Assembly: GCF_019312585.1 (NCBI RefSeq)
Contig: NZ_JAHWDP010000001.1
Coordinates: forward strand, 1-64,000
Direction of reading: 5' to 3'
Length of the DNA stretch: 64,000 nucleotides
Source of the DNA: Halomarinibacterium sedimenti
Lineage (GTDB): Bacteria; Bacteroidota; Bacteroidia; Flavobacteriales; Flavobacteriaceae
The position numbers were made by a program, and so were the translations under genes. A model generated the notes under the pieces. It did no database searches. It was not told where the DNA came from and saw only the letters and a list, made by a program, of their open reading frames with translations. Numbering within the stretch: the stretch's first letter is position 1; every line of letters starts with the position of its first letter. Below are positions 1-64,000 of the stretch, piece by piece.

Positions 1-181
1 ATCACAACAAAAAGCCCTCAAAAAAATCTCAGGTATTTTACTTAGTCTAGTTTAATTTTCGTCTGAAATATATATCCTAAAATATATATTCCTACGCTGT
101 CAATTTCAATATATCAATGAACTCTTTTTATAACTTTTTCGCTACTTTGAAACTCGTGTTTTTAATTCACTCATCCGTTTT
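1..181 (-). other. rRNA-operon-type leader transcript running off the left edge
   Basis: This stretch has no ORF. Read on the minus strand it lies downstream of two stable-RNA promoters. It carries AGAGTTCATTGA (127-114), which resembles a boxA antitermination site, then a spacer, then a long AT-rich hairpin at about 67-92 (GAATATATAT / ATATATATTTC) that could be a processing stem. I infer an rRNA operon whose 16S gene starts beyond the left edge. No mature rRNA is visible, so a tRNA or other stable RNA is also possible. Confidence 0.5.
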
Positions 182-218
182 GCGGGTGCAAATGTAATAC
201 TATTTTTTTACCCTGCAA
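182..218 (-). promoter_or_regulatory. Stable-RNA promoter, proximal copy, reading left
   Basis: Minus strand: TTG (218-216), a 19-nt spacer, then TACATTTG (196-189) followed directly by CACCCGC. It fits the Bacteroidota -33/-7 consensus TTTG-N19-TAnnTTTG. The GC-rich CACCCGC at the start point is shared with the promoter at 288-325 and with the tRNA promoter at 15696. Confidence 0.65.
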
Positions 219-287
219 TACTTTTCAAAATATTTTTTAAAAAAGAACTTTTGCTTTTTTCAGATTGAAACTTATTTCTCTTTCAAA

Positions 288-325
288 GCGGGTGCAAATA
301 TAATTTGGTTTATTACATTCACAAA
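288..325 (-). promoter_or_regulatory. Stable-RNA promoter, distal copy, reading left
   Basis: Minus strand: TTTG (325-322), a 19-nt spacer, TATATTTG (302-295), then CACCCGC. This is a perfect Bacteroidota -33/-7 arrangement, about 106 bp upstream of the second copy. Tandem P1-P2 promoters are typical of rRNA operons. The run 326-487 towards thrS holds no gene; I see only AT-rich sequence and a short TATCAA/TTGATA palindrome near 433-446. Confidence 0.65.
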
Positions 326-487
326 CATATTTTCAATCTTTTTTAATGATTTTTTTAAACTAATTTTTAAGTGCTTGATAAGCAAGAATAACCATTTAAA
401 AAAAGCAACAAAATTTCCTATACCTATATATATTATCAAATTGATAAAATAGATTAAACATCGTCCTTAAAAGTATTGATTGATGTA

Positions 488-518
488 TTGTAAAACGAAT
501 TAAGTAATAGTATCTTTG
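488..518 (+). promoter_or_regulatory. thrS promoter
   Basis: TTG at 488-490, a 20-nt spacer, and TATCTTTG at 511-518 fit the Bacteroidota -33/-7 consensus. Transcription would begin near 525, giving a very short leader before the thrS ATG at 539. The gap leaves no room for a T-box. Confidence 0.6.
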
Positions 519-538
519 CCACTTAATTTTCAGAAAAA

Positions 539-2479
539 ATGATTGCAATTACCTTACCTGACGGAAGTGTAAAAAAATACGAAGTTGGAAGTACTCCTAT
601 GGATGTTGCTAAAAGTATAAGTGAAGGACTTGCTCGTAATGTAATTTCTGCTTCCTTTAATGATACCACTATAGAGTCTACCACTCCATTAAATGAGGAC
701 GGAAGTTTGGTGCTTTATACTTGGAATAATGAAGAAGGAAAAAAGGCATTTTGGCATTCTACAGCGCACATATTGGCACAAGCTTTAGAGGCTTTATACC
801 CCCATGTAAAACTATGGGTAGGCCCTGCAATTGATAAAGGGTTTTATTATGATGTTGATTTAGGGGACGACACTATTTCTGAAAAAGACTTCAAAACTAT
901 TGAAGATAAAATGCTAGAAATTGCACGCGGAAAGCACGATTTTAAAATGCGTTCTGTAAGTAAAGCAGATGCACTTTCTTATTACAAAGGCAAAAACGAA
1001 TATAAAGTTGACCTTATTGAAGGTCTTGAGGATGGTGATATTACTTTTTGCGACCACGATAGCTTTACCGATTTATGCCGTGGAGGACACATCCCCAATA
1101 CCGGTATTGTAAAAGCTGTTAAAATTTTAAGTGTTGCCGGAGCCTATTATAAAGGTGATGAAAACAATAAACAACTTACTCGGGTTTACGGAATAAGCTT
1201 CCCCAAGCAAAAGGATTTAACCGATTATTTAGAATTGCTTGAGGAAGCCAAGAAAAGGGATCATCGAAAACTTGGAAAAGAATTAGAACTTTTCACCTTT
1301 TCACAAAGAGTTGGACAAGGACTTCCGTTATGGTTACCTAAAGGAGCAGCTCTAAGAGAAAGATTAGAAAACTTTCTGAAAGCTGCACAAAAGAAGGCTG
1401 GATACGAAATGGTTGTTTCACCACATATTGGTCAAAAGGAACTATATGTAACCTCTGGGCATTATGCAAAATACGGAGAGGATAGTTTTAAACCTATACA
1501 AACCCCCAATGAAGGTGAAGAGTTTATGTTAAAACCCATGAACTGTCCTCATCATTGCGAAATGTATAATAGTAAACCTTGGTCATATAAAGATTTACCA
1601 AAACGTTTTGCAGAATTTGGCACTGTTTATCGGTATGAACAAAGTGGTGAGCTTCACGGCTTAACGCGTGTTCGAGGGTTTACTCAAGATGATGCACATA
1701 TTTTTTGTACGCCAGACCAACTGGATAAAGAATTTAAAGACGTTATTGATTTAGTTCTTTATGTTTTTGGATCTTTAGGTTTTGAAAACTTTACCACTCA
1801 AGTTTCTATTAGGGATCCAAAAAAGCCTGAAAAGTATATTGGAAATCTTGAAAATTGGGAAAAGGCCGAAAAAGCTATCATTAATGCCGTTGAAGATAAA
1901 AAATTAGACTATATTATAGAGGAAGGTGAAGCTGCATTCTACGGTCCAAAATTGGACTTTATGGTAAAAGACGCTTTAGGAAGGAGTTGGCAACTAGGGA
2001 CTATTCAAGTGGATTACAACTTGCCCGAACGTTTTGAACTTACATATAAAGGGAATGACAATGAACTTCACAGACCCGTGATGATTCATCGTGCACCCTT
2101 CGGAAGTATGGAGCGATTTATCGCTATTTTATTAGAGCATACTGGAGGAAACTTCCCGTTATGGTTGATGCCAGAACAGGTTAGCATCCTTACATTAAGC
2201 GAGAAATATGAAAAATACGGGCAAAAAGTTTTAAATTTGCTTGAAAATGACGAAATTCGCGCCCTCGTTGACAACCGCAACGAAACTATTGGCAAGAAAA
2301 TTAGGGAGGCAGAAATGAATAAAATCCCTTATATGTTAATAGTTGGTGAGCAAGAAGAAAATGATGGTACGGTTTCTGTAAGAAAACACAGTGAAGGAGA
2401 TTTAGGAACCATGAGTATTTCAGAATTTTCTAACATGCTTCAAGCAGAAGTAAAAAAAGATATAAAAGAATTTAAATAA
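539..2479 (+). CDS. thrS: Threonine--tRNA ligase
   Basis: Cytoplasmic threonyl-tRNA synthetase, charging tRNA-Thr. The 646 residues match the usual full length. An N-terminal TGS domain (about 1-60) is followed by the editing/SAD region with [11 protein letters not shown]. The class II catalytic core (about 240-535) carries motif 2 as [16 protein letters not shown] and motif 3 as [11 protein letters not shown], and an HGTP-type anticodon-binding domain ends the protein. The ATG follows a clear promoter. It heads thrS-infC-rpmI-rplT, all on one strand with short gaps and no terminator until after rplT, so co-transcription is likely. Confidence 0.97.
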
Positions 2480-2504
2480 AGTTTAACTAAAACCCTATAA
2501 AGCC

Positions 2505-3059
2505 ATAGCAATACGAAGAAAAAGATCCCGAGGACCGGCAAGAGTCATTAAGGAAGACCAACATAATATCAACGAAAAAATTCGTGCCAAAGAAGTACGT
2601 CTTGTTGGAGATAATGTTGAAGTGGGCGTTTACCCCATAAAAAGAGCCTTAGAGATTGCCGAAGAATTAGAATCGGACCTAGTAGAAATATCACCTAATG
2701 CAGAACCACCTGTATGTAAAGTGATGGACTACAAAAAGTTTGTTTACGAACAAAAGAAAAGAGAAAAAGCACTTAAAGCAAAAGCTACCAAAGTAGTGGT
2801 AAAAGAAATTAGGTTTGGACCTAATACCGATGACCACGATTATGACTTCAAAAAGAAACACGGAGAAAAGTTTCTAAAAGAAGGTGCCAAGCTAAAAGCA
2901 TATGTTTTTTTTAAGGGTCGTTCTATTATTTACAAGGATCAAGGGGAGATATTACTACTTCGTTTGGCACAAGATTTAGAAGAATTTGGCAAAGTGGAAC
3001 AAATGCCAAAACTAGAAGGAAAGCGAATGACGATGTTCATAGCACCTAAAAAGAAATAA
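2505..3059 (+). CDS. infC: Translation initiation factor IF-3, probable AUA start
   Basis: IF-3 binds the 30S subunit and checks start-codon pairing. The frame runs without ATG, GTG or TTG from an in-frame TAA at 2484 to a GTG at 2622, yet the conserved IF-3 N-domain ([19 protein letters not shown]) lies entirely before that GTG. The codon at 2505 is ATA and begins the family-typical [13 protein letters not shown], so I place the start there, giving 184 aa. The body has [19 protein letters not shown] and the C-terminal domain ends in APKKK. IF-3 genes elsewhere use AUU or similar rare starts for autoregulation; AUA here is an inference from the frame. GTG at 2622 would give a truncated 145-aa product. 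Confidence 0.9.
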
Positions 3060-3119
3060 TACTTCAGTCGTAATTACTGAAGATAACAATAAAGCGAAAT
3101 AAATTAAAACGTAGGAAAA

Positions 3120-3317
3120 ATGCCTAAACAAAAAACAAAATCTAGTGCTAAAAAGCGTTTCAAGCTTACAGGTACTGGTAAGATTAAAAGAAAGCATGCG
3201 TTTAAAAGTCACATCTTAACAAAGAAGTCGAAAAAACGTAAGCTTGCTTTAACTCATGACACTGTTGTACACAAGAGTGACGAGAGTAATGTTAAACAAA
3301 TGCTTCGAATGAAGTAA
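3120..3317 (+). CDS. rpmI: 50S ribosomal protein L35
   Basis: A 65-aa, Lys/Arg-rich ribosomal protein of the large subunit. It begins [20 protein letters not shown], typical of L35, and has the usual length. It sits between infC (60-bp gap) and rplT (100-bp gap), the order conserved across bacteria. The 3318-3417 gap has no obvious long hairpin, so I cannot point to an L20-type autoregulatory leader. Antisense ORFs here are shadows. Confidence 0.96.
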
Positions 3318-3417
3318 TTGCTTAACCGGTTAAAACAGATTAATAACCCTGGAGATAGGCCAAGTATGATTAAAGTGTTGAAATTTCAACCGCCTACTAC
3401 AAAAAACAATTAAAATT

Positions 3418-3762
3418 ATGCCAAGATCAGTAAATTCAGTTGCAAAAAGAGCCCGAAGAAAAAAGGTACTTAAGCAAGCCAAAGGTTACTTTGGAAGACG
3501 TAAAAATGTATGGACTGTTGCTAAAAACGCTGTTGAAAAAGCGATGCAATACTCTTACAGAGACCGTCGTGCCAAGAAAAGAAACTTCCGTGCCTTATGG
3601 ATTACTCGTATTAATGCGGGTGCCCGTCAACACGGAATGTCTTATTCAAAATTTATGGGAGCAGTAAAAGCAAATAATATCGAATTGAACCGTAAAGTTC
3701 TTGCCGATTTAGCGATGAACCACCCAGAAGCTTTTGAAGCCATTGTAAACAAAGTAAAATAA
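3418..3762 (+). CDS. rplT: 50S ribosomal protein L20
   Basis: A 114-aa basic ribosomal protein needed early in 50S assembly and, in many bacteria, a translational repressor of its own operon. The sequence begins [20 protein letters not shown] and includes [22 protein letters not shown], both characteristic. Full length. It is the last gene of the thrS-infC-rpmI-rplT run and is followed within about 40 bp by a strong hairpin terminator. Confidence 0.97.
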
Positions 3763-3800
3763 GGCGGAAGCCTATTTAATAACAATCTTATTTCGCTAAA

Positions 3801-3829
3801 AAAACCCGCTCAATGAGCGGGTTTTTTAT
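3801..3829. terminator. Bidirectional terminator after rplT
   Basis: CCCGCTC (3805-3811), AAT loop, GAGCGGG (3815-3821), flanked by A-run and T-run. It serves rplT on the plus strand and the convergent gene ending at 3831 on the minus strand. Confidence 0.85.
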
Positions 3830-3830
3830 T

Positions 3831-5090
3831 TTATGTCTTCTGCTTTTTCTTCTTAGCCGCTGGAAACAATACGTTATTTAATATTAATCGATAGCCTGGT
3901 GAATTGGGATGTAGCGCCAATTCGGTTTTAGCATCCCCTACTCGATGCTGATAATCTTCTGGATCGTGACCCCCATAAAAAGTAAAGAAGCCTTTTCCGC
4001 GGATTCCATGAATATAACGTGCTTCGCCATTACTTTTGTTCTCACCCATGACTAACACCGTTGACTTTACTTCATTGGGGTTAAAAGCCGTTGTTTGACC
4101 CATAAATCCTTTTACTAGCGCAGTATGGTTTTGCACCAACATACAGGGAATGGGATCCCACTTTGCCGAATAATCCATTAAGGTAAAATAATCAGTATTT
4201 CTATTAACCTTTCGTGTATTGGTGACATCTATGGAAGAAAATTCGTATACATTGGGACTACGTTCTAACGTAAAGTCCTTAAAAGCAAATGTTCGGTTAT
4301 AATCTATCTTACTTTGATAGCCCGACTCACTAGGGTCTCCGTCAAACATTGGTTCACAAATATCTACGCCTTCTGCTGCCAAGGCAATATCAAAACTATC
4401 GGTTGCACTGCACATGGCAAACATAAAACCACCACCAATTACATAATCTCTAATTTTTAAAGCAACGTCTCTTTTTTCTTCAGACACTTTACTATATCCT
4501 AACCTAGCTGCCAATGCTTCTGCTTCTCGCTTTTGTTCAATATACCATGGCGCTGTTCGATACGCTCGATAAAACTTTCCGTATTGCCCTGTAAAATCTT
4601 CGTGGTGCAAATGAAGCCAATCATATAATAGTAATTGATCTGTTAATACTTCTTCATCATATATTGTAGTGTAAGGAATTTCGGCATAGGTAAGAACCAT
4701 GGTCACAGCATCATCCCAAGGCTGATTTCCTTTGGGCGAATACACCGCAATTTTTGGTGCTTTTTCCAACACCACCGCCTCCATATTTTGGGAAGGACTA
4801 CTTATTTCTTCTAAAATCTGATTGGTTTGCGAATCGCTCATAACTTCAAAAGAGACACCTCGTATTTGGCACTCTTTCCGAATAGCTTCAGTATCGGGCA
4901 ACAGAAAGGAACCGCCGCGATAGTTTAGCAACCACTTTGCTTTCATCTGTTTTTCTAGCACCCAATAGGTAATCCCATAGGCTTTTAAATGCTCGGCTTG
5001 GCCTTCGGCATCCATTGGAATAAGGATATAGGATGCAAAACCTTTAAAACTAAAAAGTAATATAAAAAGGGTAATAATAATTCGACTCAT
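3831..5090 (-). CDS. Conserved exported protein of unknown function (commonly mislabelled asparagine synthetase B)
   Basis: 419 aa with a cleavable signal peptide (about 1-19, ending FKGFAS), so periplasmic or outer-membrane facing. From memory, close relatives in Flavobacteriaceae sit next to dnaB and are annotated 'asparagine synthetase B'. I see neither an N-terminal Cys glutaminase nor the SGGxDS ATP-pyrophosphatase motif that enzyme requires. Visible blocks are a long conserved stretch with YDWLHLHHEDFTGQYGKFY, a Gly-rich VIGGGFMFAMCSATDSFD, and a C-terminal HGIRGKGFFTFYGGHDPEDY. The middle block looks like a Rossmann or glutamine-amidotransferase-like fold, but I cannot assign a reaction. 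It ends against the rplT terminator, and a 53-bp gap separates it from dnaB upstream. Confidence 0.8.
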   Translation of the reverse strand: MSRIIITLFILLFSFKGFASYILIPMDAEGQAEHLKAYGITYWVLEKQMKAKWLLNYRGGSFLLPDTEAIRKECQIRGVSFEVMSDSQTNQILEEISSPSQNMEAVVLEKAPKIAVYSPKGNQPWDDAVTMVLTYAEIPYTTIYDEEVLTDQLLLYDWLHLHHEDFTGQYGKFYRAYRTAPWYIEQKREAEALAARLGYSKVSEEKRDVALKIRDYVIGGGFMFAMCSATDSFDIALAAEGVDICEPMFDGDPSESGYQSKIDYNRTFAFKDFTLERSPNVYEFSSIDVTNTRKVNRNTDYFTLMDYSAKWDPIPCMLVQNHTALVKGFMGQTTAFNPNEVKSTVLVMGENKSNGEARYIHGIRGKGFFTFYGGHDPEDYQHRVGDAKTELALHPNSPGYRLILNNVLFPAAKKKKQKT

Positions 5091-5143
5091 AGTGCTAAGA
5101 TAACGACAAATTTTGAGCCAAATTGGGTGAAATTCTTAATTAT

Positions 5144-6700
5144 TTAAAAAGGAATCCCATCATCTCCATCGCTTGGCGTAACATCGTCATTCATAGAACT
5201 ACCAAAAGCTTCATCGGGAGAGGGTAAATTGGAAGGCTTAAAAGTATCATCATTCGCCGCATCATTCATTCGGGAGTGAATTTCGGTTGGGAAATCGAAC
5301 ATTTCAAGATTTTCGAAGCGACCTAAATGACCAACGAATTTCAATCGAATTTCGTCCAAGCCACCGTTACGGTGTTTGGCAACGATAAACTCGGCTTGCC
5401 CAGCAGTTGGTGTACGTTCTTCATCGTCCCATTCGTCAATTTTGTAATATTCTGGACGATAGATAAACGAAACGATATCGGCATCTTGCTCAATCGCTCC
5501 CGATTCACGAAGGTCACTTAACAAGGGACGTTTGCTTCCTCCACGTGTTTCCACAGCACGCGAAAGCTGTGATAATGCAATAACAGGAACATTTAATTCT
5601 TTTGCAAGTGCTTTTAAATTTCGGGAAATGGTCGATATTTCTTGTTCTCGATTTCCTCCTTTTTGGCTTCCACCCGCAGTCATTAACTGAAGGTAATCTA
5701 CCATAATCAATTTAATACCGTGTTGTGATGCCAATCGGCGTGCTTTTGCCCGAAGATCAAAAATGGAAAGAGAGGGCGTGTCATCGATAAAAAGGGGTGC
5801 TGTTTCCAGTCCTTTTACTTTTACGTTTAACTGTTCCCACTCGTGTTTTTCAAGATTACCTGTTCTTAGTTTTTCAGAAGAAAGTCCTGTTTCAGAAGAA
5901 ATTAAACGTGTGATTAACTGTACCGAAGACATTTCTAATGAGAAAAATGCCACAGGAATATTGTAATTTACTGCCATATTTCTAGCCATCGATAAAGTCA
6001 ATGCCGTTTTACCCATCCCTGGACGTGCTGCAATAATCACTAAATCACTGGGCTGCCAACCTGAAGTTAATTTATCTACTTGAGTAAACCCTGAAGGAAT
6101 TCCTGATAGTCCTTCTTTGTTTGCAATTTCTTCAATTCGTTTTTTGGCCTGTATTACTAAACTTTGAGCCGTTTCTGAAGAACGTTTTAAGTTTCCTTGA
6201 GTGACTTCGTATAATTTAGATTCTGCTGAATCAAGTAAATCGAATACATCGGTTCCTTCATCGTATGAGTCTTCAATAATTTCATTCGAAATTTTAATTA
6301 AACTTCGCTGAATGTATTTCTGAAGAATGATTCGAGCATGGAATTCGATATGTGCCGAAGAAGATACTTTTTGGGTTAATTGAATGAGATAAAACTCACC
6401 TCCAATGATATCAAGCTTTTTTTCCTTTTTAAGCTGTGCCGAAACCGTTAATAAGTCAACAGGTTCACTACTTTGGAAGAGTTTGTAAATCGCTTCAAAA
6501 ATGTTTTGATGTGCTTCTTTGTAGAATACTTCTGGATGCAAAATATCGATTACTTCATCGACTCCTTTTTTATCAATCATCATTGCACCCAACACAACCT
6601 CCTCTAAATCAACAGCTTGTGGAGGTAATTTTCCTTTTTCCAAAGAAATTACCTGAGCCGAACGGCTGGAATATGAGGTTTGAGGTTGTACTTTTTCCAT
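5144..6700 (-). CDS. dnaB: Replicative DNA helicase DnaB
   Basis: Hexameric 5'-3' helicase that unwinds DNA at the replication fork. It is 518 aa: an N-terminal primase-interacting domain (about 25-125), a linker, and a RecA-like helicase domain with Walker A as ARPGMGKTALT near residue 230, Walker B as KLIMVDYLQLM, and the DnaB motif LRESGAIEQDADIV. A Ser/Asp-rich tail of about 45 residues after the core is likely disordered. The ATG at 6700 gives a normal N-terminus. The upstream gap (6701-6811) has a GTTAAC-containing imperfect dyad near 6757-6790 whose role is unknown. No intein is visible. Confidence 0.96.
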   Translation of the reverse strand: MEKVQPQTSYSSRSAQVISLEKGKLPPQAVDLEEVVLGAMMIDKKGVDEVIDILHPEVFYKEAHQNIFEAIYKLFQSSEPVDLLTVSAQLKKEKKLDIIGGEFYLIQLTQKVSSSAHIEFHARIILQKYIQRSLIKISNEIIEDSYDEGTDVFDLLDSAESKLYEVTQGNLKRSSETAQSLVIQAKKRIEEIANKEGLSGIPSGFTQVDKLTSGWQPSDLVIIAARPGMGKTALTLSMARNMAVNYNIPVAFFSLEMSSVQLITRLISSETGLSSEKLRTGNLEKHEWEQLNVKVKGLETAPLFIDDTPSLSIFDLRAKARRLASQHGIKLIMVDYLQLMTAGGSQKGGNREQEISTISRNLKALAKELNVPVIALSQLSRAVETRGGSKRPLLSDLRESGAIEQDADIVSFIYRPEYYKIDEWDDEERTPTAGQAEFIVAKHRNGGLDEIRLKFVGHLGRFENLEMFDFPTEIHSRMNDAANDDTFKPSNLPSPDEAFGSSMNDDVTPSDGDDGIPF

Positions 6701-6811
6701 ATAGCGAATGTAAAAAAATTGTTAAGTGCAACGAGCATTTTTTTGAATTAGCTGTTCACCATTGGTTAACAATTGAACTGTTAACAAGTTAAAAATATTG
6801 TTAATAACCAC

Positions 6812-6843
6812 AAAAAAAACCGATATTGAATTATCGGTTTTTT
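6812..6843 (-). terminator. Terminator downstream of accA
   Basis: AACCGATA (6818-6825) pairs with TATCGGTT (6832-6839), flanked by A-run and T-run. On the minus strand it lies just after the accA stop and separates accA from dnaB. Confidence 0.8.
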
Positions 6844-6866
6844 GAAAGGTGTTGGTATTGCTGGAA

Positions 6867-7820
6867 TTAGCTTTTATACTCACCCATTTTAGAATATTTA
6901 TCCATTCGTTTTTCAACCAAATCTGTTGGGGATAAGTTCTTCAATTCGTCATATGCTTTTTCAATTGCTTTTGCAACGGCGATATAAGCTCCTTTTTTAT
7001 CACTATGAGCTCCTCCCAATGGTTCCTTAATGATATGGTCGATTAATTTTAATTTTTTCATGTCGGTAGCCGTTAGTTTTAGGGCTTCCGCGGCTTGTTC
7101 TTTAAACTCCCAGCTACGCCATAAAATAGAAGAGCAGCTTTCTGGGGAGATCACAGAGTACCAAGTATTTTCCATCATAAGCACTTGATCACCTACACCA
7201 ATGCCTAATGCACCACCACTAGCTCCTTCACCTATAATAACTACAATAATAGGAACTTCCAGTTTTGTCATTTCCAAAATATTACGAGCAATGGCTTCAC
7301 CTTGTCCACGTTCTTCTGCTTCAAGTCCAGGATAGGCGCCAGGGGTATCAATTAAGGTAACTACAGGGATTCCAAATTTTTCGGCCGATTTCATTAAGCG
7401 TAATGCTTTGCGATATCCTTCTGGATTTGCCATCCCAAAATTACGGTATTGTCGTGTTTTGGTATTATAACCCTTTTGCTGACCAATAAACATAAAACTT
7501 TGATCCCCTAATTTGCCAAGTCCACCCACCATGGCTTTGTCATCCTTAAATCCTCTATCGCCGTGTAATTCTAAAAAAGAATCCCCACAAATGGCTTTAA
7601 TATAATCCATGGTGTAGGGACGGTCTGGGTGTCTCGATAACTGTACACGTTGCCAAGGGGTTAAATTTTTATAAATCTCCTTCTTGGTTTCGACTAATTT
7701 TTTTTCAATTTGTTTACAGGTATTGGATACATCTACATCGCTTTCCTCTCCAATAAGACAAGCTTTGTCATACTGTTCCTGCAATTCTTTAATAGGCAAT
7801 TCAAAATCAAGATATTCCAT
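6867..7820 (-). CDS. accA: Acetyl-CoA carboxylase carboxyltransferase subunit alpha
   Basis: With AccD it transfers the carboxyl group from carboxybiotin to acetyl-CoA, the first committed step of fatty acid synthesis. At 317 aa it has the typical length, with the N-terminal helix ([13 protein letters not shown]) and the crotonase-like core ([54 protein letters not shown]). It stands alone; accD is not in the window. On the minus strand TATATTTG at 7863-7856 is a plausible -7 element, but I see no convincing -33. Confidence 0.96.
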
Positions 7821-7874
7821 AATTTCTCTTGCTGAAGTTTGATTGTTGTGAACTACAAATATAAAATTTTGTAC

Positions 7875-8777
7875 TTAGCTTAGGGGTATTTCTTTGCTTT
7901 TTCTGTAGGCTTTCATTTTTAAAATTCCGTTTAAAATTACAGTAGCCAAAATTATAAGAGCACCATAATAAAATTGTGGGCTCATATTTTCTGAATCACC
8001 TAAAATCCATAAAGCTAAAATAATTCCGTAGACCGGTTCCAAATTGATGGTAAGCATGACCGTAAATGGTGATAACCATCGCATGACATGTACCGAAGCT
8101 ATAAAAGCATAGGCTGTACATACGGATGCTAATAAGAAAAGATACCACCAGTCTGAAGTAGAAACAATAAAAAAATCGGCAGTAAAACTTTCCGTAAATA
8201 GTAGGTACACAGAAATACAAAGCATCCCAAAAATTAGTTCGTACATCGATATCACAGAAGCTTCGTAACGCTTTGCATACCTCCCATTAATAACCGAGAA
8301 TAAAGCACTTAAAAAGGCAGAAATTAATGCGAGGATAATACCCCAGAAGTATTCCATACTTGCCTGAAAAATAATGAAGAGTCCTATTACTGCAATTAAG
8401 CCGAAAATCACTTCATAAAAAATTATTCTTCTTTTGTAAAAAAGGGGTTCTAATAATGAAGTAAAAAAAGCCCCTGTAGACATAATGGCCAACGTAACTG
8501 AAACATTGGATACTTTAATGGCTCCAAAAAAAGTAAGCCAATGCACCGCAATGATTAATCCAGCAATAAAAAAACCAAATAATACTTTCTTTGGAAATCT
8601 AATTTTCTTTCTCGCAATGGCAATATATAAAAGGACAAAAACGCTAGCCAATCCCATGCGATACCAAACCAAAGGAATTGCATCTAGTGAAATCAATGCC
8701 CCTATAACTGCTGTAAATCCCCAGATAAAAACTATAAAATGGAGGTGTAGATAATTAAGTAATTTATCGTTTCGCAT
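7875..8777 (-). CDS. EamA/DMT-family inner-membrane transporter
   Basis: 300 aa with about ten hydrophobic segments arranged as two EamA repeats (residues about 8-140 and 150-285), the drug/metabolite transporter fold. The second repeat contains the typical TINLEPVYGIILALWILGD. Substrate cannot be read from sequence; members export amino acids, nucleotides or drugs, or import small metabolites. Its first codons overlap the end of the upstream LptG-like gene by 14 bp, so it is the last gene of a tgt-lptG-transporter operon. Confidence 0.9.
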   Translation of the reverse strand: MRNDKLLNYLHLHFIVFIWGFTAVIGALISLDAIPLVWYRMGLASVFVLLYIAIARKKIRFPKKVLFGFFIAGLIIAVHWLTFFGAIKVSNVSVTLAIMSTGAFFTSLLEPLFYKRRIIFYEVIFGLIAVIGLFIIFQASMEYFWGIILALISAFLSALFSVINGRYAKRYEASVISMYELIFGMLCISVYLLFTESFTADFFIVSTSDWWYLFLLASVCTAYAFIASVHVMRWLSPFTVMLTINLEPVYGIILALWILGDSENMSPQFYYGALIILATVILNGILKMKAYRKSKEIPLS

Positions 8778-9846
8778 TTCGGAGAAGGTATATGGCTAAA
8801 ATACCGAAAACAAAATTAGGAAACCAAGTTGCCAAAAAAGGCGAAAATGTACTTTGTTCCGCAATGGTACCAAAGATCTTATCGAAGAATACGAAAATCA
8901 TTCCAATGCCTATTCCTATGGCTAAATTAATTCCCATTCCTCCTCTTCTTTTTACCGAAGAAACGGCTACTGCTATTATGGTTAAAATATAGGCAGATAC
9001 GGGCAAGCTCCATCGTTTGTAACGAACCACTTCGTACCTATTTATATAGGAAGATCCTTTTGCCTTTTCTCTCGCAATAAAACTATTAAGTTCAGTAAAA
9101 TTAAGCGTTTCTGCAATGTAAGCTACAGGCGTTAAATCTTCAATCTCAAAAGGAAAAATAGTATCTTTTTTTGGAGCTGAAACAATAGAATCTTCCCTTT
9201 CGCCAATAAACCGCTTGCTATAATTAAACAGGGTATACGTAGAATCTTCTTCGTTATAAACAATTCTATTGGCGGCTAATTTGTATTTCATTTTATTGCC
9301 GTCAAAATGCTCAAGAGAAAAGTCGTTTCCAGACTTTTCCTTCACATTAAAATAGCTTACATAAATATATTCGTTTTCATTAATTTGTCTATACACATTT
9401 GCCTGCTCTCGATCCTTACCTCGACTCTTATTGAGGTATCGATAACTAAACTCATTAAAACCTTTACTTGCAGTAGGAGCCAAATAATTCCCGAGGAAAA
9501 AAGCGCCAATACATACAATAGTGGCACCTATTATATAGGGTCGTAGAAAACGATAATAGGAGACTCCACTACTCAAAAAAGCAATTACTTCCGTGTTATT
9601 TGCCAATTTTGACGTAAACCAAATAATAGACAAAAACAAGAACAATGGAAATAATAAATTAGCGAAATACACCGTAAAGTCTAAATAGTAAATCGCTACC
9701 TGAATAAAAGGCACTTCGTTGGCTAGAATTTTATCAATTTTCTCGGCTAGGTTGATGGTAATTCCAATAGGAATAAAAAGCAACAAAAGGAGAATAAATG
9801 TCCCTAAGTACTTTCTTAAAATATATCGGTCGAGTATACTAAACAT
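8764..9846 (-). CDS. lptG: LptF/LptG family LPS-export permease
   Basis: 360 aa; inner-membrane half of the LptB2FG transporter that extracts LPS and drives it across the periplasm. It begins with FSILDRYILRKYLGTFILLL, typical of the YjgP/YjgQ family. Three N-terminal membrane segments, a periplasmic beta-jellyroll region (about 110-265) and three C-terminal membrane segments are visible. LptG rather than LptF is a best guess from length and general similarity. Its ATG overlaps the tgt stop in a TAATG arrangement, implying translational coupling. Confidence 0.88.
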   Translation of the reverse strand: MFSILDRYILRKYLGTFILLLLLFIPIGITINLAEKIDKILANEVPFIQVAIYYLDFTVYFANLLFPLFLFLSIIWFTSKLANNTEVIAFLSSGVSYYRFLRPYIIGATIVCIGAFFLGNYLAPTASKGFNEFSYRYLNKSRGKDREQANVYRQINENEYIYVSYFNVKEKSGNDFSLEHFDGNKMKYKLAANRIVYNEEDSTYTLFNYSKRFIGEREDSIVSAPKKDTIFPFEIEDLTPVAYIAETLNFTELNSFIAREKAKGSSYINRYEVVRYKRWSLPVSAYILTIIAVAVSSVKRRGGMGINLAIGIGIGMIFVFFDKIFGTIAEQSTFSPFLATWFPNFVFGILAIYLLRNAKR

Positions 9847-10976
9847 TACAGTCTTTTATCCATATTACGGACCATGGTGTTTTTCCAAGAGGCAAAATCT
9901 CCTGCTAATATATGCTTTCTCGCTTCACGAACCAACCAAAGGTAAAACCCTAAATTATGTATCGTAGCAATTTGTCTCCCAAGCATTTCATTCACAGTAA
10001 ATAAATGCCTTAAATAGGCTTTACTATAAGCAGTATCGACCCAAGTAATTCCCATTTCATCAATTTCTGAAAAATTGTCTTCCCACTTTTTATTTTTGAT
10101 ATTGATGGTGCCATTGGCTGTAAACAACATTCCGTTTCTTCCATTTCGTGTAGGCATGACACAGTCGAACATATCTATACCTAACGCAATATTTTCAAGA
10201 ATATTAATAGGTGTTCCTACTCCCATTAAATAGCGGGGTTTGTCTTCTGGTAAAATAGCGGTTACCACTTCTGTCATTTCGTACATTTCTTCGGCGGGTT
10301 CACCTACCGAAAGTCCGCCTATGGCATTCCCATCTGCTCCCACCGAAGCGATATATTCTGCAGATTGTTTCCGAAGATCTTTATAGGTACTCCCTTGAAC
10401 AATGGGAAAGAATGTCTGATTGTACCCATATTTTACCGGAAGCTTTTCAAGGTGCGAAATACATCTGTCTAACCAACGATGCGTCATATGCATCGACCGC
10501 TTTGCGTAATTATATTCGCAAGGATAAGGAGTACACTCATCAAATGCCATGATAATATCTGCACCAATCGTTCGCTGAATTTCCATCACATTTTCCGGTG
10601 TAAAAAAATGGGTACTTCCGTCAATATGTGATTTAAATTTGACACCTTCTTCTTTTATTTTTCTATTGGCTGAAAGAGAATATACTTGGTATCCCCCACT
10701 ATCGGTTAAAATATTTCGATCCCAATTCATGAACTTGTGCAGACCTCCTGCTTTTTCTAGAATTTGAGTCTGTGGGCGTAAGTATAAGTGATACGTATTT
10801 CCTAAAATAATATCAGGATTAATCTCTTCGGCCAATTCTTTTTGATGCACCCCTTTCACGGTACCCACTGTACCTACAGGCATAAAAATGGGTGTTTCCA
10901 CAACCCCGTGATCCAATGTAATGGTTCCTGCTCTTGCCTTAGATTGCTCGTCTTTTCCTTCTAACTTAAATTGCAT
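9846..10976 (-). CDS. tgt: tRNA-guanine(34) transglycosylase lacking zinc cysteines
   Basis: Exchanges guanine-34 for preQ1 in GUN anticodons during queuosine synthesis. It is 376 aa, full length, with the DSGGYQ catalytic block, GGLSVGEPAEEMYE and VMPTRNGRNGMLFT. The region aligning with the E. coli zinc site (C-x-C-x2-C before the YSRAYLHHL block) reads GITWVDTAYSKAYLRHL here, so all three Cys ligands are absent while the His of TIHNL remains. A zinc-free structural variant is therefore likely, probably lineage-wide in flavobacteria. It is first in the operon with lptG and the EamA transporter. Confidence 0.95.
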   Translation of the reverse strand: MQFKLEGKDEQSKARAGTITLDHGVVETPIFMPVGTVGTVKGVHQKELAEEINPDIILGNTYHLYLRPQTQILEKAGGLHKFMNWDRNILTDSGGYQVYSLSANRKIKEEGVKFKSHIDGSTHFFTPENVMEIQRTIGADIIMAFDECTPYPCEYNYAKRSMHMTHRWLDRCISHLEKLPVKYGYNQTFFPIVQGSTYKDLRKQSAEYIASVGADGNAIGGLSVGEPAEEMYEMTEVVTAILPEDKPRYLMGVGTPINILENIALGIDMFDCVMPTRNGRNGMLFTANGTINIKNKKWEDNFSEIDEMGITWVDTAYSKAYLRHLFTVNEMLGRQIATIHNLGFYLWLVREARKHILAGDFASWKNTMVRNMDKRL

Positions 10977-10998
10977 GAAATACTGTAAATTGAGTTGG

Positions 10999-11006
10999 CA
11001 AAGATA
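10999..11006 (-). promoter_or_regulatory. -7 promoter element for the tgt operon
   Basis: TATCTTTG on the minus strand, 23 bp before the tgt ATG. It matches TAnnTTTG and has the same TATCTTTGCCA form as the thrS promoter. I find no clear -33 TTTG at the right distance. Confidence 0.4.
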
Positions 11007-11102
11007 CCCTTTTATAAATTCTGATTTGAACTTTCCTAATTCAGAAATTTAACAACTGTTAACTAAAACCTTGAAATCGTTAATAACTGCTCAATTTTTC
11101 AC

Positions 11103-11133
11103 TTTGTCCCACTTTTTGAAAGTGGTATTTTTG
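11103..11133 (+). promoter_or_regulatory. Transketolase operon promoter
   Basis: TTTG (11103-11106), a 19-nt spacer and TATTTTTG (11126-11133), 22 bp before the ATG. An exact fit to the Bacteroidota consensus. Confidence 0.65.
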
Positions 11134-11155
11134 AAGCAGAAAAAACAAATACTCT

Positions 11156-12001
11156 ATGCCAGATATGCAACATCTCAACGACTTGGTAATTCAAGTACGG
11201 AGAGATATTTTAAGACAGGTGCACAAAGTGAATTCGGGCCATCCAGGCGGTTCACTGGGATGCACCGAATTTTTTGTAGCCCTATTCCAAGAATTGATGG
11301 ATAGAAAGGAAGGTTTCAATATGGATGGAAAAGGAGAAGATATTTTCTTCCTTTCCAACGGCCATATCTCTCCTGTGTTCTATAGTGTTTTAGCACGTTC
11401 TGGCTACTTCCCAGTGGAAGAATTAAATACCTTTCGGTTACTAAATTCACGATTACAAGGACACCCAACTACGCATGAAGGCCTTCCAGGAATTCGAATT
11501 GCTTCTGGATCTTTAGGACAAGGAATTTCTGTAGCAATAGGTGCAGCTCATTCAAAAAAGTTGAATAACGATTCGCATCTTGTTTATACACTTTGCGGAG
11601 ATGGAGAATTACAAGAGGGACAGAATTGGGAAGCGATAATGTATGCTGCCGGAAACAAAGTAGACAACCTTATTGTAACGGTAGATTATAATGGCCAACA
11701 AATTGATGGTTCTACAGACAATGTCCTTCCGTTAGGAAACTTAAAAGGAAAGTTTGAAGCTTTTGGTTGGGATGTAATGGAGATTGAACAAGGTAACAAT
11801 CTGGAAGCTATTATGAACAGGATGAAAACGGCAAAATCTAAAACTGGAAATGGAAAGCCAGTGTGTGTATTGTTGCATACAGTGATGGGTCATGGTGTTG
11901 ATTTTATGATGCATACCCACGATTGGCACGGAAAAGCACCTAACGACGAGCAGTTAGAAATTGCACTTTCTCAAAACCCAGTGACTCTTGGGGATTATTA
12001 A
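11156..12001 (+). CDS. Transketolase, N-terminal (thiamine diphosphate-binding) subunit
   Basis: First half of a split transketolase, moving two-carbon ketol units in the pentose phosphate pathway. 281 aa. It carries the pyrophosphate-binding domain with SGHPGGSLG, SGSLGQGISVAIGAA and the thiamine motif CGDGELQEGQNWEA (GDG...N). It stops where single-chain enzymes would continue into the pyrimidine-binding domain, which is supplied by the next gene. ATG at 11156 follows its promoter; a gap of 16 bp leads to the partner. Confidence 0.94.
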   Translation: MPDMQHLNDLVIQVRRDILRQVHKVNSGHPGGSLGCTEFFVALFQELMDRKEGFNMDGKGEDIFFLSNGHISPVFYSVLARSGYFPVEELNTFRLLNSRLQGHPTTHEGLPGIRIASGSLGQGISVAIGAAHSKKLNNDSHLVYTLCGDGELQEGQNWEAIMYAAGNKVDNLIVTVDYNGQQIDGSTDNVLPLGNLKGKFEAFGWDVMEIEQGNNLEAIMNRMKTAKSKTGNGKPVCVLLHTVMGHGVDFMMHTHDWHGKAPNDEQLEIALSQNPVTLGDY

Positions 12002-12017
12002 TTCGGAAAAAAACACG

Positions 12018-12971
12018 ATGAAAAAATATATAGATTCAGGTAAAAAAGATACACGTTCTGGCTTTGGTGCAGGGCTTACCGAACTCGGAAAAACCCACCC
12101 CAATGTGGTTGCTCTTTGCGCCGATTTAACAGGCTCTTTAAAAATGGATGATTTTAAAGCAAATCATCCAGAGCGATTCTTTCAAGTAGGAATTGCCGAA
12201 GCAAATATGATGGGAATTGCTGCTGGATTAACCATTGGAGGAAAAATTCCTTTTACAGGAACATTTGCTAATTTCTCAACGGGAAGAGTGTACGATCAAA
12301 TTCGTCAGAGTATCGCTTACAGTCATAAAAATGTGAAAATATGTGCTTCACACGCAGGCTTGACATTAGGGGAAGATGGTGCCACCCATCAAATTTTAGA
12401 GGATATTGGCTTAATGAAAATGCTGCCAGGAATGACTGTAATTAACACCTGTGATTACAACCAGACCAAAGCCGCTACCATAGCCATTGCAGATCACCAC
12501 GGACCTGTGTATTTACGATTTGGAAGACCCAAAGTTGCCAATTTCACTCCAGAAAACCAATCATTCGAAATTGGAAAAGCAGTACAACTACAAGAAGGTA
12601 ATGACGTTACGATTATTGCCACAGGACATTTGGTTTGGGAAGCGTTAAAAGCTGCTGAAACATTAAATGAACAAGGAGTTTCTGCCGATGTCATTAACAT
12701 CCATACCATTAAACCTTTAGATTCTCAGGCTATTCTAAAAAGCGTTAAAAAAACAGGCTGTGTTGTTACTGCAGAAGAACATAATTATTTAGGAGGCCTT
12801 GGGGAAAGTGTTGCAAGAGTCCTTGCACAAAATAACCCAACACCACAAGAAATTGTTGCTACTCAAGATACTTTTGGGGAGTCTGGTACTCCAGAACAAC
12901 TTATGGAAAAATATGGATTAAATGCTGCAGCTATTACCAAAGCAGCATTGAAGGTGATGACAAGGAAGTAA
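12018..12971 (+). CDS. Transketolase, C-terminal subunit
   Basis: Second half of the split transketolase: pyrimidine-binding domain (about 10-170, with QVGIAEANMMGIAAGL and the catalytic Glu) and C-terminal Rossmann-like domain. I choose ATG at 12018 (MKKYIDSGKKDTRSGFGAGL), giving 317 aa; a longer reading from 11988 overlaps the upstream stop and adds an unsupported leader. The two subunits probably form an alpha2beta2 enzyme equal to one full transketolase dimer. A strong terminator follows. Confidence 0.94.
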   Translation: MKKYIDSGKKDTRSGFGAGLTELGKTHPNVVALCADLTGSLKMDDFKANHPERFFQVGIAEANMMGIAAGLTIGGKIPFTGTFANFSTGRVYDQIRQSIAYSHKNVKICASHAGLTLGEDGATHQILEDIGLMKMLPGMTVINTCDYNQTKAATIAIADHHGPVYLRFGRPKVANFTPENQSFEIGKAVQLQEGNDVTIIATGHLVWEALKAAETLNEQGVSADVINIHTIKPLDSQAILKSVKKTGCVVTAEEHNYLGGLGESVARVLAQNNPTPQEIVATQDTFGESGTPEQLMEKYGLNAAAITKAALKVMTRK

Positions 12972-12993
12972 TATCTTTTTTTGTACCCTAATC

Positions 12994-13022
12994 AAAAAGT
13001 CCCGCATTTTGCGGGACTTTTT
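12994..13022. terminator. Bidirectional terminator after transketolase
   Basis: AAAAAGTCCCGCA (12994-13006), TTT loop, TGCGGGACTTTTT (13010-13022): a perfect 13-bp stem with T-run on both strands. It serves the transketolase operon and the convergent FKBP lipoprotein gene. Confidence 0.88.
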
Positions 13023-13025
13023 GAT

Positions 13026-14051
13026 TTAAAGGGTGCTATCTAAGTAATCTGGCAAACCATCGCCATTAGCGTCTTTATATTCCAAAGTGGTAATGGTGGT
13101 TTCCATGGTACTTTCATTGTAGACACTATTTACTTCAAACTCATCTGCGCCTAGTTCAGGATAAGGATCTCCTTCTGCTAAAATATATTCGCGAACAGTT
13201 ATTTCTTGAATGGTAGGTCTTCCGTCATTATCGTCATCCGTATCAAAATAATTGGGCAGTCCATCGTTATCTGTATCGTCATCTTCCTCAATTTTATTTC
13301 CATTTAAATCTTCATAAAATGTTGGAATACCATCACCATCTTGATCACCAACTCTGGTGGTATACAATTGAAATGTAAAGATTAATTGAGAATAAAAGGG
13401 TATTGGAGAACCGTTTGGCGGACTCACATAATATCCTAATCCTGAAGGAATAAAGACAGCACCTACACCATAATTTTCAAAACTTACCGTACCATCTGGA
13501 TTAGTAATTGGGCCTGTTGGTGAGGTTTTAAACTCAATCATTCCATCTTGAAACCCATTAACAACGGCTGTTAAATCAAAACTCACAGGACTTGCTGCAC
13601 TATCAAATAAACTTGAGTAAGGCGATAACGTAAATTCAGTATTTAAAAACCTACCTTCATACCTAAGGGTAACTACATCTGCAAAAGTTGGCTTTTGACC
13701 CCCGCCTTCAAGGGCATTTAAGTAGTATAACGTATAGTTAACTCCATCTGCCACACGATCTGGAACCGTTTTTGAAGATACTTGATCTATTAAAGGAATC
13801 TTATTTGCATTATCCCCAGCAATGGTATCGAACTTTATTTTGTAGTCAAAATTGGCTGGAGGATTGGCAAATTCTTCGTAATTATAAAAGTGTGTTTGCA
13901 AGTACTCTTCTATAATAGCAACAGAAACAGGGGCCTCTTCTCCTCTATCTCTTGCAGGAACAAAAGTGACACCGTCGTCCTTCTTGTTACAAGAAAAAAC
14001 AGTGAACAGTAGTACCGCTATTATGGAAAGTAAAAAAACAGATTTCTTCAT
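13026..14051 (-). CDS. FKBP-type peptidyl-prolyl isomerase lipoprotein with calcium-type repeats
   Basis: Probable periplasmic proline isomerase lipoprotein. I start at ATG 14051 (MKKSVFLLSIIAVLL), ahead of the lipobox VFSC, instead of a further-upstream ATG that adds 12 residues before the signal peptide. The middle (about 95-235) matches an FKBP domain (VTLRYEGRFLNTEF, VVNGFQDGMIEFK, IPSGLGYY, FYSQLIFTFQLY). The C-terminus holds thrombospondin type-3-like Asp-rich repeats (DQDGDGIP, DTDNDGLPNYFD, DANGDGLPDYLD), which normally bind calcium. Some FKBP active-site aromatics are not obvious, so it may be chaperone-like. An FKBP plus TSP3 fusion is unusual. About 342 aa. Confidence 0.85.
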   Translation of the reverse strand: MKKSVFLLSIIAVLLFTVFSCNKKDDGVTFVPARDRGEEAPVSVAIIEEYLQTHFYNYEEFANPPANFDYKIKFDTIAGDNANKIPLIDQVSSKTVPDRVADGVNYTLYYLNALEGGGQKPTFADVVTLRYEGRFLNTEFTLSPYSSLFDSAASPVSFDLTAVVNGFQDGMIEFKTSPTGPITNPDGTVSFENYGVGAVFIPSGLGYYVSPPNGSPIPFYSQLIFTFQLYTTRVGDQDGDGIPTFYEDLNGNKIEEDDDTDNDGLPNYFDTDDDNDGRPTIQEITVREYILAEGDPYPELGADEFEVNSVYNESTMETTITTLEYKDANGDGLPDYLDSTL

Positions 14052-14129
14052 CTTCAATTTTTTGATGGCGCAAGATACAATTTTCAACTATTTTTGTAAT
14101 GGCTTTAACGTAGATTTAAACGCTTTTAT

Positions 14130-14504
14130 ATGCGAATAGATAAATATTTATGGTGTACACGATATTTTAAAACCCGAAATATCGCTACACAGGTATGTAA
14201 AAAGGGAGCCATTAAAGTAAATAACGAGCCTGTTAAACCCTCCCGAGAGGTATATCCTGGGGATACTATTACAGTGAGAAAAGATCAAATTCATTATACA
14301 CTTGAGGTAATAGATATTCCCGAAAACCGTGTTGGTGCTAAGTTGGTAAACCTATATAGAGTTGACACAACCCCACCTGAAGCGTTTAAAAATCAAGAAC
14401 TATTAAAATACTCAAAAGAGTATTATCGCAAAAAAGGAGTGGGAAGACCTACCAAAAAAGATCGAAGAGACCTAGAGGATTTTACAGACACAACCGAAGA
14501 CTAA
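14130..14504 (+). CDS. S4-domain RNA-binding protein (Hsp15/HslR-like)
   Basis: 124 aa. The N-terminal S4 domain (about 1-60, MRIDKYLWCTRYFKTRNIAT, then GAIKVNNEPVKPSREVYPGDTI) is typical of HslR/Hsp15, which binds 50S subunits carrying stalled nascent chains and helps recycle them. The C-terminus is a basic tail (YYRKKGVGRPTKKDRRD) as in this family. A TATTTTTG -7-like element sits at 14089-14096, although its nearest TTTG is 24 bp upstream, slightly long. The phosphoribosyltransferase gene begins 17 bp after its stop. Confidence 0.85.
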   Translation: MRIDKYLWCTRYFKTRNIATQVCKKGAIKVNNEPVKPSREVYPGDTITVRKDQIHYTLEVIDIPENRVGAKLVNLYRVDTTPPEAFKNQELLKYSKEYYRKKGVGRPTKKDRRDLEDFTDTTED

Positions 14505-14509
14505 TTTAT

Positions 14510-14517
14510 TATCTTTG
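14510..14517 (+). promoter_or_regulatory. Possible -7 element placing the PRTase start near the mRNA 5' end
   Basis: TATCTTTG, ending 4 bp before the ATG at 14522. If used, the transcript would be leaderless or nearly so. No good -33 element is visible, so the gene may simply be read from the upstream S4 gene. Confidence 0.25.
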
Positions 14518-14521
14518 CCGT

Positions 14522-15022
14522 ATGCAAACAACCACAGTAATATTAAATCATCGCGAGATTGTCCATAAAATTAGAAGAATGGCCTATCAGGTTTATGAAA
14601 CTAATGTTAATGAAACCGAGGTTGTAATTGCTGGGATACACGAGAATGGTTTTATTCTCGCCAAAAAGCTAAAATCCCAAGTTGAAAAAATAGCACCTTT
14701 TAAAGTGATTTTATGTGAAGTCACTATGGATAAAAAAAATCCTATTAACACTGTGAAAACTTCATTAAAATTATCTGAGATTGAAAATAAGTCGGTAGTA
14801 TTGGTGGACGATGTGCTTAACTCAGGTACTACTTTAATTTATGGAGTAAAACATTTTTTGGACATACCCTTAAAACAATTTAAAACGGCAGTTCTAGCAG
14901 ACAGAAATCACAAAAAATATCCTGTAAAAGCAGATTTCAAAGGGATTTCACTTTCTACATCCATAAATGAAAATGTGGTTGTCGATTTTGCAAAGAACAA
15001 CTACAGTATTTCTTTAAAATAG
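14522..15022 (+). CDS. PyrR-like phosphoribosyltransferase
   Basis: 166 aa, one type I phosphoribosyltransferase domain. The PRPP-binding loop reads VVLVDDVLNSGTT, and an N-terminal hood region precedes it. The length fits PyrR, which in some bacteria regulates pyr genes or acts as uracil phosphoribosyltransferase, but it could be another purine/pyrimidine PRTase; no pyr gene or attenuator is nearby. Its last 9 bp overlap the convergent aroK. Confidence 0.8.
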   Translation: MQTTTVILNHREIVHKIRRMAYQVYETNVNETEVVIAGIHENGFILAKKLKSQVEKIAPFKVILCEVTMDKKNPINTVKTSLKLSEIENKSVVLVDDVLNSGTTLIYGVKHFLDIPLKQFKTAVLADRNHKKYPVKADFKGISLSTSINENVVVDFAKNNYSISLK

Positions 15023-15538
15023 CTGAAAGAGAATTTTCTCTACAATTTCTTTTTCTGAAAGACCATCACATGCAACAGTAATGTTTGCTTGATTGTAGTA
15101 ATAACTCCTTTCAAAAAGATGCTTTCTTATAAAATCGTTTAATACCTCCTTTGATTTTATATGAGAAATAAGAGGTCTACTTTCTTTCTCTTTCCACAGG
15201 CGTTCTGTAAGCGTATCTACAGAACATTTTAGATATATAGTTAATACATTATTACTACCCAATAAGTCCTTCATAACAGAGCCATAACAAGGTGTTCCCC
15301 CTCCAGTAGCTAGAATTAAATTTGAATTTTCTGAAAGTATTTTCTGAAGTAGTATTGCCTCCCTTTTTCGGAAATAAATTTCGCCTTTGGTTTCAAAAAG
15401 TTGACTAATAGAACTTTTTTCAGAAGTTTCAATATAAGTATCTAAATCTTGAAAGGGAATATCCAATACTTGTGAAAGATGTTTCCCTAGTAAAGATTTT
15501 CCCGATCCCATATAACCAATTAAAACCAATTTCATCAT
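15014..15538 (-). CDS. aroK: Shikimate kinase
   Basis: Phosphorylates shikimate at the 3-hydroxyl, fifth step of the chorismate pathway. 174 aa, usual length. Walker A reads GYMGSGKS, followed by the shikimate-binding DLDTYIE, the KGEIYFRKRE block and ATGGGTP. The start is ATGATG, so the next codon (15535) is equally possible. No other aro gene is adjacent. It overlaps the convergent phosphoribosyltransferase at its 3' end. Confidence 0.94.
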   Translation of the reverse strand: MMKLVLIGYMGSGKSLLGKHLSQVLDIPFQDLDTYIETSEKSSISQLFETKGEIYFRKREAILLQKILSENSNLILATGGGTPCYGSVMKDLLGSNNVLTIYLKCSVDTLTERLWKEKESRPLISHIKSKEVLNDFIRKHLFERSYYYNQANITVACDGLSEKEIVEKILFQLF

Positions 15539-15559
15539 TATATACTAGTTGCTATATCT

Positions 15560-15625
15560 GAAGATGCAATGCCCAAGCTAGTCATCTTCGAAGTGTTTAT
15601 TAAATATTTAATGGGCATTTTTGAT
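15560..15625. repeat. Overlapping inverted repeats upstream of aroK
   Basis: GAAGATG (15560-15566) pairs with CATCTTC (15583-15589), and AATGCCCA (15568-15575) pairs with TGGGCATT (15612-15619), the latter followed by TTTTGATT. The two hairpins interleave and so exclude each other. Function unknown: a minor terminator or operator is possible. The rest of 15626-15695 is AT-rich with nothing recognised. Confidence 0.3.
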
Positions 15626-15695
15626 TAACAAATATCGTAATATCTCTAATGAAAATGGTTAATTTAAAAGATTAATAAATTTCTATTAATTTTAC

Positions 15696-15734
15696 TTTGC
15701 TTAATAAACATAATGATATTATATTTGCACCCGC
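15696..15734 (+). promoter_or_regulatory. tRNA operon promoter with CACCCGC start-point box
   Basis: TTTG (15696-15699), a 20-nt spacer, TATATTTG (15720-15727), then CACCCGC (15728-15734). The TATATTTGCACCCGC block is identical to that of the leftward promoter at 288-325. Downstream, GCGGGTG (15760-15766) can pair with CACCCGC, giving a 5' leader hairpin in the precursor. Confidence 0.75.
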
Positions 15735-15788
15735 AAACAGAGAAATTTTTTGTTTGGAAGCGGGTGACAAGCCCGCTAAATTTTTAAT

Positions 15789-15861
15789 GACCTGGTAGCT
15801 CAGTTGGTAGAGCACCTCCCTTTTAAGGAGGTGGTCCTGGGTTCGAGCCCCAGCCAGGTCA
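15789..15861 (+). tRNA. tRNA-Lys(UUU)
   Basis: 73 nt. The acceptor stem GACCTGG pairs with CCAGGTC (15854-15860), discriminator A. The D arm contains AGCTCAGTTGGTAGAGC. Anticodon stem CCTCC/GGAGG encloses loop CTTTTAA with anticodon TTT, and the T arm is CTGGG TTCGAGC CCCAG. CCA is not encoded (ACA follows the stem). Confidence 0.97.
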
Positions 15862-15913
15862 CAAAGAAAAAGTCGGAACTTAGGGTTCGACTTTTTAGTT
15901 TACTGCAATACCT

Positions 15914-15996
15914 ACCGAGGTGCTGGAACTGGTAGACAGGCATGGTTGAGGGCCATGTGTCCTAAGGACGTGTGGGTTCGATTCCCATTCTCGGTA
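15914..15996 (+). tRNA. tRNA-Leu(GAG)
   Basis: 83 nt class II tRNA with a long variable arm. The acceptor ACCGAGG pairs with TCTCGGT (one G-T), discriminator A as expected for Leu. Anticodon stem CATGG/CCATG with loop TTGAGGG gives anticodon GAG. The T arm contains GGGTTCGATTCCC. CCA is not encoded. It follows tRNA-Lys by 52 bp and probably shares its promoter. Confidence 0.95.
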
Positions 15997-15998
15997 CA

Positions 15999-16028
15999 AA
16001 AAACGCTGAATCCCCGGCGTTTTTTTTA
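15999..16028 (+). terminator. Terminator of the tRNA operon
   Basis: AACGCT / GGCGTT stem with an A-run before and eight T after. The stem is short but the position directly after tRNA-Leu fits. Confidence 0.6.
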
Positions 16029-16046
16029 TTCCAAATCCATTCCTTG

Positions 16047-16080
16047 TTTGTTTAATAATTCAATAATAATAATAAACAAT
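16047..16080. promoter_or_regulatory. Candidate operator upstream of the MerR gene
   Basis: TTTGTTTA (16047-16054) and TAAACAAT (16073-16080) form a dyad with an 18-bp spacer. It resembles the perfect dyad before crtI (17062-17095), which suggests that the same regulator binds both and controls itself. Confidence 0.4.
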
Positions 16081-16128
16081 ATTTCATTTTGAGTAACAAT
16101 TTTTAGTACCTTCGCTTAAATTGTTAGT

Positions 16129-17034
16129 ATGTTTGTTAAGACACAATTCAGCATAAAAGACCTCGAAAACCTAAGTGGAGTAAAGGCTCACACCATTCGT
16201 ATTTGGGAAAAAAGATACAATCTTCTAGAGCCAGATCGTACTCAAACCAATATTCGATTTTACGATTTAGAAAACCTAAAGCGTTTACTAAATGTTTCCT
16301 TTTTGTACAATGAAGGCTACAAAATTTCGAAGATTGCAAATCTCGACGAAAAAGAAATTACGCAAATAATTCAGGAAAAAGAGGGAGAAAATAAGGAAGG
16401 ATATGCCTTACAAGCCTTTAAAACAGCCATGTTTGACTTTGATTATCACTCCTTTGCTAAAGCGTATAATAAAGTGGCTGAAACGAAATCTTTTAACCAA
16501 ATATTCTTCGATATCTTTATTCCCTTACTCACCGATATTGGTAATTTATGGTCTACAGGAAGTATCGACCCAGCACACGAACGATTTATTTCTGAAATCA
16601 TTAGGCAAAAAATCATGGTTGAAAACCATAAACTGCTTGAAAATCTAAAAGAAAAAAAAGCACCGCAATTTGCTTTATACCTACCCCACGAAGAAATTCA
16701 TGAAATTGGACTTCTTTTTGCCAATTACAAATTACTTTCAGAAGGTTTTACAACTATCTACTTAGGTAATAATATTCCGTTGGAAAGTTTAAAACACCTA
16801 CTTAAACACTATAACTCCCTTACGTTTTTATCTTACTTTACCGTAAAACCAGATCACGAAAGTGTTTATGAATACATCGACCGGTTTGAGAATGAAATTA
16901 GCTCTAAAAGCAATATGCAATTATGGTTAATGGGACTTAAAGTAAAAGATATTGATGATAAGAAATTACCTAAAAATGTAACTGTTATAAACAGTTTAAA
17001 AAGTTTGGAAGAAAAGATAACTTCATTAAAATAA
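16129..17034 (+). CDS. MerR-family regulator with B12-binding-like domain (CarH/LitR type)
   Basis: Probable transcriptional regulator of the adjacent carotenoid operon. The MerR winged helix (about 6-75, FSIKDLENLSGVKAHTIRIWEKRYNLL) is followed by a helical B12-cap region (about 95-185) and a Rossmann-like B12-binding domain (about 185-300) with EIHEIG, matching the DxHxxG cobalamin-ligand motif in its His and Gly. In the photoreceptor CarH a W-H pair and a Wx9EH motif cap adenosylcobalamin; here the Trp is followed by Ser, and the final His is Arg (WSTGSIDPAHER). Light sensing by the CarH mechanism is therefore uncertain. 301 aa. Confidence 0.88.
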   Translation: MFVKTQFSIKDLENLSGVKAHTIRIWEKRYNLLEPDRTQTNIRFYDLENLKRLLNVSFLYNEGYKISKIANLDEKEITQIIQEKEGENKEGYALQAFKTAMFDFDYHSFAKAYNKVAETKSFNQIFFDIFIPLLTDIGNLWSTGSIDPAHERFISEIIRQKIMVENHKLLENLKEKKAPQFALYLPHEEIHEIGLLFANYKLLSEGFTTIYLGNNIPLESLKHLLKHYNSLTFLSYFTVKPDHESVYEYIDRFENEISSKSNMQLWLMGLKVKDIDDKKLPKNVTVINSLKSLEEKITSLK

Positions 17035-17057
17035 TCTTAAATTTTTAAACAAGTTCA

Positions 17058-17095
17058 TATTTTTGTTTAAATATTTTGTATTTTTGTTAAACAAA
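17058..17095 (+). promoter_or_regulatory. crtI promoter/operator region
   Basis: TTTGTTTAA (17062-17070) and TTAAACAAA (17087-17095) form a perfect 9-bp dyad with a 16-bp spacer, ending 2 bp before the crtI ATG. Two -7-like TATTTTTG elements (17058-17065 and 17079-17086), 21 bp apart, lie in the same stretch. A dyad covering the promoter suits repression by the MerR-type neighbour. Confidence 0.5.
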
Positions 17096-17097
17096 TT

Positions 17098-18567
17098 ATG
17101 AATAAAACAATCGCAATCGTTGGTTCTGGGTTCTCATCTCTTGCCGCAGCTTCGTATTTAGCTAAAGAAGGTAACTTGGTTACTGTGTACGAAAAAAACA
17201 GTACCTACGGGGGAAGAGCTCGACAGTTAAAAATGGAAGGGTTTACTTTCGATATGGGCCCTACTTGGTATTGGATGCCAGATGTTTTTGAACGTTTCTT
17301 TCAAGATTTTGGAAAAGATTCTTCACAATATTTCCAACTCATAAAGTTGAATCCAGCCTACCAAGTATATTTTGGGGAGAACGATTCCATAACCATAGGC
17401 GATACCCTGGAAAAAATTACGGAAGCATTTGAAAAAGAAGAACCTGGAAGCTCTATTAAACTTCAAAAATTTATAAATGAAGCGCAGGATAATTACAACA
17501 TTGCTATTAAAGATTTAGTCTATCGACCAGGTCTTTCTCCTCTCGAATTGGTGACTCCCGTAACCATGAAAAAAATTGGTCAGTTTTTTAGTACCATTAG
17601 TAAAGAGGTTCGAAAAGAGTTCACCAATCCAAAGCTCATTTCAATTTTAGAGTTTCCCGTTTTATTCCTTGGTGCTAAACCTTCAAATACTCCTGCTTTT
17701 TATAGCTTTATGAATTACGCCGATTTTGGTTTGGGTACCTTTCATCCCAAAAACGGAATGTACAGTGTCATTGAAGGAATGATAGCGCTCGCAGAGTCGT
17801 TAGGCGTTCAGTTTAAAGCAAATATGAATGTTGAAAAGATAAACGTTGTAAATGGAAGGGCAACATCATTAACCATCAATTCACAAGAAATAAAAGCCGA
17901 TATCATTTTAAGTGGTGCGGATTATCATCATACGGAAACTCTTCTAGACAAATCATATAGGCAATATTCCGAAAAATATTGGGAGAAAAAAGTGTTTGCA
18001 CCTTCTTCCCTCCTTTTTTATGTAGGTTTTAGTAAAAAATTGAAAAACGTATCCCACCACACGCTATTTTTTGATGTTCCGTTTGAAGCACACGCTAAAG
18101 CTATTTATGATACCCCACAATGGCCAGAAGAACCATTATTTTATGCAAGCTTCCCTTCCATTACAGATAAGGATGCTGCACCAGAAGGTAAGGAAGCTGG
18201 CATCTTTTTAATTCCGCTTGCGCCAGGGCTTACAGATATTGAGGAAGTTAGAGAGGAATATTTTGAGTTAATTATTAATCGATTCGAAAAAATCACAAAC
18301 CAAGACGTTAAAAAATACGTTATATTTAAGGAAGCTTTTTGTATTAACGATTTTATTAAAGACTACAATTCTTACAAAGGAAATGCCTACGGATTAGCTA
18401 ATACATTGTTGCAAACTGCTTTTTTAAGACCGAAATTAAAAAGCAAAAAAGCAAAAGGATTGTATTTTACTGGACAACTAACGGTGCCAGGACCCGGAGT
18501 ACCACCGTCGCTAATTTCAGGAAAAATAGTTTCAAATCTTATTCAAAAAGAAATTACAACCACATGA
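17098..18567 (+). CDS. crtI: Phytoene desaturase
   Basis: FAD-dependent desaturase turning colourless phytoene into lycopene. 489 aa, normal length. The N-terminal dinucleotide fold reads IVGSGFSSLAAASYLAKEG, followed by GGRARQLKMEGFTFDMGPTW. The C-terminal signature is present as GLYFTGQLTVPGPGVPPSL. First gene of crtI-crtB-crtZ-lycopene cyclase-tspO. Its TGA overlaps the crtB ATG (ATGA), so the two are translationally coupled. Confidence 0.95.
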   Translation: MNKTIAIVGSGFSSLAAASYLAKEGNLVTVYEKNSTYGGRARQLKMEGFTFDMGPTWYWMPDVFERFFQDFGKDSSQYFQLIKLNPAYQVYFGENDSITIGDTLEKITEAFEKEEPGSSIKLQKFINEAQDNYNIAIKDLVYRPGLSPLELVTPVTMKKIGQFFSTISKEVRKEFTNPKLISILEFPVLFLGAKPSNTPAFYSFMNYADFGLGTFHPKNGMYSVIEGMIALAESLGVQFKANMNVEKINVVNGRATSLTINSQEIKADIILSGADYHHTETLLDKSYRQYSEKYWEKKVFAPSSLLFYVGFSKKLKNVSHHTLFFDVPFEAHAKAIYDTPQWPEEPLFYASFPSITDKDAAPEGKEAGIFLIPLAPGLTDIEEVREEYFELIINRFEKITNQDVKKYVIFKEAFCINDFIKDYNSYKGNAYGLANTLLQTAFLRPKLKSKKAKGLYFTGQLTVPGPGVPPSLISGKIVSNLIQKEITTT

Positions 18568-19406
18568 AAGCATTATTCGACACTGTCTCTGAAACCTGCA
18601 GCAAAAAGGTAACTAATACCTATAGCACTTCCTTTTCTATGGCAACCAAAATGCTAGCACCATCCATAAGACAAGATATTTACAATATTTATGGCTTTGT
18701 GAGATTTGCAGATGAGATTGTAGATTCGTTTCACGAATATGATAAAAAAACATTGTTTGATAGATTTGAAGTAGATCTCGATAATGCCCTTAAAGATAAA
18801 ATAAGCCTCAACCCTATTCTCAACTCTTTTCAGCATACCGTTCATAAATATAACATTGAACGAGATTTAATAGATTCCTTTATGTTGAGCATGCGTTTAG
18901 ATCTTTCAAAAAATATATATAAAACCGATGAGGAGTTTAAACAATACATTTATGGCTCTGCAGATGTTGTGGGCCTCATGTGTTTAAAAGTGTTTGTAAA
19001 AGGTGATGTTCAAAAATTTGAGGAACTAAAAGAAGCAGCCATGAGTTTAGGGTCTGCTTTTCAGAAAGTAAATTTCCTAAGAGATTTAAAGGCTGATTTC
19101 GAAGGTTTAAATAGAACATATTTCCCAAATACCAACCTCAACGAACTCGATGAAATTTCAAAAAACCAAATTATAAATGAAATTGAAAGCGATTTTAAGC
19201 GAGGTTATGAAGGCATTTTAAAACTACCCACCGAAGCTAAATTTGGTGTGTTTATGGCGTATCGTTATTATAAAAGGCTATTGAAAAAACTTCATAAAAC
19301 CCCTGCCATAGAAATAAAAAATGCGAGAATTCGTGTTCCTAATTATGAAAAATTTGGGCTATTGACGCGTGGCTATGTAAAATATCATTTAAATTTGGTG
19401 AAGTAA
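18564..19406 (+). CDS. crtB: Phytoene synthase
   Basis: Condenses two geranylgeranyl diphosphates into phytoene. 280 aa. The two Asp-rich magnesium-binding motifs are visible as FADEIVDSF and NFLRDLKADFEG. It overlaps crtI by 4 bp and is followed 2 bp later by crtZ. No geranylgeranyl diphosphate synthase (crtE) is in the operon, so the precursor must come from elsewhere on the chromosome. Confidence 0.95.
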   Translation: MKALFDTVSETCSKKVTNTYSTSFSMATKMLAPSIRQDIYNIYGFVRFADEIVDSFHEYDKKTLFDRFEVDLDNALKDKISLNPILNSFQHTVHKYNIERDLIDSFMLSMRLDLSKNIYKTDEEFKQYIYGSADVVGLMCLKVFVKGDVQKFEELKEAAMSLGSAFQKVNFLRDLKADFEGLNRTYFPNTNLNELDEISKNQIINEIESDFKRGYEGILKLPTEAKFGVFMAYRYYKRLLKKLHKTPAIEIKNARIRVPNYEKFGLLTRGYVKYHLNLVK

Positions 19407-19408
19407 TT

Positions 19409-19858
19409 ATGACCATAGTAAACTGGATATTAATCTTTCTTGGAACCTTTTGCGGTATGGAGTTTATGGCTTGGTTTACCCATAAATATGTGATGCATGG
19501 TTTTTTATGGAACTTACATAGAGATCACCATAAAAAAGATCACAAAAGTTGGTGGGAACGAAATGATGCCTTTTTCCTTTTTTACGCTGCAGTGAGTATC
19601 TTTTGTTTTGTCCGTTGGCAATACTATGGGTTTTTGGCTGGGCTACCTATTGGAATAGGTATTTTCTCTTATGGTGTTACCTATTTTTTCGTGCATGACA
19701 TTTTTATTCACCAACGATTTAAAATGTTTAGAAATGCCAATAATTGGTATGCTCGAGGGATACGACGGGCTCATAAAATGCATCATAAACACCTTGGCAA
19801 AGATGAAGGTGAATGTTTTGGCATGTTATTCCCTCCTTTAAAATATTTCAAAAACTAA
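19409..19858 (+). CDS. crtZ: Beta-carotene hydroxylase
   Basis: Membrane di-iron hydroxylase that adds 3- and 3'-OH to beta-carotene, giving zeaxanthin. 149 aa. The His motifs of the fatty-acid-hydroxylase superfamily are present: HKYVMH, HRDHH, and HKMHHKH near the C-terminus, with about four hydrophobic segments. It lies between crtB and the lycopene cyclase with gaps of a few bases. Confidence 0.93.
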   Translation: MTIVNWILIFLGTFCGMEFMAWFTHKYVMHGFLWNLHRDHHKKDHKSWWERNDAFFLFYAAVSIFCFVRWQYYGFLAGLPIGIGIFSYGVTYFFVHDIFIHQRFKMFRNANNWYARGIRRAHKMHHKHLGKDEGECFGMLFPPLKYFKN

Positions 19859-19861
19859 AGA

Positions 19862-20554
19862 ATGAAATACCTATACCTTTGGCTCAATATAGGTTCTTTT
19901 ATAATTCCCTTCCTTTTTAGTTTTCATCCAAAACTCCAGTTTTACAAAAAGTGGCGTTCCTTTTTTTTGGGTGTGTTGGTCATGATGGCCGTTTTTATTC
20001 CGTGGGATATTGCCTTTACACAAAACGGTTTTTGGGGATTTAATGAAGCATACACCACAGGGATTTATCTTTTCAATTTACCCATAGAAGAATGGTTATT
20101 CTTTATTTGCATTCCGTACGCTTGTATTTTTACACATTATGCTTTGCTCACGTTATTTCCAAAATTTTCTCTGTCAGAAAAAATAACCCAAATAAGTTAT
20201 CTTGTATTAATTTCTGCGCTCATAGTGGTGCTTTGGTATCATTATAACAAATGGTATACATTAGTTTGTTTTGTTTATGCATTATTGGTTTTGGGCATCA
20301 CATATAATTATAAAAAAGCAGTATTACCTTATTTTTTTGCCACCTATTTAATTATTCTAATTCCCTTTTTTATTGTTAATGGAATTCTAACAGGGAGCTT
20401 TATTGAAGAACAAGTGGTCTGGTATGCTAATTCTGAAAATCTTGGTGTTCGTTTATTTACAATCCCAATTGAAGACACTATTTACAACCTTGGAATGCTA
20501 TTAACAGTATTAATAGTTACTGAAGCTTTTTCGTCAAATCAAAAACCAATATAA
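19862..20554 (+). CDS. crtYcd: Lycopene beta-cyclase, heterodimer-derived (CrtYcd) type
   Basis: 230 aa, hydrophobic, about seven membrane segments. Two related halves are visible: GFNEAYTTGIYLFNLPIEEW in the first and ENLGVRLFTIPIEDTIYN in the second, the signature of fused CrtYc/CrtYd cyclases, not the FAD-binding CrtY. It closes both ends of lycopene to make beta-carotene. Given its place between crtZ and tspO, the pathway end product is most likely zeaxanthin. Confidence 0.9.
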   Translation: MKYLYLWLNIGSFIIPFLFSFHPKLQFYKKWRSFFLGVLVMMAVFIPWDIAFTQNGFWGFNEAYTTGIYLFNLPIEEWLFFICIPYACIFTHYALLTLFPKFSLSEKITQISYLVLISALIVVLWYHYNKWYTLVCFVYALLVLGITYNYKKAVLPYFFATYLIILIPFFIVNGILTGSFIEEQVVWYANSENLGVRLFTIPIEDTIYNLGMLLTVLIVTEAFSSNQKPI

Positions 20555-21016
20555 ATGTTAAAGAGAATTATTTTGTTTCTTGTTATAACTTTTGGGGGAT
20601 TAGCATTGGGGAGTCTATTTACTACAGAAGGAGCATCTTCAACATGGTATGAAGCATTACCAAAAGCTCCGTGGACTCCGCCAGGTTGGGTGTTTGGTGT
20701 AGCGTGGACTTTCATCATGGTTTGTTTTTCACTCTATATGGCACTATTATCGGAGAAAGTGAAGAATAAAAAACAACTCATCATTTTATTTACAATTCAA
20801 TGGATTTTAAATGTTTCTTGGAATCCAGTCTTTTTTTATTTTCATAAGATAGCTATGGGCTTACTTGTAATAACAGCCTTATTGGTTATTATTCATGTTT
20901 TTCTTTTTAGATATTATAAAATTTTAGCCTGGAGAAGCTTACTCATTTTACCTTATGCCATTTGGCTTTGGATAGCCACATCATTAAATGCATATATCTA
21001 TTGGTTTCATCCTTAA
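20555..21016 (+). CDS. tspO: TspO/MBR family tryptophan-rich sensory protein
   Basis: 153 aa, five membrane segments, Trp/Pro-rich. Family motifs include APWTPPGWVFGVAWTF and QWILNVSWNPVFF. TspO homologues bind porphyrins, degrade protoporphyrin IX in light, or act as stress regulators, and in Rhodobacter TspO modulates pigment genes. Here the ATG follows the cyclase stop directly, making it the last gene of the carotenoid operon. That suggests a role linked to photo-oxidative stress, by inference only. Confidence 0.92.
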   Translation: MLKRIILFLVITFGGLALGSLFTTEGASSTWYEALPKAPWTPPGWVFGVAWTFIMVCFSLYMALLSEKVKNKKQLIILFTIQWILNVSWNPVFFYFHKIAMGLLVITALLVIIHVFLFRYYKILAWRSLLILPYAIWLWIATSLNAYIYWFHP

Positions 21017-21019
21017 ATG

Positions 21020-21050
21020 AAAAAACCGCCTTAGGTTAAAGCGGTTTTTT
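21020..21050 (+). terminator. Terminator of the carotenoid operon
   Basis: AAAAAACCGC (21020-21029) pairs with GCGGTTTTTT (21041-21050), 11-nt loop, directly after the tspO stop. Confidence 0.85.
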
Positions 21051-21215
21051 CATAGCAAATGTTTCTTTTTAGAGGAGGCGTAGGGCTCTTACTTTATGTT
21101 TCATTTACATTGGATATTAATTCAAATACAAAAAGTTTGCCAAAAACTTAATTTACTTATTGTAATTAATGCATTTATCTATAAAACCAGTAAAAACAAA
21201 TTTACCCTACCAAAA

Positions 21216-21246
21216 AAAAGAGCCTTGTAAATTACAAGGCTCTTTT
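21216..21246 (-). terminator. Terminator of the M36 protease gene
   Basis: AAAAGAGCCTTGTAA and TTACAAGGCTCTTTT form a near-perfect long palindrome just after the minus-strand stop at 21265. Between it and 21050 I see only AT-rich sequence. Confidence 0.8.
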
Positions 21247-21264
21247 AATTAAATTAATCTTTAT

Positions 21265-24200
21265 TTATTTCTTGATTATTCTTTTTACTACTGAGGATGT
21301 TTCTCCTTCAATAGAAATAAAATACAATCCTGTTGCATAACTTTCTAAAGAGAATGAAATAGTATCATTCATCCCTTGTAAATTAATTGTATTTATAATT
21401 CTTCCATTGACATCCGTTATGACTACTTTCTTAAGTTGCTCATTACTAGAATTAACTAATTGAACTTCTCCAGAAGATGGATTAGGAATTAATACAATCT
21501 CATTTTCAAAGGAATTTGTTTCAGTTCCTAAGATTTCTTCAACGGTTACATCAAAGGTACAGCTAGATGTATTTCCATATTCATCTTCGGCAGTCATCGT
21601 AATGGTATGAACTCCAACGGCAACATCAGTTCCTGCAACAGGAGACTGGGTTAAAATTGGATCTGTAGTACAATTATCCACTACAGTAGTAGAGGAAGCA
21701 TAATCTGGTAGTGTATATTGCTCCCCTTCATTTACTTGCACGGTTTCGTCTGCAGGACACGTAATATCTGGAGCAATGGCATCAATAGTCACTTCCTCTT
21801 CGGTTCTAGCACCTAGACATCCATCAACTCCTAAATTAATATCATCATTGGCAACTCCATAATCTGAAGACGAACAAACGTTTGCCCAATTAGAAGCATT
21901 ATCATCATCCCCATTTCTTCTATAGGATCCTGTACAACCTTGAGTAAAGCTTGCTCCATCTCCAGTCCAATCCAAATTGGCAGCTGTAATATTAAATCCA
22001 TTAATAGTAACATTTAGACCTGCAATTGCAGCAGCAGAATGTTGCCAAAATACTGAATCAACGACATTACCTTGATCGTCTATGATAATAATCCATCCAG
22101 GATTGTTATCGTTCCAGAAGATATTATTACCCCAATATCCAGAACCTCCACTATCATTCCAATTCATCACAGAATCGGCACCCATATTCCCTAGGGGTTG
22201 AACAATTGGATTAGCGATATTAATATTATTATAATCGTCACTTACAGCTACTACATATCCCGTATAATCAGCTGCAAGACCTACATTCTGAATTTCTAAT
22301 TGATCTGGAGTCTGTAAGGTAACTTCTGAAATCACTAATTGTGATAAAGGAACATCTGGTGTTTCTTGTGCAAAAACGCTTGTATTTCCAATAGGTGTAA
22401 AAGTATAGTCATTTCCTTGGAATAGTAATGTACCACCTGTTGCAGCATCATACCACCGAATCACATTATTAGGATCTAAAGGAATGGCCGAAACAGTTAC
22501 ATCATCCCCCAAACAAAAATCACTTCCTCCACTGGTTGGTGGACCAGGTGGCAAGGCCAAAACTTCTATATCATCAGTATCAGAAGAGGCTACAGAACAG
22601 TTTCCAGCAGGAACTTCATAGGTGATTGTGTGAACACCTACACCTGCTACCACAGGGTCAAAAGAGAAAGTAATTCCATTCCCATCATCTGTAACACCGG
22701 GACCGCTATACACACCTCCTAATGGCGTTCCTCCTCCTAAGCCTGTTAGCTCATCGGCACCTTCACAAACATCTTCTGGAGCCGTAAATGACGCTAATTG
22801 ACTTGGAGTATCGAATGCTTCAGTACCATCACTTCGGCTTCCGGAAGAGCCTTGATCGGCACTTACTCCTAATCCTCTTTTTGCAAAAGCATCCCATAAA
22901 ATACATTCATTTATTCCACCATATAAGGCAACATCTGCAGCAAAAATTGCATCTCTACCATCCACAAATCCTGGGCTACAAGGCTGAAGTTTCATTCCTT
23001 CAGTAACTAATGCCATAGCCATAACATTTCCAGCATCTAAATTAGGGTCTCCTGTAAAGTTAAAAATATCTGCATCCCATCCATGTTCATCGATAAGTGC
23101 CCAGGTCATTTCCCAAATGGTCGTTGCCCAAACAGAACCCACACCATGTGGTACTGCCGCAGTTTTAATATCATCATATGTTTGTGGGTTTACAGCTACA
23201 TCTGTACTATACGGGAAAGGTCTAATTCCCGCACCACCTGGACCTTGTCCAAATAAATACGTTCCAACTCCTCTTGGATCTGTTCCCATATCCCCAGGCT
23301 CAATAGTCATAACCGCTCCATACCAATCACTCCAACCTTCACCCATTTGTTCTTGGTTACTTAAACAACCTGTATTATTAGGACCTCCTGTGAGTCTATT
23401 GGAAATTCCGTGACCGTATTCGTGAAAGATTACTAAATTATCAAAATCACCATCCTTGTTGCCACATACGTACATCTGCATGGTAGGATTACTTCCGTCA
23501 GGCGGTGTTCCAAAGTTTGCATTACAAGTACCTGAACCATCTTGTGCTTCAGAATTTACAGAATCACTTCCTGCACCACCATTTCCGTAGTTATTTTCTT
23601 GGAAATTCCCAGAAGCTTCATCAAATCCATAAATGTACATCACATCGTGAATGATGTTATTCCAATAAAAAAGATTGGTAATTGCTGCCGATTCATACTG
23701 TGTACCAGCCGTATAATTTTGATCAAATGGATATCCCGTAAAATCTAAAGTAGCTCCACCATCTGGTTGAAATCCAGGATTATCTCCATCCTCATAGGAG
23801 TTTGTATTATTCCCTCTGGTTACCGTAAACTCAGCACCAGCTATACCATCAGTATCATGCCACCCAAAAGGAGAGGCCGTAGGGTTTGCTGGTAAGGTTT
23901 CAATAGTTCTTGCTCCATAGTAAGGACTTTCAATAGGTGGTGCAAAAACTTCATAACTATTTGGAATAACAGCAATACTTTCATTGTTTCTTTCTTCAAT
24001 TAGCTCACAATAATTAGGTATATCATAAAGATTTTTATTGTAATCTAATGTTTCATGAATACTATGATCGTGTTCAAAATTACAACTAGACATCCAGTTT
24101 ACCTGATCTAAAACGGTTCCAAAATTTGCATCTACACGAACACTCCACCAGTTTTGCTGTGCTTTTTCTTCAATAGAAAGATCCCAGGCTAATGCTAGTT

Positions 24201-24714
24201 TATTGTCTTGTGTAATCTGGTAAACTAATTTTGCAGGAATATCACTTAAAGAAATACCTCCTCGGCTTAGTAATGTTTCCTTATTTACAGAGCCTTTTTG
24301 CTGAAGCACATTTAGTCCTTCTGAAATAGAATACCCAAAGTAATTGGCTGCTGCCTGAACGGCTTGCACCGCATTAATAGAAACCGTGGTTCTTCCTGTA
24401 GCTTTCTGTGCAACATCTTTTACAAAATGATTATTCGATTTTAACACCTGTCCGTTAGGAAAAATATGAATACTAGACTGGGTTCCGTTAATTTCAATTC
24501 CGTTGAGTGTTTGCGTGTAATACACATGTAAAACACCGCTGGTACGACTCGTGTGTTGACTCGTAATTACCCAGTTAAAATCTTGCTGAGTAATCTTATT
24601 ATTTTCTAGTAGTTGGTCAAGTTCTTGGTCAATGCTTTGTTTAACGTTTTGCGAATTTACCGAGGTTACCAAAATCAAGGTAAATGCAAACATTAGCATA
24701 ATAGTTTTTCTCAT
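21265..24714 (-). CDS. Secreted M36 (fungalysin-type) metalloprotease with T9SS sorting domain
   Basis: 1149 aa extracellular protease. It has a signal peptide (about 1-21), an FTP-like propeptide (about 30-210) and an M36 catalytic domain (about 260-640) with zinc motif HEYGH near residue 431 and the downstream Glu block GEGWSDW. An Ig-like stretch (about 735-800), a lamin-tail-like region around LVISEVTLQTPDQLEIQN, and a HYR-type module (APDITCPADETVQV) follow. The C-terminal sorting domain (about 1070-1149, IPNPSSGEVQL ... YATGLYFISI ... KRIIKK) directs export by type IX secretion and anchoring or release at the cell surface. It is monocistronic, with terminators on both sides. Confidence 0.93.
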   Translation of the reverse strand: MRKTIMLMFAFTLILVTSVNSQNVKQSIDQELDQLLENNKITQQDFNWVITSQHTSRTSGVLHVYYTQTLNGIEINGTQSSIHIFPNGQVLKSNNHFVKDVAQKATGRTTVSINAVQAVQAAANYFGYSISEGLNVLQQKGSVNKETLLSRGGISLSDIPAKLVYQITQDNKLALAWDLSIEEKAQQNWWSVRVDANFGTVLDQVNWMSSCNFEHDHSIHETLDYNKNLYDIPNYCELIEERNNESIAVIPNSYEVFAPPIESPYYGARTIETLPANPTASPFGWHDTDGIAGAEFTVTRGNNTNSYEDGDNPGFQPDGGATLDFTGYPFDQNYTAGTQYESAAITNLFYWNNIIHDVMYIYGFDEASGNFQENNYGNGGAGSDSVNSEAQDGSGTCNANFGTPPDGSNPTMQMYVCGNKDGDFDNLVIFHEYGHGISNRLTGGPNNTGCLSNQEQMGEGWSDWYGAVMTIEPGDMGTDPRGVGTYLFGQGPGGAGIRPFPYSTDVAVNPQTYDDIKTAAVPHGVGSVWATTIWEMTWALIDEHGWDADIFNFTGDPNLDAGNVMAMALVTEGMKLQPCSPGFVDGRDAIFAADVALYGGINECILWDAFAKRGLGVSADQGSSGSRSDGTEAFDTPSQLASFTAPEDVCEGADELTGLGGGTPLGGVYSGPGVTDDGNGITFSFDPVVAGVGVHTITYEVPAGNCSVASSDTDDIEVLALPPGPPTSGGSDFCLGDDVTVSAIPLDPNNVIRWYDAATGGTLLFQGNDYTFTPIGNTSVFAQETPDVPLSQLVISEVTLQTPDQLEIQNVGLAADYTGYVVAVSDDYNNINIANPIVQPLGNMGADSVMNWNDSGGSGYWGNNIFWNDNNPGWIIIIDDQGNVVDSVFWQHSAAAIAGLNVTINGFNITAANLDWTGDGASFTQGCTGSYRRNGDDDNASNWANVCSSSDYGVANDDINLGVDGCLGARTEEEVTIDAIAPDITCPADETVQVNEGEQYTLPDYASSTTVVDNCTTDPILTQSPVAGTDVAVGVHTITMTAEDEYGNTSSCTFDVTVEEILGTETNSFENEIVLIPNPSSGEVQLVNSSNEQLKKVVITDVNGRIINTINLQGMNDTISFSLESYATGLYFISIEGETSSVVKRIIKK

Positions 24715-24899
24715 AATAATTCTAAGATTTAGTTAGTTTAAGGTGAGGATGTTGTAAATCTATTAAAAAAGGAAATAGCTCACAACAATTTTATAGGAAT
24801 GAATGCTTTTTTAACATACGACATATTCGTTTGAACCTTTAACGCTATCCCCTTTAAATCTAATAATTTTCCCTATTTTAGTAGGAAATAAATTGCTAT

Positions 24900-25439
24900 A
24901 TGACCCAACCAGACGAACTCATCCTTGAAATGCAACAAGGAAGCGAGAAAGCATTTTCACAATTGTATGAAATGTATTCGCGGGCTATCTATTCTGTAAT
25001 TCATGTCATTCTTAGAGATGATGAAGTAACCGAAGAAGTCCTACAGGATGTATTTATAAAAGTTTGGAAGAATGCCAACTCATATTCTGTGGAAAAGGGA
25101 CGTTTTTATACTTGGTTACTTAACATTGCAAGAAATACTGCTATTGATAAAACCCGATCGAAATCTTTTAAGAACTCCAATAAAAACCTTTCTACAGATA
25201 ACTTCGTATATGTGATAGGTGGTCATAACGATTTAAATGAAAAAACAGACGCCATCGGAATTCAAAAATTTGTAGATAAATTAAAACCTCTTTGCATCAA
25301 ACTACTCGATCTACTTTATTTTAAAGGATACACCCAAAATGAAACAGCAGAAGCACTGGAAACTCCTTTAGGAACTATTAAAACACGTGCTAGAAACTGT
25401 ATTAAAGATTTACGGAAATTGACATTACAAGAGGTATGA
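24900..25439 (+). CDS. ECF-type RNA polymerase sigma factor (SigK-like)
   Basis: 179 aa. Region 2 (about 22-92, with EEVLQDVFIKVWKNA and FYTWLLNIARNTAIDKTR) and region 4 HTH (about 125-175, LLYFKGYTQNETAEALETPLGTIKTRA) are both present. It redirects RNA polymerase to stress or envelope promoters. Its stop overlaps the start of the anti-sigma gene (ATGA). No standard TAnnTTTG element is apparent in 24715-24899, which may fit autoregulation by its own sigma. Confidence 0.93.
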   Translation: MTQPDELILEMQQGSEKAFSQLYEMYSRAIYSVIHVILRDDEVTEEVLQDVFIKVWKNANSYSVEKGRFYTWLLNIARNTAIDKTRSKSFKNSNKNLSTDNFVYVIGGHNDLNEKTDAIGIQKFVDKLKPLCIKLLDLLYFKGYTQNETAEALETPLGTIKTRARNCIKDLRKLTLQEV

Positions 25440-26230
25440 AAAAGATTAAAGATATTATAGAATCTGGGACCTTAGAACTCTACGTTACAGGTGCTTTATC
25501 CCAACGAGAAGCGATGGAGGTGGAGGATATTCTTGATGAATATCCTGAAGTAAAACGTGAAGTTGAAAAGATTGAAGCGGCACTCATGAACCTCTCCTAT
25601 GACGATAACTTTACCATTCCAGACTCGGTTTGGGAAGGCGTGTTGAATTCCATTAAAGGAGTTCGTACGTTGAATGTCCCAAAAAAGTCAACCAATTGGT
25701 CTATGATGACAGGATGGGCAGCGGCTATTGTATTCTTATTAGGAATTTTCTGGATGCTGAAAGAAAACAACACCCTAGAAAATCAAGTGCGAGTAACTTC
25801 AACGCAAAATGCCGTCTTAAAAGGAAAAGTTTCTACGACCGAAGAAGCTCTGGCTTCCTCACAAGAGTTACTAGACATCATTCGCTCTAAAGACTATAGA
25901 GAAATTAATCTACCCGGAAATGTAGCCGTTTCGCCAGAATCGTATGCCAAAGTGTATTATAACGATAAAGATAAAATTGCTTACATCGACGCACGCGGAT
26001 TACCCACACCTCCCTCTGGAAAAGTGTACCAAGTGTGGTCGCTTATTATGGACCCTTTAACCCCAAGAAGTGTTGGATTATTGGACAATTATGAAAGCAC
26101 CAATACTAAAGTCTTTAAACTAGAAAATATTCCAGATCCAGAGGCCTTCGGAATTACACTCGAGCCAGAAGGTGGTAGTGAAAGTCCAACACTTACCCAA
26201 TTATATACTTTGGGAATGGTTTCACCATAA
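25436..26230 (+). CDS. Membrane anti-sigma factor (RskA-like)
   Basis: 264 aa. The cytoplasmic N-terminus has an anti-sigma fold (about 1-75), followed by one transmembrane segment (about 92-110, TGWAAAIVFLLGIFWML), a coiled-coil stretch and a periplasmic anti-sigma-K C-terminal domain (about 150-264). It holds the ECF sigma factor inactive until a signal triggers release. It is translationally coupled to the sigma gene. A terminator follows. Confidence 0.9.
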   Translation: MKKIKDIIESGTLELYVTGALSQREAMEVEDILDEYPEVKREVEKIEAALMNLSYDDNFTIPDSVWEGVLNSIKGVRTLNVPKKSTNWSMMTGWAAAIVFLLGIFWMLKENNTLENQVRVTSTQNAVLKGKVSTTEEALASSQELLDIIRSKDYREINLPGNVAVSPESYAKVYYNDKDKIAYIDARGLPTPPSGKVYQVWSLIMDPLTPRSVGLLDNYESTNTKVFKLENIPDPEAFGITLEPEGGSESPTLTQLYTLGMVSP

Positions 26231-26255
26231 TTTTAATTACTGATTACACAAAAAG

Positions 26256-26281
26256 AAAGGGCATCCAATTGGATGCCCTTT
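26256..26281. terminator. Bidirectional terminator after the anti-sigma gene
   Basis: AAAGGGCATCC (26256-26266), AATT loop, GGATGCCCTTT (26271-26281): perfect 11-bp stem between two convergent genes. Confidence 0.87.
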
Positions 26282-26301
26282 TTACTTCTTAAATATATAG
26301 A

Positions 26302-27591
26302 TTATAATTCTTTTACTTTACTTGCCATCACAGGTCCTAACTCAAAAGAGGCTTCTTCCAATTCAGCTTTTAATTCTTTAACCTTTTTCGAATTACCATT
26401 GGCTTTATAGACTAAAGCACTATGATACAAGGCCACAGGTTCAAAGGTTTTTCCTTCCACATTAGTCTCGATCGTTTTTAAAGCTTCCGCATCTTGTCCA
26501 TTTTGTAGTTGTGCGAACGCCAAATACGAATGTATTAAAGGGGTATTTCTATTGGCTACTTCCTTTTCGGCGATTTCTAGCGCCTTTTTTGGAGCGGCTT
26601 CCGCATATAATTCAATTAAGTAGGTATTATACATGCCGCCGTATTGCCCCGCTTCTACAGCATTCACAAACTGTTCTTCCGCATTTTTGGAGGCTGCAGT
26701 ATTTCCTTCAAAGGCATATAATTCTGCTTTCAGTAAATAATAATCCGGCAACTGGTGATTCTTCATCACCGAATCTAAAATCCGATGTGATTCCTTCGCA
26801 TTTCCTTCCGCAGCATACACAATCCAAGCTATTTTTCGTTTTACATAACTATTATCGGGTTGTAATTCTAGCGTTTTTAAATAGTGAGCATACGATTCTT
26901 TAATTCTCCCAGCGTGTCCGTAAAAGTCGGCTAAATTACTATAGCTCCAAATCTTTAGGGGTTTGCTTTCGTGAGATTCGGCTTTTTCTTTTGCCATTTC
27001 CATATACTTAATAGCGCTATCCAAATCCCCTATATGATCGCTCCACTTCGACAAACGAATGAGATAATTATAATCGCTCATGTCCTTTAAGGCTGAAAGA
27101 TATTCGTAGGCTCTGTCATAATCTCCCAATTCCATCGTACTATCAAAAAGCATTAACTGCGTAGGACGTTTTTGAGAAGGACCTTCGAAACTTTTCTGAA
27201 GTAATTCGTTGGCTTCTTTAAATCGGTGTTGGGAAATGTAATTTTTTGCCAAGCCTCTTTCAAAACCATCTCGAAAATTATCTGCCGAAATTGCGATGGC
27301 TTTTTTATATAAGGTTTCGGCAGCCAATAAGTGTTGCATGTTTCCCGTTTCGGCAAATAATTGCTCATACACATTGGCTAACTGACCTATATCACCAATC
27401 CCAGTGGTGTCTTTATCCAATCGGTTGGACCAGTATCGCTGTTGCAACAAGGTTTCATCTAGTGTAGGTGTATTTTGAGTGTTTAAGAAAACATCGTAAT
27501 CTTCTACCTTCGTTATTTTTTCATACTTGGGTTTTGACTCACAACCAACGAGTAATAACAACCCTAAAAGTATTATATAGCCTTTCATCAT
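26302..27591 (-). CDS. TPR-repeat lipoprotein
   Basis: 429 aa (428 if the second Met of the MM start is used). Lipoprotein signal with lipobox LLLVGC near residue 16, then tetratricopeptide repeats through most of the chain, e.g. LLAAETLYKKAIAI, ANELLQKSF, YAHYLKTLELQPDNSYV. Probably a periplasmic scaffold. It lies downstream of the DUF4331 pair but behind a hairpin, facing the sigma/anti-sigma pair. In these genomes such genes often serve the neighbouring ECF system, which is inferred here from position only. Confidence 0.85.
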   Translation of the reverse strand: MMKGYIILLGLLLLVGCESKPKYEKITKVEDYDVFLNTQNTPTLDETLLQQRYWSNRLDKDTTGIGDIGQLANVYEQLFAETGNMQHLLAAETLYKKAIAISADNFRDGFERGLAKNYISQHRFKEANELLQKSFEGPSQKRPTQLMLFDSTMELGDYDRAYEYLSALKDMSDYNYLIRLSKWSDHIGDLDSAIKYMEMAKEKAESHESKPLKIWSYSNLADFYGHAGRIKESYAHYLKTLELQPDNSYVKRKIAWIVYAAEGNAKESHRILDSVMKNHQLPDYYLLKAELYAFEGNTAASKNAEEQFVNAVEAGQYGGMYNTYLIELYAEAAPKKALEIAEKEVANRNTPLIHSYLAFAQLQNGQDAEALKTIETNVEGKTFEPVALYHSALVYKANGNSKKVKELKAELEEASFELGPVMASKVKEL

Positions 27592-27605
27592 TTTAAAATT
27601 TTTGT

Positions 27606-27637
27606 AAAAAAAAGAGCAACATAAGGTTGCTCTTTTT
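27606..27637 (-). terminator. Hairpin between DUF4331 genes and TPR lipoprotein gene
   Basis: AAAAAGAGCAAC and GTTGCTCTTTTT, 5-nt loop, with T-run on both strands. It should end or attenuate transcription from the DUF4331 genes before the TPR gene. Confidence 0.75.
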
Positions 27638-27654
27638 TATGTTTTTAATCATAT

Positions 27655-28344
27655 CTATTGCACTGGGCTTTCCAAATAAGGGAAAGGAAGTGTAAAATCT
27701 CTATCGCCTGGTCCTACACCATCGCTTGTTAATTGTGGTGTTCCGTTATTTCCGTCAAAACGTGCTCCGTCATTTCCACCAAACATCAGAATCAAAGAAA
27801 TATCAATAACATCGTCTGCCAAGGTTCTTCCCGTAAGGGCAAGTCCTGTATTAGGATCGAAATAGGTAGTTTGAGCATTGGGTGCTACTTGTAAGGCATC
27901 AAACTGTGCTAATACCGTTGTAAAGGTAGCAGCATCCAAGCCTAGAATGTTTGCTTCGTAATCCAAACTCACTCCCAAAGCATCTCCATACACATCATGA
28001 TATGCTTCTAAGGTATTCTGAAAGATTGGCTGGAAAGAAGCTCTATCACTCACCAAAGAAGTGTTGAACATATCTTTTACCGTTCCGCTTCCACTAAACA
28101 CGGTGTTGATTCCTGGGCGTCCCATAATATCTTCTTGGCGGTAGGTTCCGCTAAAGTCTAACAAATCGAAACAAGAAACACAGCTTCCACCACAATCTAC
28201 TCCTTCTTCATCTCCGTTCATAATTCCATCGTCACAAGAAGCTTGCTCAATGACATTTCCGTTATCATCATCATCTTTACACTGGGTAAACAATAGTCCC
28301 AAACAAAGTGACAAAGCGATATATTTTATATTTTGAATTTTCAT
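27655..28344 (-). CDS. Lipoprotein resembling the C-terminal half of DUF4331
   Basis: 229 aa. Lipobox LLFTQC (about residue 22), then a Cys-rich CDDGIMNGDEEGVDCGGSC block frequent in Bacteroidota surface proteins. The remainder ends with GRTLADDVIDISLILMFGG ... DGVGPGDRDFTLPFPYLESP, the pattern I associate with the end of full-length DUF4331 proteins. The preceding gene resembles the N-terminal half, so the two may be partners derived from one split protein. Function unknown. 18-bp gap to that gene, so co-transcribed. Confidence 0.75.
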   Translation of the reverse strand: MKIQNIKYIALSLCLGLLFTQCKDDDDNGNVIEQASCDDGIMNGDEEGVDCGGSCVSCFDLLDFSGTYRQEDIMGRPGINTVFSGSGTVKDMFNTSLVSDRASFQPIFQNTLEAYHDVYGDALGVSLDYEANILGLDAATFTTVLAQFDALQVAPNAQTTYFDPNTGLALTGRTLADDVIDISLILMFGGNDGARFDGNNGTPQLTSDGVGPGDRDFTLPFPYLESPVQ

Positions 28345-28362
28345 CTTTTTCTCTTTTTAAAA

Positions 28363-29073
28363 TTATTGTTTTCTTTTTGTGGTTACCCATACATTGTATG
28401 CATCTGGCAATCCATTAATACCCACGGCCCCTGCAACGTGCGCGGGTGCTGTCCCTAACATACTATTAGGTACTTCAACTACCACGGCCATCACATTTAA
28501 TCCTACAAAAAAGTCGGAGGCCTGTCCAGAAGGTAAAAATCCTTCTGGTGCTGCAGCACCAGAAACCACCAAGTTAAACTGGTTAAAATCGAAATAAAAC
28601 GCATCCCGTCTAGGTCCTGCATAAAATGACATTCCGTTGTTGTTAGAAGTAATGGTTTCATCAATTCCAGAAATTTCTACTTGGCCTGCAAGATTGTCTC
28701 TGTTAATGGTACTATTCATTCCCACTTCGGCAGGAGCGTAAGGACCAAAGAAATACATCACACTATCTCTTCGGATGGCTTGAATCACTAAATCTTCCAC
28801 AAAGTCTCCCGTGTTGTCGATGTTAAATTCAATCAGCACATTTTCGTCAAAAATGGCGTTCTCTGTTACTGCTCCCGGTGTTAAGGGTCCTTGAATGGTG
28901 GCAATAAACACCGTGTTGTCTGGATTACTGCCTTCAAAGGCATACAAATCTGCAATATCTACAGCGGTTCCCGCAACTGCTGGGGAATCAATGTGATCTG
29001 CCGCAATCAAGACTACCGAGAAGACTCCTAGAGCCACTACTGCGAGTAATCCATAAAATTTTGTTTTTTTCAT
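28363..29073 (-). CDS. DUF4331-family exported protein, N-terminal-half type
   Basis: 236 aa with an N-terminal signal segment (about 1-25) and the family start ADHIDSPAVAGTAVDIADLYAF. NTVFIATIQGPLTPGA and VLIEFNIDNTGDFVEDLVIQ also fit DUF4331. It stops before the family's usual C-terminal block, which appears in the next gene. DUF4331 has no known activity; the divergent ECF sigma/anti-sigma pair 2.8 kb away suggests stress control. Upstream, 29074-29270 is AT-rich with no element I can assign firmly. Confidence 0.82.
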   Translation of the reverse strand: MKKTKFYGLLAVVALGVFSVVLIAADHIDSPAVAGTAVDIADLYAFEGSNPDNTVFIATIQGPLTPGAVTENAIFDENVLIEFNIDNTGDFVEDLVIQAIRRDSVMYFFGPYAPAEVGMNSTINRDNLAGQVEISGIDETITSNNNGMSFYAGPRRDAFYFDFNQFNLVVSGAAAPEGFLPSGQASDFFVGLNVMAVVVEVPNSMLGTAPAHVAGAVGINGLPDAYNVWVTTKRKQ

Positions 29074-29270
29074 CTTTTAAATTATTAGTTTTTTAATATG
29101 AGATGTAATGCCATAATCATCTATTTTTGTCTCAAAGTAAATTGTTCTTGGGCATTTAATACGAATGTTTGATTAAATTTACTTTCCCTTATATACGGAG
29201 AAAATAATAGTATGGTTTTAAAGATTGTAAAAATAATTCGAAAAACCGCAATTGCCTACAAAATTAAAAA

Positions 29271-30467
29271 ATGAACCCATCTTCCGCTGGTTGGATCCAT
29301 AAATTTATTAACGAGTTTCCCAAAAAGGAACTCATAGACAGCTATACTGGGCTGTTACCCTTTTATGAAACGCTAAAAAAAAGCGGATTTATATACGGGG
29401 TATCGGTAAAAACACTCTTAGACGTGCCCGTAAGTGACTTAAAACTTACCCAAGAAGAAAATACCAAGGTCAATTTATTTCACGCGCTGCTGTTTATGTA
29501 CCAATCGGAAAAGGGTACGTATGACATTCCCGAGGCCATCGAAACCATGGTACTGTTTTACAAAACCATTGAAAAAGGAAAGCCTGGATTTTTTCAGAAA
29601 TTGAGTTTTACCAAAAGTCCTTCTGAAAATTTAGAACGCATCTTGGCGGCACGAATTCAAGAATCGAATACGCTTATAAAAACTGAAGCCGCCTCTATTT
29701 TTACCTATGCCTTGCTGTTTGGCGATGTATTGGCATTTCAATATTACCTAAAGCATCCCGAAGGTTTAAAAAACTATCTGGAAGCCTTTGAAGAAACCCT
29801 CATTCAGTTTAGCATTTGGGCGCTGCAAAGCAAACAGAAAAAAAACAAATACGATGCCCTGGTCATCGAAATGGTGTCGGAATCTGCCCAATACGTCACC
29901 CATAGCGATGATACCTTTTCACACGAAATTGTGGACCAACTCAAGGAACGCACCGTGCTAGAAAAACAGTTTGTACTGGATATTTGTTGTCTAGCGGTGT
30001 GGGACGATAAAAAAATTGACGCTACAGAAAATACCTTTTTAAAGGAAGTGGCCTTTCATTTAGGGATTAGCCACGAGTATTTGGCACACAGCATTGCCCA
30101 TATTAAAGCCTTTTCGGAAGCCAACGAACACAAAATAAAGCTGTTTCAATACTCCCACCCTGTCAAGCAATTGTACAAACAAAGTACCGATACTGTAAAA
30201 CTCTTGGTATTGCGTAACAAAAAACGCTTGCTCCAAGAACTCAACGAAAGCGGAGAATTGATGGTACTCTTAGGGCAATCCACCACCCGCGACCTTACCC
30301 GCGAAGAAAAAACCAAAGTAAAGGAGCAGCTCTTGGATATCTGCAAGACCATCCCTTCGCTTACTATTTTTATGCTCCCCGGTGGGATGCTCTTACTCCC
30401 GCTATTGGTAAAATACATTCCTAAACTGCTCCCCTCTGCCTTTAATGAAAACCGAGTGGATGAATAG
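29271..30467 (+). CDS. LETM1-related protein
   Basis: 398 aa, largely helical, no signal peptide. The central part (about 225-290) resembles a TerB-like helical module (VLDICCLAVWDDKKIDATENTF). The C-terminus (about 340-390) matches the LETM1 core (LTREEKTKVKEQLLDICKTIPSLTIFMLPGG, quoted in part), including a hydrophobic helix PGGMLLLPLLVKYIPKLLP. From memory, bacterial relatives are labelled LETM1-related biofilm-associated proteins; true function is unknown. Monocistronic in appearance, with a 53-bp gap to the next gene. Confidence 0.8.
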   Translation: MNPSSAGWIHKFINEFPKKELIDSYTGLLPFYETLKKSGFIYGVSVKTLLDVPVSDLKLTQEENTKVNLFHALLFMYQSEKGTYDIPEAIETMVLFYKTIEKGKPGFFQKLSFTKSPSENLERILAARIQESNTLIKTEAASIFTYALLFGDVLAFQYYLKHPEGLKNYLEAFEETLIQFSIWALQSKQKKNKYDALVIEMVSESAQYVTHSDDTFSHEIVDQLKERTVLEKQFVLDICCLAVWDDKKIDATENTFLKEVAFHLGISHEYLAHSIAHIKAFSEANEHKIKLFQYSHPVKQLYKQSTDTVKLLVLRNKKRLLQELNESGELMVLLGQSTTRDLTREEKTKVKEQLLDICKTIPSLTIFMLPGGMLLLPLLVKYIPKLLPSAFNENRVDE

Positions 30468-30520
30468 CACCATTCACCATTATTTTTTTAATTTAAAACC
30501 ATCATATATTTAGTATAAAA

Positions 30521-31975
30521 ATGGACAAAACACAACCTACAAATATTAATGTAACCTTAGTCGATCTTAATAATTTTGCACATTACCCAACATTATCTAT
30601 GGGTTTACTTGCAAGATATATACGTGATTTTGGGTTTAATTTAAAGGTTATAAGTCCGCTTAGTAATGGAATTAAATCTCGCAAAAGGGAAAAGGTGGAA
30701 ACCATAATTGATTATTATAAAACCCGCTTAATTTTTAGTCAATTAAAAAGTATAAGAAGGCTTATTACAATTGCAGAAAGTATTCCCTTGATAAAAGAGC
30801 GGTTTCTAAATAAAGGTAAACTTTACAAAGCTGTTATATCTGCCATTAAACCCGATACAGACCTCGTACTTATTTCTACCTACAATGAAAATTATAGTAT
30901 TTGTAAAAAAATTTCCGAATACCTGCACAAAAAAGGAATCCCTGTAATTATTGGAGGACCCGCTTTTAACGATTTAAAACAAGTGGATCAATTTTTAGAC
31001 ATAACAGGAGTCTCTTACGTCATTGGAAGTGAAATAGACAATTACTTAGGGCAAATGTTATTCGATTTTTTTCAAGAAAAAGACATTACCTCCTATCCTG
31101 GCGTATACACCAAAGGGGTTAAAAAAACACCCAACTCTTATATTTTTAAAGAACTAGATCAATTACCTGTTCCAGATTTTACAGATTTTGCTTGGGATAA
31201 ATATCCTAATAAGATTATCCCTTATATGACAGGGCGTGGTTGCAGTTGGGGTAAGTGTAATTTTTGTAGCGACGTGGTGTTGGTTAACGGTCGCTCCTAT
31301 AGATCGCAAACTAAAGAGAAAATCCTTTCCGATTTAAAAGCATTGAGTAAGCAAATTGACACCCATATTATTGCTTTTACCGATTTAAAACTAAACTCTA
31401 ACATTCAAGTTTGGAATGCCCTAATTGATGGGCTCCCCAAAATTATTGAAAATCCCATTTGGTTTTGCTCGGTACATGTAGATGACAGAAACAAAAACGG
31501 CTTGGATTTTGAAACCCTTAAAAAGGCAAAAGAAGCGGGGCTTACTAGAATGTCTTTTGGGTTGGAAACAGCTTCACAAAGGTTGCTGGACGATATGAAA
31601 AAGGGAACCACCGTTGCCAAATTAGATGCTTTTGTAAATGCAGCCTATAAAGCAGGAATTAGTCTGCGCGCCACGATGTTTATTGGCTATCGGGGAGAAA
31701 CAGCTCAAGATTTAAAGGAAACTTACGAGTTTCTTTTAAAAAACCAACATTGTTTTGAACGCATTAAAGCCTGCCGATTTCAAATGTATGATATGACTCC
31801 AATCTTAGATGAGCTTACACCACAAGAGCGCGAACAAATGTTTGCTAGACAAATTAACCATCTATACGCCACCAAAGATTATATAAAGTACAAAAAAGGC
31901 ATTCTTAAAGTTGTCAATAAAATTAACTCCAAACGTTTAAACGAAGCCGCACGTGCCTTTGACGGGGTCATGTAA
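30521..31975 (+). CDS. B12-binding-domain radical SAM protein
   Basis: 484 aa. A cobalamin-binding Rossmann domain (about 10-175, with LVDLNNFAHYPTLSMGLLARY and VIIGGPAFND) precedes a radical SAM barrel (about 225-440). The cluster motif reads GRGCSWGKCNFCSD: Cys241, Cys246, Cys249, i.e. C-x4-C-x2-C, not C-x3-C-x2-C. LSFGLETAS-type SAM-site residues (MSFGLETASQRLLDDMKKGT) follow. Class B enzymes methylate unreactive carbons or remodel ring systems. No RiPP precursor or partner gene is adjacent, so substrate is unknown. Confidence 0.88.
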   Translation: MDKTQPTNINVTLVDLNNFAHYPTLSMGLLARYIRDFGFNLKVISPLSNGIKSRKREKVETIIDYYKTRLIFSQLKSIRRLITIAESIPLIKERFLNKGKLYKAVISAIKPDTDLVLISTYNENYSICKKISEYLHKKGIPVIIGGPAFNDLKQVDQFLDITGVSYVIGSEIDNYLGQMLFDFFQEKDITSYPGVYTKGVKKTPNSYIFKELDQLPVPDFTDFAWDKYPNKIIPYMTGRGCSWGKCNFCSDVVLVNGRSYRSQTKEKILSDLKALSKQIDTHIIAFTDLKLNSNIQVWNALIDGLPKIIENPIWFCSVHVDDRNKNGLDFETLKKAKEAGLTRMSFGLETASQRLLDDMKKGTTVAKLDAFVNAAYKAGISLRATMFIGYRGETAQDLKETYEFLLKNQHCFERIKACRFQMYDMTPILDELTPQEREQMFARQINHLYATKDYIKYKKGILKVVNKINSKRLNEAARAFDGVM

Positions 31976-32049
31976 AGGCTTTTTATAGTCTTTCCTTAAA
32001 CGCCTCCCTCCTGCCCTTAATGAAAATAGGGTTGATGAGGATTAGTGTC

Positions 32050-32145
32050 CCTTGTCATTTCGAGCTGTCACACTGAGCCTGTCGAAGTGCTGTCGAAGTA
32101 TCGAAGTGCTGTCGAAGTATCGAAGTGTAAGCGAGAAATCTCATA
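32050..32145. repeat. Flavobacterial TCGAAGTG-type dispersed repeat
   Basis: Begins CTTGTCATTTCGAGC and ends GCGAGAAATCTCAT. Inside are GTCACACTGAGCCTGTCGAAG and three stacked copies of a TGTCGAAGTATCGAAG-like unit. Similar sequences are scattered through many flavobacterial genomes; no coding capacity. Confidence 0.7.
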
Positions 32146-32216
32146 TTTAGGGGTCTTATAGATACTTTGTTCATTTTCTTTGCTCGTCCAAAGAAAACGA
32201 ACCAAAAGAAAAGACT

Positions 32217-32317
32217 CCTTTTCAGAGGAATTTTTGCTTCGCAAAACCGTCTTGAAAACTCCGCGTCGCCTTGCTCCTGAATCTCGGAGCTTTTCTGCGA
32301 CTATTCTGCTGAAAAGG
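32217..32317. repeat. Non-coding element with 9-bp terminal inverted repeats
   Basis: CCTTTTCAG (32217-32225) and CTGAAAAGG (32309-32317) bound about 100 bp. Just upstream, TTTTCTTTG/CAAAGAAAA (about 32174-32197) forms another hairpin. It looks like a small dispersed palindromic element; I recognise no gene. Confidence 0.5.
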
Positions 32318-32376
32318 GTTATACTCTTTCACTACACAATATTTATATAACCGATACTAATTATAGCAGACACACT

Positions 32377-32520
32377 TGTCATTCTAAACTATCACACTGA
32401 GCTTGCCTCTACTAAGCTGTCACACTGAGCTTGCCTGTACTGAGCTTGTCGAAGTATCGAAGTGCAAATGAAGAATCATTTTTTAGATTCTTCGTGTCGC
32501 TACGCTCCCTCTGAATGACA
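32377..32520. repeat. 144-bp MITE-like palindromic element
   Basis: TGTCATTC (32377-32384) and GAATGACA (32513-32520) are perfect 8-bp inverted ends. Inside are two copies of a CACACTGAGCTTGCC unit, a TGTCGAAGTATCGAAGTG stretch shared with the element at 32050, and a hairpin GAAGAATC/GATTCTTC (32470-32477 / 32486-32493). No transposase; any movement would be in trans. Confidence 0.6.
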
Positions 32521-32553
32521 TTGGGTAAAACCTAAAAAAAGTATCTAAAAACC

Positions 32554-32893
32554 GAATACTATTATCTAAAAACCTAAAAGGTATTAGTCTAATCATTAAT
32601 AAAATTATCAATTAGACTAAAAGTATTTATCGTTAGACGAATACTATTATCTGATAGACTAAAAGGTATTAGTCTAATCATTAATAAAATTTACAATTAG
32701 ACTAAAAGTATTTATCGTTAGGCGAATACTATTATCTGATAACCTAAAAGGTATTAGTCTAATGATTAATAAAATTAACAATTAGCCTAAAAGTATTCAT
32801 CGTTAGGCTAATACTATTATCTGATAGCCTAAAGGGTATTAGCCTATTGATTAATAAAATTATCGATTAGCCTAAAAGTATTATCTAGAAACC
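32554..32893. repeat. Four tandem 85-bp repeats
   Basis: Units start at 32554, 32639, 32724 and 32809 with (G/T)AATACTATTATCT, an exact 85-bp period. Units 1 and 2 differ at about 7 of 85 positions; the last 15 bp of unit 4 diverge. Each unit has AGTCTAAT/ATTAGACT-type inverted arms around ATTAATAAAATT, with A-to-C changes (GACTAA to GCCTAA) spreading through later units. The period is not a multiple of three and no frame is open, so it is non-coding. It has no constant repeat plus unique spacer, so it is not CRISPR. Confidence 0.85.
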
Positions 32894-33102
32894 TAACAAT
32901 GTTATCATTTAACCTAAAAAAATAATTTGATTGCTTTTTACACCGAGTTAAATTTTGAAAACAAATTTTTTCTATCTTTGAGTATCTCCCCACAAAATTT
33001 ATTAAAGATTATTATGATTTAAAACTTGCGTTATCCCCCTTAATGAAACGGATAACCAGGATAAAACTTAGGACATAATAAGCTGTAAAACAAATAAAAC
33101 CA

Positions 33103-33951
33103 ATGATAGATTTCTTCAAGACCTTCTTTGAAACATCAAAAGAAAGAATAAAAAACCCGCTAATAGGAACATTTATTATTTCTTGGATGGCTATTAATTG
33201 GAGACCAATCGTCGTGCTTCTTTTTTCAGACCAAAGTATCGAAAATAGAATTGATTACATAGTATCTTGTTATTCATCATTCAAAAGTTATTTCTTAATA
33301 CCTTTTCTCATCTCATTGGTCTATGTAATTATACTGCCATACTTTATGTGGGCAGTTGATTATTTAATAAAAAAATCTACAGTTGAAAGGAAAAGGAATG
33401 TTTTAAACCAAGTTCTACTTGACTATGAAGGAAAACAAAAAATTGCAATTGAGGAAAGCAAGCTTGAGGACTTAAAGGCAAATTTTAGAGATAAAGCTGA
33501 CTTAAATAACCAGATTGAGCTATTACGAAATCAACTCGACGAGAGGGATGAGGCAATAAAAATTCTAAACTCTGAAGTTGAGCAACAAAAAAGTGAAAAT
33601 CAGAATTTAATGAATATTGTTGATGAAAACAAAAAGAATTCAACAGAGACTAAAAGTTTAATATTGGACGAGCAATTTAAGGCATTTGAGAATACCGATA
33701 TGTATGATTATTTCAGAGAAGTAGGTGTCAAAATTAGAAATGAAAGAAACTTTCCTAACGGAATAAACGATATAATTAAAGAAAAATATATATTTCAAGG
33801 TATCGTTGAGGAAGCATACGATGCAGATAATATGTTTTACCAATTTACAGAAAAAGGCAGGTATTTTTGGAGAAAATATGTCAATAATATAAGAGTTGAG
33901 AAAAATATTAAAAAATCAAACGGAGATGACTATGACGATTTACCATTCTAA
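33103..33951 (+). CDS. Membrane-anchored coiled-coil protein of unknown function
   Basis: 282 aa. I do not recognise a characterised family. Two hydrophobic segments (about 22-42 and 63-88) follow a conserved-looking FFETSKERIKNPLIGTF start. A charged coiled coil covers about 105-185, and a soluble C-terminal domain of about 90 residues (DMYDYFREVGVKIRNERNFP ... FTEKGRYFWRKYV) looks like a small winged-helix. Codon use is AT-richer than neighbours. It lies between a repeat-rich stretch and a TIR-like gene on the same strand, 157 bp apart, so the pair may be a horizontally acquired module. Confidence 0.75.
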   Translation: MIDFFKTFFETSKERIKNPLIGTFIISWMAINWRPIVVLLFSDQSIENRIDYIVSCYSSFKSYFLIPFLISLVYVIILPYFMWAVDYLIKKSTVERKRNVLNQVLLDYEGKQKIAIEESKLEDLKANFRDKADLNNQIELLRNQLDERDEAIKILNSEVEQQKSENQNLMNIVDENKKNSTETKSLILDEQFKAFENTDMYDYFREVGVKIRNERNFPNGINDIIKEKYIFQGIVEEAYDADNMFYQFTEKGRYFWRKYVNNIRVEKNIKKSNGDDYDDLPF

Positions 33952-34060
33952 AACAAACATTTTTCAAAAATGGCATAAGTAATTGCTTGTTCTCGCCTAC
34001 CTCTAAAAATCCGTGAGGATTTTCAGTCTGGTGTGAACTTACAAAGTTACGTGCTAAACC

Positions 34061-34092
34061 ACGCAACTACTCGTAGCCGAGACCGTTGTGCA
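34061..34092. repeat. Imperfect palindrome between the two accessory genes
   Basis: GCAAC (34063-34067) and GTTGT (34085-34089) enclose CTCG-TAGC-CGAG (34070-34081). The bulged, nested stem recalls folded recombination sites, though canonical attC core sites are not evident. It ends 17 bp before the TIR-like gene. Confidence 0.4.
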
Positions 34093-34108
34093 AAATTTGT
34101 GAACCGAA

Positions 34109-35116
34109 ATGAAAGATAACTATAATATTTTTTTTTCTTGGCAATCTGACTTACCAAAAGAAACTAATCAAAATGCTATTAGAGAGTGCTTAAGAAATGC
34201 TTCTAGTTTAGTTGAAAATGAGTTTGAGCATATAAGAATAGTATTAGATGAGGCTACTAGGGGAACAGCTGGAAGTCCAAATATTCCGTTAACAATTTTT
34301 TCTAAAATAGATGCTTGTGATATTTTTATCTGTGACGTTACAACAATCAACTTTGACCAAACAGGAAAGAAAACTCCGAATCCAAATGTCTTAATTGAAT
34401 TAGGTTATGCAGTTTCGACTTTAGGTTGGGAAAGAATAATTTTGCTATACAATACAGATTACGGCAATTTTCCTAACGATTTACCATTTGATATAGACCG
34501 TCATCGGGCAACTACATTTAAAATTGAAAATAAACTAGATAAATCTGGTAAAAATCAATTATCAAATATATTGAATCAAGGAATTACTACTATTTTAAAT
34601 CAATCTCCCTTAAAACCTTCAGAGAAATTAAAAGAAACACCTGAAGAAAAAAAGAGACGTATTGATATAATGAATTTGAAATGGCTTCTTCAATCTATTC
34701 ATATTCCAACTTTTGATGAATACTTTGAAGAAGCACCAGATAGAATATTGAAAAAGATTTTCTTTTATAAAGAAGGTTTGTCGTCAATTATTGATAGCAA
34801 CTCATTTCATTTATACGATAAGAAACTTTTAAAAATTATAGAAGAGTTTAGAAAAAACCTAGATATATCTTTATCATTTGGTCAACATTATTTGCCTGAG
34901 CCATATAGTAAATATTATAAGTTTCAAATTCCATTTGATGTTTTTAGAAATGATAAAGAAGAAAAAGATTTTAATTACTTAGTAAAAATTAGAACAAAAC
35001 TGATTGAAAATTTTAAAGATTTATTGAGCTATGTAAGAAATGAATATTTGGAAATAGATTTGAGCGAAACAGATAATTTAGCCCACGAGGCATATGTCGA
35101 AATGATGGAAAAATAA
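34109..35116 (+). CDS. TIR-like domain protein, putative defence effector
   Basis: 335 aa. The N-terminal ~165 residues match a TIR-like nucleotide-binding domain: NIFFSWQSDLPKETNQNAI at the start, GTAGSPNIPLTIFSKIDACD, ICDVTTI, then PNPNVLIELGYAVSTLGW with the Glu expected at the catalytic position, and LPFDIDRHRATTF. Related domains in anti-phage systems degrade NAD+ or bind nucleotide signals. The C-terminal half (about 185-335) is helical and unrecognised, possibly the sensor. No CD-NTase, STING or Thoeris partner is nearby; only the membrane/coiled-coil gene precedes it. Defence is an inference. Confidence 0.75.
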   Translation: MKDNYNIFFSWQSDLPKETNQNAIRECLRNASSLVENEFEHIRIVLDEATRGTAGSPNIPLTIFSKIDACDIFICDVTTINFDQTGKKTPNPNVLIELGYAVSTLGWERIILLYNTDYGNFPNDLPFDIDRHRATTFKIENKLDKSGKNQLSNILNQGITTILNQSPLKPSEKLKETPEEKKRRIDIMNLKWLLQSIHIPTFDEYFEEAPDRILKKIFFYKEGLSSIIDSNSFHLYDKKLLKIIEEFRKNLDISLSFGQHYLPEPYSKYYKFQIPFDVFRNDKEEKDFNYLVKIRTKLIENFKDLLSYVRNEYLEIDLSETDNLAHEAYVEMMEK

Positions 35117-35170
35117 AAACTGCACAAAACACCCATATATAACTCGTAAGCCCCAACTTTTTCTCACAAC

Positions 35171-36541
35171 CTACTCCCCCACAATCAACCGCTTACTTAA
35201 ATACTGGAAGCGTATCAATAGCATCACCGCAGAGGCTGTTAATCCGGCTAAGAGGCCTATCCATATCCCAGCACTGGCATACTCGGTATACATCCCCAAA
35301 TACAAAGAAATCGGGAAACCTATCAACCAATAGGCAATAAACGTAATAAACGTGGGGATTTTCACATCCTGCATCCCACGTAAGGCACCCAACACTACTA
35401 CTTGTAAGGTATCGCTAATCTGGAAGATCGCGGCAATTAACATGAGTTTAGAGGCAATGGTGAGCACCTCCAGCGTATCGGCAATGTTATTGGCATCGTC
35501 AAAATCGAGATAGATTTTGGGGAGTTGGTCTTTTAAGAGTAAAAAGCTTATCGCAAACAGCACCGCCAGCATGGTGGAGAGCAAAAAGATAGAAAAGGCA
35601 ATACGGCGTAACTCTCTAAAGCGTTTCATCCCTTTTTGGTTGCCTACGCGTATCATCGCAGCCACACTAAAGCCCATCGCCACCATAAAGGTCATAGAGG
35701 ATAAGTTGAGCGCAATCTGGTTGGCGGCTTGTGGGTTTTTCCCTAAAATTCCAGAGAGCCAAATGGCGGCCGTAAAAATGGCGACTTCAAAAAACATTTG
35801 TAATGCCGAGGGAAAGCCTAAACCCAACAGTTTTTTAATCATGGATTTGGTAAGGGTAAAAAACTTGATGTTGGTGACGTAGTCTTTCGACTTTAAATTC
35901 TGCGACATTAAGTACCACAAATAGGCGAGCATCACCACCCGAGATGCCAAAGTACCAATGGCAGCACCCACCACGCCCATCGCAGGGGCGCCAAACTTTC
36001 CAAAAATAAACATATAGTTGAGCACCACATTCACCACATTGGCTATGATGGTGGCATACATAGGGTGCTTGGTCATGGAGAGTCCGTCGCTACATTGTTT
36101 AAACGCCTGGAAAACAATGAGAGGGATTAAGGAAATCGCTACCAACGTAAGATACGGCATCGCCAGTTCCACCACCTCTTCGGGCTGATTCATAATATAC
36201 ATTAACGGTTTGGCAAAAAATACCATAAGAAAGAGCGCCACTCCTAAGACCGTACAGAGGAACAATCCATGTTTAAAAGAAGACTTTCCGTAGGCAAGGT
36301 TACCTTCGCCATCGGCTTCGGCTACCAAAGGCGTGATGGCAGTGGAGAAACCAATTCCCAGCGACATGGCAATAAACATAAAACTATTACCAAGGGAGAC
36401 GGCGGCGAGTTCTGCCGTCCCCAATTGTCCCACCATAATATTATCTACAAACGCCACCAAGGTATGCCCCAGCATCCCTAAAATAACAGGCGTGGCAAGC
36501 TTTACGTTGTATTTAAACTCTTTGGTGTATTGGTGTAGCAC
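35171..36541 (-). CDS. MATE-family multidrug efflux transporter
   Basis: 456 aa with about twelve membrane segments in two halves, the NorM/MATE fold. It starts with TPVILGMLGHTLVAFVDNIM and includes GLGFPSALQMFFEVAIF in the second half. It exports cationic drugs or metabolites using a Na+ or H+ gradient. Monocistronic in appearance; 76 bp separates it from the next minus-strand gene. Its 3' end lies 54 bp from the TIR-like gene, marking the return to core genome. Confidence 0.92.
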   Translation of the reverse strand: MLHQYTKEFKYNVKLATPVILGMLGHTLVAFVDNIMVGQLGTAELAAVSLGNSFMFIAMSLGIGFSTAITPLVAEADGEGNLAYGKSSFKHGLFLCTVLGVALFLMVFFAKPLMYIMNQPEEVVELAMPYLTLVAISLIPLIVFQAFKQCSDGLSMTKHPMYATIIANVVNVVLNYMFIFGKFGAPAMGVVGAAIGTLASRVVMLAYLWYLMSQNLKSKDYVTNIKFFTLTKSMIKKLLGLGFPSALQMFFEVAIFTAAIWLSGILGKNPQAANQIALNLSSMTFMVAMGFSVAAMIRVGNQKGMKRFRELRRIAFSIFLLSTMLAVLFAISFLLLKDQLPKIYLDFDDANNIADTLEVLTIASKLMLIAAIFQISDTLQVVVLGALRGMQDVKIPTFITFIAYWLIGFPISLYLGMYTEYASAGIWIGLLAGLTASAVMLLIRFQYLSKRLIVGE

Positions 36542-36617
36542 AATAGGTTAGTTTCCCAGCAAAAGTAGAAAACCCAAATGGGTTAACATAATGAAAGAAG
36601 GATTTCCCTGTAAAAAA

Positions 36618-38048
36618 CTAGGTGCGTAACGAATTGAGATACTGCGAAGGCGTTTGTAGTAAAAACTTTTTAAAGGATTTATTAAAGGTCACTTTGTTGT
36701 TAAACCCTACCTCGTATGCCACATCGATGATGTTTCGGTTTTGTTCTTTTTCCAGAATGGCGGCGGCATCGGCAATGCGGTATTTATTAATGAATTCGAA
36801 GAAATTAAGTCCGAAATGCTCATTAATCACCTGCGAGGTATTATGTCGTGTGGTTCCGAGTAATTCGGAAACCTGATCCAAGCTCACTTTGTTTTGAAGG
36901 TATATTTTGTCCTTTTCAAAAAGCTGAAGCAAGGCATCTTTTAATTCTAACGAATAGCTTTCGGTAAGTCCGGATTTCACATACTTATCGTTGTTTGAAT
37001 TAAAGTTCCCCGCAAACAAATTGGGACTTCTAAAAGACGCATAGCCAATATACAACACCATAGTAGCCATCACCACAATTTGTAAATTAAACAAAAACGA
37101 AATATTAGGAATAATCTCTGCCAACACCATCCCGTAAATCGCATAGGACAAAACGTATATGGAACTTAAGGTGACGAGTGTGGTAAGCCATTTCTTAGCC
37201 TCAGAAGTATAGCTTTTATGCTGGTTATTCTTAAAGAAAAGGTACACCACCAAAGCTCCATAAATGAGTAATGACAGAATTTTTGTACTTACAATTCCGT
37301 ATAAATAAGGCATTCTATCAAAGGAGCCTACTTCAAACATAATATGTAGTTTTTCTTCTTTGGAAAGGAGAAACAACGGAAACATGATGACCATGATGAT
37401 AAACGTAGGAAGCAGATGTACTATGTCTCTCTTTTTGAAGGTATACTTCTGGGTAATTCTTTTAAAATAGAAATACAGTAAAGGACCATACAAATATGAA
37501 AATATAGAGGACATGTATAATATATGCGGCGTTCTAAACTTTAAATTGGTGCTATGTAGGAAAATATGAAAGATAAACAGCGAGTGGATTAACACAAATA
37601 CTGAAATTAATACCGTAGCCTTCTTATCCTTGCTCTTATTGATGAGGAGCATGATTCCAATAAAAAAACCAATCAATGCAGAAAAGAGGTAAAAGAAATG
37701 TAGCCAATTTACATTAAGATCGTACTTTTCTTTTAATTCTTTAAATTCGGCAGTATCTGAAAACTTAGCAAAATAGCGGGACTCTACAAAGCCTGTTTCG
37801 GCAGAGTATTTAATATATTCTTCAGCATAAAAGGCTGCATTTTTTAAATCGTTATTCTTTGCCGCAAAAATGGCTCTGTCTTTATATAACTGAAGTGAGT
37901 CTTCGCTAAACTTCGCATCTTCCTGTAACGTTATTTTATAGGTTGCTCCATAAAGACGCTCTCCCGCGAGTAAATAAGTATCGGGAAGTAAACATACCAG
38001 CAGCATGCATATTCTGAAAAATGGCTTTATGTAAGCAAACAGTCGCAT
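36618..38048 (-). CDS. Membrane-bound AraC-family regulator
   Basis: 476 aa. A signal or first membrane segment (about 10-28) is followed by a short periplasmic region, seven to eight membrane segments (about 110-345) and a C-terminal AraC HTH domain (about 370-476: SLDQVSELLGTTRHNTSQVI, then NIIDVAYEVGFNNKVTFNKSFKKF in part). This layout, a multi-pass sensor fused directly to a DNA-binding domain, recurs in Bacteroidota. Ligand and targets unknown; the neighbouring MATE pump gene is a plausible target. Confidence 0.87.
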   Translation of the reverse strand: MRLFAYIKPFFRICMLLVCLLPDTYLLAGERLYGATYKITLQEDAKFSEDSLQLYKDRAIFAAKNNDLKNAAFYAEEYIKYSAETGFVESRYFAKFSDTAEFKELKEKYDLNVNWLHFFYLFSALIGFFIGIMLLINKSKDKKATVLISVFVLIHSLFIFHIFLHSTNLKFRTPHILYMSSIFSYLYGPLLYFYFKRITQKYTFKKRDIVHLLPTFIIMVIMFPLFLLSKEEKLHIMFEVGSFDRMPYLYGIVSTKILSLLIYGALVVYLFFKNNQHKSYTSEAKKWLTTLVTLSSIYVLSYAIYGMVLAEIIPNISFLFNLQIVVMATMVLYIGYASFRSPNLFAGNFNSNNDKYVKSGLTESYSLELKDALLQLFEKDKIYLQNKVSLDQVSELLGTTRHNTSQVINEHFGLNFFEFINKYRIADAAAILEKEQNRNIIDVAYEVGFNNKVTFNKSFKKFLLQTPSQYLNSLRT

Positions 38049-38168
38049 AGGGTAAGTATCAATTTTACTTACTTAAATATACGATTTGTTTCCTAAAAAT
38101 GAAGGAATTAGGTAACTCCCGATAATAATTTACTTTTTCTTCCGAAGAAAATTTACCTCGTAAAATAT

Positions 38169-38198
38169 AAAAAAGCCCAATGAATTTGGGCTTTTTTA
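38169..38198 (-). terminator. Terminator after the M28 peptidase gene
   Basis: AAAAAAGCCCAA and TTGGGCTTTTTT, 5-nt loop, just beyond the minus-strand stop at 38226. Ends the long minus-strand operon. Confidence 0.82.
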
Positions 38199-38225
38199 GA
38201 ACTTTATACTAGTAAAATGAAAAGG

Positions 38226-39650
38226 CTATTTTTTTAGAGTGCTCATTTCAGTTTTGGTGCCATATTTATCCATAAGATAGACTAAACTAGTCATGGTTGC
38301 AGCACCTAGTTCCAGTTCTCTTTTATTTACAGCGTCAAACGTATCGTTCTCTGCGTGGTGATAATCGAAATATCGTTGCGAGTCTGGACGCAATCCCGCC
38401 AATACTATTTTATCATTTTTAAGTGGCCCAATATCGGCACCACTGCCCCCCTTTTCAAAATAATGAATGAGATACGGTTTAAATAAGGGCTCCCAGCTTT
38501 TTATTTGTGTAAAATTAGCATCGTCGGTGTCAAATGAGAATCCGCGTGGCGTAAATCCGCCGGCATCACTTTCCAGAGCGAATACGTGGTCTTCTTGTTT
38601 TAGTTTGGCTTCTTCGGCATATTTAGTTCCACCTCGTAATCCGTTTTCTTCATTCATAAACAACACCACACGAATACTATGTCTAGGCTTATAGCCCATT
38701 TTTTTGAAAATTTGCAATACTTCCATGGATTGTACACATCCTGCCCCATCGTCATGAGAACCATCCCCTAAATCCCAAGAATCGAGGTGTCCGCCTACAA
38801 TCATATACTTGTTTGGAAATTCGGTTCCTGTAATTTCTCCAATCACGTTATACGATTGCACATCGGGATATACTTTACAGGTTTGCTTAAAAAAGAACTT
38901 TAAATCTGGCTGAATTCTCAATGCGCTACTTAAATAATCGGCACCATTGGTGCTAATGGCGCAGGCGGGAATTCTATTTTTTTCGGGCGTGTCCCCATAG
39001 GTCATAGACCCTGTATGTGGAAAATCGTCTTTACGTAAATTCATAGAACGCACGACCACCCCTACAGCACCAAACTTGGCAGCCTCCATAGCTCCTGCAT
39101 ACCGTTGGTCTACACAACCCCCGTAAGCACTAAATGTAGCGATTTGAGTAGGGTCCATGGGACGATTATAAAACACTATTTTCCCTTGAATTTTTTCCTT
39201 GCCTAATGTGGCTAAATCTTCTATTCCTTTTACTTCAATCACCTGAGCTTTGAGCCCTCCCTCGGGTGTGGCCACAGAACCTCCCAAAGCACATACATTG
39301 GCCAAAGATGTGATGCCGGGAGCTGTTTCAATATAGGCGTATTCTGGAATACCCCGAGTCCACTTGGGCACCATCACAGGCTGTAACCAAACTTTGTCAA
39401 GTCCTAATTTATCGAGTTGTTCTTTGGTGTATTGAACTGCTTTTTCGGCTTCGAGAGAACCCGACAACCTACCGCCAATATTATTAGACAAGTAATCTAA
39501 CCACTGGTAGCTTTTGCCTTCCAATAAGGCAGTATCATATATTTTACGAAGCATTGTAGAATCTTCCTTGTTTACTTTTTGGGCATAGGAAACTGCACCT
39601 AAAAGCAAGAAAAGATTTACAAAAATGAGTGTTCTCATCACTTTATTCAT
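38226..39650 (-). CDS. Exported M28-family metallopeptidase
   Basis: I start at ATG 39650 (MNKVMRTLIFVNLFLLLGA), giving a signal peptide ending SYAQ and 474 aa; ATG 39638 also works. The domain order fits M28 aminopeptidases with a PA insert (about 120-240). Zinc ligands are visible as GGHLDSWDLGDGSHDDGAG (His, Asp), FMNEENGLRG (catalytic Glu and Glu ligand), LESDAGG (Asp) and DYHHAEND (His). Probably a periplasmic or outer-membrane amino- or carboxypeptidase. The start overlaps the end of ppk2, so the two are coupled. Confidence 0.88.
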   Translation of the reverse strand: MNKVMRTLIFVNLFLLLGAVSYAQKVNKEDSTMLRKIYDTALLEGKSYQWLDYLSNNIGGRLSGSLEAEKAVQYTKEQLDKLGLDKVWLQPVMVPKWTRGIPEYAYIETAPGITSLANVCALGGSVATPEGGLKAQVIEVKGIEDLATLGKEKIQGKIVFYNRPMDPTQIATFSAYGGCVDQRYAGAMEAAKFGAVGVVVRSMNLRKDDFPHTGSMTYGDTPEKNRIPACAISTNGADYLSSALRIQPDLKFFFKQTCKVYPDVQSYNVIGEITGTEFPNKYMIVGGHLDSWDLGDGSHDDGAGCVQSMEVLQIFKKMGYKPRHSIRVVLFMNEENGLRGGTKYAEEAKLKQEDHVFALESDAGGFTPRGFSFDTDDANFTQIKSWEPLFKPYLIHYFEKGGSGADIGPLKNDKIVLAGLRPDSQRYFDYHHAENDTFDAVNKRELELGAATMTSLVYLMDKYGTKTEMSTLKK

Positions 39651-40521
39651 TCTCCAATTGTTGTTTGTATTCATCAATTTTTGCTTTTACTTTTGGATCT
39701 AAATCGGGTTCTTTAATATCGGTGTATTTTGCCAATTCTTCCAGTATAATGGAAGCAACCAATAAACGTGCCGCAGCTTTATTATCTGCAGGAATATTGT
39801 ACCAAGGCGCATGAGGTTTTGAAGTTCTATTAATAGCGTCTTCGTAGCATTCTTGGTATTTATCCCAGAGCATACGCTCTTTTAAATCGTCTGGTGAAAA
39901 TTTCCAGTGTTTGTTTTTCTTTTCTAACCTTCTAAGCAGTCTAAATTTTTGTTCATCCTTAGAAAGATTCAGAAAAAATTTAAAAATGATGGTGCCGTTT
40001 TGAGCGATGGTTTTTTCGAAATGATTGATTTGTTCAAAACGCTTATCCCAAAAAGCATCATTTACATCTGCGACACTTTTTACTTCGGGTAGATATTCGC
40101 CTAAAATATATTCGGGATGCACACGAGTAACTAATACATTTTCGTAATGCGTTCGGTTAAAAACACCAAATTTCCCTCTGGCGGGTAGCGCAATATAATG
40201 GCGCCATAAATAGTCGTGTTTTCGCTCTAATTCGGTAGGAACTTTAAAACTATGCACCACGACGCCACGCGCATTTAAATCTTTAAAAACCTCCCGTATG
40301 AGACTGTCCTTTCCAGCAGTATCCATACCTTGAAGACAAACCAAAACGGCATACTTCCCGTGCGCGTACATAGTATTTTGCAATTTTGACAATGCAATAC
40401 GTATTTTGGCTAATTCTTCCTCTAAAGTCTTCTTCGAGAGTTGAAAATCTTCATAGGTAGTTAATTCTTTTAAACTTATATTTTTGTCAATCCTAAAATC
40501 GGCACTTTTAATTTCCTTCAT
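39643..40521 (-). CDS. ppk2: Polyphosphate kinase 2 family nucleotide phosphotransferase
   Basis: 292 aa single-domain PPK2, a P-loop kinase fold. Walker A is GMDTAGKDS; the polyphosphate-binding lid follows with FGVFNRTHYENVLVTRVHPE and LSKDEQKFRLLRRLEKKNKHW. It moves phosphate between polyphosphate and nucleotides (AMP/ADP or GDP); the exact class is not safe to call. It sits 5 bp downstream of the sigma-54 activator and upstream of the M28 peptidase in one operon. Confidence 0.9.
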   Translation of the reverse strand: MKEIKSADFRIDKNISLKELTTYEDFQLSKKTLEEELAKIRIALSKLQNTMYAHGKYAVLVCLQGMDTAGKDSLIREVFKDLNARGVVVHSFKVPTELERKHDYLWRHYIALPARGKFGVFNRTHYENVLVTRVHPEYILGEYLPEVKSVADVNDAFWDKRFEQINHFEKTIAQNGTIIFKFFLNLSKDEQKFRLLRRLEKKNKHWKFSPDDLKERMLWDKYQECYEDAINRTSKPHAPWYNIPADNKAAARLLVASIILEELAKYTDIKEPDLDPKVKAKIDEYKQQLENE

Positions 40522-40526
40522 ACTAT

Positions 40527-41690
40527 TTATTTACTAGCGAAAAGTTTTACATCGTTTTCACTTACTTCCTTGTCTCCTAAAATAATTAATCTTTCCACAA
40601 CATTGCGTAATTCACGAATATTTCCCGTCCAATCGTACTCCTGAAGCAATTTTATTGCTTTATCTGAAAACTTTTTTTGAGCCGTTCCATGTTCATCGGC
40701 TATTTTTTTAGTAAAATAATCTATCAACAATGGAATATCCTCACGTCTTTCATTTAAGGGTGGTACTTTAATTAAAATTACCGCAAGACGATGGTACAAA
40801 TCCTCTCTAAATTTCCCATCTGCAATTTCTTTACTTAGGTCTTTATTGGTTGCAGCCACTACACGCACATCTACCTTTATGTCTTTATCGCTACCTACAC
40901 GTTGCACCTTACTCTCCTGAAGCGCTCTTAACACTTTTGCTTGTGCAGAAAGGCTCATATCCCCTACTTCATCAAGGAAAATAGTTCCCCCGTTGGCAGC
41001 TTCAAACTTTCCTGCTCTGTCTTTTACAGCAGAAGTAAAGGCTCCTTTTAAATGCCCAAACAATTCACTTTCTATAAGCTCACTAGGAATGGCAGCGCAG
41101 TTTACTTCTACCAAAGGACCTTTGGAACGATCACTTTTTTGATGTAACCAATGTGCCACTAACTCCTTTCCTGTCCCGTTAGGACCCGTAATTAAAACCC
41201 TTGCCTCGGTGGGAGCCACTTTTTCGATCATTTCTTTTATTTGTGAAATGGCTTCAGAATCACCAATCATTTCGTATTTCTGACTAACTTTCTTTTTAAG
41301 TCTTGTATTTTCTACTACAAGTTCTTTTCGGTCCAAAGCAATACGAACCGTATTTAGCAATCTATTTAAATCGGGTGGTTTAGAAATATAATCGAAGGCT
41401 CCTAAACGCATGGTATTAACTGCTGTATCAAGATCTCCGTGTCCCGAAATCATTACAATAGGAATTTCTGGTTTTATCTTTTTTACAGCTTCTAAGACCT
41501 CAACCCCATCCATTTTAGGCATTTTAATATCGCAAAGAATTAAATCGAAATCTTCTTTTTTGATAAGCTCGATTCCTACTAATCCGTCTTCTGCTTCCAC
41601 GACTTCATAGGAGTTGCTTTCTTCACTTAATATTTTTACGAGCACCCTTCTAATGGCGGCTTCATCTTCAATGATTAATATTCTTGACAT
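40527..41690 (-). CDS. Sigma-54-type response regulator without DNA-binding domain
   Basis: 387 aa. Receiver domain (about 1-120, phospho-Asp in LILCDIKMPKMDG) and AAA+ sigma-54 interaction domain (about 140-375) with Walker A GPNGTGKE, the sigma-54 contact loop GAFTSA, and GTIFLDEVGDMSLSAQAKVL. The chain stops at NDVKLFASK right after the AAA+ lid, so the usual C-terminal Fis HTH is missing. Such proteins can activate from solution or via partners. No cognate kinase is adjacent. Confidence 0.92.
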   Translation of the reverse strand: MSRILIIEDEAAIRRVLVKILSEESNSYEVVEAEDGLVGIELIKKEDFDLILCDIKMPKMDGVEVLEAVKKIKPEIPIVMISGHGDLDTAVNTMRLGAFDYISKPPDLNRLLNTVRIALDRKELVVENTRLKKKVSQKYEMIGDSEAISQIKEMIEKVAPTEARVLITGPNGTGKELVAHWLHQKSDRSKGPLVEVNCAAIPSELIESELFGHLKGAFTSAVKDRAGKFEAANGGTIFLDEVGDMSLSAQAKVLRALQESKVQRVGSDKDIKVDVRVVAATNKDLSKEIADGKFREDLYHRLAVILIKVPPLNERREDIPLLIDYFTKKIADEHGTAQKKFSDKAIKLLQEYDWTGNIRELRNVVERLIILGDKEVSENDVKLFASK

Positions 41691-41692
41691 AG

Positions 41693-42580
41693 TTAAATTT
41701 TAAATTTTAATCCTGTTCTTCCGTAAAAGTTGTTTTGATTATTAATGGTGTACACATCATTTCCTTTCCCATCCCTTAAGCGAATATCGTTTATAATAGT
41801 ATGCCCAAAATACGCATATAAATATAAATGTTTTGAGAGACCATATTCGTATCCCAATCCAGAAAGTACTGTGGTCATTGAAATATTTTCTCCCATTCCC
41901 TCATTGGGCACATTAATATTATTCTGAATATTGGCAAAAAAACCATCCAATGTAGCAAAGGCCTGTATGGAGTTTTTACTGTTAAAAGCGTATTTTAAAT
42001 TACTCTTTGGAATCCCTAAAGTGTACGACCATTGGGGTTGAAATTCTCTGTAATAATTGATTATAGGTAATGGAAACGGCCTTCCCACGGTTGTTGAATA
42101 ATTTATTCCTACAACTAATCGCCAAGGCTTTTTTGGAGGGTTTGCTTCGTTATCTCCTGTTTTATCTTTTATTAAAAAAACGGATGCTTCATAAATATAA
42201 TCATCTTTTATTGGCTTTCCTTCAAAATCTGAAGCAAGTTTTAAACCCCCTTTAAATGCATACCGCCAATCATTATTCATCATATCTGTAAATCCGAGAG
42301 TTACCGTAAAGGATTCATATCGTTCTCGGTTATTGGTATTAAATGGAAAGGGGTCTCTAAGTTTCAAGTTGACATTCCTATATTCGAAACCTGGAACTAA
42401 ATAGGCACTTTCGCCAAACATAATAGGAAAATGAACAAAAGATCGAAACCTTTTAAAAGAATTATCAGATTGATCCTGCGGAAAATAGGTGTATTCTATT
42501 CGTGCTAAATCTGCAACTTGAGCTTCTCCCTTAAAAATAAACACAATAAGAACTAAACTCGAAAAAATGATTTTTTTCAT
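41693..42580 (-). CDS. Outer-membrane beta-barrel-like protein (DUF6268-like)
   Basis: 295 aa with a signal peptide (about 1-20, ending GEAQ) and an alternating pattern of aromatic, amphipathic strands ending in a Phe/Ile-rich NFYGRTGLKFKI, typical of outer-membrane barrels. The DUF6268 label is from overall pattern and is moderate confidence. Function unknown. It is 2 bp from the sigma-54 regulator and 8 bp from the MscS gene. Confidence 0.75.
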   Translation of the reverse strand: MKKIIFSSLVLIVFIFKGEAQVADLARIEYTYFPQDQSDNSFKRFRSFVHFPIMFGESAYLVPGFEYRNVNLKLRDPFPFNTNNRERYESFTVTLGFTDMMNNDWRYAFKGGLKLASDFEGKPIKDDYIYEASVFLIKDKTGDNEANPPKKPWRLVVGINYSTTVGRPFPLPIINYYREFQPQWSYTLGIPKSNLKYAFNSKNSIQAFATLDGFFANIQNNINVPNEGMGENISMTTVLSGLGYEYGLSKHLYLYAYFGHTIINDIRLRDGKGNDVYTINNQNNFYGRTGLKFKI

Positions 42581-42588
42581 GTATTGTC

Positions 42589-43527
42589 TTAACTGTCATT
42601 ATTGTTATTTATTTTATCATCTTTCATCTTTAAAAGATTGGGATCATTGGAAAATAAATGCACATCTCTTTGTGGGAATGGGATACTAATCTTGTTTTCT
42701 CTAAACATACTATCAATTCTAAACCGAATGTCACTCTTGATACCTGGATCTATAAAACTATCGTTTATAAAAAAGTAAATACTAAATAGTAATGCCGAAT
42801 CGCCAAAATCTTCAAAAAGAACAAATGGCGCGGGTCTTTTAAGAATTCGTTTGTCGTTTTCGACACTTTTGAGCATCAAGTTTTTCACCAATTGTGTATC
42901 ACTACCATAGGCCACCCCCACTTTTACAAACTCACGAGTTTGTTTATGATTTTGTGTATAGTTATAAATGGTTTCACTAAGAAATTTATGGTTTGGTATA
43001 ATAAAGATTTTATCATCTCTAGTAATCGCACGTGTGGTACGAAGTTTAATTTCAATAACACGCCCCACTTTACCATTAACTTCTATGACATCACCTACTA
43101 AAAGCGACTTGTCTACAATAATAAATATCCCTCCAATAATGTCTTGAAACAACTCCTGTAGCGCCAACCCAACACCTACCAACAAAGCAGCAGAAGCCGC
43201 CAAAAAAGGAGTAACGTTAACCCCAGCCACACTTAATACCGCAAAAACAACTATAACATAAGCGATGTACTTTATAAACTTAAAAATGCTTTTAAATTTA
43301 AGTGTATCCGACTCACTCATCTTACGAGTATAGAGTTTCCTAACACCCACAAGAATGTAGCTGGTAACAATAAATGTGATAATTACTAAAATGAGTAACC
43401 CAATGGTAATATTCACTTTATCTTCTCCTTCCCCATATTGTACACCCCAATTAAGAAACTCCTTAATGGAACCCCAAACATCTTCTTTTACAACTTCCGA
43501 TATTTTTTCGGTTACTTCTTCTTGCAT
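42589..43527 (-). CDS. MscS-family mechanosensitive channel
   Basis: 312 aa. Three to four membrane segments (about 38-62, 80-105, 108-140), then the MscS beta and C-terminal domains. The pore-lining helix region reads GVGLALQELFQDIIGGIFI, and VGDVIEVNGKVGRVIEIKLRTT is the typical beta-domain start. It releases solutes under hypo-osmotic shock. It lies within the same minus-strand operon as the ABC exporter, whose stop is 2 bp upstream. Confidence 0.92.
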   Translation of the reverse strand: MQEEVTEKISEVVKEDVWGSIKEFLNWGVQYGEGEDKVNITIGLLILVIITFIVTSYILVGVRKLYTRKMSESDTLKFKSIFKFIKYIAYVIVVFAVLSVAGVNVTPFLAASAALLVGVGLALQELFQDIIGGIFIIVDKSLLVGDVIEVNGKVGRVIEIKLRTTRAITRDDKIFIIPNHKFLSETIYNYTQNHKQTREFVKVGVAYGSDTQLVKNLMLKSVENDKRILKRPAPFVLFEDFGDSALLFSIYFFINDSFIDPGIKSDIRFRIDSMFRENKISIPFPQRDVHLFSNDPNLLKMKDDKINNNNDS

Positions 43528-43529
43528 AC

Positions 43530-44846
43530 TTAGTATTTAATCCACTTAATCAACTCTTTATAACTTGGTTTTTTGCCATACATTAATATTCCCACTCGAT
43601 AAATTTTTGCTGCAAACCAAACTGTCCCTATAAAGGTAGCAAATAAAATTACCAAAGAAAGAATCTGTTGCCATATAGGTACCCCAAATGGAATGCGCAT
43701 GAGCATTACCACTGGTGATGTAAAAGGTATAAACGAAAAAACTTGAGACACGGTTCCATGCGGGTCTTCTATTACCGTAAAAAAGCCTACATAAACTGCC
43801 AAAATTAAAGGGAGTAACATAGGCAACATAAACTGTTGGGTATCTGTTTCACTATCGACTGCTGCACCTATTGCTGCATATAATGAGGCATACAATAAAT
43901 ATCCTCCAATAAAGAAGAATAAAAACATGATAATTAAATTGGTAAGGGGTAAATTATTAATTTCTCTAATCACATCTACAATGATGCCCTCCATACCTTC
44001 GGGGTTATTTTGAACTTGATTTATCATTTCTTGTTGAGGAGATTGAATAGTCGAAATGTCGACCCCAAAAATAGCGGTTACAACAAAACTTAAAACACCT
44101 AATAAAACAACCCACGCCATAAATTGTGTAATACCAGCGAGTGACGTCCCAAATATTTTACCAAGTAGTAACTTAATAGGCTTTACGGAAGAAATAATGA
44201 CTTCGATAATACGACTGGTTTTTTCTTCAATCACACTGCGCATAATCATATTTCCATAAATAATGATAAACATAAAAAGTAAGTATCCCGCAGCACCACC
44301 AAAAATAAGCTTGAGACCAGAACCCAACTTTGACGTTTCTTCCCCACGAAAGGTTTCTAATTGTGGGTCAATATTAACACGTAAATTTTTAATAAGTTCT
44401 GAATCGATTCCTGCCTCCTTTAACTTGATTGCGTTGGCTTTACTTTGGATAACATCCTCAATATTATCCATAACCATTAATGAGGGTGAGTCTTCCGAAT
44501 AAAAAACAATCCGTTTTGAAAGATCATCTATGTTATCGCTCTTGGGAATAAAAAGTAAGCCGTACACCTCTTCAGCTTCTGCCTTTGTTTTGGCTTCTTC
44601 GAGACTTATTCCTTTTAATAATTCAAATTTTAAGTTATCATCGTCTTCAAACTGATGGGCAAACAAACCACTTTCATCCAAAACCGAAATAGTACGAACT
44701 TTGTCATTGTTTAATTGTGAAAGGTAGGCTACCAAACTAAAAATCCCCACCATAAGTAACGGACTTAAAAACGTCATAATGATAAAAGACTTATTCCGAA
44801 CTTTATTGAGGTACTCGCGTTTTATTATTAGGGAGAGGTGATTCAT
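43530..44846 (-). CDS. ABC-2 type transporter permease (NatB-like)
   Basis: 438 aa. First membrane helix at about 22-42, a large extracytoplasmic domain (about 45-180), then five further helices from about 185. MNHLSLIIKREYLNKVRNKSF is the usual permease start, and RSVIEEKTSRIIEVIISSVK is a hallmark of the NatB/DrrB group. With the ATPase 12 bp upstream it forms an exporter, possibly for sodium or hydrophobic compounds; substrate unknown. Confidence 0.9.
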   Translation of the reverse strand: MNHLSLIIKREYLNKVRNKSFIIMTFLSPLLMVGIFSLVAYLSQLNNDKVRTISVLDESGLFAHQFEDDDNLKFELLKGISLEEAKTKAEAEEVYGLLFIPKSDNIDDLSKRIVFYSEDSPSLMVMDNIEDVIQSKANAIKLKEAGIDSELIKNLRVNIDPQLETFRGEETSKLGSGLKLIFGGAAGYLLFMFIIIYGNMIMRSVIEEKTSRIIEVIISSVKPIKLLLGKIFGTSLAGITQFMAWVVLLGVLSFVVTAIFGVDISTIQSPQQEMINQVQNNPEGMEGIIVDVIREINNLPLTNLIIMFLFFFIGGYLLYASLYAAIGAAVDSETDTQQFMLPMLLPLILAVYVGFFTVIEDPHGTVSQVFSFIPFTSPVVMLMRIPFGVPIWQQILSLVILFATFIGTVWFAAKIYRVGILMYGKKPSYKELIKWIKY

Positions 44847-44858
44847 TCTGTCTGAATA

Positions 44859-45785
44859 TTAATTGTTTTTAACCGATTGTATAAAAATATCATTTGCTGA
44901 AGGGATTACCTCTACAAAATGGGTAACCTGTCCTAACGTCGATAAATAGGTTAACAAATCGTTAGGTTGATGTGAAAGCGGAATTTTCACCTTATACTGA
45001 AGCTCATCATTAATAGTTTTATAGGTTGCTGGAAAAGTTTCAAATTTTTCTTTTAAAATTTTTGAAACCTCATCTTTTCTTTCGGTCATTAAAGCAACTT
45101 CAAACGTATTGGATTTATACTGCCGTTTTATATCTATTAATTTTCCATCCAAAATTTTATTCGATTTATGAATTAGAGCAATATGATCACACATTTCTTC
45201 AACAGATTCCATTCTATGGGTTGAAAAAATTACAGTAGCACCGTCATCTCGTAGTTTTAAAATCTCATCTTTTATAAGGTTGGCATTAATTGGATCAAAA
45301 CCGCTGAAAGGTTCGTCAAATATGAGCAATTTGGGCTCGTGTAACACTGTCACCACAAATTGAATCTTTTGGGCCATTCCTTTAGAGAGCTCCTGAATTT
45401 TCTTATTCCACCAATCCCCTATTTCAAGCCGTTCAAACCACATTTTAAGTCTCTTTTTAGCTTCCGCTTTGGAGAGTCCTTTTAACTGTGCTAAATACAC
45501 GGCTTGTTCGCCCACCTTCATCGATTTATATAATCCTCGTTCTTCGGGCAAATATCCAATATGTTGAATATGATGTGGTCTTAAGGGTTCTCCATCCAAA
45601 AATACACTTCCCGAATCTGGCATGGTAATTTGGTTAATAATTCGAATAAGGGTTGTTTTTCCAGCACCATTAGGTCCAAGTAGTCCAAAAATAGACCCTT
45701 TAGGCACTTCGATAGACACATTGTTTAAGGCTGTAAATGTTCCAAAAGACTTAGAAACATTTTTGGCAACAAGGAGGTTTTCCAT
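44859..45785 (-). CDS. ABC transporter ATP-binding protein (NatA-like)
   Basis: 308 aa. Walker A GPNGAGKTT (about residue 37), signature LSKGMAQKIQ, Walker B KLLIFDEPFSGFDP, and a C-terminal DUF4162-type extension (about 220-300). Partner of the downstream permease. It is the first gene of the minus-strand run reaching to the M28 peptidase; the 45786-45921 upstream stretch is AT-rich. Confidence 0.93.
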   Translation of the reverse strand: MENLLVAKNVSKSFGTFTALNNVSIEVPKGSIFGLLGPNGAGKTTLIRIINQITMPDSGSVFLDGEPLRPHHIQHIGYLPEERGLYKSMKVGEQAVYLAQLKGLSKAEAKKRLKMWFERLEIGDWWNKKIQELSKGMAQKIQFVVTVLHEPKLLIFDEPFSGFDPINANLIKDEILKLRDDGATVIFSTHRMESVEEMCDHIALIHKSNKILDGKLIDIKRQYKSNTFEVALMTERKDEVSKILKEKFETFPATYKTINDELQYKVKIPLSHQPNDLLTYLSTLGQVTHFVEVIPSANDIFIQSVKNN

Positions 45786-45921
45786 ATAAATAGTTTGGCA
45801 GGTAAAGTTAGAATTTCCCTTTTAAGCAGTAAAGCAATTAAGAGAATTTTAAAGATTTGTAGCAATACTTTAAAAATTGTTACGAATGATTTATTAAAGG
45901 CTTCCCTTTAAAATCGCAAAA

Positions 45922-45946
45922 CCCATCCCGCCAGTGGCGGGATGGG
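45922..45946. repeat. Strong palindromic hairpin, CCCGCCAGTGGCGGG type
   Basis: CCCATCCCGCCA (45922-45933) and TGGCGGGATGGG (45935-45946) around a single G. It is far more GC-rich than its surroundings and matches a hairpin that recurs in many flavobacterial genomes. By position, with T-runs on both strands, it can also terminate dnaJ transcription. Confidence 0.75.
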
Positions 45947-46034
45947 AAAAAAATTGCTATGAAAAAGAAAAATTATCGCTAAAAGAATTAGCGACTTTCA
46001 AATATAGGTAAAAAATCTTTTAATCAGGGGATTT

Positions 46035-47150
46035 TCAAGAAAACATGTCCTTCACCTTTTCGAAGAATGATTTATCATCTTTCTCTGGTTTAGGGGTAAA
46101 ATGGTCATCGTTTTTCATCTTTTCGAAAAAATCTTTTTGCTCCTTAGTTAAAGATTTTGGTGTCCACACATTTACATGAACCAGCAGATCTCCAGACCCA
46201 TAGCCATTTATACTTGGAATTCCTTTGTTGCGTAATCGCAATATTTTTCCACTTTGTGCACCCGGTTCAATTTTAATTCGAACTTTCCCCGTAACGGTTT
46301 CAATTTCTTTTGAAGTTCCTAAAACAGCTTCCGAAATGCTTATATAAAGATCGTAATGAAGATTATCCCCTTCTCTTTGTAGAAATGGGTGTGTTTCTTC
46401 TTCAATGGCTACCAGTAAGTCACCGGCTATTCCATTCCCAGGAGCTTCATTCCCTTTCCCAGAAACTTTAAGTTGCATTCCATCTACAACACCAGCTGGG
46501 ATTTTTATAGATACGGTTTCTTCCGCTAGAATCATTCCTTGTGCATCTGCTCCAGCAGGTTTTGCGTCTATAATTTGTCCAGCTCCACCACAAGTACTAC
46601 AAGTAGCAGAAGTTTGCATCCTACCTAATATGGTATTCTGAATTTTAGTTACCTGTCCGTGACCACCACACATAGTACACGTTTTATAGGTAGTTCCCGG
46701 TGCTTGTTTCTTACGTTTAACCTTAATTTTTTTGTCAACTCCATTGGCTATTTCCTCCAAGGTAAGCTTTACACGAATCCTAAGGTTACTTCCCTTCACT
46801 CGTCGCTGACCTCCGCCACCAAAGCCTCCAAAACCACCGAAGCCACCGCCAAAAGCACCACCAAAAATGTCTCCAAATTGGCTGAATATGTCATCCATAT
46901 TCATTCCACCGCCACCAAATCCACCGCCTTCAAAGGCTTGATGACCGTATTGATCGTATCGTGCTTTTTTATCTGGGTCGCTTAATACTTCATAAGCCTC
47001 GGCCGCTTTTTTAAACATTTCTTCGGCTTTAGCATCCCCAGGGTTTTTATCTGGATGAAACTCAATAGCCTTTTTGCGGTATGCCTTTTTAATTTCGGCA
47101 GCGGTAGCATTTTTTGAAATGCCTAAAATATCGTAAAAGTCTTCCTTCAT
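46035..47150 (-). CDS. dnaJ: Chaperone protein DnaJ with a reduced zinc domain
   Basis: Co-chaperone stimulating DnaK ATPase. 371 aa: J domain (about 1-70, with HPD in [10 protein letters not shown]), Gly/Phe-rich region (about 74-112), zinc region, C-terminal substrate domains. Only two CxxCxGxG repeats are present (CTMCGGHG and CSTCGGAG) instead of four, leaving four Cys, enough for one zinc. [11 protein letters not shown] lies between them. This seems typical for flavobacteria. It is 1 bp downstream of grpE; dnaK is not in the window. Confidence 0.95.
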
Positions 47151-47151
47151 A

Positions 47152-47691
47152 TTAATTTCCTATTACTACTTTGGGGTAGCGAATTATTTTTTCTCCTAAG
47201 GAATATCCCTTTTCAATGACATCAATAACCTTTCCTTTCATTTCCTCAGAAGGCGCTGGAATTTGGGTAATAGCCTCATGGATATCGGCATCAAAAGTGT
47301 CTCCAGCTTCGGTTTTTACAACCTCTAGTCCTTTTTGACGGAGGGTCTCATTAAATTTATTGCTAATAAGTTCAACTCCCTTAAAAAGAGTATCATCATC
47401 GCTTTTTTCAATTTCCTTCAAGGCTCTTTCAAAATCGTCTAATACAGGCAATAAAGATACCATGACATCCTGACTTGCTGTCTTAAACAATTCCAAACGC
47501 TCTTTTCCAGTACGTTTTTTGTAGTTTTCAAACTCGGCAAAAAGACGAAGATAGCGGTCTTTTTCTTTTTCGACCTCTGCTTTTAATTCGTCTATAGGAT
47601 TCTTTTCTTCTTTCTGTTTTTTTGACGTCTCTTTTATTTCCTTGCTGTCATCTTCGGCAACAGCTACTTTTTCCTTATTCTTCTTACTCAT
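47152..47691 (-). CDS. grpE: Nucleotide exchange factor GrpE
   Basis: 179 aa. Long N-terminal charged helix (about 25-75), then the core [22 protein letters not shown] and a beta domain ending [23 protein letters not shown], all characteristic. It releases ADP from DnaK. First gene of grpE-dnaJ. The 47692-47844 gap to the divergent YceI gene has no CIRCE-like inverted repeat that I can see. Confidence 0.95.
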
Positions 47692-47844
47692 GTGTAAATT
47701 TAATTTCTTGCTTTGTAGGGATTACAAAAGTACTGCCAATTACGTAAAAATGTCAAAATGTCATCACCAAATTTTAATATAATATTAGGATGAATTGGCT
47801 TTCCAATAACTAATTTTGCATCTTCAAATAAAAAACTAAATACT

Positions 47845-48510
47845 ATGAAAAAAATCATGTTAAATATTGCCTTGTTTGCGTTTATTGGAATTGCAACAAT
47901 TTCTTGTAAAAACAACAACGAAGCTGAAACCACAGAAGCACAAGAAGTAGCCGAAGCTGCACCAGTTGCAGTAGAATACACTGTCGATACAGAAGCTTCG
48001 CAAATTCATTGGAAAGGATCTAAGCCTGTAAAATCGCACAATGGTACCATTAATTTAAATTCAGGAACAGTGATGGTAATGGGTGATGCTATTGAAGCTG
48101 GAAAATTTACTATTGATATGAACACTATCACCGACCTAGACCTAGAAGGTGATATGAAAACCAATTTAGAAAACCATTTAAAAGGAACCGTTGAAGGTAA
48201 AGAAGGTGACTTTTTTAATGTAACTGCCTATCCATTTTCAACTTTCCAAATTACAGAAGTAAATACTACTGAAGGTAAAACAATGGTTTCTGGAAATTTA
48301 ACAATTAAAGATAAAACGCATAACATTAGCTTTCCTGCAACCATTTCTATGGAAGGAAATGTTCTGAAACTTACATCAGAGACGTTTACTATTGATAGAA
48401 CACAATGGGGTGTTAATTTTGGTTCAAAAACCGTATTTGACAACTTAGGTGAAAAATTTATTAGTGATGATATCGAGCTTACTGTTAATTTAGTAGCCAA
48501 TAAAAGCTAA
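47845..48510 (+). CDS. YceI-family lipoprotein
   Basis: 221 aa. Lipoprotein signal with ATISC at about residue 21, an Ala/Glu-rich linker, then a YceI lipocalin-like barrel (about 45-218: VDTEASQIHWKGSKPVKSHN, NLENHLKGTVEGKEGDFF, WGVNFGSKTVFDNLG). YceI proteins bind isoprenoid-like lipids in the periplasm. TAATTTTG at 47811-47818 is a candidate -7 without a good -33. Terminator follows. Confidence 0.92.
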   Translation: MKKIMLNIALFAFIGIATISCKNNNEAETTEAQEVAEAAPVAVEYTVDTEASQIHWKGSKPVKSHNGTINLNSGTVMVMGDAIEAGKFTIDMNTITDLDLEGDMKTNLENHLKGTVEGKEGDFFNVTAYPFSTFQITEVNTTEGKTMVSGNLTIKDKTHNISFPATISMEGNVLKLTSETFTIDRTQWGVNFGSKTVFDNLGEKFISDDIELTVNLVANKS

Positions 48511-48532
48511 TATATTTTTTAGAATAACTTTT

Positions 48533-48557
48533 AAAGGCGACCTCAAGGGTCGCCTTT
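48533..48557. terminator. Bidirectional terminator after the YceI gene
   Basis: AAAGGCGACC (48533-48542) and GGTCGCCTTT (48548-48557) with T-run. Lies between convergent genes; the plus-strand T-run overlaps the stop region of the next minus gene. Confidence 0.85.
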
Positions 48558-48559
48558 TT

Positions 48560-49465
48560 TTATAGTAAATCTTCAAGTGCGTTTTCCAAATTCACAAACT
48601 GAAACTGAAAACCTTCCTTGACTATTTTTTCAGAACTCACTAACTGACTCTCCAAAGCGATACTTCCCATTTCACCCAGTATTAATGTAATCATAAATTT
48701 AGGAATGTTTGGTAACCATAAAGGTTTATTGTAATAATGGGCGATTATATGGGTCATTTTTTTATTGGTCACGGGATTGGGAGAAACCGCGTTATACACG
48801 CCAGTAAGTTGATTTTTTAGTATATAAATATAAAGCCTCGCCATATCGTTGATATGTATCCAAGATTGCCACTGTTCGCCACTTCCCAAAGGTGCACCTA
48901 CACTCAATTTAATAGGCTTTACCATCTGCTGCAAAGCACCTCCATTTTCAGAAAGGACAATGCCCGTCCTAACTTTGGTAACTTTTATGTTTAAATCGGA
49001 AAATTGATCGGCTGCAGTCTCCCAAGACTTCACTACTTCTCCTAAAAAAGTTTGTGCTTCCTCGTTTGAGGTTTCTTGATATAAATTGGTAAATGAACTT
49101 GGATAAATACTAATTCCACTTGCTGAAATATAATGCGTTACAGTATGCTCTTGCTTTTTTAAGGTATTGTAAATGAGGTTTGCTGTTTGTGTACGACTAT
49201 TTAAAATTTCCTTTTTATAGGAAGAAGTCCATCTTTTTGAAACAGAAGCACCTGCCAAATTAATTATTGCTGAAACACCCTTAAAAGCCGCATCGTCAAT
49301 AATTCCTTTTGAAGGGTTCCAATAAAACCCTTGGTATTCCTCTTTATTTTCAAGCTTATTCTTTCGAGTAGTTAAATAGTGTATTTTTATTCCTAAATCT
49401 AAACATTCTTCTACTAATTCTTTTCCTATAAGTCCTGTTGCCCCAGCGATAAGTATTCTCATCAA
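48560..49465 (-). CDS. TIGR01777-family epimerase-like protein
   Basis: 301 aa. Extended SDR fold: NAD(P)-binding MRILIAGATGLIGKELVEEC at the N-terminus, INLAGASVSKRWTSSYKKEI, and the C-terminal DUF1731-like domain (about 250-300). Related to SulA/YfcH proteins; the substrate is unknown. Start is MM, so Met 2 (49462) is equally likely. Monocistronic. Confidence 0.87.
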   Translation of the reverse strand: MMRILIAGATGLIGKELVEECLDLGIKIHYLTTRKNKLENKEEYQGFYWNPSKGIIDDAAFKGVSAIINLAGASVSKRWTSSYKKEILNSRTQTANLIYNTLKKQEHTVTHYISASGISIYPSSFTNLYQETSNEEAQTFLGEVVKSWETAADQFSDLNIKVTKVRTGIVLSENGGALQQMVKPIKLSVGAPLGSGEQWQSWIHINDMARLYIYILKNQLTGVYNAVSPNPVTNKKMTHIIAHYYNKPLWLPNIPKFMITLILGEMGSIALESQLVSSEKIVKEGFQFQFVNLENALEDLL

Positions 49466-49571
49466 TTTTTCTTTAAAGTTACTATTTTAGATACTAAATG
49501 TTTTAAACATTAACGTAACCTTAATAGGGTTTTAACGAATATTGAACAATGAATGAAAGGACAGCAATACC

Positions 49572-49636
49572 TTACCTAACCGAGCGAAGCATTTGAAAAA
49601 AATCGAATGCTTCTTACCTAATCGAGCGAAGCATTT
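49572..49636. repeat. Partial tandem duplication of the mnmD 3' end
   Basis: TTACCTAACCGAGCGAAGCA (from 49572) and TTACCTAATCGAGCGAAGCA (from 49614) are copies 42 bp apart, each continuing with TTT and differing at one base. The right copy is the end of mnmD including its stop; the left is an untranslated copy downstream. AATGCTTC/GAAGCATT arms allow two alternative hairpins. Confidence 0.75.
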
Positions 49637-50279
49637 CTCTTTTCCCAGGTGGACCAGGAAGTCGCTCCACTTTAAAACCAACAGCTTCCATAGCTCTACG
49701 GACACTACCTTTTGCGGCGTAGGTCACTAATACTCCTTCTGGCATTAATGCTCGATACATTTTTTCGAATATCGCTTCGGTCCATAGTTCGGGCTGAACT
49801 CGCGCTCCAAAGGCATCAAAATAGATTAGATTATAGGCATCTACATCATCAATTTCAGAAAAGAATTGTTTTCGTTTTTTGAGTGTAAAATTTTCTGAAA
49901 TCTGAGTAGGCTTTTCCCAAGGGACTTGATGAAGTTTTTCAAAAATCATTTCAGAGGATTCCAGTAACTTTTGGTAGTTTAATTTTTCAATATCCGAAAA
50001 TAAAACAGGATATGCTTCTACCCCTGTATATTCAATATTAATTTGCTCCTTTTCTGAAAAAAGTTGCGTTAAAAAGGCATTAAGCCCTGTACCAAAACCT
50101 ATCTCTAAAATTTGAACCTCTATACTTTGAGAAGATATTAAAAAATGCCGAAGCCCTGCTTGTATAAATACATGCAGGGCTTCATTTATAGCTCCGTGTT
50201 TGGAGTGATATTGTTCATTCCATTCTGGGATATGAATAGTAATAGATCCATCTCCCGTGGTAAGGAATTCACGTTTCAT
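49614..50279 (-). CDS. mnmD: tRNA 5-methylaminomethyl-2-thiouridine methyltransferase MnmD
   Basis: 221 aa, stand-alone methyltransferase domain equal to the N-terminal half of E. coli MnmC. It methylates nm5s2U34 in tRNA. The SAM site reads LEIGFGTGLNAFL; YFDAFGARVQPELW and VLVTYAAKGSVRRAMEAVGF are typical. The FAD oxidase half is absent, as usual in Bacteroidota. It lies 3 bp downstream of the DUF4920 gene. Its extreme 3' end is duplicated downstream. Confidence 0.92.
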   Translation of the reverse strand: MKREFLTTGDGSITIHIPEWNEQYHSKHGAINEALHVFIQAGLRHFLISSQSIEVQILEIGFGTGLNAFLTQLFSEKEQINIEYTGVEAYPVLFSDIEKLNYQKLLESSEMIFEKLHQVPWEKPTQISENFTLKKRKQFFSEIDDVDAYNLIYFDAFGARVQPELWTEAIFEKMYRALMPEGVLVTYAAKGSVRRAMEAVGFKVERLPGPPGKREMLRSIR

Positions 50280-50282
50280 TTT

Positions 50283-50804
50283 TTATTGCTTTTCGGGAAT
50301 CAACACTCCCGAAGAAAGAAACGATAAAGTTAATTTAGGCTCCGTAATAGCGTCAATTTCTTCTTGCGATTTTCCAGCATCCTTAGCAAAGTGTTTTAAA
50401 TCCTCAACAGATGTTTGCTCCACAAATGCTTTTCCATCTACAATAACGTCTTGTCCTGCTATGTCCTTTGGCATAAAAAAGGCATAGTCTTTAAACTTTA
50501 CAAAAGACTCATTGTCTCCCATATCCAAACGCATCCAGCACCCTTTCGATTGACAAACGCTATTTACTTTTGAAGAAAATTTAACCTCAACGGTGTCACC
50601 TTCTTTAAGGTTTTGATATTTTTCAATCATTTCATCTTTGGTAAGTACTTCTTCATCTGTTATTTGCTCACCAAAACTTTGGTAGTTTACAGAAACTTCT
50701 TCTACAACCGCTTCTGCAGTTGCTTCATTTTCATTGGTTTCAGTAGTATTTTTACAAGCAACAACTGCTAGGCTCAATAGTAATAAATAGGCTATTTTTT
50801 TCAT
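50283..50804 (-). CDS. DUF4920-type lipoprotein
   Basis: 173 aa. Lipobox VVAC at about residue 17, a Thr/Glu-rich linker, then a small beta domain (about 45-150) with NSVCQSKGCWMRLDMGDNES and VKFKDYAFFMPKDIAGQDV, the DUF4920 pattern. The Cys pair and Cys-Trp motif could bind metal; function unknown. Co-transcribed with mnmD. Confidence 0.82.
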   Translation of the reverse strand: MKKIAYLLLLSLAVVACKNTTETNENEATAEAVVEEVSVNYQSFGEQITDEEVLTKDEMIEKYQNLKEGDTVEVKFSSKVNSVCQSKGCWMRLDMGDNESFVKFKDYAFFMPKDIAGQDVIVDGKAFVEQTSVEDLKHFAKDAGKSQEEIDAITEPKLTLSFLSSGVLIPEKQ

Positions 50805-50910
50805 TGTTTCACTTTATTTTAATCGATTTAATAATATACTGCAATTTTATTAATTTTTTAGGTTTTAATTGCCCATTTTTTTGACTAATTTTGACGATCA
50901 AACACAACGC

Positions 50911-51981
50911 ATGAGCCTTACCAAAGATTACACTCTAAACATCGAAAAAATTAATACTTCCAGAATTGGTCAAGTTGATTTTAAAAACTTAGTTTTTGGG
51001 ACAACATTTACAGATCATATGTTTGAGTGTGACTATAAAAATGGTGCTTGGCAAAACCCCACCATAAGACCTTATGGTCCATTGAGTATTTATCCGTCTT
51101 CTAAAGTACTTCATTACGGGCAAGCTGTTTTTGAAGGAATGAAAGCGTATAAGGATGAAAAAGGTTCTATTTTTCTATTTAGACCTCTCGAAAATCTGAA
51201 ACGAATAAATATTTCCTCCAAAAGATTGGCTATCCCAGAATTTCCAGAGGAGCTTTTCTTTGAGGCTTTAGAAACTTTATTAAAAATGGATAAAGCTTGG
51301 GCTCAAACTGGAGTTGGTAATTCACTTTATATTCGTCCCTTCGTGATTGCTAATGAAAATTGTGTTTCGGCATCGCCATCAAATGAATATAAATTTATGA
51401 TTATCATCTCTCCAGTAAGTGCTTATTACTCTGGAGAATTGAAAGTAGTTATTGCGGAACAGTACAGTAGATCTGCAGACGGCGGCGTTGGATTTGCAAA
51501 AGCTGCTGGAAATTATGCAGCGCAATTTTACCCTACTAATTTGGCAAAAGAGAAAGGATTTCAGCAGGTAATTTGGACCGATTCAAATTCGCACAAGTAT
51601 TTAGAAGAGGCTGGCACCATGAATGTGTTTTTCAGAATAAATGACACCTTAATAACCGCCCCTACAAGTGACCGTATTCTGGATGGTGTTACTCGAAAAA
51701 GTGTGATTGCGCTTGCTGAAAGAGATGGGATTAAAGTAGATGTAAGAAAACTTACCGTTACCGAATTAGTGGAGGCAGCGAAAGATGGTTCTTTAAAAGA
51801 AATTTTTGGCTCAGGTACTGCAGCCGTTATTAGTTTTGTAAATGGCTTTAGCTATAAAAACACTTTATACAATCTGCCCAAAATAGAAAATAGCTACGCT
51901 AAAAGGTTTAAAAAGGAATTAATGGATATTCAATACAATCTGGCTGCCGATCCTTTTGAGTGGCGTCATAAAGTGGTGTAG
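50911..51981 (+). CDS. ilvE: Branched-chain amino acid aminotransferase
   Basis: PLP-dependent fold-type IV transaminase of the last step of Val/Leu/Ile synthesis. From ATG 50911 (MSLTKDYTLNIEKI) it is 356 aa, the type II BCAT length; a TTG reading from 50869 adds 14 unsupported residues. Visible motifs: YGQAVFEGMKAYKDEKG, GGVGFAKAAGNYAA with the PLP Lys, YLEEAGTMNVFF, and IFGSGTAAVIS. TAATTTTG at 50886-50893 is a possible -7 element. It ends 1 bp from the convergent pyrophosphohydrolase gene. Confidence 0.94.
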   Translation: MSLTKDYTLNIEKINTSRIGQVDFKNLVFGTTFTDHMFECDYKNGAWQNPTIRPYGPLSIYPSSKVLHYGQAVFEGMKAYKDEKGSIFLFRPLENLKRINISSKRLAIPEFPEELFFEALETLLKMDKAWAQTGVGNSLYIRPFVIANENCVSASPSNEYKFMIIISPVSAYYSGELKVVIAEQYSRSADGGVGFAKAAGNYAAQFYPTNLAKEKGFQQVIWTDSNSHKYLEEAGTMNVFFRINDTLITAPTSDRILDGVTRKSVIALAERDGIKVDVRKLTVTELVEAAKDGSLKEIFGSGTAAVISFVNGFSYKNTLYNLPKIENSYAKRFKKELMDIQYNLAADPFEWRHKVV

Positions 51982-51982
51982 G

Positions 51983-52369
51983 TTATTTACTAAGGATCGC
52001 TTCGATATTAGGTTTAAAATAGTTAGGCCCCTTTAAAACTTTTCCGTCTTCCCTATAAATAGGTTTTCCATCGGCTCCTAATTTACTCATGTTACTTCGT
52101 TGGATTTCTTCGAAGACCTCTTCAATTTTATGTTGCATCCCGTGTTCTATAATCGTCCCGCAAAGGATGTAGAGCATATCGCCTAAGGCATCCGCAACTT
52201 CAACCAAATCATCATTATTTGCTGCTTCCAGATATTCTTCATTTTCTTCTCTCATCAGTTTATAACGTAATAGATTTTTGGCTTCTCCCAAATCGGCAGT
52301 AGGCACTTCTTTTATGCCTAATCCAAAGGCTGAGTGAAATTTGTGAACGGCTGCAATTTTATTCTTCAT
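51983..52369 (-). CDS. MazG-like nucleoside triphosphate pyrophosphohydrolase
   Basis: 128 aa, all-alpha NTP-PPase fold. The metal-binding EExxE-type helix reads REENEEYLEAA and the second helix VEVADALGDMLYILCGTII with ExxD residues. C-terminal extension DGKVLKGPNYFKPNIEAIL is shared with phosphoribosyl-ATP pyrophosphohydrolase-like family members. Probably a house-cleaning hydrolase. Confidence 0.87.
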   Translation of the reverse strand: MKNKIAAVHKFHSAFGLGIKEVPTADLGEAKNLLRYKLMREENEEYLEAANNDDLVEVADALGDMLYILCGTIIEHGMQHKIEEVFEEIQRSNMSKLGADGKPIYREDGKVLKGPNYFKPNIEAILSK

Positions 52370-52417
52370 AGTAAATTGGTATGTTGTACTTTTGTGATTG
52401 TAAAACTACAATAATTT

Positions 52418-52606
52418 ATGTTTTCTACAGGTCAACTTATTTTTGCTATTTGTTTTGTAATTGTTTTTGTTACCATTATGATTTTTAGTTATAAAAAGGA
52501 CAAAAAACTTCACAAAAAGCAATTTAAAGGTAGTTTTTGGATTCTTATTGGTTTTGTGTTTTTTATCCTATTACTTCTGGCTGCAAAGCTTTATTTGAAG
52601 GGATAA
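52418..52606 (+). CDS. Small two-helix membrane protein, conserved hypothetical
   Basis: 62 aa. Helix 1 (about 5-24, GQLIFAICFVIVFVTIMIFSY), a very basic loop (KKDKKLHKKQ) and helix 2 (about 43-60). TACTTTTG (52387-52394) fits a -7 element. Similar small proteins occur in other flavobacteria as far as I recall; function unknown. Nothing recognised in 52607-52706 downstream. Confidence 0.75.
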   Translation: MFSTGQLIFAICFVIVFVTIMIFSYKKDKKLHKKQFKGSFWILIGFVFFILLLLAAKLYLKG

Positions 52607-52706
52607 CTTTTATCGTCTTACAAAAAATTTAGATTTTATCTAACTTGCAACTTCGCTTTATTCCTTATAGATTTAAGGAATTAAAAAGGAAATTTAAATT
52701 TATAAA

Positions 52707-52754
52707 ATACCCAGTATTGGTGATACATTTACTTTAAAATTGTTACCATCTTTA
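52707..52754 (+). promoter_or_regulatory. Operator copy A and promoter of the kinase operon
   Basis: 18-bp dyad ATACCCAGTATTGGTGAT (52707-52724), then exactly 22 bp to the -7-like CATCTTTA (52747-52754). Same arrangement as copies B (57796) and C (59013). Likely binding site of the NarL-type regulator, acting where the -33 contact would be supplemented. Confidence 0.6.
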
Positions 52755-52791
52755 CTTGCACAACAAATTGTACTAATTAAAATCTAAAAAA

Positions 52792-53415
52792 ATGATACCA
52801 ATTGATGAAAACTTTTTAAGCAACTTAAACCTAGCATCTAATAAACCACAATTTATTCAATCCGGTCAGGTTTATGATTCCACCTATGGCATATATGGAA
52901 GCTTTGAAATGAATGATGAAGGAAACATTTCGGAAATTAACTTATCCGTTATTAATTATAAAGGGATCCTAGAGTTAGAATTTGATAATGAATTTATTTC
53001 TAATTGTAGTTTAGTACGCCAAGAAAATGAAAATGGGGTATATATAATAGTACTTACTACCCAATTAAGAGCTTCAGTTAGCGGAGAAACAGCACCAACA
53101 GCCACTGTAAGCTTGGACAAGTCTATGGAAGGTTTTAAAAATATTGGTTCGGAGGATTCTATTTATTTGGTGGTGGAACGAAAATTAGCTCCTATTTGGG
53201 GATGTAAAACCAAAAACCCATTTAAAAATGGTGTTTTTGATAACGAATTCTTTTACAGAGATGGAAACAGGTATTTACCAAGAGCGGTGAAAACAATTCC
53301 AGACACTGCCTATTTTAGTGACTTTAGAGTGGTTAATCCAGATTCTCCAGCCGAAATTTTAGGATTTAAGCCTGGTTTTAAATGTAGAAACTCAACTTTG
53401 TTTGTATTACGTTAA
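52792..53415 (+). CDS. Hypothetical protein, first gene of the two-component operon
   Basis: 207 aa, no signal peptide or membrane segment, family not recognised. It is beta-rich, with an Asn/Ser/Glu-rich N-terminal half and a GCKTKNPFKNGVFDNEFFYRDG stretch (given in part) in the second half. It lies directly downstream of operator A, and the first kinase starts 1 bp after its stop, so it is co-expressed with the kinases. A role as signal or output partner is possible but unproven. Confidence 0.72.
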   Translation: MIPIDENFLSNLNLASNKPQFIQSGQVYDSTYGIYGSFEMNDEGNISEINLSVINYKGILELEFDNEFISNCSLVRQENENGVYIIVLTTQLRASVSGETAPTATVSLDKSMEGFKNIGSEDSIYLVVERKLAPIWGCKTKNPFKNGVFDNEFFYRDGNRYLPRAVKTIPDTAYFSDFRVVNPDSPAEILGFKPGFKCRNSTLFVLR

Positions 53416-53416
53416 T

Positions 53417-55291
53417 TTGAAGCCCATTTTACTTTTACTTATCACCTTCTATTCTTCCACTTATATTCTTAAGGGGCAGGAAGAACTTTATCAAAATGTG
53501 TTATTAAAAGAAATAGTGGCCCATAATTTTTCTAAGGCTAAAATAGATGTCCACTCAATAGAAGATATTACGTTAAAAAATTCGTTTGGCAACTTAATAC
53601 AAGTAATGGAGCACAGAGGACAAATGCAAAAGGTAGATTCTATTTTGGTTTCAAAAATAAAGTTAGAGAATAATTCAAAAATAATATCCATTTTAAATAA
53701 TCTAACACTAGGATTTTATACTTTAAATAATGAAACCAATAATTTCCAAGGGATAGAATATTTTAATAAAGCCTATACACTCTCTAAGGAATTTAACAAC
53801 AAGGAATTATTAAAACTAAGTCTTATAGGAATTATAGAATTGTATACATTGCAAGTGGTTCATTCTACCGATTCTTATAAAGAATATATTTTAGAGCTGA
53901 CAAATGTAGCCGAAAATGATATGGACCGTGCCCTAGCAAGCTTTTATGAAAATAGCTTTTATGCCAACTCTATACACTCTCCTAAGGATTTTTTTGAAAC
54001 CTCAAAAAATTTAATACAAATTACAAATCAAACCCAACTTAGTCCAGCGTTACAAGGGAGGTTCTATGAAGACATAGCGGTATATTATAGGGTCATTAAC
54101 CATAAAGATAGTGCCTACTACTATAATCAACAGATACTGCTCCTTCCAGAAAGCAATTATAATAATAAAACAAAATGCTATGCTTTATATGAATTAGCAA
54201 ACCTTGCGGCAACACAACAAGAGGCAAAACAAGCAAAGGACTATTTAGCTCAAGCCAAAAAATACTTCAATAAATCCAATTATGCTCATTCACAATACTC
54301 CTGGGAAAAATGGAAGGCACAATATGTACACGAGCCTTTAAAAGAATATGACAGTGCTTATTATCTTCTAGAAAAAGCAATGGTTTATGAAGCGAATAAA
54401 GATTTCAAATCCAACGAGGAAAAAATTTCACAACTAAATATTGAATTACAAACCGCCGAAAAAGAAAAGCAAATCCTTATTGAGCAACAGCAAAAAAAAC
54501 AAAATAGAAACATTGCAATAGGGCTTGCTGGTGGCCTGATAGGCGTAACTATTTTTGCGTTACTTATTTATAAAAACACCAAACGGAAGCAACGTATAGC
54601 CGAGCAGGAAAAGGAATTAGAGATTCAGAAAAAAGAAAAAATATTAAAAGACCAAGAATTGAACGCTATAGACGCAATGATTGCCGGGCAGGAAAAGGAA
54701 CGTGTACGACTCGCAAGCGACTTACACGATAGCGTAGGTGCTACCTTAACTGCTGCGAAACTTCAATTTGAACATCTTTCAAAAAACAAGGATAAACTGG
54801 GAACCATGGATGAGTTCTTCAATAAAACTGGCATTTTATTAGACAAAGCCTACACTGAGGTTCGTTCCATGGCACATCTAAAAAATAGCGGAGTAATTGC
54901 CAAAAAAGGATTGCTTCCTGCCATTACAACTTTAGCTAAAAACGCTTCAGTCACGGGGCAATTAAACATTGAAGTACAAGATTTTGGGTTTGATGAAAGG
55001 CTTGATAGTATGATGGAGATTACTATTTTTAGAATTATCCAAGAACTGGTTACTAACATTATAAAGCATTCTGAAGCTTCCGAAGCAAATATCTCTCTTA
55101 CACAACATAAAGAGATGCTAAGTATTATTGTGGAGGATAACGGAAAAGGGTTCGATACTCGAAAAGTGAATTCAAAAGAGGGCATGGGACTTTCAACAAT
55201 CGAAAAGCGAATAGAACATCTTGAAGGAACTCTTGAAGTAGATAGTACTCCAAAAAAGGGAACTAGTATATTAATTGAAATACCTATATGA
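53417..55291 (+). CDS. TPR-containing sensor histidine kinase (HisKA_3 type), copy 1
   Basis: I start at TTG 53417, giving 624 aa beginning (M)KPILLLLITFYSSTYILKGQ, a signal-like segment; no ATG lies near, and a TTG at 53402 would overlap the previous gene. A periplasmic TPR-like region (about 30-330), a coiled coil, one transmembrane helix (about 365-385) and a second coiled coil lead to the DHp domain with phospho-His in LASDLHDSVGAT (about 436), then a HATPase domain (ISLTQHKEMLSIIVEDNGKG, GMGLSTIEKRIEHLEGTLEV). It overlaps the regulator gene by 4 bp (ATGA). Confidence 0.9.
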   Translation: MKPILLLLITFYSSTYILKGQEELYQNVLLKEIVAHNFSKAKIDVHSIEDITLKNSFGNLIQVMEHRGQMQKVDSILVSKIKLENNSKIISILNNLTLGFYTLNNETNNFQGIEYFNKAYTLSKEFNNKELLKLSLIGIIELYTLQVVHSTDSYKEYILELTNVAENDMDRALASFYENSFYANSIHSPKDFFETSKNLIQITNQTQLSPALQGRFYEDIAVYYRVINHKDSAYYYNQQILLLPESNYNNKTKCYALYELANLAATQQEAKQAKDYLAQAKKYFNKSNYAHSQYSWEKWKAQYVHEPLKEYDSAYYLLEKAMVYEANKDFKSNEEKISQLNIELQTAEKEKQILIEQQQKKQNRNIAIGLAGGLIGVTIFALLIYKNTKRKQRIAEQEKELEIQKKEKILKDQELNAIDAMIAGQEKERVRLASDLHDSVGATLTAAKLQFEHLSKNKDKLGTMDEFFNKTGILLDKAYTEVRSMAHLKNSGVIAKKGLLPAITTLAKNASVTGQLNIEVQDFGFDERLDSMMEITIFRIIQELVTNIIKHSEASEANISLTQHKEMLSIIVEDNGKGFDTRKVNSKEGMGLSTIEKRIEHLEGTLEVDSTPKKGTSILIEIPI

Positions 55292-55914
55292 TAACACTAG
55301 CGATAGCAGAAGATCATCAATCACTTGTAGATGGCATTACCTTGCTTTTAAAATACGAAGAGCATATAGAAATTGTAGGAATGGCAAATGACGGTGAAGC
55401 ACTATGGGAAATTGTACAACGAAAACAACCTAAAGTAGTGCTAACCGATATTAAAATGCCAAAAATGGATGGTATTGTGGCTACTAAGCTTATTAAAAAA
55501 CAATTTCCACATACCAAAATAATCGCATTTTCCATGTTCGATCAAGAAGAAGCTGTAAGCCAGATGATAGAGGCCGGTGCATCGGGATATTTATTAAAAA
55601 ACTCTCCACTTGAAGAGGTATTAAGAGCCATTGAAACAGTTGCAAAAGGCGGTGAATTTTTTGATTCTTCTCTAAATATTGAAGCCATTAAAGAAGGAGC
55701 TCTTTCTACCAATAAAAAACCGTTACTTTCAAAAAGCGAGCAAGAAATTTTAAAACTAATAGGCGAAGGGAAGTCAACCAGTGAAATTGCCAATATTCGA
55801 TTTACTGCCGTGTCGACAGTAGAAAAACACCGGAAAAACATGATACACAAATTGGGGTTAAATGGTAAAGGAGAGTTACTTCGATATGCGCTTGAAAAAA
55901 AATATGATTTTTAA
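55288..55914 (+). CDS. NarL/FixJ-family response regulator
   Basis: 208 aa. Receiver domain (about 1-120) with acidic pocket IAEDH, phospho-Asp54 in LTDIKMPKMDG and Lys in YLLKNSP; LuxR-type HTH (about 140-205, LSKSEQEILKLIGEGKSTSE, VSTVEKHRKNMIHKL). It is sandwiched between two paralogous kinases and translationally coupled to the first. The repeated 18-bp dyads in this neighbourhood are its most likely targets. Confidence 0.93.
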   Translation: MITLAIAEDHQSLVDGITLLLKYEEHIEIVGMANDGEALWEIVQRKQPKVVLTDIKMPKMDGIVATKLIKKQFPHTKIIAFSMFDQEEAVSQMIEAGASGYLLKNSPLEEVLRAIETVAKGGEFFDSSLNIEAIKEGALSTNKKPLLSKSEQEILKLIGEGKSTSEIANIRFTAVSTVEKHRKNMIHKLGLNGKGELLRYALEKKYDF

Positions 55915-55921
55915 ATAATCT

Positions 55922-57793
55922 ATGAAAATAAAAATAGCATTTGCAATAACTATTCTATTAGGAATAAGTTCATTTAGTCAAACTCAAAAAGATTCTTTAC
56001 TTAGAATTTGGAAAAACACATCTATTGCGGATAGTTTAAGAGCTAATGCTTTAAGCAATTTAATCTTCAATGAATACCAATATAAAAAACCCGACAGCGC
56101 ACTACTTTTAATAGAAAATCTTGAAAATTTTATACAAGCAAAGAAACTAGTTAAGCATCAAGCCGATGCACTCATTTTGAAAGGGAATGTATTTACGGTT
56201 AATGGAGACAATCTTAAGGCCATTGAATATTACCAAAAAGCTTTAAAAAATTACGAAACGTTTCATGATTCTAAGGGAATTACAACAGCACTTAACAATA
56301 TTGGCCGTGTCTATAAATCAATTTGGAACTTCGACAAGGCTCTGGACTACTATAATAGAAGTTTACAAATAGCCATCGCAATTAATGATAAAACTTCGCA
56401 ATCAAGAGCATTGGTAAATATTGGGAATATTTACAATGACAAATTTAAGATGGATGAAGCGTTGACTTATTATACCAAAAGTTTAGAATTAAATTTAGAA
56501 CTTAATGATAAAGTAGGAGAATCTATTACCCTTCAAAACATAGGTCTTAACTATACAAAAAGAAAGGAGTATGACAAGGCTTTAGACTATTTTATGCAAA
56601 GTCTTTCTATAAGTGAAGCCCTTAATGATTATTATTCGCAATCTAATAATCTCATTGCCATTGCTCAATTATATTATACTCAAAAAAATTATCCTCAATT
56701 AATTAAGTACAGCAACAAGGCGCTTGAGGCGGCAGAGAAAGTAAACAGCATTCAGCTTCAAAACAGAGCAAATTTCTTTCTCTATCAAGGTTATAAGGCT
56801 TTAAATAATTTTACCAAAGCCCTGTACCATCATGAAGAATCGATCAAATTTTTGGATAGCCTTAATATTGCAGAAACTGAAAAAAGAATTCAAGAAATAG
56901 AGTTTGAAAAACAACGAAGTACAGATAGTATTATTAATCAGCAAAACGCCTTAAAACAAAAACTAGTTTTTGACCAAGAAATTGAAATAAAAAAAAGAGA
57001 AAATAAAATTATCCTTATCGCATTTACCGGAATTTTTATCCTTATTTCATTTATTGCATACCTAATTTACACAAGAGTTAAACGTCAACAACGCATTTTA
57101 GAACAGGAGAAAGAGTTAGAAATTCAGAAAAAAGAAAAACTGCTTAAAGAACAAGAGCTTTCTACAATTGATGCTATGCTTGAAGGACAGGAAAAAGAAC
57201 GAAAAAGACTTGCCATGGATTTGCACGATAGTATAGGAGCAACTTTGTCTGCTGTAAAACTACAATTCAACCACCTAGCAAAAAATAAAGATCAAATCCT
57301 AGAAATGGAAGATCTTTTTTATAAAACAAGTACTTTAATCGATCAAGCCTATGCCGAAGTTCGCTCTATATCTCACCTAAAATATAGTGGCGTCATGGCA
57401 AAAGAGGGGTTACTTCCAGCTATTTACTCACTTGCAAAAAATGCTTCGGCACAGGGAACATTAAAAATTGAAGTTCAAGACTTTGGGGTAACTCATATCT
57501 TTGATGCAACCACCGAAGTAGCTATTTTTAGAATTATTCAAGAATTAATCACCAATATTATAAAGCATTCTCATGCAGCCGAGGCTAATATTTCGTTAAC
57601 ACAACACAAAATGATGCTAACCATTATGGTAGAAGATAATGGCATTGGCTTTAACAAGAAAACAATTTATTCTAAAAAAGGAATGGGGCTTTCTAGTGTT
57701 GAAAAACGTATTGAACACATGGATGGAACATTGGATATCGATAGTACTCCAGGAAAAGGAACCACCATTATTATCGAATTACCTTTAAAATAA
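55922..57793 (+). CDS. TPR-containing sensor histidine kinase, copy 2
   Basis: 623 aa. Signal peptide (about 1-19, ISSFSQ), clear TPR array (about 70-300: DNLKAIEYYQKALKNY, DKALDYYNRSLQIAI, DEALTYYTKSLELN), coiled coil, transmembrane helix (about 362-383), coiled coil, DHp with LAMDLHDSIGAT (His about 435) and HATPase domain. The cytoplasmic half closely resembles copy 1 (EKELEIQKKEK, then HSG/YSG VMAKEGLLPAI), while the sensor half is diverged. A duplication gives two inputs to one regulator. The gap to the regulator is 7 bp. Confidence 0.92.
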   Translation: MKIKIAFAITILLGISSFSQTQKDSLLRIWKNTSIADSLRANALSNLIFNEYQYKKPDSALLLIENLENFIQAKKLVKHQADALILKGNVFTVNGDNLKAIEYYQKALKNYETFHDSKGITTALNNIGRVYKSIWNFDKALDYYNRSLQIAIAINDKTSQSRALVNIGNIYNDKFKMDEALTYYTKSLELNLELNDKVGESITLQNIGLNYTKRKEYDKALDYFMQSLSISEALNDYYSQSNNLIAIAQLYYTQKNYPQLIKYSNKALEAAEKVNSIQLQNRANFFLYQGYKALNNFTKALYHHEESIKFLDSLNIAETEKRIQEIEFEKQRSTDSIINQQNALKQKLVFDQEIEIKKRENKIILIAFTGIFILISFIAYLIYTRVKRQQRILEQEKELEIQKKEKLLKEQELSTIDAMLEGQEKERKRLAMDLHDSIGATLSAVKLQFNHLAKNKDQILEMEDLFYKTSTLIDQAYAEVRSISHLKYSGVMAKEGLLPAIYSLAKNASAQGTLKIEVQDFGVTHIFDATTEVAIFRIIQELITNIIKHSHAAEANISLTQHKMMLTIMVEDNGIGFNKKTIYSKKGMGLSSVEKRIEHMDGTLDIDSTPGKGTTIIIELPLK

Positions 57794-57795
57794 AT

Positions 57796-57843
57796 ATCCC
57801 CTCTATCGGGTATTTTATGAAAGGAGTTGTAAATCTATTTTTA
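57796..57843 (+). promoter_or_regulatory. Operator copy B and promoter of the Gly-linker lipoprotein
   Basis: ATCCCCTCTATCGGGTAT (57796-57813), 22 bp, then TATTTTTA (57836-57843). Adjacent GTTGTAAA/TTTACAAC arms (57826-57848) add a hairpin around the -7 region. Placed 27 bp before the ATG at 57870. Confidence 0.6.
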
Positions 57844-57869
57844 CAACAACTAAAATAAAATACACTATC

Positions 57870-58943
57870 ATGAAAACATTAAAACTCCTTACTCTTTTTA
57901 CAATATTCTTCACACTTATTGCATGTGAAAAAGAAGAAGAAACAGAACCCGAAGTAGAAATTGAGGTAAATGAAACTTCAATTATTCCATCATCTACTTC
58001 AGGAAGACCCAACAATTATCTAGGCTGTATTGAAATTTCAAGCCGTATCACTACAATTCAAGTTTGGGATCACGGTCAAATAGATGGTGATATTGTTTCT
58101 ATCATTGCAAACGGAAACACCATCATTAATCAACAAACTTTAGATGGTCCAAGCAATCCAATTACCGTGGACTACGACTTCACCAACAATGGATTTAACT
58201 ATATTACATTATTTGCGCATAATTTAGGAGATATCCCTCCCAACACGTGTACCATTGCAATAAATGGGGTTCAATTTGTATTAGAAGCAAATCTAGACGC
58301 CAATGGATCTATTGATGTTATTGTTACTGGTTACGGTGTAGATTGTTCAGATGCCGGAGGTAATGGAGGAGGTAATGGCGGTGGCGGCAATGGTAACGAT
58401 ACAGGCTCGTTAATATTTTATGTAGGTGAAGATTTAGGGTGTGGTCCCATTAGTGTAAACCTTTCCAGTGTGGGTAGTGATACTATTACTGGTTATTATA
58501 GCTCAACTCCAGACTGTGGGGCAAGTGCAGGAGCAAATTTTAGTAATCTCGACCCAGGGGTATATTCCTATACTGCGTCTTGTTCTGGAATAGATTGGAG
58601 TGGAACTGTCACCATTGAAGCAAACACATGTTTAAGACAACAATTACTTCCAGGCTCCGGTGGCGGAGGTGGTGGAGGAAGTGGCACAGGAGATGTAAAA
58701 TTCTGGATTAATCAAGACTTTGGTTGCGGTAATATCTCGGTTAATGTAACAAGTGTTGGTAGTTCAACTATCTCTGGATACTTCCCTTATGCTCCTAGTT
58801 GTGATAATTCTGCAGCTGGAGGAAACTTTAATAATTTAACTCCTGGGACCTATTCCTATAATGCGAGTTGTAATGGATATACTTGGCAAGGTAACTTTAC
58901 GGTAGTAGAAGATCAATGCCTACAATTTCAATTATCGCTTTAG
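57870..58943 (+). CDS. Secreted lipoprotein with two tandem Cys-containing domains
   Basis: 357 aa. Lipobox TLIAC (about residue 19) and an acidic linker, an N-terminal domain (about 45-160), then two Gly-rich linkers each followed by a repeat: about 180-256 (GSLIFYVGEDLGCGPISVNL ... CLRQQL) and 274-355 (GDVKFWINQDFGCGNISVNV ... CLQFQL). Each repeat has four Cys at matching places, likely disulphide-bonded. Family not recognised. Its own copy of the operator suggests it is an output of the kinase system. Terminator follows. Confidence 0.8.
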   Translation: MKTLKLLTLFTIFFTLIACEKEEETEPEVEIEVNETSIIPSSTSGRPNNYLGCIEISSRITTIQVWDHGQIDGDIVSIIANGNTIINQQTLDGPSNPITVDYDFTNNGFNYITLFAHNLGDIPPNTCTIAINGVQFVLEANLDANGSIDVIVTGYGVDCSDAGGNGGGNGGGGNGNDTGSLIFYVGEDLGCGPISVNLSSVGSDTITGYYSSTPDCGASAGANFSNLDPGVYSYTASCSGIDWSGTVTIEANTCLRQQLLPGSGGGGGGGSGTGDVKFWINQDFGCGNISVNVTSVGSSTISGYFPYAPSCDNSAAGGNFNNLTPGTYSYNASCNGYTWQGNFTVVEDQCLQFQLSL

Positions 58944-58980
58944 TTCTATTTGAACTAATTATTAACTAACCAAGTTTGAG

Positions 58981-59007
58981 AAAGCCCCTTTTTGGGGCTT
59001 TTTTTAT
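58981..59007 (+). terminator. Terminator after the lipoprotein gene
   Basis: AAAGCCCC, T5 loop, GGGGCTTTTTTT: 8-bp stem with a long T-run. Confidence 0.85.
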
Positions 59008-59012
59008 TCAAT

Positions 59013-59060
59013 ATACCCTGTATTGGGTATTGATAGAAGACAATTGTTTACTCATCTTTA
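59013..59060 (+). promoter_or_regulatory. Operator copy C and promoter
   Basis: Perfect dyad ATACCCTGTATTGGGTAT (59013-59030), 22 bp, then CATCTTTA (59053-59060). Same geometry as copies A and B. Transcription would start near 59067, 158 bp before the next ATG. Confidence 0.6.
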
Positions 59061-59066
59061 ACCTAA

Positions 59067-59145
59067 CAATGAAACGTTGTTTTAGGTTGTAGTTTGTTGT
59101 AAAAATAGCCTCCTTAGAAGAGGAGCTAAGGGGGTTATTTTAATT
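59067..59145 (+). ncRNA. Candidate small RNA or attenuated leader
   Basis: The predicted transcript from operator C begins here. A hairpin built from AACCTAACAA and TTGTTTTAGGTT-type arms (about 59060-59088) is followed by a 16-bp stem AAAATAGCCTCCTTAG (59101-59116) / CTAAGGGGGTTATTTT (59125-59140), then T-rich sequence. That could end a ~78-nt RNA or attenuate the gene at 59225. A dispersed REP-like palindrome is an alternative reading of the second stem. Confidence 0.3.
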
Positions 59146-59224
59146 TTTATCTTAAGTTATCATTTCGAAACTAAACCACAATACGTATATTTAAAGTGAA
59201 TTAACTAACTAAACCATTTAAAAA

Positions 59225-59914
59225 ATGAAAAAAAAATTAACATCCCTCACCATTTTAATGACTATTTGTTTTCTAACTCTTACAACAATAGAGGCTGCTG
59301 CCGAAGTTGTTGGCGGAAAAAAAGTTACCATTGGAGTATCTCAATCTGATGCAGAAATTTGGGTAAACGGTAAAATGGTTGCCAAAGGCTCAACCGAAAT
59401 TAAAGTTGAAAAAAATTCTTGTGCCAATATATCCATTCGTAAAGTAGGCTTCTTAGAAGAGCAACTGGAGATTTGTAATAACAAAACTAGTATTTGGGAA
59501 AAGTCTAAATACTTCGAAATGAAGCGTGACGATTCCTATGATGCTTCAATCCAAACCGATATTGCCAATGTGGATATTGAGCTAATTGTAAATACCATGG
59601 ACAAGGACACTGCTTGGAAATTAATTAATCAAATTGTCTTAAATTATATAGATGTCATTGAGATGACCGATAAAGAAACGGGGTATTTGAGAACAGCTTG
59701 GTCCTTAAAAGCATTTAAGCAAAATACGGTAAGAACCCGAATTATCGTGAAAGAATCTTCTACAGATCCATTAGTATTTAAAGCAAAACTTATAAGTGAA
59801 TTTTCTGGTTCTGCATTAACAAGTGTAAAAGCAGATGAGTTATATAAAGAATGGGACCGTGTACTTCGTTCTTACTCTGATGTGATTTCAGAATTTCAAG
59901 CGCGTGTAAAATAA
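59225..59914 (+). CDS. Exported PEGA-like protein of unknown function
   Basis: 229 aa with a signal peptide (about 1-26, TTIEAAAE). Residues about 30-85 look like a PEGA-type beta domain (AEIWVNGKMVAKGSTEIKVE, SIRKVGFLEEQLEI). The rest (about 95-229) is alpha/beta and unrecognised, with KDTAWKLINQIVLNYIDVIE and VRTRIIVKESS. It lies downstream of operator C, so it may belong to the kinase regulon, unless the intervening hairpin ends the transcript. Confidence 0.75.
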   Translation: MKKKLTSLTILMTICFLTLTTIEAAAEVVGGKKVTIGVSQSDAEIWVNGKMVAKGSTEIKVEKNSCANISIRKVGFLEEQLEICNNKTSIWEKSKYFEMKRDDSYDASIQTDIANVDIELIVNTMDKDTAWKLINQIVLNYIDVIEMTDKETGYLRTAWSLKAFKQNTVRTRIIVKESSTDPLVFKAKLISEFSGSALTSVKADELYKEWDRVLRSYSDVISEFQARVK

Positions 59915-59934
59915 ATATTTTGCATTCTACTGAA

Positions 59935-59969
59935 AATAGAAAAGCCTCCCAATGGGAGGCTTTTCTATT
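59935..59969. terminator. Bidirectional terminator
   Basis: AATAGAAAAGCCTCCC (59935-59950), AAT loop, GGGAGGCTTTTCTATT (59954-59969): perfect 16-bp stem between convergent genes. Confidence 0.9.
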
Positions 59970-59985
59970 ATTCTACGACAAACCA

Positions 59986-62010
59986 TTATAGATTTGAATA
60001 CGTTTTGCTGTAATACAACATTTGCTCTTCAAAAGTAGCAGGTTGTGTTATTGTGAAACTTTCAATTTCACCTGCGTCATTCATTTTAGGAACAATAACA
60101 GGATTCACAAAACCACTATATGGAGGAGATTTAAACTTACTATTACGCTCAAGCACTTCTTTATGTAATACTTGATCTACTTTTACGCCATAATCTTCTA
60201 CCAACGCTTTTGCAGCTTCATAATCGCCTTCACTCGTTATACGCTGTGTCTCTCTCAATAATTCACCAAAAATGGTTCTTAATTTAGCATAATCATTTAT
60301 GTTGTAATAAGTTTTTCCATCTCGTGTAATTTTTTCTATTACGTTGTCTGCTTTTCCTCTTTCATAAGCCCAAGCACTCACCCACTGACGGTTACGCATG
60401 TGTGCTTCTTCCACATCATCGCCTAGTTCTAATCGCACCAATTGCGTAATTAATCCATTTCGGATATAACCATCATAAGCGGCTTTTCCAGTTTCTTCCC
60501 AATTTTCAACCAATCCTAATTCTTGTAATTTTGGATCCATTAGATAGTATAGTCCAAACAAGTCTGCACGACCTTCCTCAATAGTAGACTTGTAACTTTT
60601 AAGGGTTTCTTTTGGAGTACCAACACCTTCGTTTATTTGTCCAGAAGCGTGACCTACTACTTCGTGAAGTGCCGTGTGAAGTTTGTCTGCTAACTGTCCA
60701 TATTTCTCTTCCAACTTAATTTCTTCTTCGTCATTAGCAAATTCTTTAAGCCTTCCACTACCACCAGCATTATTATAGGAATGAATAATATTACCTAGTG
60801 AAACAGATTTACTTCCATGGGCTTGACGAATCCAATTGTTATTAGGTAAGTTAACCCCAATAGGAGTACTTGGCGATGCATCACCAGCTTCTCCTGCTAC
60901 AATAACCGTTTTATAGGAAACTCCTTTTACTTCTTTCTTTTTATGCTCTGGCATTAAAGGTGAGTTATCCTCAAACCACTGTGCCTCTTGAGAAAGCACT
61001 GCCATTTTTTTAGACATGTCAAAATCCTTTATTTGTACAATGGTTTCATAAGAACCTTTGTATCCCTTTGGATCATTATACACTTCAATAAAGCCATTAA
61101 TCCAGTCGATATTTCCTTCGGTAGAATTTACCCAAGCAACAGCATAGTCGTCCCAAGTATCAAGGCTTCCGGTTTTGTAATATTCAATTAGAAGTCTTAG
61201 GGCCTCAGCTTGAGCATCACTTTCTGCTACACCTTTCGCTTTTTCTAACCAATACACAATCTTATCGATAGCCTCACCATAAAGACCCCCACTTTTATAA
61301 ACCTTCTCAACCAGCTTCCCGTTTTCTTTAACCAGTTTTGTATTTAATCCAATTTCAATAGGCTCTTTTGCATCTACTTTCATGGCACCGTAAAAGGTCT
61401 CTACATCTTTAGTAGTAACATCTGGTCCATAAAAATTGATGGCGCTCTCAAGAACAATATCTGCATCTTTACTTAGGTTTACTTTTTTAGCATCTTTATC
61501 ATTAAAAATGACATCGAACGCTTCTCCTTCTAGGGTTGTGTTCGTTTCCGTTAAAAGTGTTTTTAAATAATCACTACTAAAGTCAGGCTTAATTTTAGCA
61601 TTGCTATAATGGTGGTGAATTCCATTACTAAACCACACTCGTTTTAAATAGGTCTCAAAATTTTTCCAGTCTTCTGTCGACTTATCACCCGTGTAGGTAG
61701 TATACACATTTTCTAAAGCCTTACGAATGGTCAGGTTATGTCTATAATTTTGTGCCCACATGATATCGCGACCTTCAAGGCCAGCTTGCGTGAGGTAATA
61801 CACCAATTGCTGCTCTTTAATAGTTAGATCTTCAAATCCAGGGATTTGGTAGCGAAGAATTTTTAAATCGGCAAATTGATCTACTACATATTCAAAATCA
61901 TCTGTTTGTTCTGTAACTGTAGCTACTTCTGGCTCTCCTTTTTTTGAGTCTCCACACGAAAAAAAGAACATACTAGCCAAAGCCATTGTAAATAAAAAGG
62001 TATGTTTCAT
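59986..62010 (-). CDS. Dipeptidyl-peptidase III-like (M49) lipoprotein
   Basis: Zinc exopeptidase removing dipeptides from N-termini. I start at ATG 62010 (MKHTFLFTMALASMFFFSC), a lipoprotein signal, giving 674 aa; an upstream ATG at 62091 adds 27 residues before the signal. The M49 motifs are present: HEVVGH near residue 449 and EEGRADL (EECRAD in most enzymes) about 50 residues later. A Nudix-like zinc-free insertion is absent. On the minus strand TACATTTG (62131-62124) is a -7 candidate. Most M49 enzymes are cytosolic, so export as a lipoprotein is notable but common in Bacteroidota. Confidence 0.9.
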   Translation of the reverse strand: MKHTFLFTMALASMFFFSCGDSKKGEPEVATVTEQTDDFEYVVDQFADLKILRYQIPGFEDLTIKEQQLVYYLTQAGLEGRDIMWAQNYRHNLTIRKALENVYTTYTGDKSTEDWKNFETYLKRVWFSNGIHHHYSNAKIKPDFSSDYLKTLLTETNTTLEGEAFDVIFNDKDAKKVNLSKDADIVLESAINFYGPDVTTKDVETFYGAMKVDAKEPIEIGLNTKLVKENGKLVEKVYKSGGLYGEAIDKIVYWLEKAKGVAESDAQAEALRLLIEYYKTGSLDTWDDYAVAWVNSTEGNIDWINGFIEVYNDPKGYKGSYETIVQIKDFDMSKKMAVLSQEAQWFEDNSPLMPEHKKKEVKGVSYKTVIVAGEAGDASPSTPIGVNLPNNNWIRQAHGSKSVSLGNIIHSYNNAGGSGRLKEFANDEEEIKLEEKYGQLADKLHTALHEVVGHASGQINEGVGTPKETLKSYKSTIEEGRADLFGLYYLMDPKLQELGLVENWEETGKAAYDGYIRNGLITQLVRLELGDDVEEAHMRNRQWVSAWAYERGKADNVIEKITRDGKTYYNINDYAKLRTIFGELLRETQRITSEGDYEAAKALVEDYGVKVDQVLHKEVLERNSKFKSPPYSGFVNPVIVPKMNDAGEIESFTITQPATFEEQMLYYSKTYSNL

Positions 62011-62218
62011 CTGTATAAAATATTTGATAAAGAGGAAGATGGAACGCCCAAATAGCTCCTCTTGGTTGGTTTGTAAATTAGTATTGGGCATTTCATAATT
62101 AATAAGATTAGTTCTAATTTTTGCAAATGTACAAATAATTGGGTCTTGTTTCTCATTGCTAACCTGAAGTAAACAAACATTTTAATTATCTTAGCAAGTC
62201 CAACCAACTCCCTAAAAT

Positions 62219-63289
62219 ATGAAAATCCTTAAATATCTTTTTTTCTTATTGCTTATTGTCATTATTGGTGCTGCCGTATATTTTGGAACCAAAGATGGAA
62301 AATTTAATGTAGCGGCTACCAAAACTATAGAAGCACCAGTTGATTTAATCTTTGAACAAGTAAACGATTATAAAAACTGGCAAGTTTGGGGTCCTTGGAT
62401 GGAAAGTGACCCAAATATTAAAATGAATTTTAATGATAATACCTCGGGGGAAGGAGCTTCATACACATGGGAAAGTGACATCACTGGTAATGGGTCTATG
62501 GAAACTATTAAAGTAGCAAAAAATGATTCCATTCTTCAAAAAATTACATTTAATACACCCTTAGGAGATAGTGAAAGTGATGTGTATTGGAGATTTAGCC
62601 CTACTAATGATGGAGCAACAGAAGTTACTTGGGGAATGAAAGGAGAGCATTCTTTTATGGAAAAAGTATTTATGTCTTTTCAAAAAGATGATTTCGAGAC
62701 CGTACTTAAGGATATGTACGAAAAAGGACTCCATAATATTAATAATGTGGTGCAAGAGGAAATGAAAAAATATACCATTACCAACGAAGGAATTAAACAG
62801 TACGGAGGAGGTTATTACTTATTCACCACTACGGCTAGTAAAATAAATGAATTGGGTGAAAAAATGGGTCCCATGTTGGGTAAAATTGCTGCGTTTATGG
62901 AACAAAATAAAATTCAGCAAAGTGGCATGCCTTTCACCATTTATAATGAATGGGATGAAATGAACGGCACCACTATTTTCTCTCCTGCTATTCCTGTAAG
63001 TGAAAGAATTATTATTACGGAAGGAGACGTACTTTGCGGTTACATGGAACCACTCTCTGCTATAAAAGTTGTCCTAAAGGGTAATTATAATTATTTAGGA
63101 GAAGCTCACCAAACAGCCATGGATTATATTAAAGACAATAAACTCGTTTTAAATACAAAACAACCCATGTTTGAAGTATATGCCAATGATCCTGGAGAGT
63201 TTCCTAATCCAGCCGATTGGATTACGGAAGTTTACTACCCTATTTATAGAGATTTACGTGTAGACAATGTTTTAATTGAAGGGAATTAA
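62219..63289 (+). CDS. SRPBCC-domain protein with GyrI-like C-terminal half
   Basis: 356 aa. An N-terminal hydrophobic anchor (about 5-24) is followed by an SRPBCC/START-like ligand-binding domain (about 30-185, KTIEAPVDLIFEQVNDYKNW, ESDVYWRFSP). The second half (about 195-352) looks like a GyrI/effector-binding domain (YGGGYYLFTTTASKINELGE, YNEWDEMNGTTIFSPAIPV). Both folds bind small hydrophobic ligands; no substrate can be named. crcB starts 5 bp after its stop. Confidence 0.85.
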   Translation: MKILKYLFFLLLIVIIGAAVYFGTKDGKFNVAATKTIEAPVDLIFEQVNDYKNWQVWGPWMESDPNIKMNFNDNTSGEGASYTWESDITGNGSMETIKVAKNDSILQKITFNTPLGDSESDVYWRFSPTNDGATEVTWGMKGEHSFMEKVFMSFQKDDFETVLKDMYEKGLHNINNVVQEEMKKYTITNEGIKQYGGGYYLFTTTASKINELGEKMGPMLGKIAAFMEQNKIQQSGMPFTIYNEWDEMNGTTIFSPAIPVSERIIITEGDVLCGYMEPLSAIKVVLKGNYNYLGEAHQTAMDYIKDNKLVLNTKQPMFEVYANDPGEFPNPADWITEVYYPIYRDLRVDNVLIEGN

Positions 63290-63294
63290 CATCT

Positions 63295-63666
63295 ATGAAA
63301 CATCTTCTTTTGGTATTTCTTGGGGGCGGCGCTGGAAGTGTCTTGCGATATATCTTCGGAAAGTTTTTAAATAATGGTGAATTGGGAATTCCCTATGGAA
63401 CCTTTGCAGCCAACATCCTAGGTAGTTTATTTATTGGGCTTATTTTAGGTTGGGCCGCCAAAAGTGAAGCTATCTCTCAAAATACTTTATTGCTGTTAGC
63501 TACTGGTTTTTGTGGCGGATTTACCACCTTCTCCACCTTTGCGTATGAAAATCATGTATTTCTTAAAAATGGTGACTTCGGGCTTTTTGCCCTATATACA
63601 ATAGCTAGCTTTGCCATCGGATTTTTAGCCGTGTTTTTAGGGATATGGCTGATTAAGATTTTTTAA
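63295..63666 (+). CDS. crcB: Fluoride ion channel CrcB/FluC
   Basis: 123 aa, four membrane helices, functioning as a dual-topology dimer that exports fluoride. Motifs GGGAGSVLRYIFGKFL, GTFAANILGSLFIGLILG and GFCGGFTTFSTFAYE (with the Phe box) are present. It lacks its own leader, being 5 bp after the SRPBCC gene, so no fluoride riboswitch is possible directly upstream. Its stop overlaps the stop of the convergent DUF1684 gene by 4 bp. Confidence 0.95.
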   Translation: MKHLLLVFLGGGAGSVLRYIFGKFLNNGELGIPYGTFAANILGSLFIGLILGWAAKSEAISQNTLLLLATGFCGGFTTFSTFAYENHVFLKNGDFGLFALYTIASFAIGFLAVFLGIWLIKIF

Positions 63667-64000
63667 TGCTTCACAAAATCCTTTACACCTGCCTCAATTC
63701 TAGTAAGTAGGTCATTCTCACGTGGCGGAATAGGACAAGAATACTTACTGTTATAAGCACAATACGGGTTGTAGGAAGTATTAAAGTCTATAATAATGGT
63801 ATCACCTTCTGGAATAATAAGATCTATAAACCTGCCCCCTCCGTAAGAGCCGTCGCCACTTGTTAAATCTGTAAAAGGTAAAAACAAATGATCTCCATAT
63901 TTTTCAGGATCTCCCCAAGAATCGGTGCTTTTGTAAAGCATTAGTTTTAGTGGTTTACCATCAATCTCAAAATGTGCCTCGCCATATTTTACATATTCTG
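63663..64000 (-). CDS. DUF1684-domain protein, truncated by the window edge
   Basis: Partial: the N-terminus lies beyond position 64000. The frame stays open to the edge (EYVKYGEAHFEIDGKPLKLM precedes the first visible internal ATG). Conserved blocks include YGGGRFIDLIIPEGDTIIID, FNTSYNPYCAYNSKYSCPIP and a final NDLLTRIEAGVK, the DUF1684 pattern. Family function is unknown. At least 112 residues are visible. Confidence 0.88.
   Translation of the reverse strand, partial: EYVKYGEAHFEIDGKPLKLMLYKSTDSWGDPEKYGDHLFLPFTDLTSGDGSYGGGRFIDLIIPEGDTIIIDFNTSYNPYCAYNSKYSCPIPPRENDLLTRIEAGVKDFVKH

Follow-up and report, generated by a model that had tools for sequence, protein, structure and literature searches.

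An 18-bp dyad that precedes three promoter-like boxes at a fixed distance is very probably the operator of a NarL-type response regulator encoded nearby (gene at 55288), which in this stretch would activate its own operon, an exported lipoprotein and a ~80-nt small RNA. The window, that is, the whole 64,000-nt stretch of the Halomarinibacterium sedimenti genome that we analyzed, contains the following features.

52707–52724, + strand: putative operator 1, dyad ATACCCAGTATTGGTGAT, upstream of the sensor-regulator operon and read as autoregulatory
52747–52754, + strand: −7 box CATCTTTA of promoter 1, 22 bp past the dyad; start predicted at ~52759 by analogy with the available part of PMC9723704
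52792–53415, + strand: first operon gene, 207 aa, no Pfam match
53402–55291, + strand: sensor kinase 1 (HisKA_3, HATPase_c)
55288–55914, + strand: NarL/VraR-type response regulator (receiver and LuxR-type HTH), the proposed dyad binder
55922–57793, + strand: sensor kinase 2 (TPR, HisKA_3, HATPase_c)
57796–57813, + strand: putative operator 2, dyad ATCCCCTCTATCGGGTAT, found by direct reading and by the strict family-wide pattern
57836–57843, + strand: −7 box TATTTTTA of promoter 2; start predicted at ~57848
57870–58943, + strand: lipoprotein-like exported protein, 357 aa
59013–59030, + strand: putative operator 3, dyad ATACCCTGTATTGGGTAT, found by direct reading
59053–59060, + strand: −7 box CATCTTTA of promoter 3; start predicted at ~59065
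59065–59146, + strand: candidate ~80-nt small RNA with a 16-pair hairpin (59102–59141) whose loop contains GAGGAG
59225–59914, + strand: PEGA-like exported protein, 229 aa

The initial annotation had described three 18-bp dyads, each separated by 22 bp from a box resembling the −7 element, and direct reading of the window reproduced this arrangement exactly. Searching both strands of the window for the dyad pattern with ≤3 mismatches gave six matches, all at these three places, against 0.72 expected in the shuffled window, and no shuffle reached six. Site 2 is the sole window site that fits the strict family-wide pattern; in sites 1 and 3 the box begins with C, and the right half of site 1 is imperfect as well. 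In the whole 2.96-Mb genome, the composite ATMCCCNNTATYGGKKAT-N22-YATYTTTA matched three times on the forward strand, each time at a window site, with no reverse and no control matches. Since the composite was written from these same three sites, the informative part of this result is the absence of further matches and of controls. The concern that the dyad might be frequent at random places in the genome thus did not materialize for the composite. The dyad alone, at ≤3 mismatches, showed no genome-wide enrichment (16 forward and 28 reverse matches, the reversed control giving 14 and 24), and was dropped as evidence by itself because it lies at chance level; the specificity resides only in the dyad, the spacing and the −7 box combined.

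The same geometry recurs in relatives. The annotation had proposed scanning related genomes for the composite, and composites of the same form were found beside orthologous operons. Among 178 relaxed dyads in 40 loci, 42 had a −7 box 22 bp downstream and at most three had one at any other distance. In the 61 ortholog loci (the 64 ortholog-bearing genomes minus three without a lengthy reading), the box lay at 22 bp for 58 of the 288 dyads, with a mean of 0.7 and a maximum of 5 (at 54 bp) elsewhere. The box has the TAnnTTTG-like −7 form of Bacteroidota sigma-A promoters, and a conserved −33 TTTG was absent from the spacer of the 142 sites searched. The −33 TTTG was likewise reported as not found in F. 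johnsoniae, according to the part of PMC7366714 available to us. The available part of PMC9723704 places the TAnnTTTG of F. psychrophilum at −12 to −5; by this analogy, start sites should fall 5 nt past the box, and not 7 nt as the annotation held. Sites that precede an open reading frame (ORF-type sites) mostly lie 20–37 nt upstream of an ATG, and lipoprotein homologs in at least six relatives have their own site 23–31 nt upstream of the start (the homolog in L193 has no site).

The first letter of the box varies with the location of the site. Counting matches with ≤3 mismatches from −4500 to +7000 relative to the regulator gene, chance matches such as that in L193 included, a CAnnTTTR box occurred at 14 of 19 upstream sites and 1 of 55 downstream sites (p=3.5e-10, uncorrected for relatedness). 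The remaining 5 of 19 upstream sites have a T at box position 1, downstream sites are mostly TAnnTTTR, and the sole downstream site with a C is window site 3. These C-type boxes suggest that the sites upstream of the regulator are weak autoregulated promoters.

For site 3, the annotation had left the choice between the PEGA-like protein and a small RNA, and the small RNA now appears the more likely product. The PEGA-like gene has its own box, TATATTTA at 59186–59193, 31 nt before the ATG and without a dyad, so it probably lies outside direct control here. The 16-pair hairpin belongs to a terminator-like scan that gave six matches versus 4.7 in shuffles, which alone proves little; the fold z-score of the candidate was −4.45. 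Sites without an ORF (orphan sites) are informative: under a terminator rule of our own making, 22 of 50 orphan sites were followed by a terminator, against 1.25 in shuffled sequence and 4 of 92 ORF-type sites, two of which (L256 and L257, moved by hand to the small-RNA set but kept among the 92 rows) may be among the four positives. As orphan sites often stand before a terminator, candidate small RNAs were defined from them. GGGG or GAGGAG is exposed in 14 of 24 candidates, a motif picked after viewing the sequences and a count in which L264 and L280, and L212 and L275, are pairs each from one genus. The window candidate resembles the others in size and G-rich loop. The site–product list and the orphan-site set cover the retrieved loci, where L028 and L030 denote the loci also labeled L204 and L202.

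Comparisons of the RNA itself gave little. No Rfam family reached its gathering score in the window stretch (four weaker matches), none matched at six loci, and no homolog alignable beyond short stretches was found among 299 genomes; in G001, the sole other genome of the genus compared (79% complete), no match exceeded 27 nt. DNA matches at E≤0.01 occurred in 43 of the 299 genomes, its own included, and all were short. A dispersed repeat was rejected as the nature of the hairpin, which has a single match in the genome at ≤3 mismatches. About two dozen match rows fall on the final 30 nt of the small RNA, and the six inspected are coding sequence, which we take to be a SusC-type transporter motif. 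The stretch in the window differs from this motif by one mismatch (at ≤2 mismatches, two matches seen, 0.22 expected, equaled by 1 of 100 shuffles); as the pattern was chosen post hoc, we count the match neither for nor against the small RNA.

A possible though less favored alternative is that transcription from site 3 crosses a 160-nt leader into the PEGA-like gene, with the hairpin in this leader acting as a leaky attenuator. In L192 and L195 the PEGA-like homologs are preceded by a site of their own, 29 and 23 nt from the ATG, respectively, and the tail of the hairpin, TTATTTTAATTTTT, includes letters other than T, both of which fit such a leader. Against it, the window gene already has TATATTTA at the usual distance, the 16-pair hairpin intervenes, and the size and G-rich loop fit those of the other candidates.

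The assignment of the dyad to the 55288 regulator, as already proposed in the annotation, is supported by the fixed spacing, by the form of the operator and by co-occurrence. In 299 genomes of the family Flavobacteriaceae, the strict composite matched 118 times in 66 genomes, with one control match; in a sample of the order, sites were present in 16 of 76 family genomes versus 3 of 319 genomes from outside the family. Strict sites occurred in 45 of 64 genomes with an ortholog of the regulator (E≤1e-50), being absent from 19, and in 21 of 235 genomes without one (Fisher p=2e-22, counting related genomes as independent). At least one relaxed site was present at 45 of 61 ortholog loci, and directly after the regulator gene at 30 of 61. 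Marinirhabdus gelatinilytica and Patiriisocius marinus are among the relatives that have the regulator as well as sites. The description of a local regulon seems to hold for the window genome, where the composite is found only here, but not for the relatives.

It is unlikely that the operator belongs to another LuxR-type protein, such as an HTH-only 126-aa paralog or another NarL-type regulator, with the 55288 regulator linked by neighborhood only. The 21 ortholog-free genomes with strict sites, among them G055, G185 and G095, the last with seven sites, would fit this possibility, as would the HTH-only proteins encoded directly after a site in L028 and L260 and present in two of these 21 genomes (G064 and G274). 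However, the sites co-occur strongly with the full regulator, the half-sites vary with its recognition helix, and the window genome has no HTH-only protein at E≤1e-12 (14 of 25 candidates scored). A presence in just 2 of 21 also led us to reject the idea that the HTH-only protein generally stands in for the regulator. A diverged full-length regulator was rejected as well, the best full-length matches listed for 19 of the 21 being 31–40% identical, the same as in controls. Genome G113 has a truncated ortholog adjoining a site, and G161 has no row in the regulator-match listing; in the others, the full-length matches revealed no regulator.

The 55288 regulator has Response_reg and GerE domains above cut-off, as expected of a NarL/FixJ-type protein. 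No NCBIfam equivalog was reached, the best being MctR (176.6 bits, cut-off 300), with NarL at 104 (cut-off 250) and the GacA group at 102.5 (cut-off 280). Kinase 2 is 41% identical to kinase 1, and divergent homologs of the 207-aa protein (14–28% identity) precede the kinase in relatives. The dyad has the NarL 7-2-7 form, two inverted heptamers separated by 2 bp with TACCC/GGGTA at the ends, in a table of 142 sites that were themselves chosen by this form. The third base of the half-site covaries with a single residue of the recognition helix: C-type half-sites made up 2 of 42 where this residue is Lys and 33 of 84 where it is Thr (p=1.7e-5, uncorrected for relatedness).

On a presumed signal, the phosphorylated regulator would bind the dyad as a dimer centered at ~−43.5 (−52 to −35) and activate sigma-A promoters that have the −7 box 22 bp downstream and no conserved −33 element. 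Binding at site 1, with the box CATCTTTA, would give weak positive autoregulation of the operon; at site 2, with TATTTTTA, it would activate the exported lipoprotein, and at site 3 the ~80-nt small RNA (59065–59146). Activators usually act at a fixed distance from the −7 box with no −33 element, and repressor sites usually vary in position; the fixed distance and the lack of a conserved −33 TTTG in the spacer seen here are the usual activator pattern. Repression from the dyad is thus quite improbable, although the dyad overlaps the place where a −33 element would be and NarL-type regulators can act either way, according to the available part of PMC4549865. It is barely credible that the dyads are RNA hairpins serving as weak intrinsic terminators of the preceding gene, for although T-rich sequence follows many dyads (56–77% T at positions 19–23), 30 of 61 loci have the site just after the regulator gene and a dyad-like palindrome makes a terminator-like hairpin in L212, L217 and L275, a terminator needs neither the fixed 22-bp gap to the −7 box nor the conserved letters ATACCC/GGGTAT, pre-operon sites (window, L192, L210, L215, L217, L227) begin 80–127 bp past the preceding ORF, and most ORF-type sites lie 20–37 nt before an ATG.

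With the dyad read as an activator site, many related bacteria look as if they use the same operator for the cluster, for exported proteins and, seemingly, for short RNAs. More tentatively, and with some doubt, this may be a family-wide Flavobacteriaceae regulon in which one NarL-type regulator and one fixed geometry serve an exchangeable set of exported proteins and proteases as well as small RNAs (half of them 71–85 nt, with exposed GGGG/GAGGAG), an independently arisen Bacteroidota counterpart of Gac/Rsm in which repeated T-to-C changes in the −7 box keep the output of its own operon low. Should the small-RNA class prove real, an ordinary two-component system would be connected with small RNAs in these bacteria. 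The 48-bp promoter form is directly testable, since it yields predictions of regulator, targets and start sites for 55 of the 236 genera sampled.

Bacteroidota primary sigma-factor promoters have TAnnTTTG at −7 and TTTG at −33 in the available parts of PMC7366714 and PMC9723704; the sites described here share the −7 form but have no conserved −33 TTTG and, in most upstream sites, a C at position 1. Titles and abstract openings of the papers listed from the literature searched, which excluded operator letters, subscription journals and preprints, described neither a link from a two-component system to small RNAs of this kind nor this operon, so novelty in print is likely rather than established. 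The NarL system of E. coli belongs to a different phylum with a different sigma factor, and the NarL recognition helix is TVKVHVKH, unlike TVEKHRKN in the 55288 regulator. As far as the available part of PMC4549865 shows, TACCC-N6-GGGTA is identical to the engineered NarL 7-2-7 site; E. coli NarL sites share this 16-bp frame, a regulator with receiver and LuxR-type HTH, and action from ~−43 (−40 to −49 at napF, −38 to −47 at yeaR). In contrast to the NarL regulon, each promoter here has one fixed site, and no nitrate genes were noticed among the listed products. VraR (2e-31) and DesR (2e-24) are, ahead of NarL (2e-22), the closest solved structures to the regulator by sequence, but the operator is NarL-like, and no cell-wall or desaturase genes were noticed among the listed products. 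The kinase of the Gac system, GacS, is a hybrid kinase, whereas both window kinases are of the HisKA_3 type and gave no match to a receiver domain. Usually one G-rich motif is present here rather than several GGA motifs, which in the Gac/Rsm system titrate RsmA/CsrA, and exported proteins are also putatively driven. In the available part of PMC4950607, GacA acts through an 18-bp 6-6-6 dyad (TGTAAG-N6-CTTACA) with a different half-site, located farther upstream, before the small RNAs rsmY and rsmZ with their exposed purine motifs; the likeness lies in a NarL-type regulator and an 18-bp dyad upstream of small RNAs, which are candidates here.

Direct reading of the window showed the three 18-bp dyads, the three -7-like boxes and the three 22-bp gaps to be exactly as first described (positions on the forward strand):

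52707, dyad (site 1)
53402-55291, sensor kinase
55288-55914, NarL/VraR-type response regulator
55922-57793, sensor kinase
57796, dyad (site 2)
57870-58943, lipoprotein-like exported protein
59013, dyad (site 3)
59065-59146, candidate small RNA
59225-59914, PEGA-like exported protein

Within the window, the dyad pattern occurs at these three places only (6 strand-wise matches vs 0.72 expected). The initial annotation took the constant spacing to argue strongly for a functional activator site; scanning the whole genome (2,957,540 bases, 15 contigs) for the composite of dyad, 22-bp gap and -7 box yielded three forward, no reverse and no control matches. Searched without the box and with as many as 3 mismatches allowed, the dyad gave 44 matches vs 38 control matches genome-wide, and is therefore not specific by itself; its list beyond the window comprised 33 places, and among the 21 of these with loci, a -7-like box stood at 22 bp in only one oriented copy, L016, whose right half is broken.

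Across the family, the strict composite (ATMCCC-N6-GGGKAT-N22-TANNTTTR), a form that site 2 alone among the window's three sites fits, gave 118 matches in 66 of 299 genomes, and the reversed pattern used as control gave one. In a sample of the order, it was matched in 16 of the 76 genomes from the family (a set partly shared with the 299) and in 3 of the 319 from other families; therefore, the composite is largely a Flavobacteriaceae feature. The sole other genome of the genus examined (79% complete) contained no useful match to the window locus. At 40 loci with an ortholog of the regulator, TAnnTTTR lay at 22 bp for 42 of 178 relaxed dyads and for at most 3 at any other distance up to 59; at 61 ortholog loci, the box lay at 22 bp for 58 of 288, with a mean of 0.7 and a maximum of 5 (at 54 bp) elsewhere. 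The position table of 142 sites was T-rich at positions 19-23 and held no conserved TTTG in the spacer.

Regulator orthologs (E<=1e-50) were present in 64 of the 299 genomes, 45 of which had a strict site and 19 of which had none, vs 21 of the 235 genomes without an ortholog (p=2e-22). The regulator had been proposed as the protein acting at the dyads, and composites were indeed found beside orthologous regulators: among the 61 ortholog genomes with loci read at length, at least one relaxed site (up to 3 mismatches) was present in 45 loci, and one directly followed the regulator gene in 30. The solved structures nearest to the regulator are VraR, DesR and NarL. C-type half-sites numbered 2 of 42 in genomes with Lys at one recognition-helix position vs 33 of 84 in those with Thr, a covariation that is support rather than proof because the two classes follow related groups. 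As for the 21 ortholog-free site genomes, a truncated ortholog adjoins a site in G113, and an HTH-only protein perhaps accounts for the sites in G064 and G274. G095 has seven sites of slightly different form (e.g. L266, L289-L294); across G095 and G297, several sites fit the sub-motif ATACCCTCnnnAGGGTAT, and neither genome has an ortholog at E<=1e-50.

The box itself takes two forms. Upstream of the regulator gene, at the start of the sensor operon, 14 of 19 sites have CAnnTTTR, vs 1 of 55 downstream (p=3.5e-10), the single downstream case being site 3 of the window. The simplest reading is that, with CAnnTTTR, the system would transcribe its own operon from a weaker promoter. The one-strand kinase-regulator-kinase order was seen in the window only, out of 46 maps (44 distinct loci); in L213, two kinases precede the regulator. 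The window kinases flanking the regulator (53402-57793) are 41% identical to each other, and the second may be a duplication adding a second input.

Of the 142 distinct sites followed by 250 nt or more of sequence, 92 were ORF-type, with an ORF starting no more than 65 nt away, and 50 were orphan; the distance from an ORF-type site to the ATG was mostly 20-37 nt. Many site-linked products appeared exported or lipoprotein-like when N-termini were judged by eye. In L192 and L195, the homologs of the window's lipoprotein and PEGA-like protein have sites of their own, and L193 has a lipoprotein homolog without a site. By gene size and order, the islet is conserved at its flanks and varies in what it contains. 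The relatives' operon also bears protease-like genes; the window operon showed no gene of this kind. Ten trypsin-like proteins were aligned, and a His and GDSG are invariant in them; of four scanned, three matched Trypsin_2, all below its cut-off. Trypsin-like genes occur at L190, L194, L205, L215, L219, L220, L222, L223, L227 and L228. Of the papain-like genes, those of L226 and L260 exceeded a cut-off, those of L196 and L214 fell just under it, and one in L221 was recognised by eye; in L229, a caspase-domain protein follows a site. These genes are exchangeable among relatives, in the sensor-regulator operon or its islet, presumably resembling conflict-system gene sets, and several such loci also encode a membrane protein of only some 110 aa. 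The syntenic islet of L260 (in G274), from a 62-aa to a 678-aa gene, showed no kinase or full-length regulator and retains three dyad sites, an HTH-only LuxR-type protein, the papain-like protease and a CHASE2 protein.

A terminator-like hairpin started within 150 nt of 22 of the 50 orphan sites vs 4 of the 92 ORF-type sites; over 20 rounds of shuffling, the orphan sequences averaged 1.25, with a maximum of 3. Together with L256 and L257, moved by hand, these 22 make 24 candidate small RNAs, with predicted lengths of 71-85 nt (12), shorter (2) or 109-154 nt (10), although part of the terminators could be those of the preceding gene or of a convergent one. GGGG or GAGGAG is exposed in 14 of the 24 vs 2 of the 92 ORF-type leaders, and by eye the same G-rich core recurs in paired candidates of one genome (L113 with L199, L118 with L180; two genomes). 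The window candidate (59065-59146; fold z=-4.45) has GAGGAG in a loop, as do L123 and L268. Its 3' arm (59118-59145) is like a conserved transporter motif, which we take to be of the SusC type, as read on the coding strand, so the 5' arm could have partial complementarity to mRNAs of this kind; the likeness may also be due to chance. In L212, L217 and L275, the predicted transcript of an ATCCCC-type operator ends at a further palindrome, ATCCCC-N6-GGGGAT, with T after it, and one sequence form may serve as both operator and terminator.

In a study of F. psychrophilum, TAnnTTTG is placed at -12 to -5 (PMC9723704); by analogy, the dyad here would lie at -52 to -35. In a study of NarL, the engineered palindrome TACCCCTAAAGGGGTA has the TACCC-N6-GGGTA form, as in our dyad, and the position from which NarL acts at napF and yeaR is close to that predicted for the dyad (PMC4549865).
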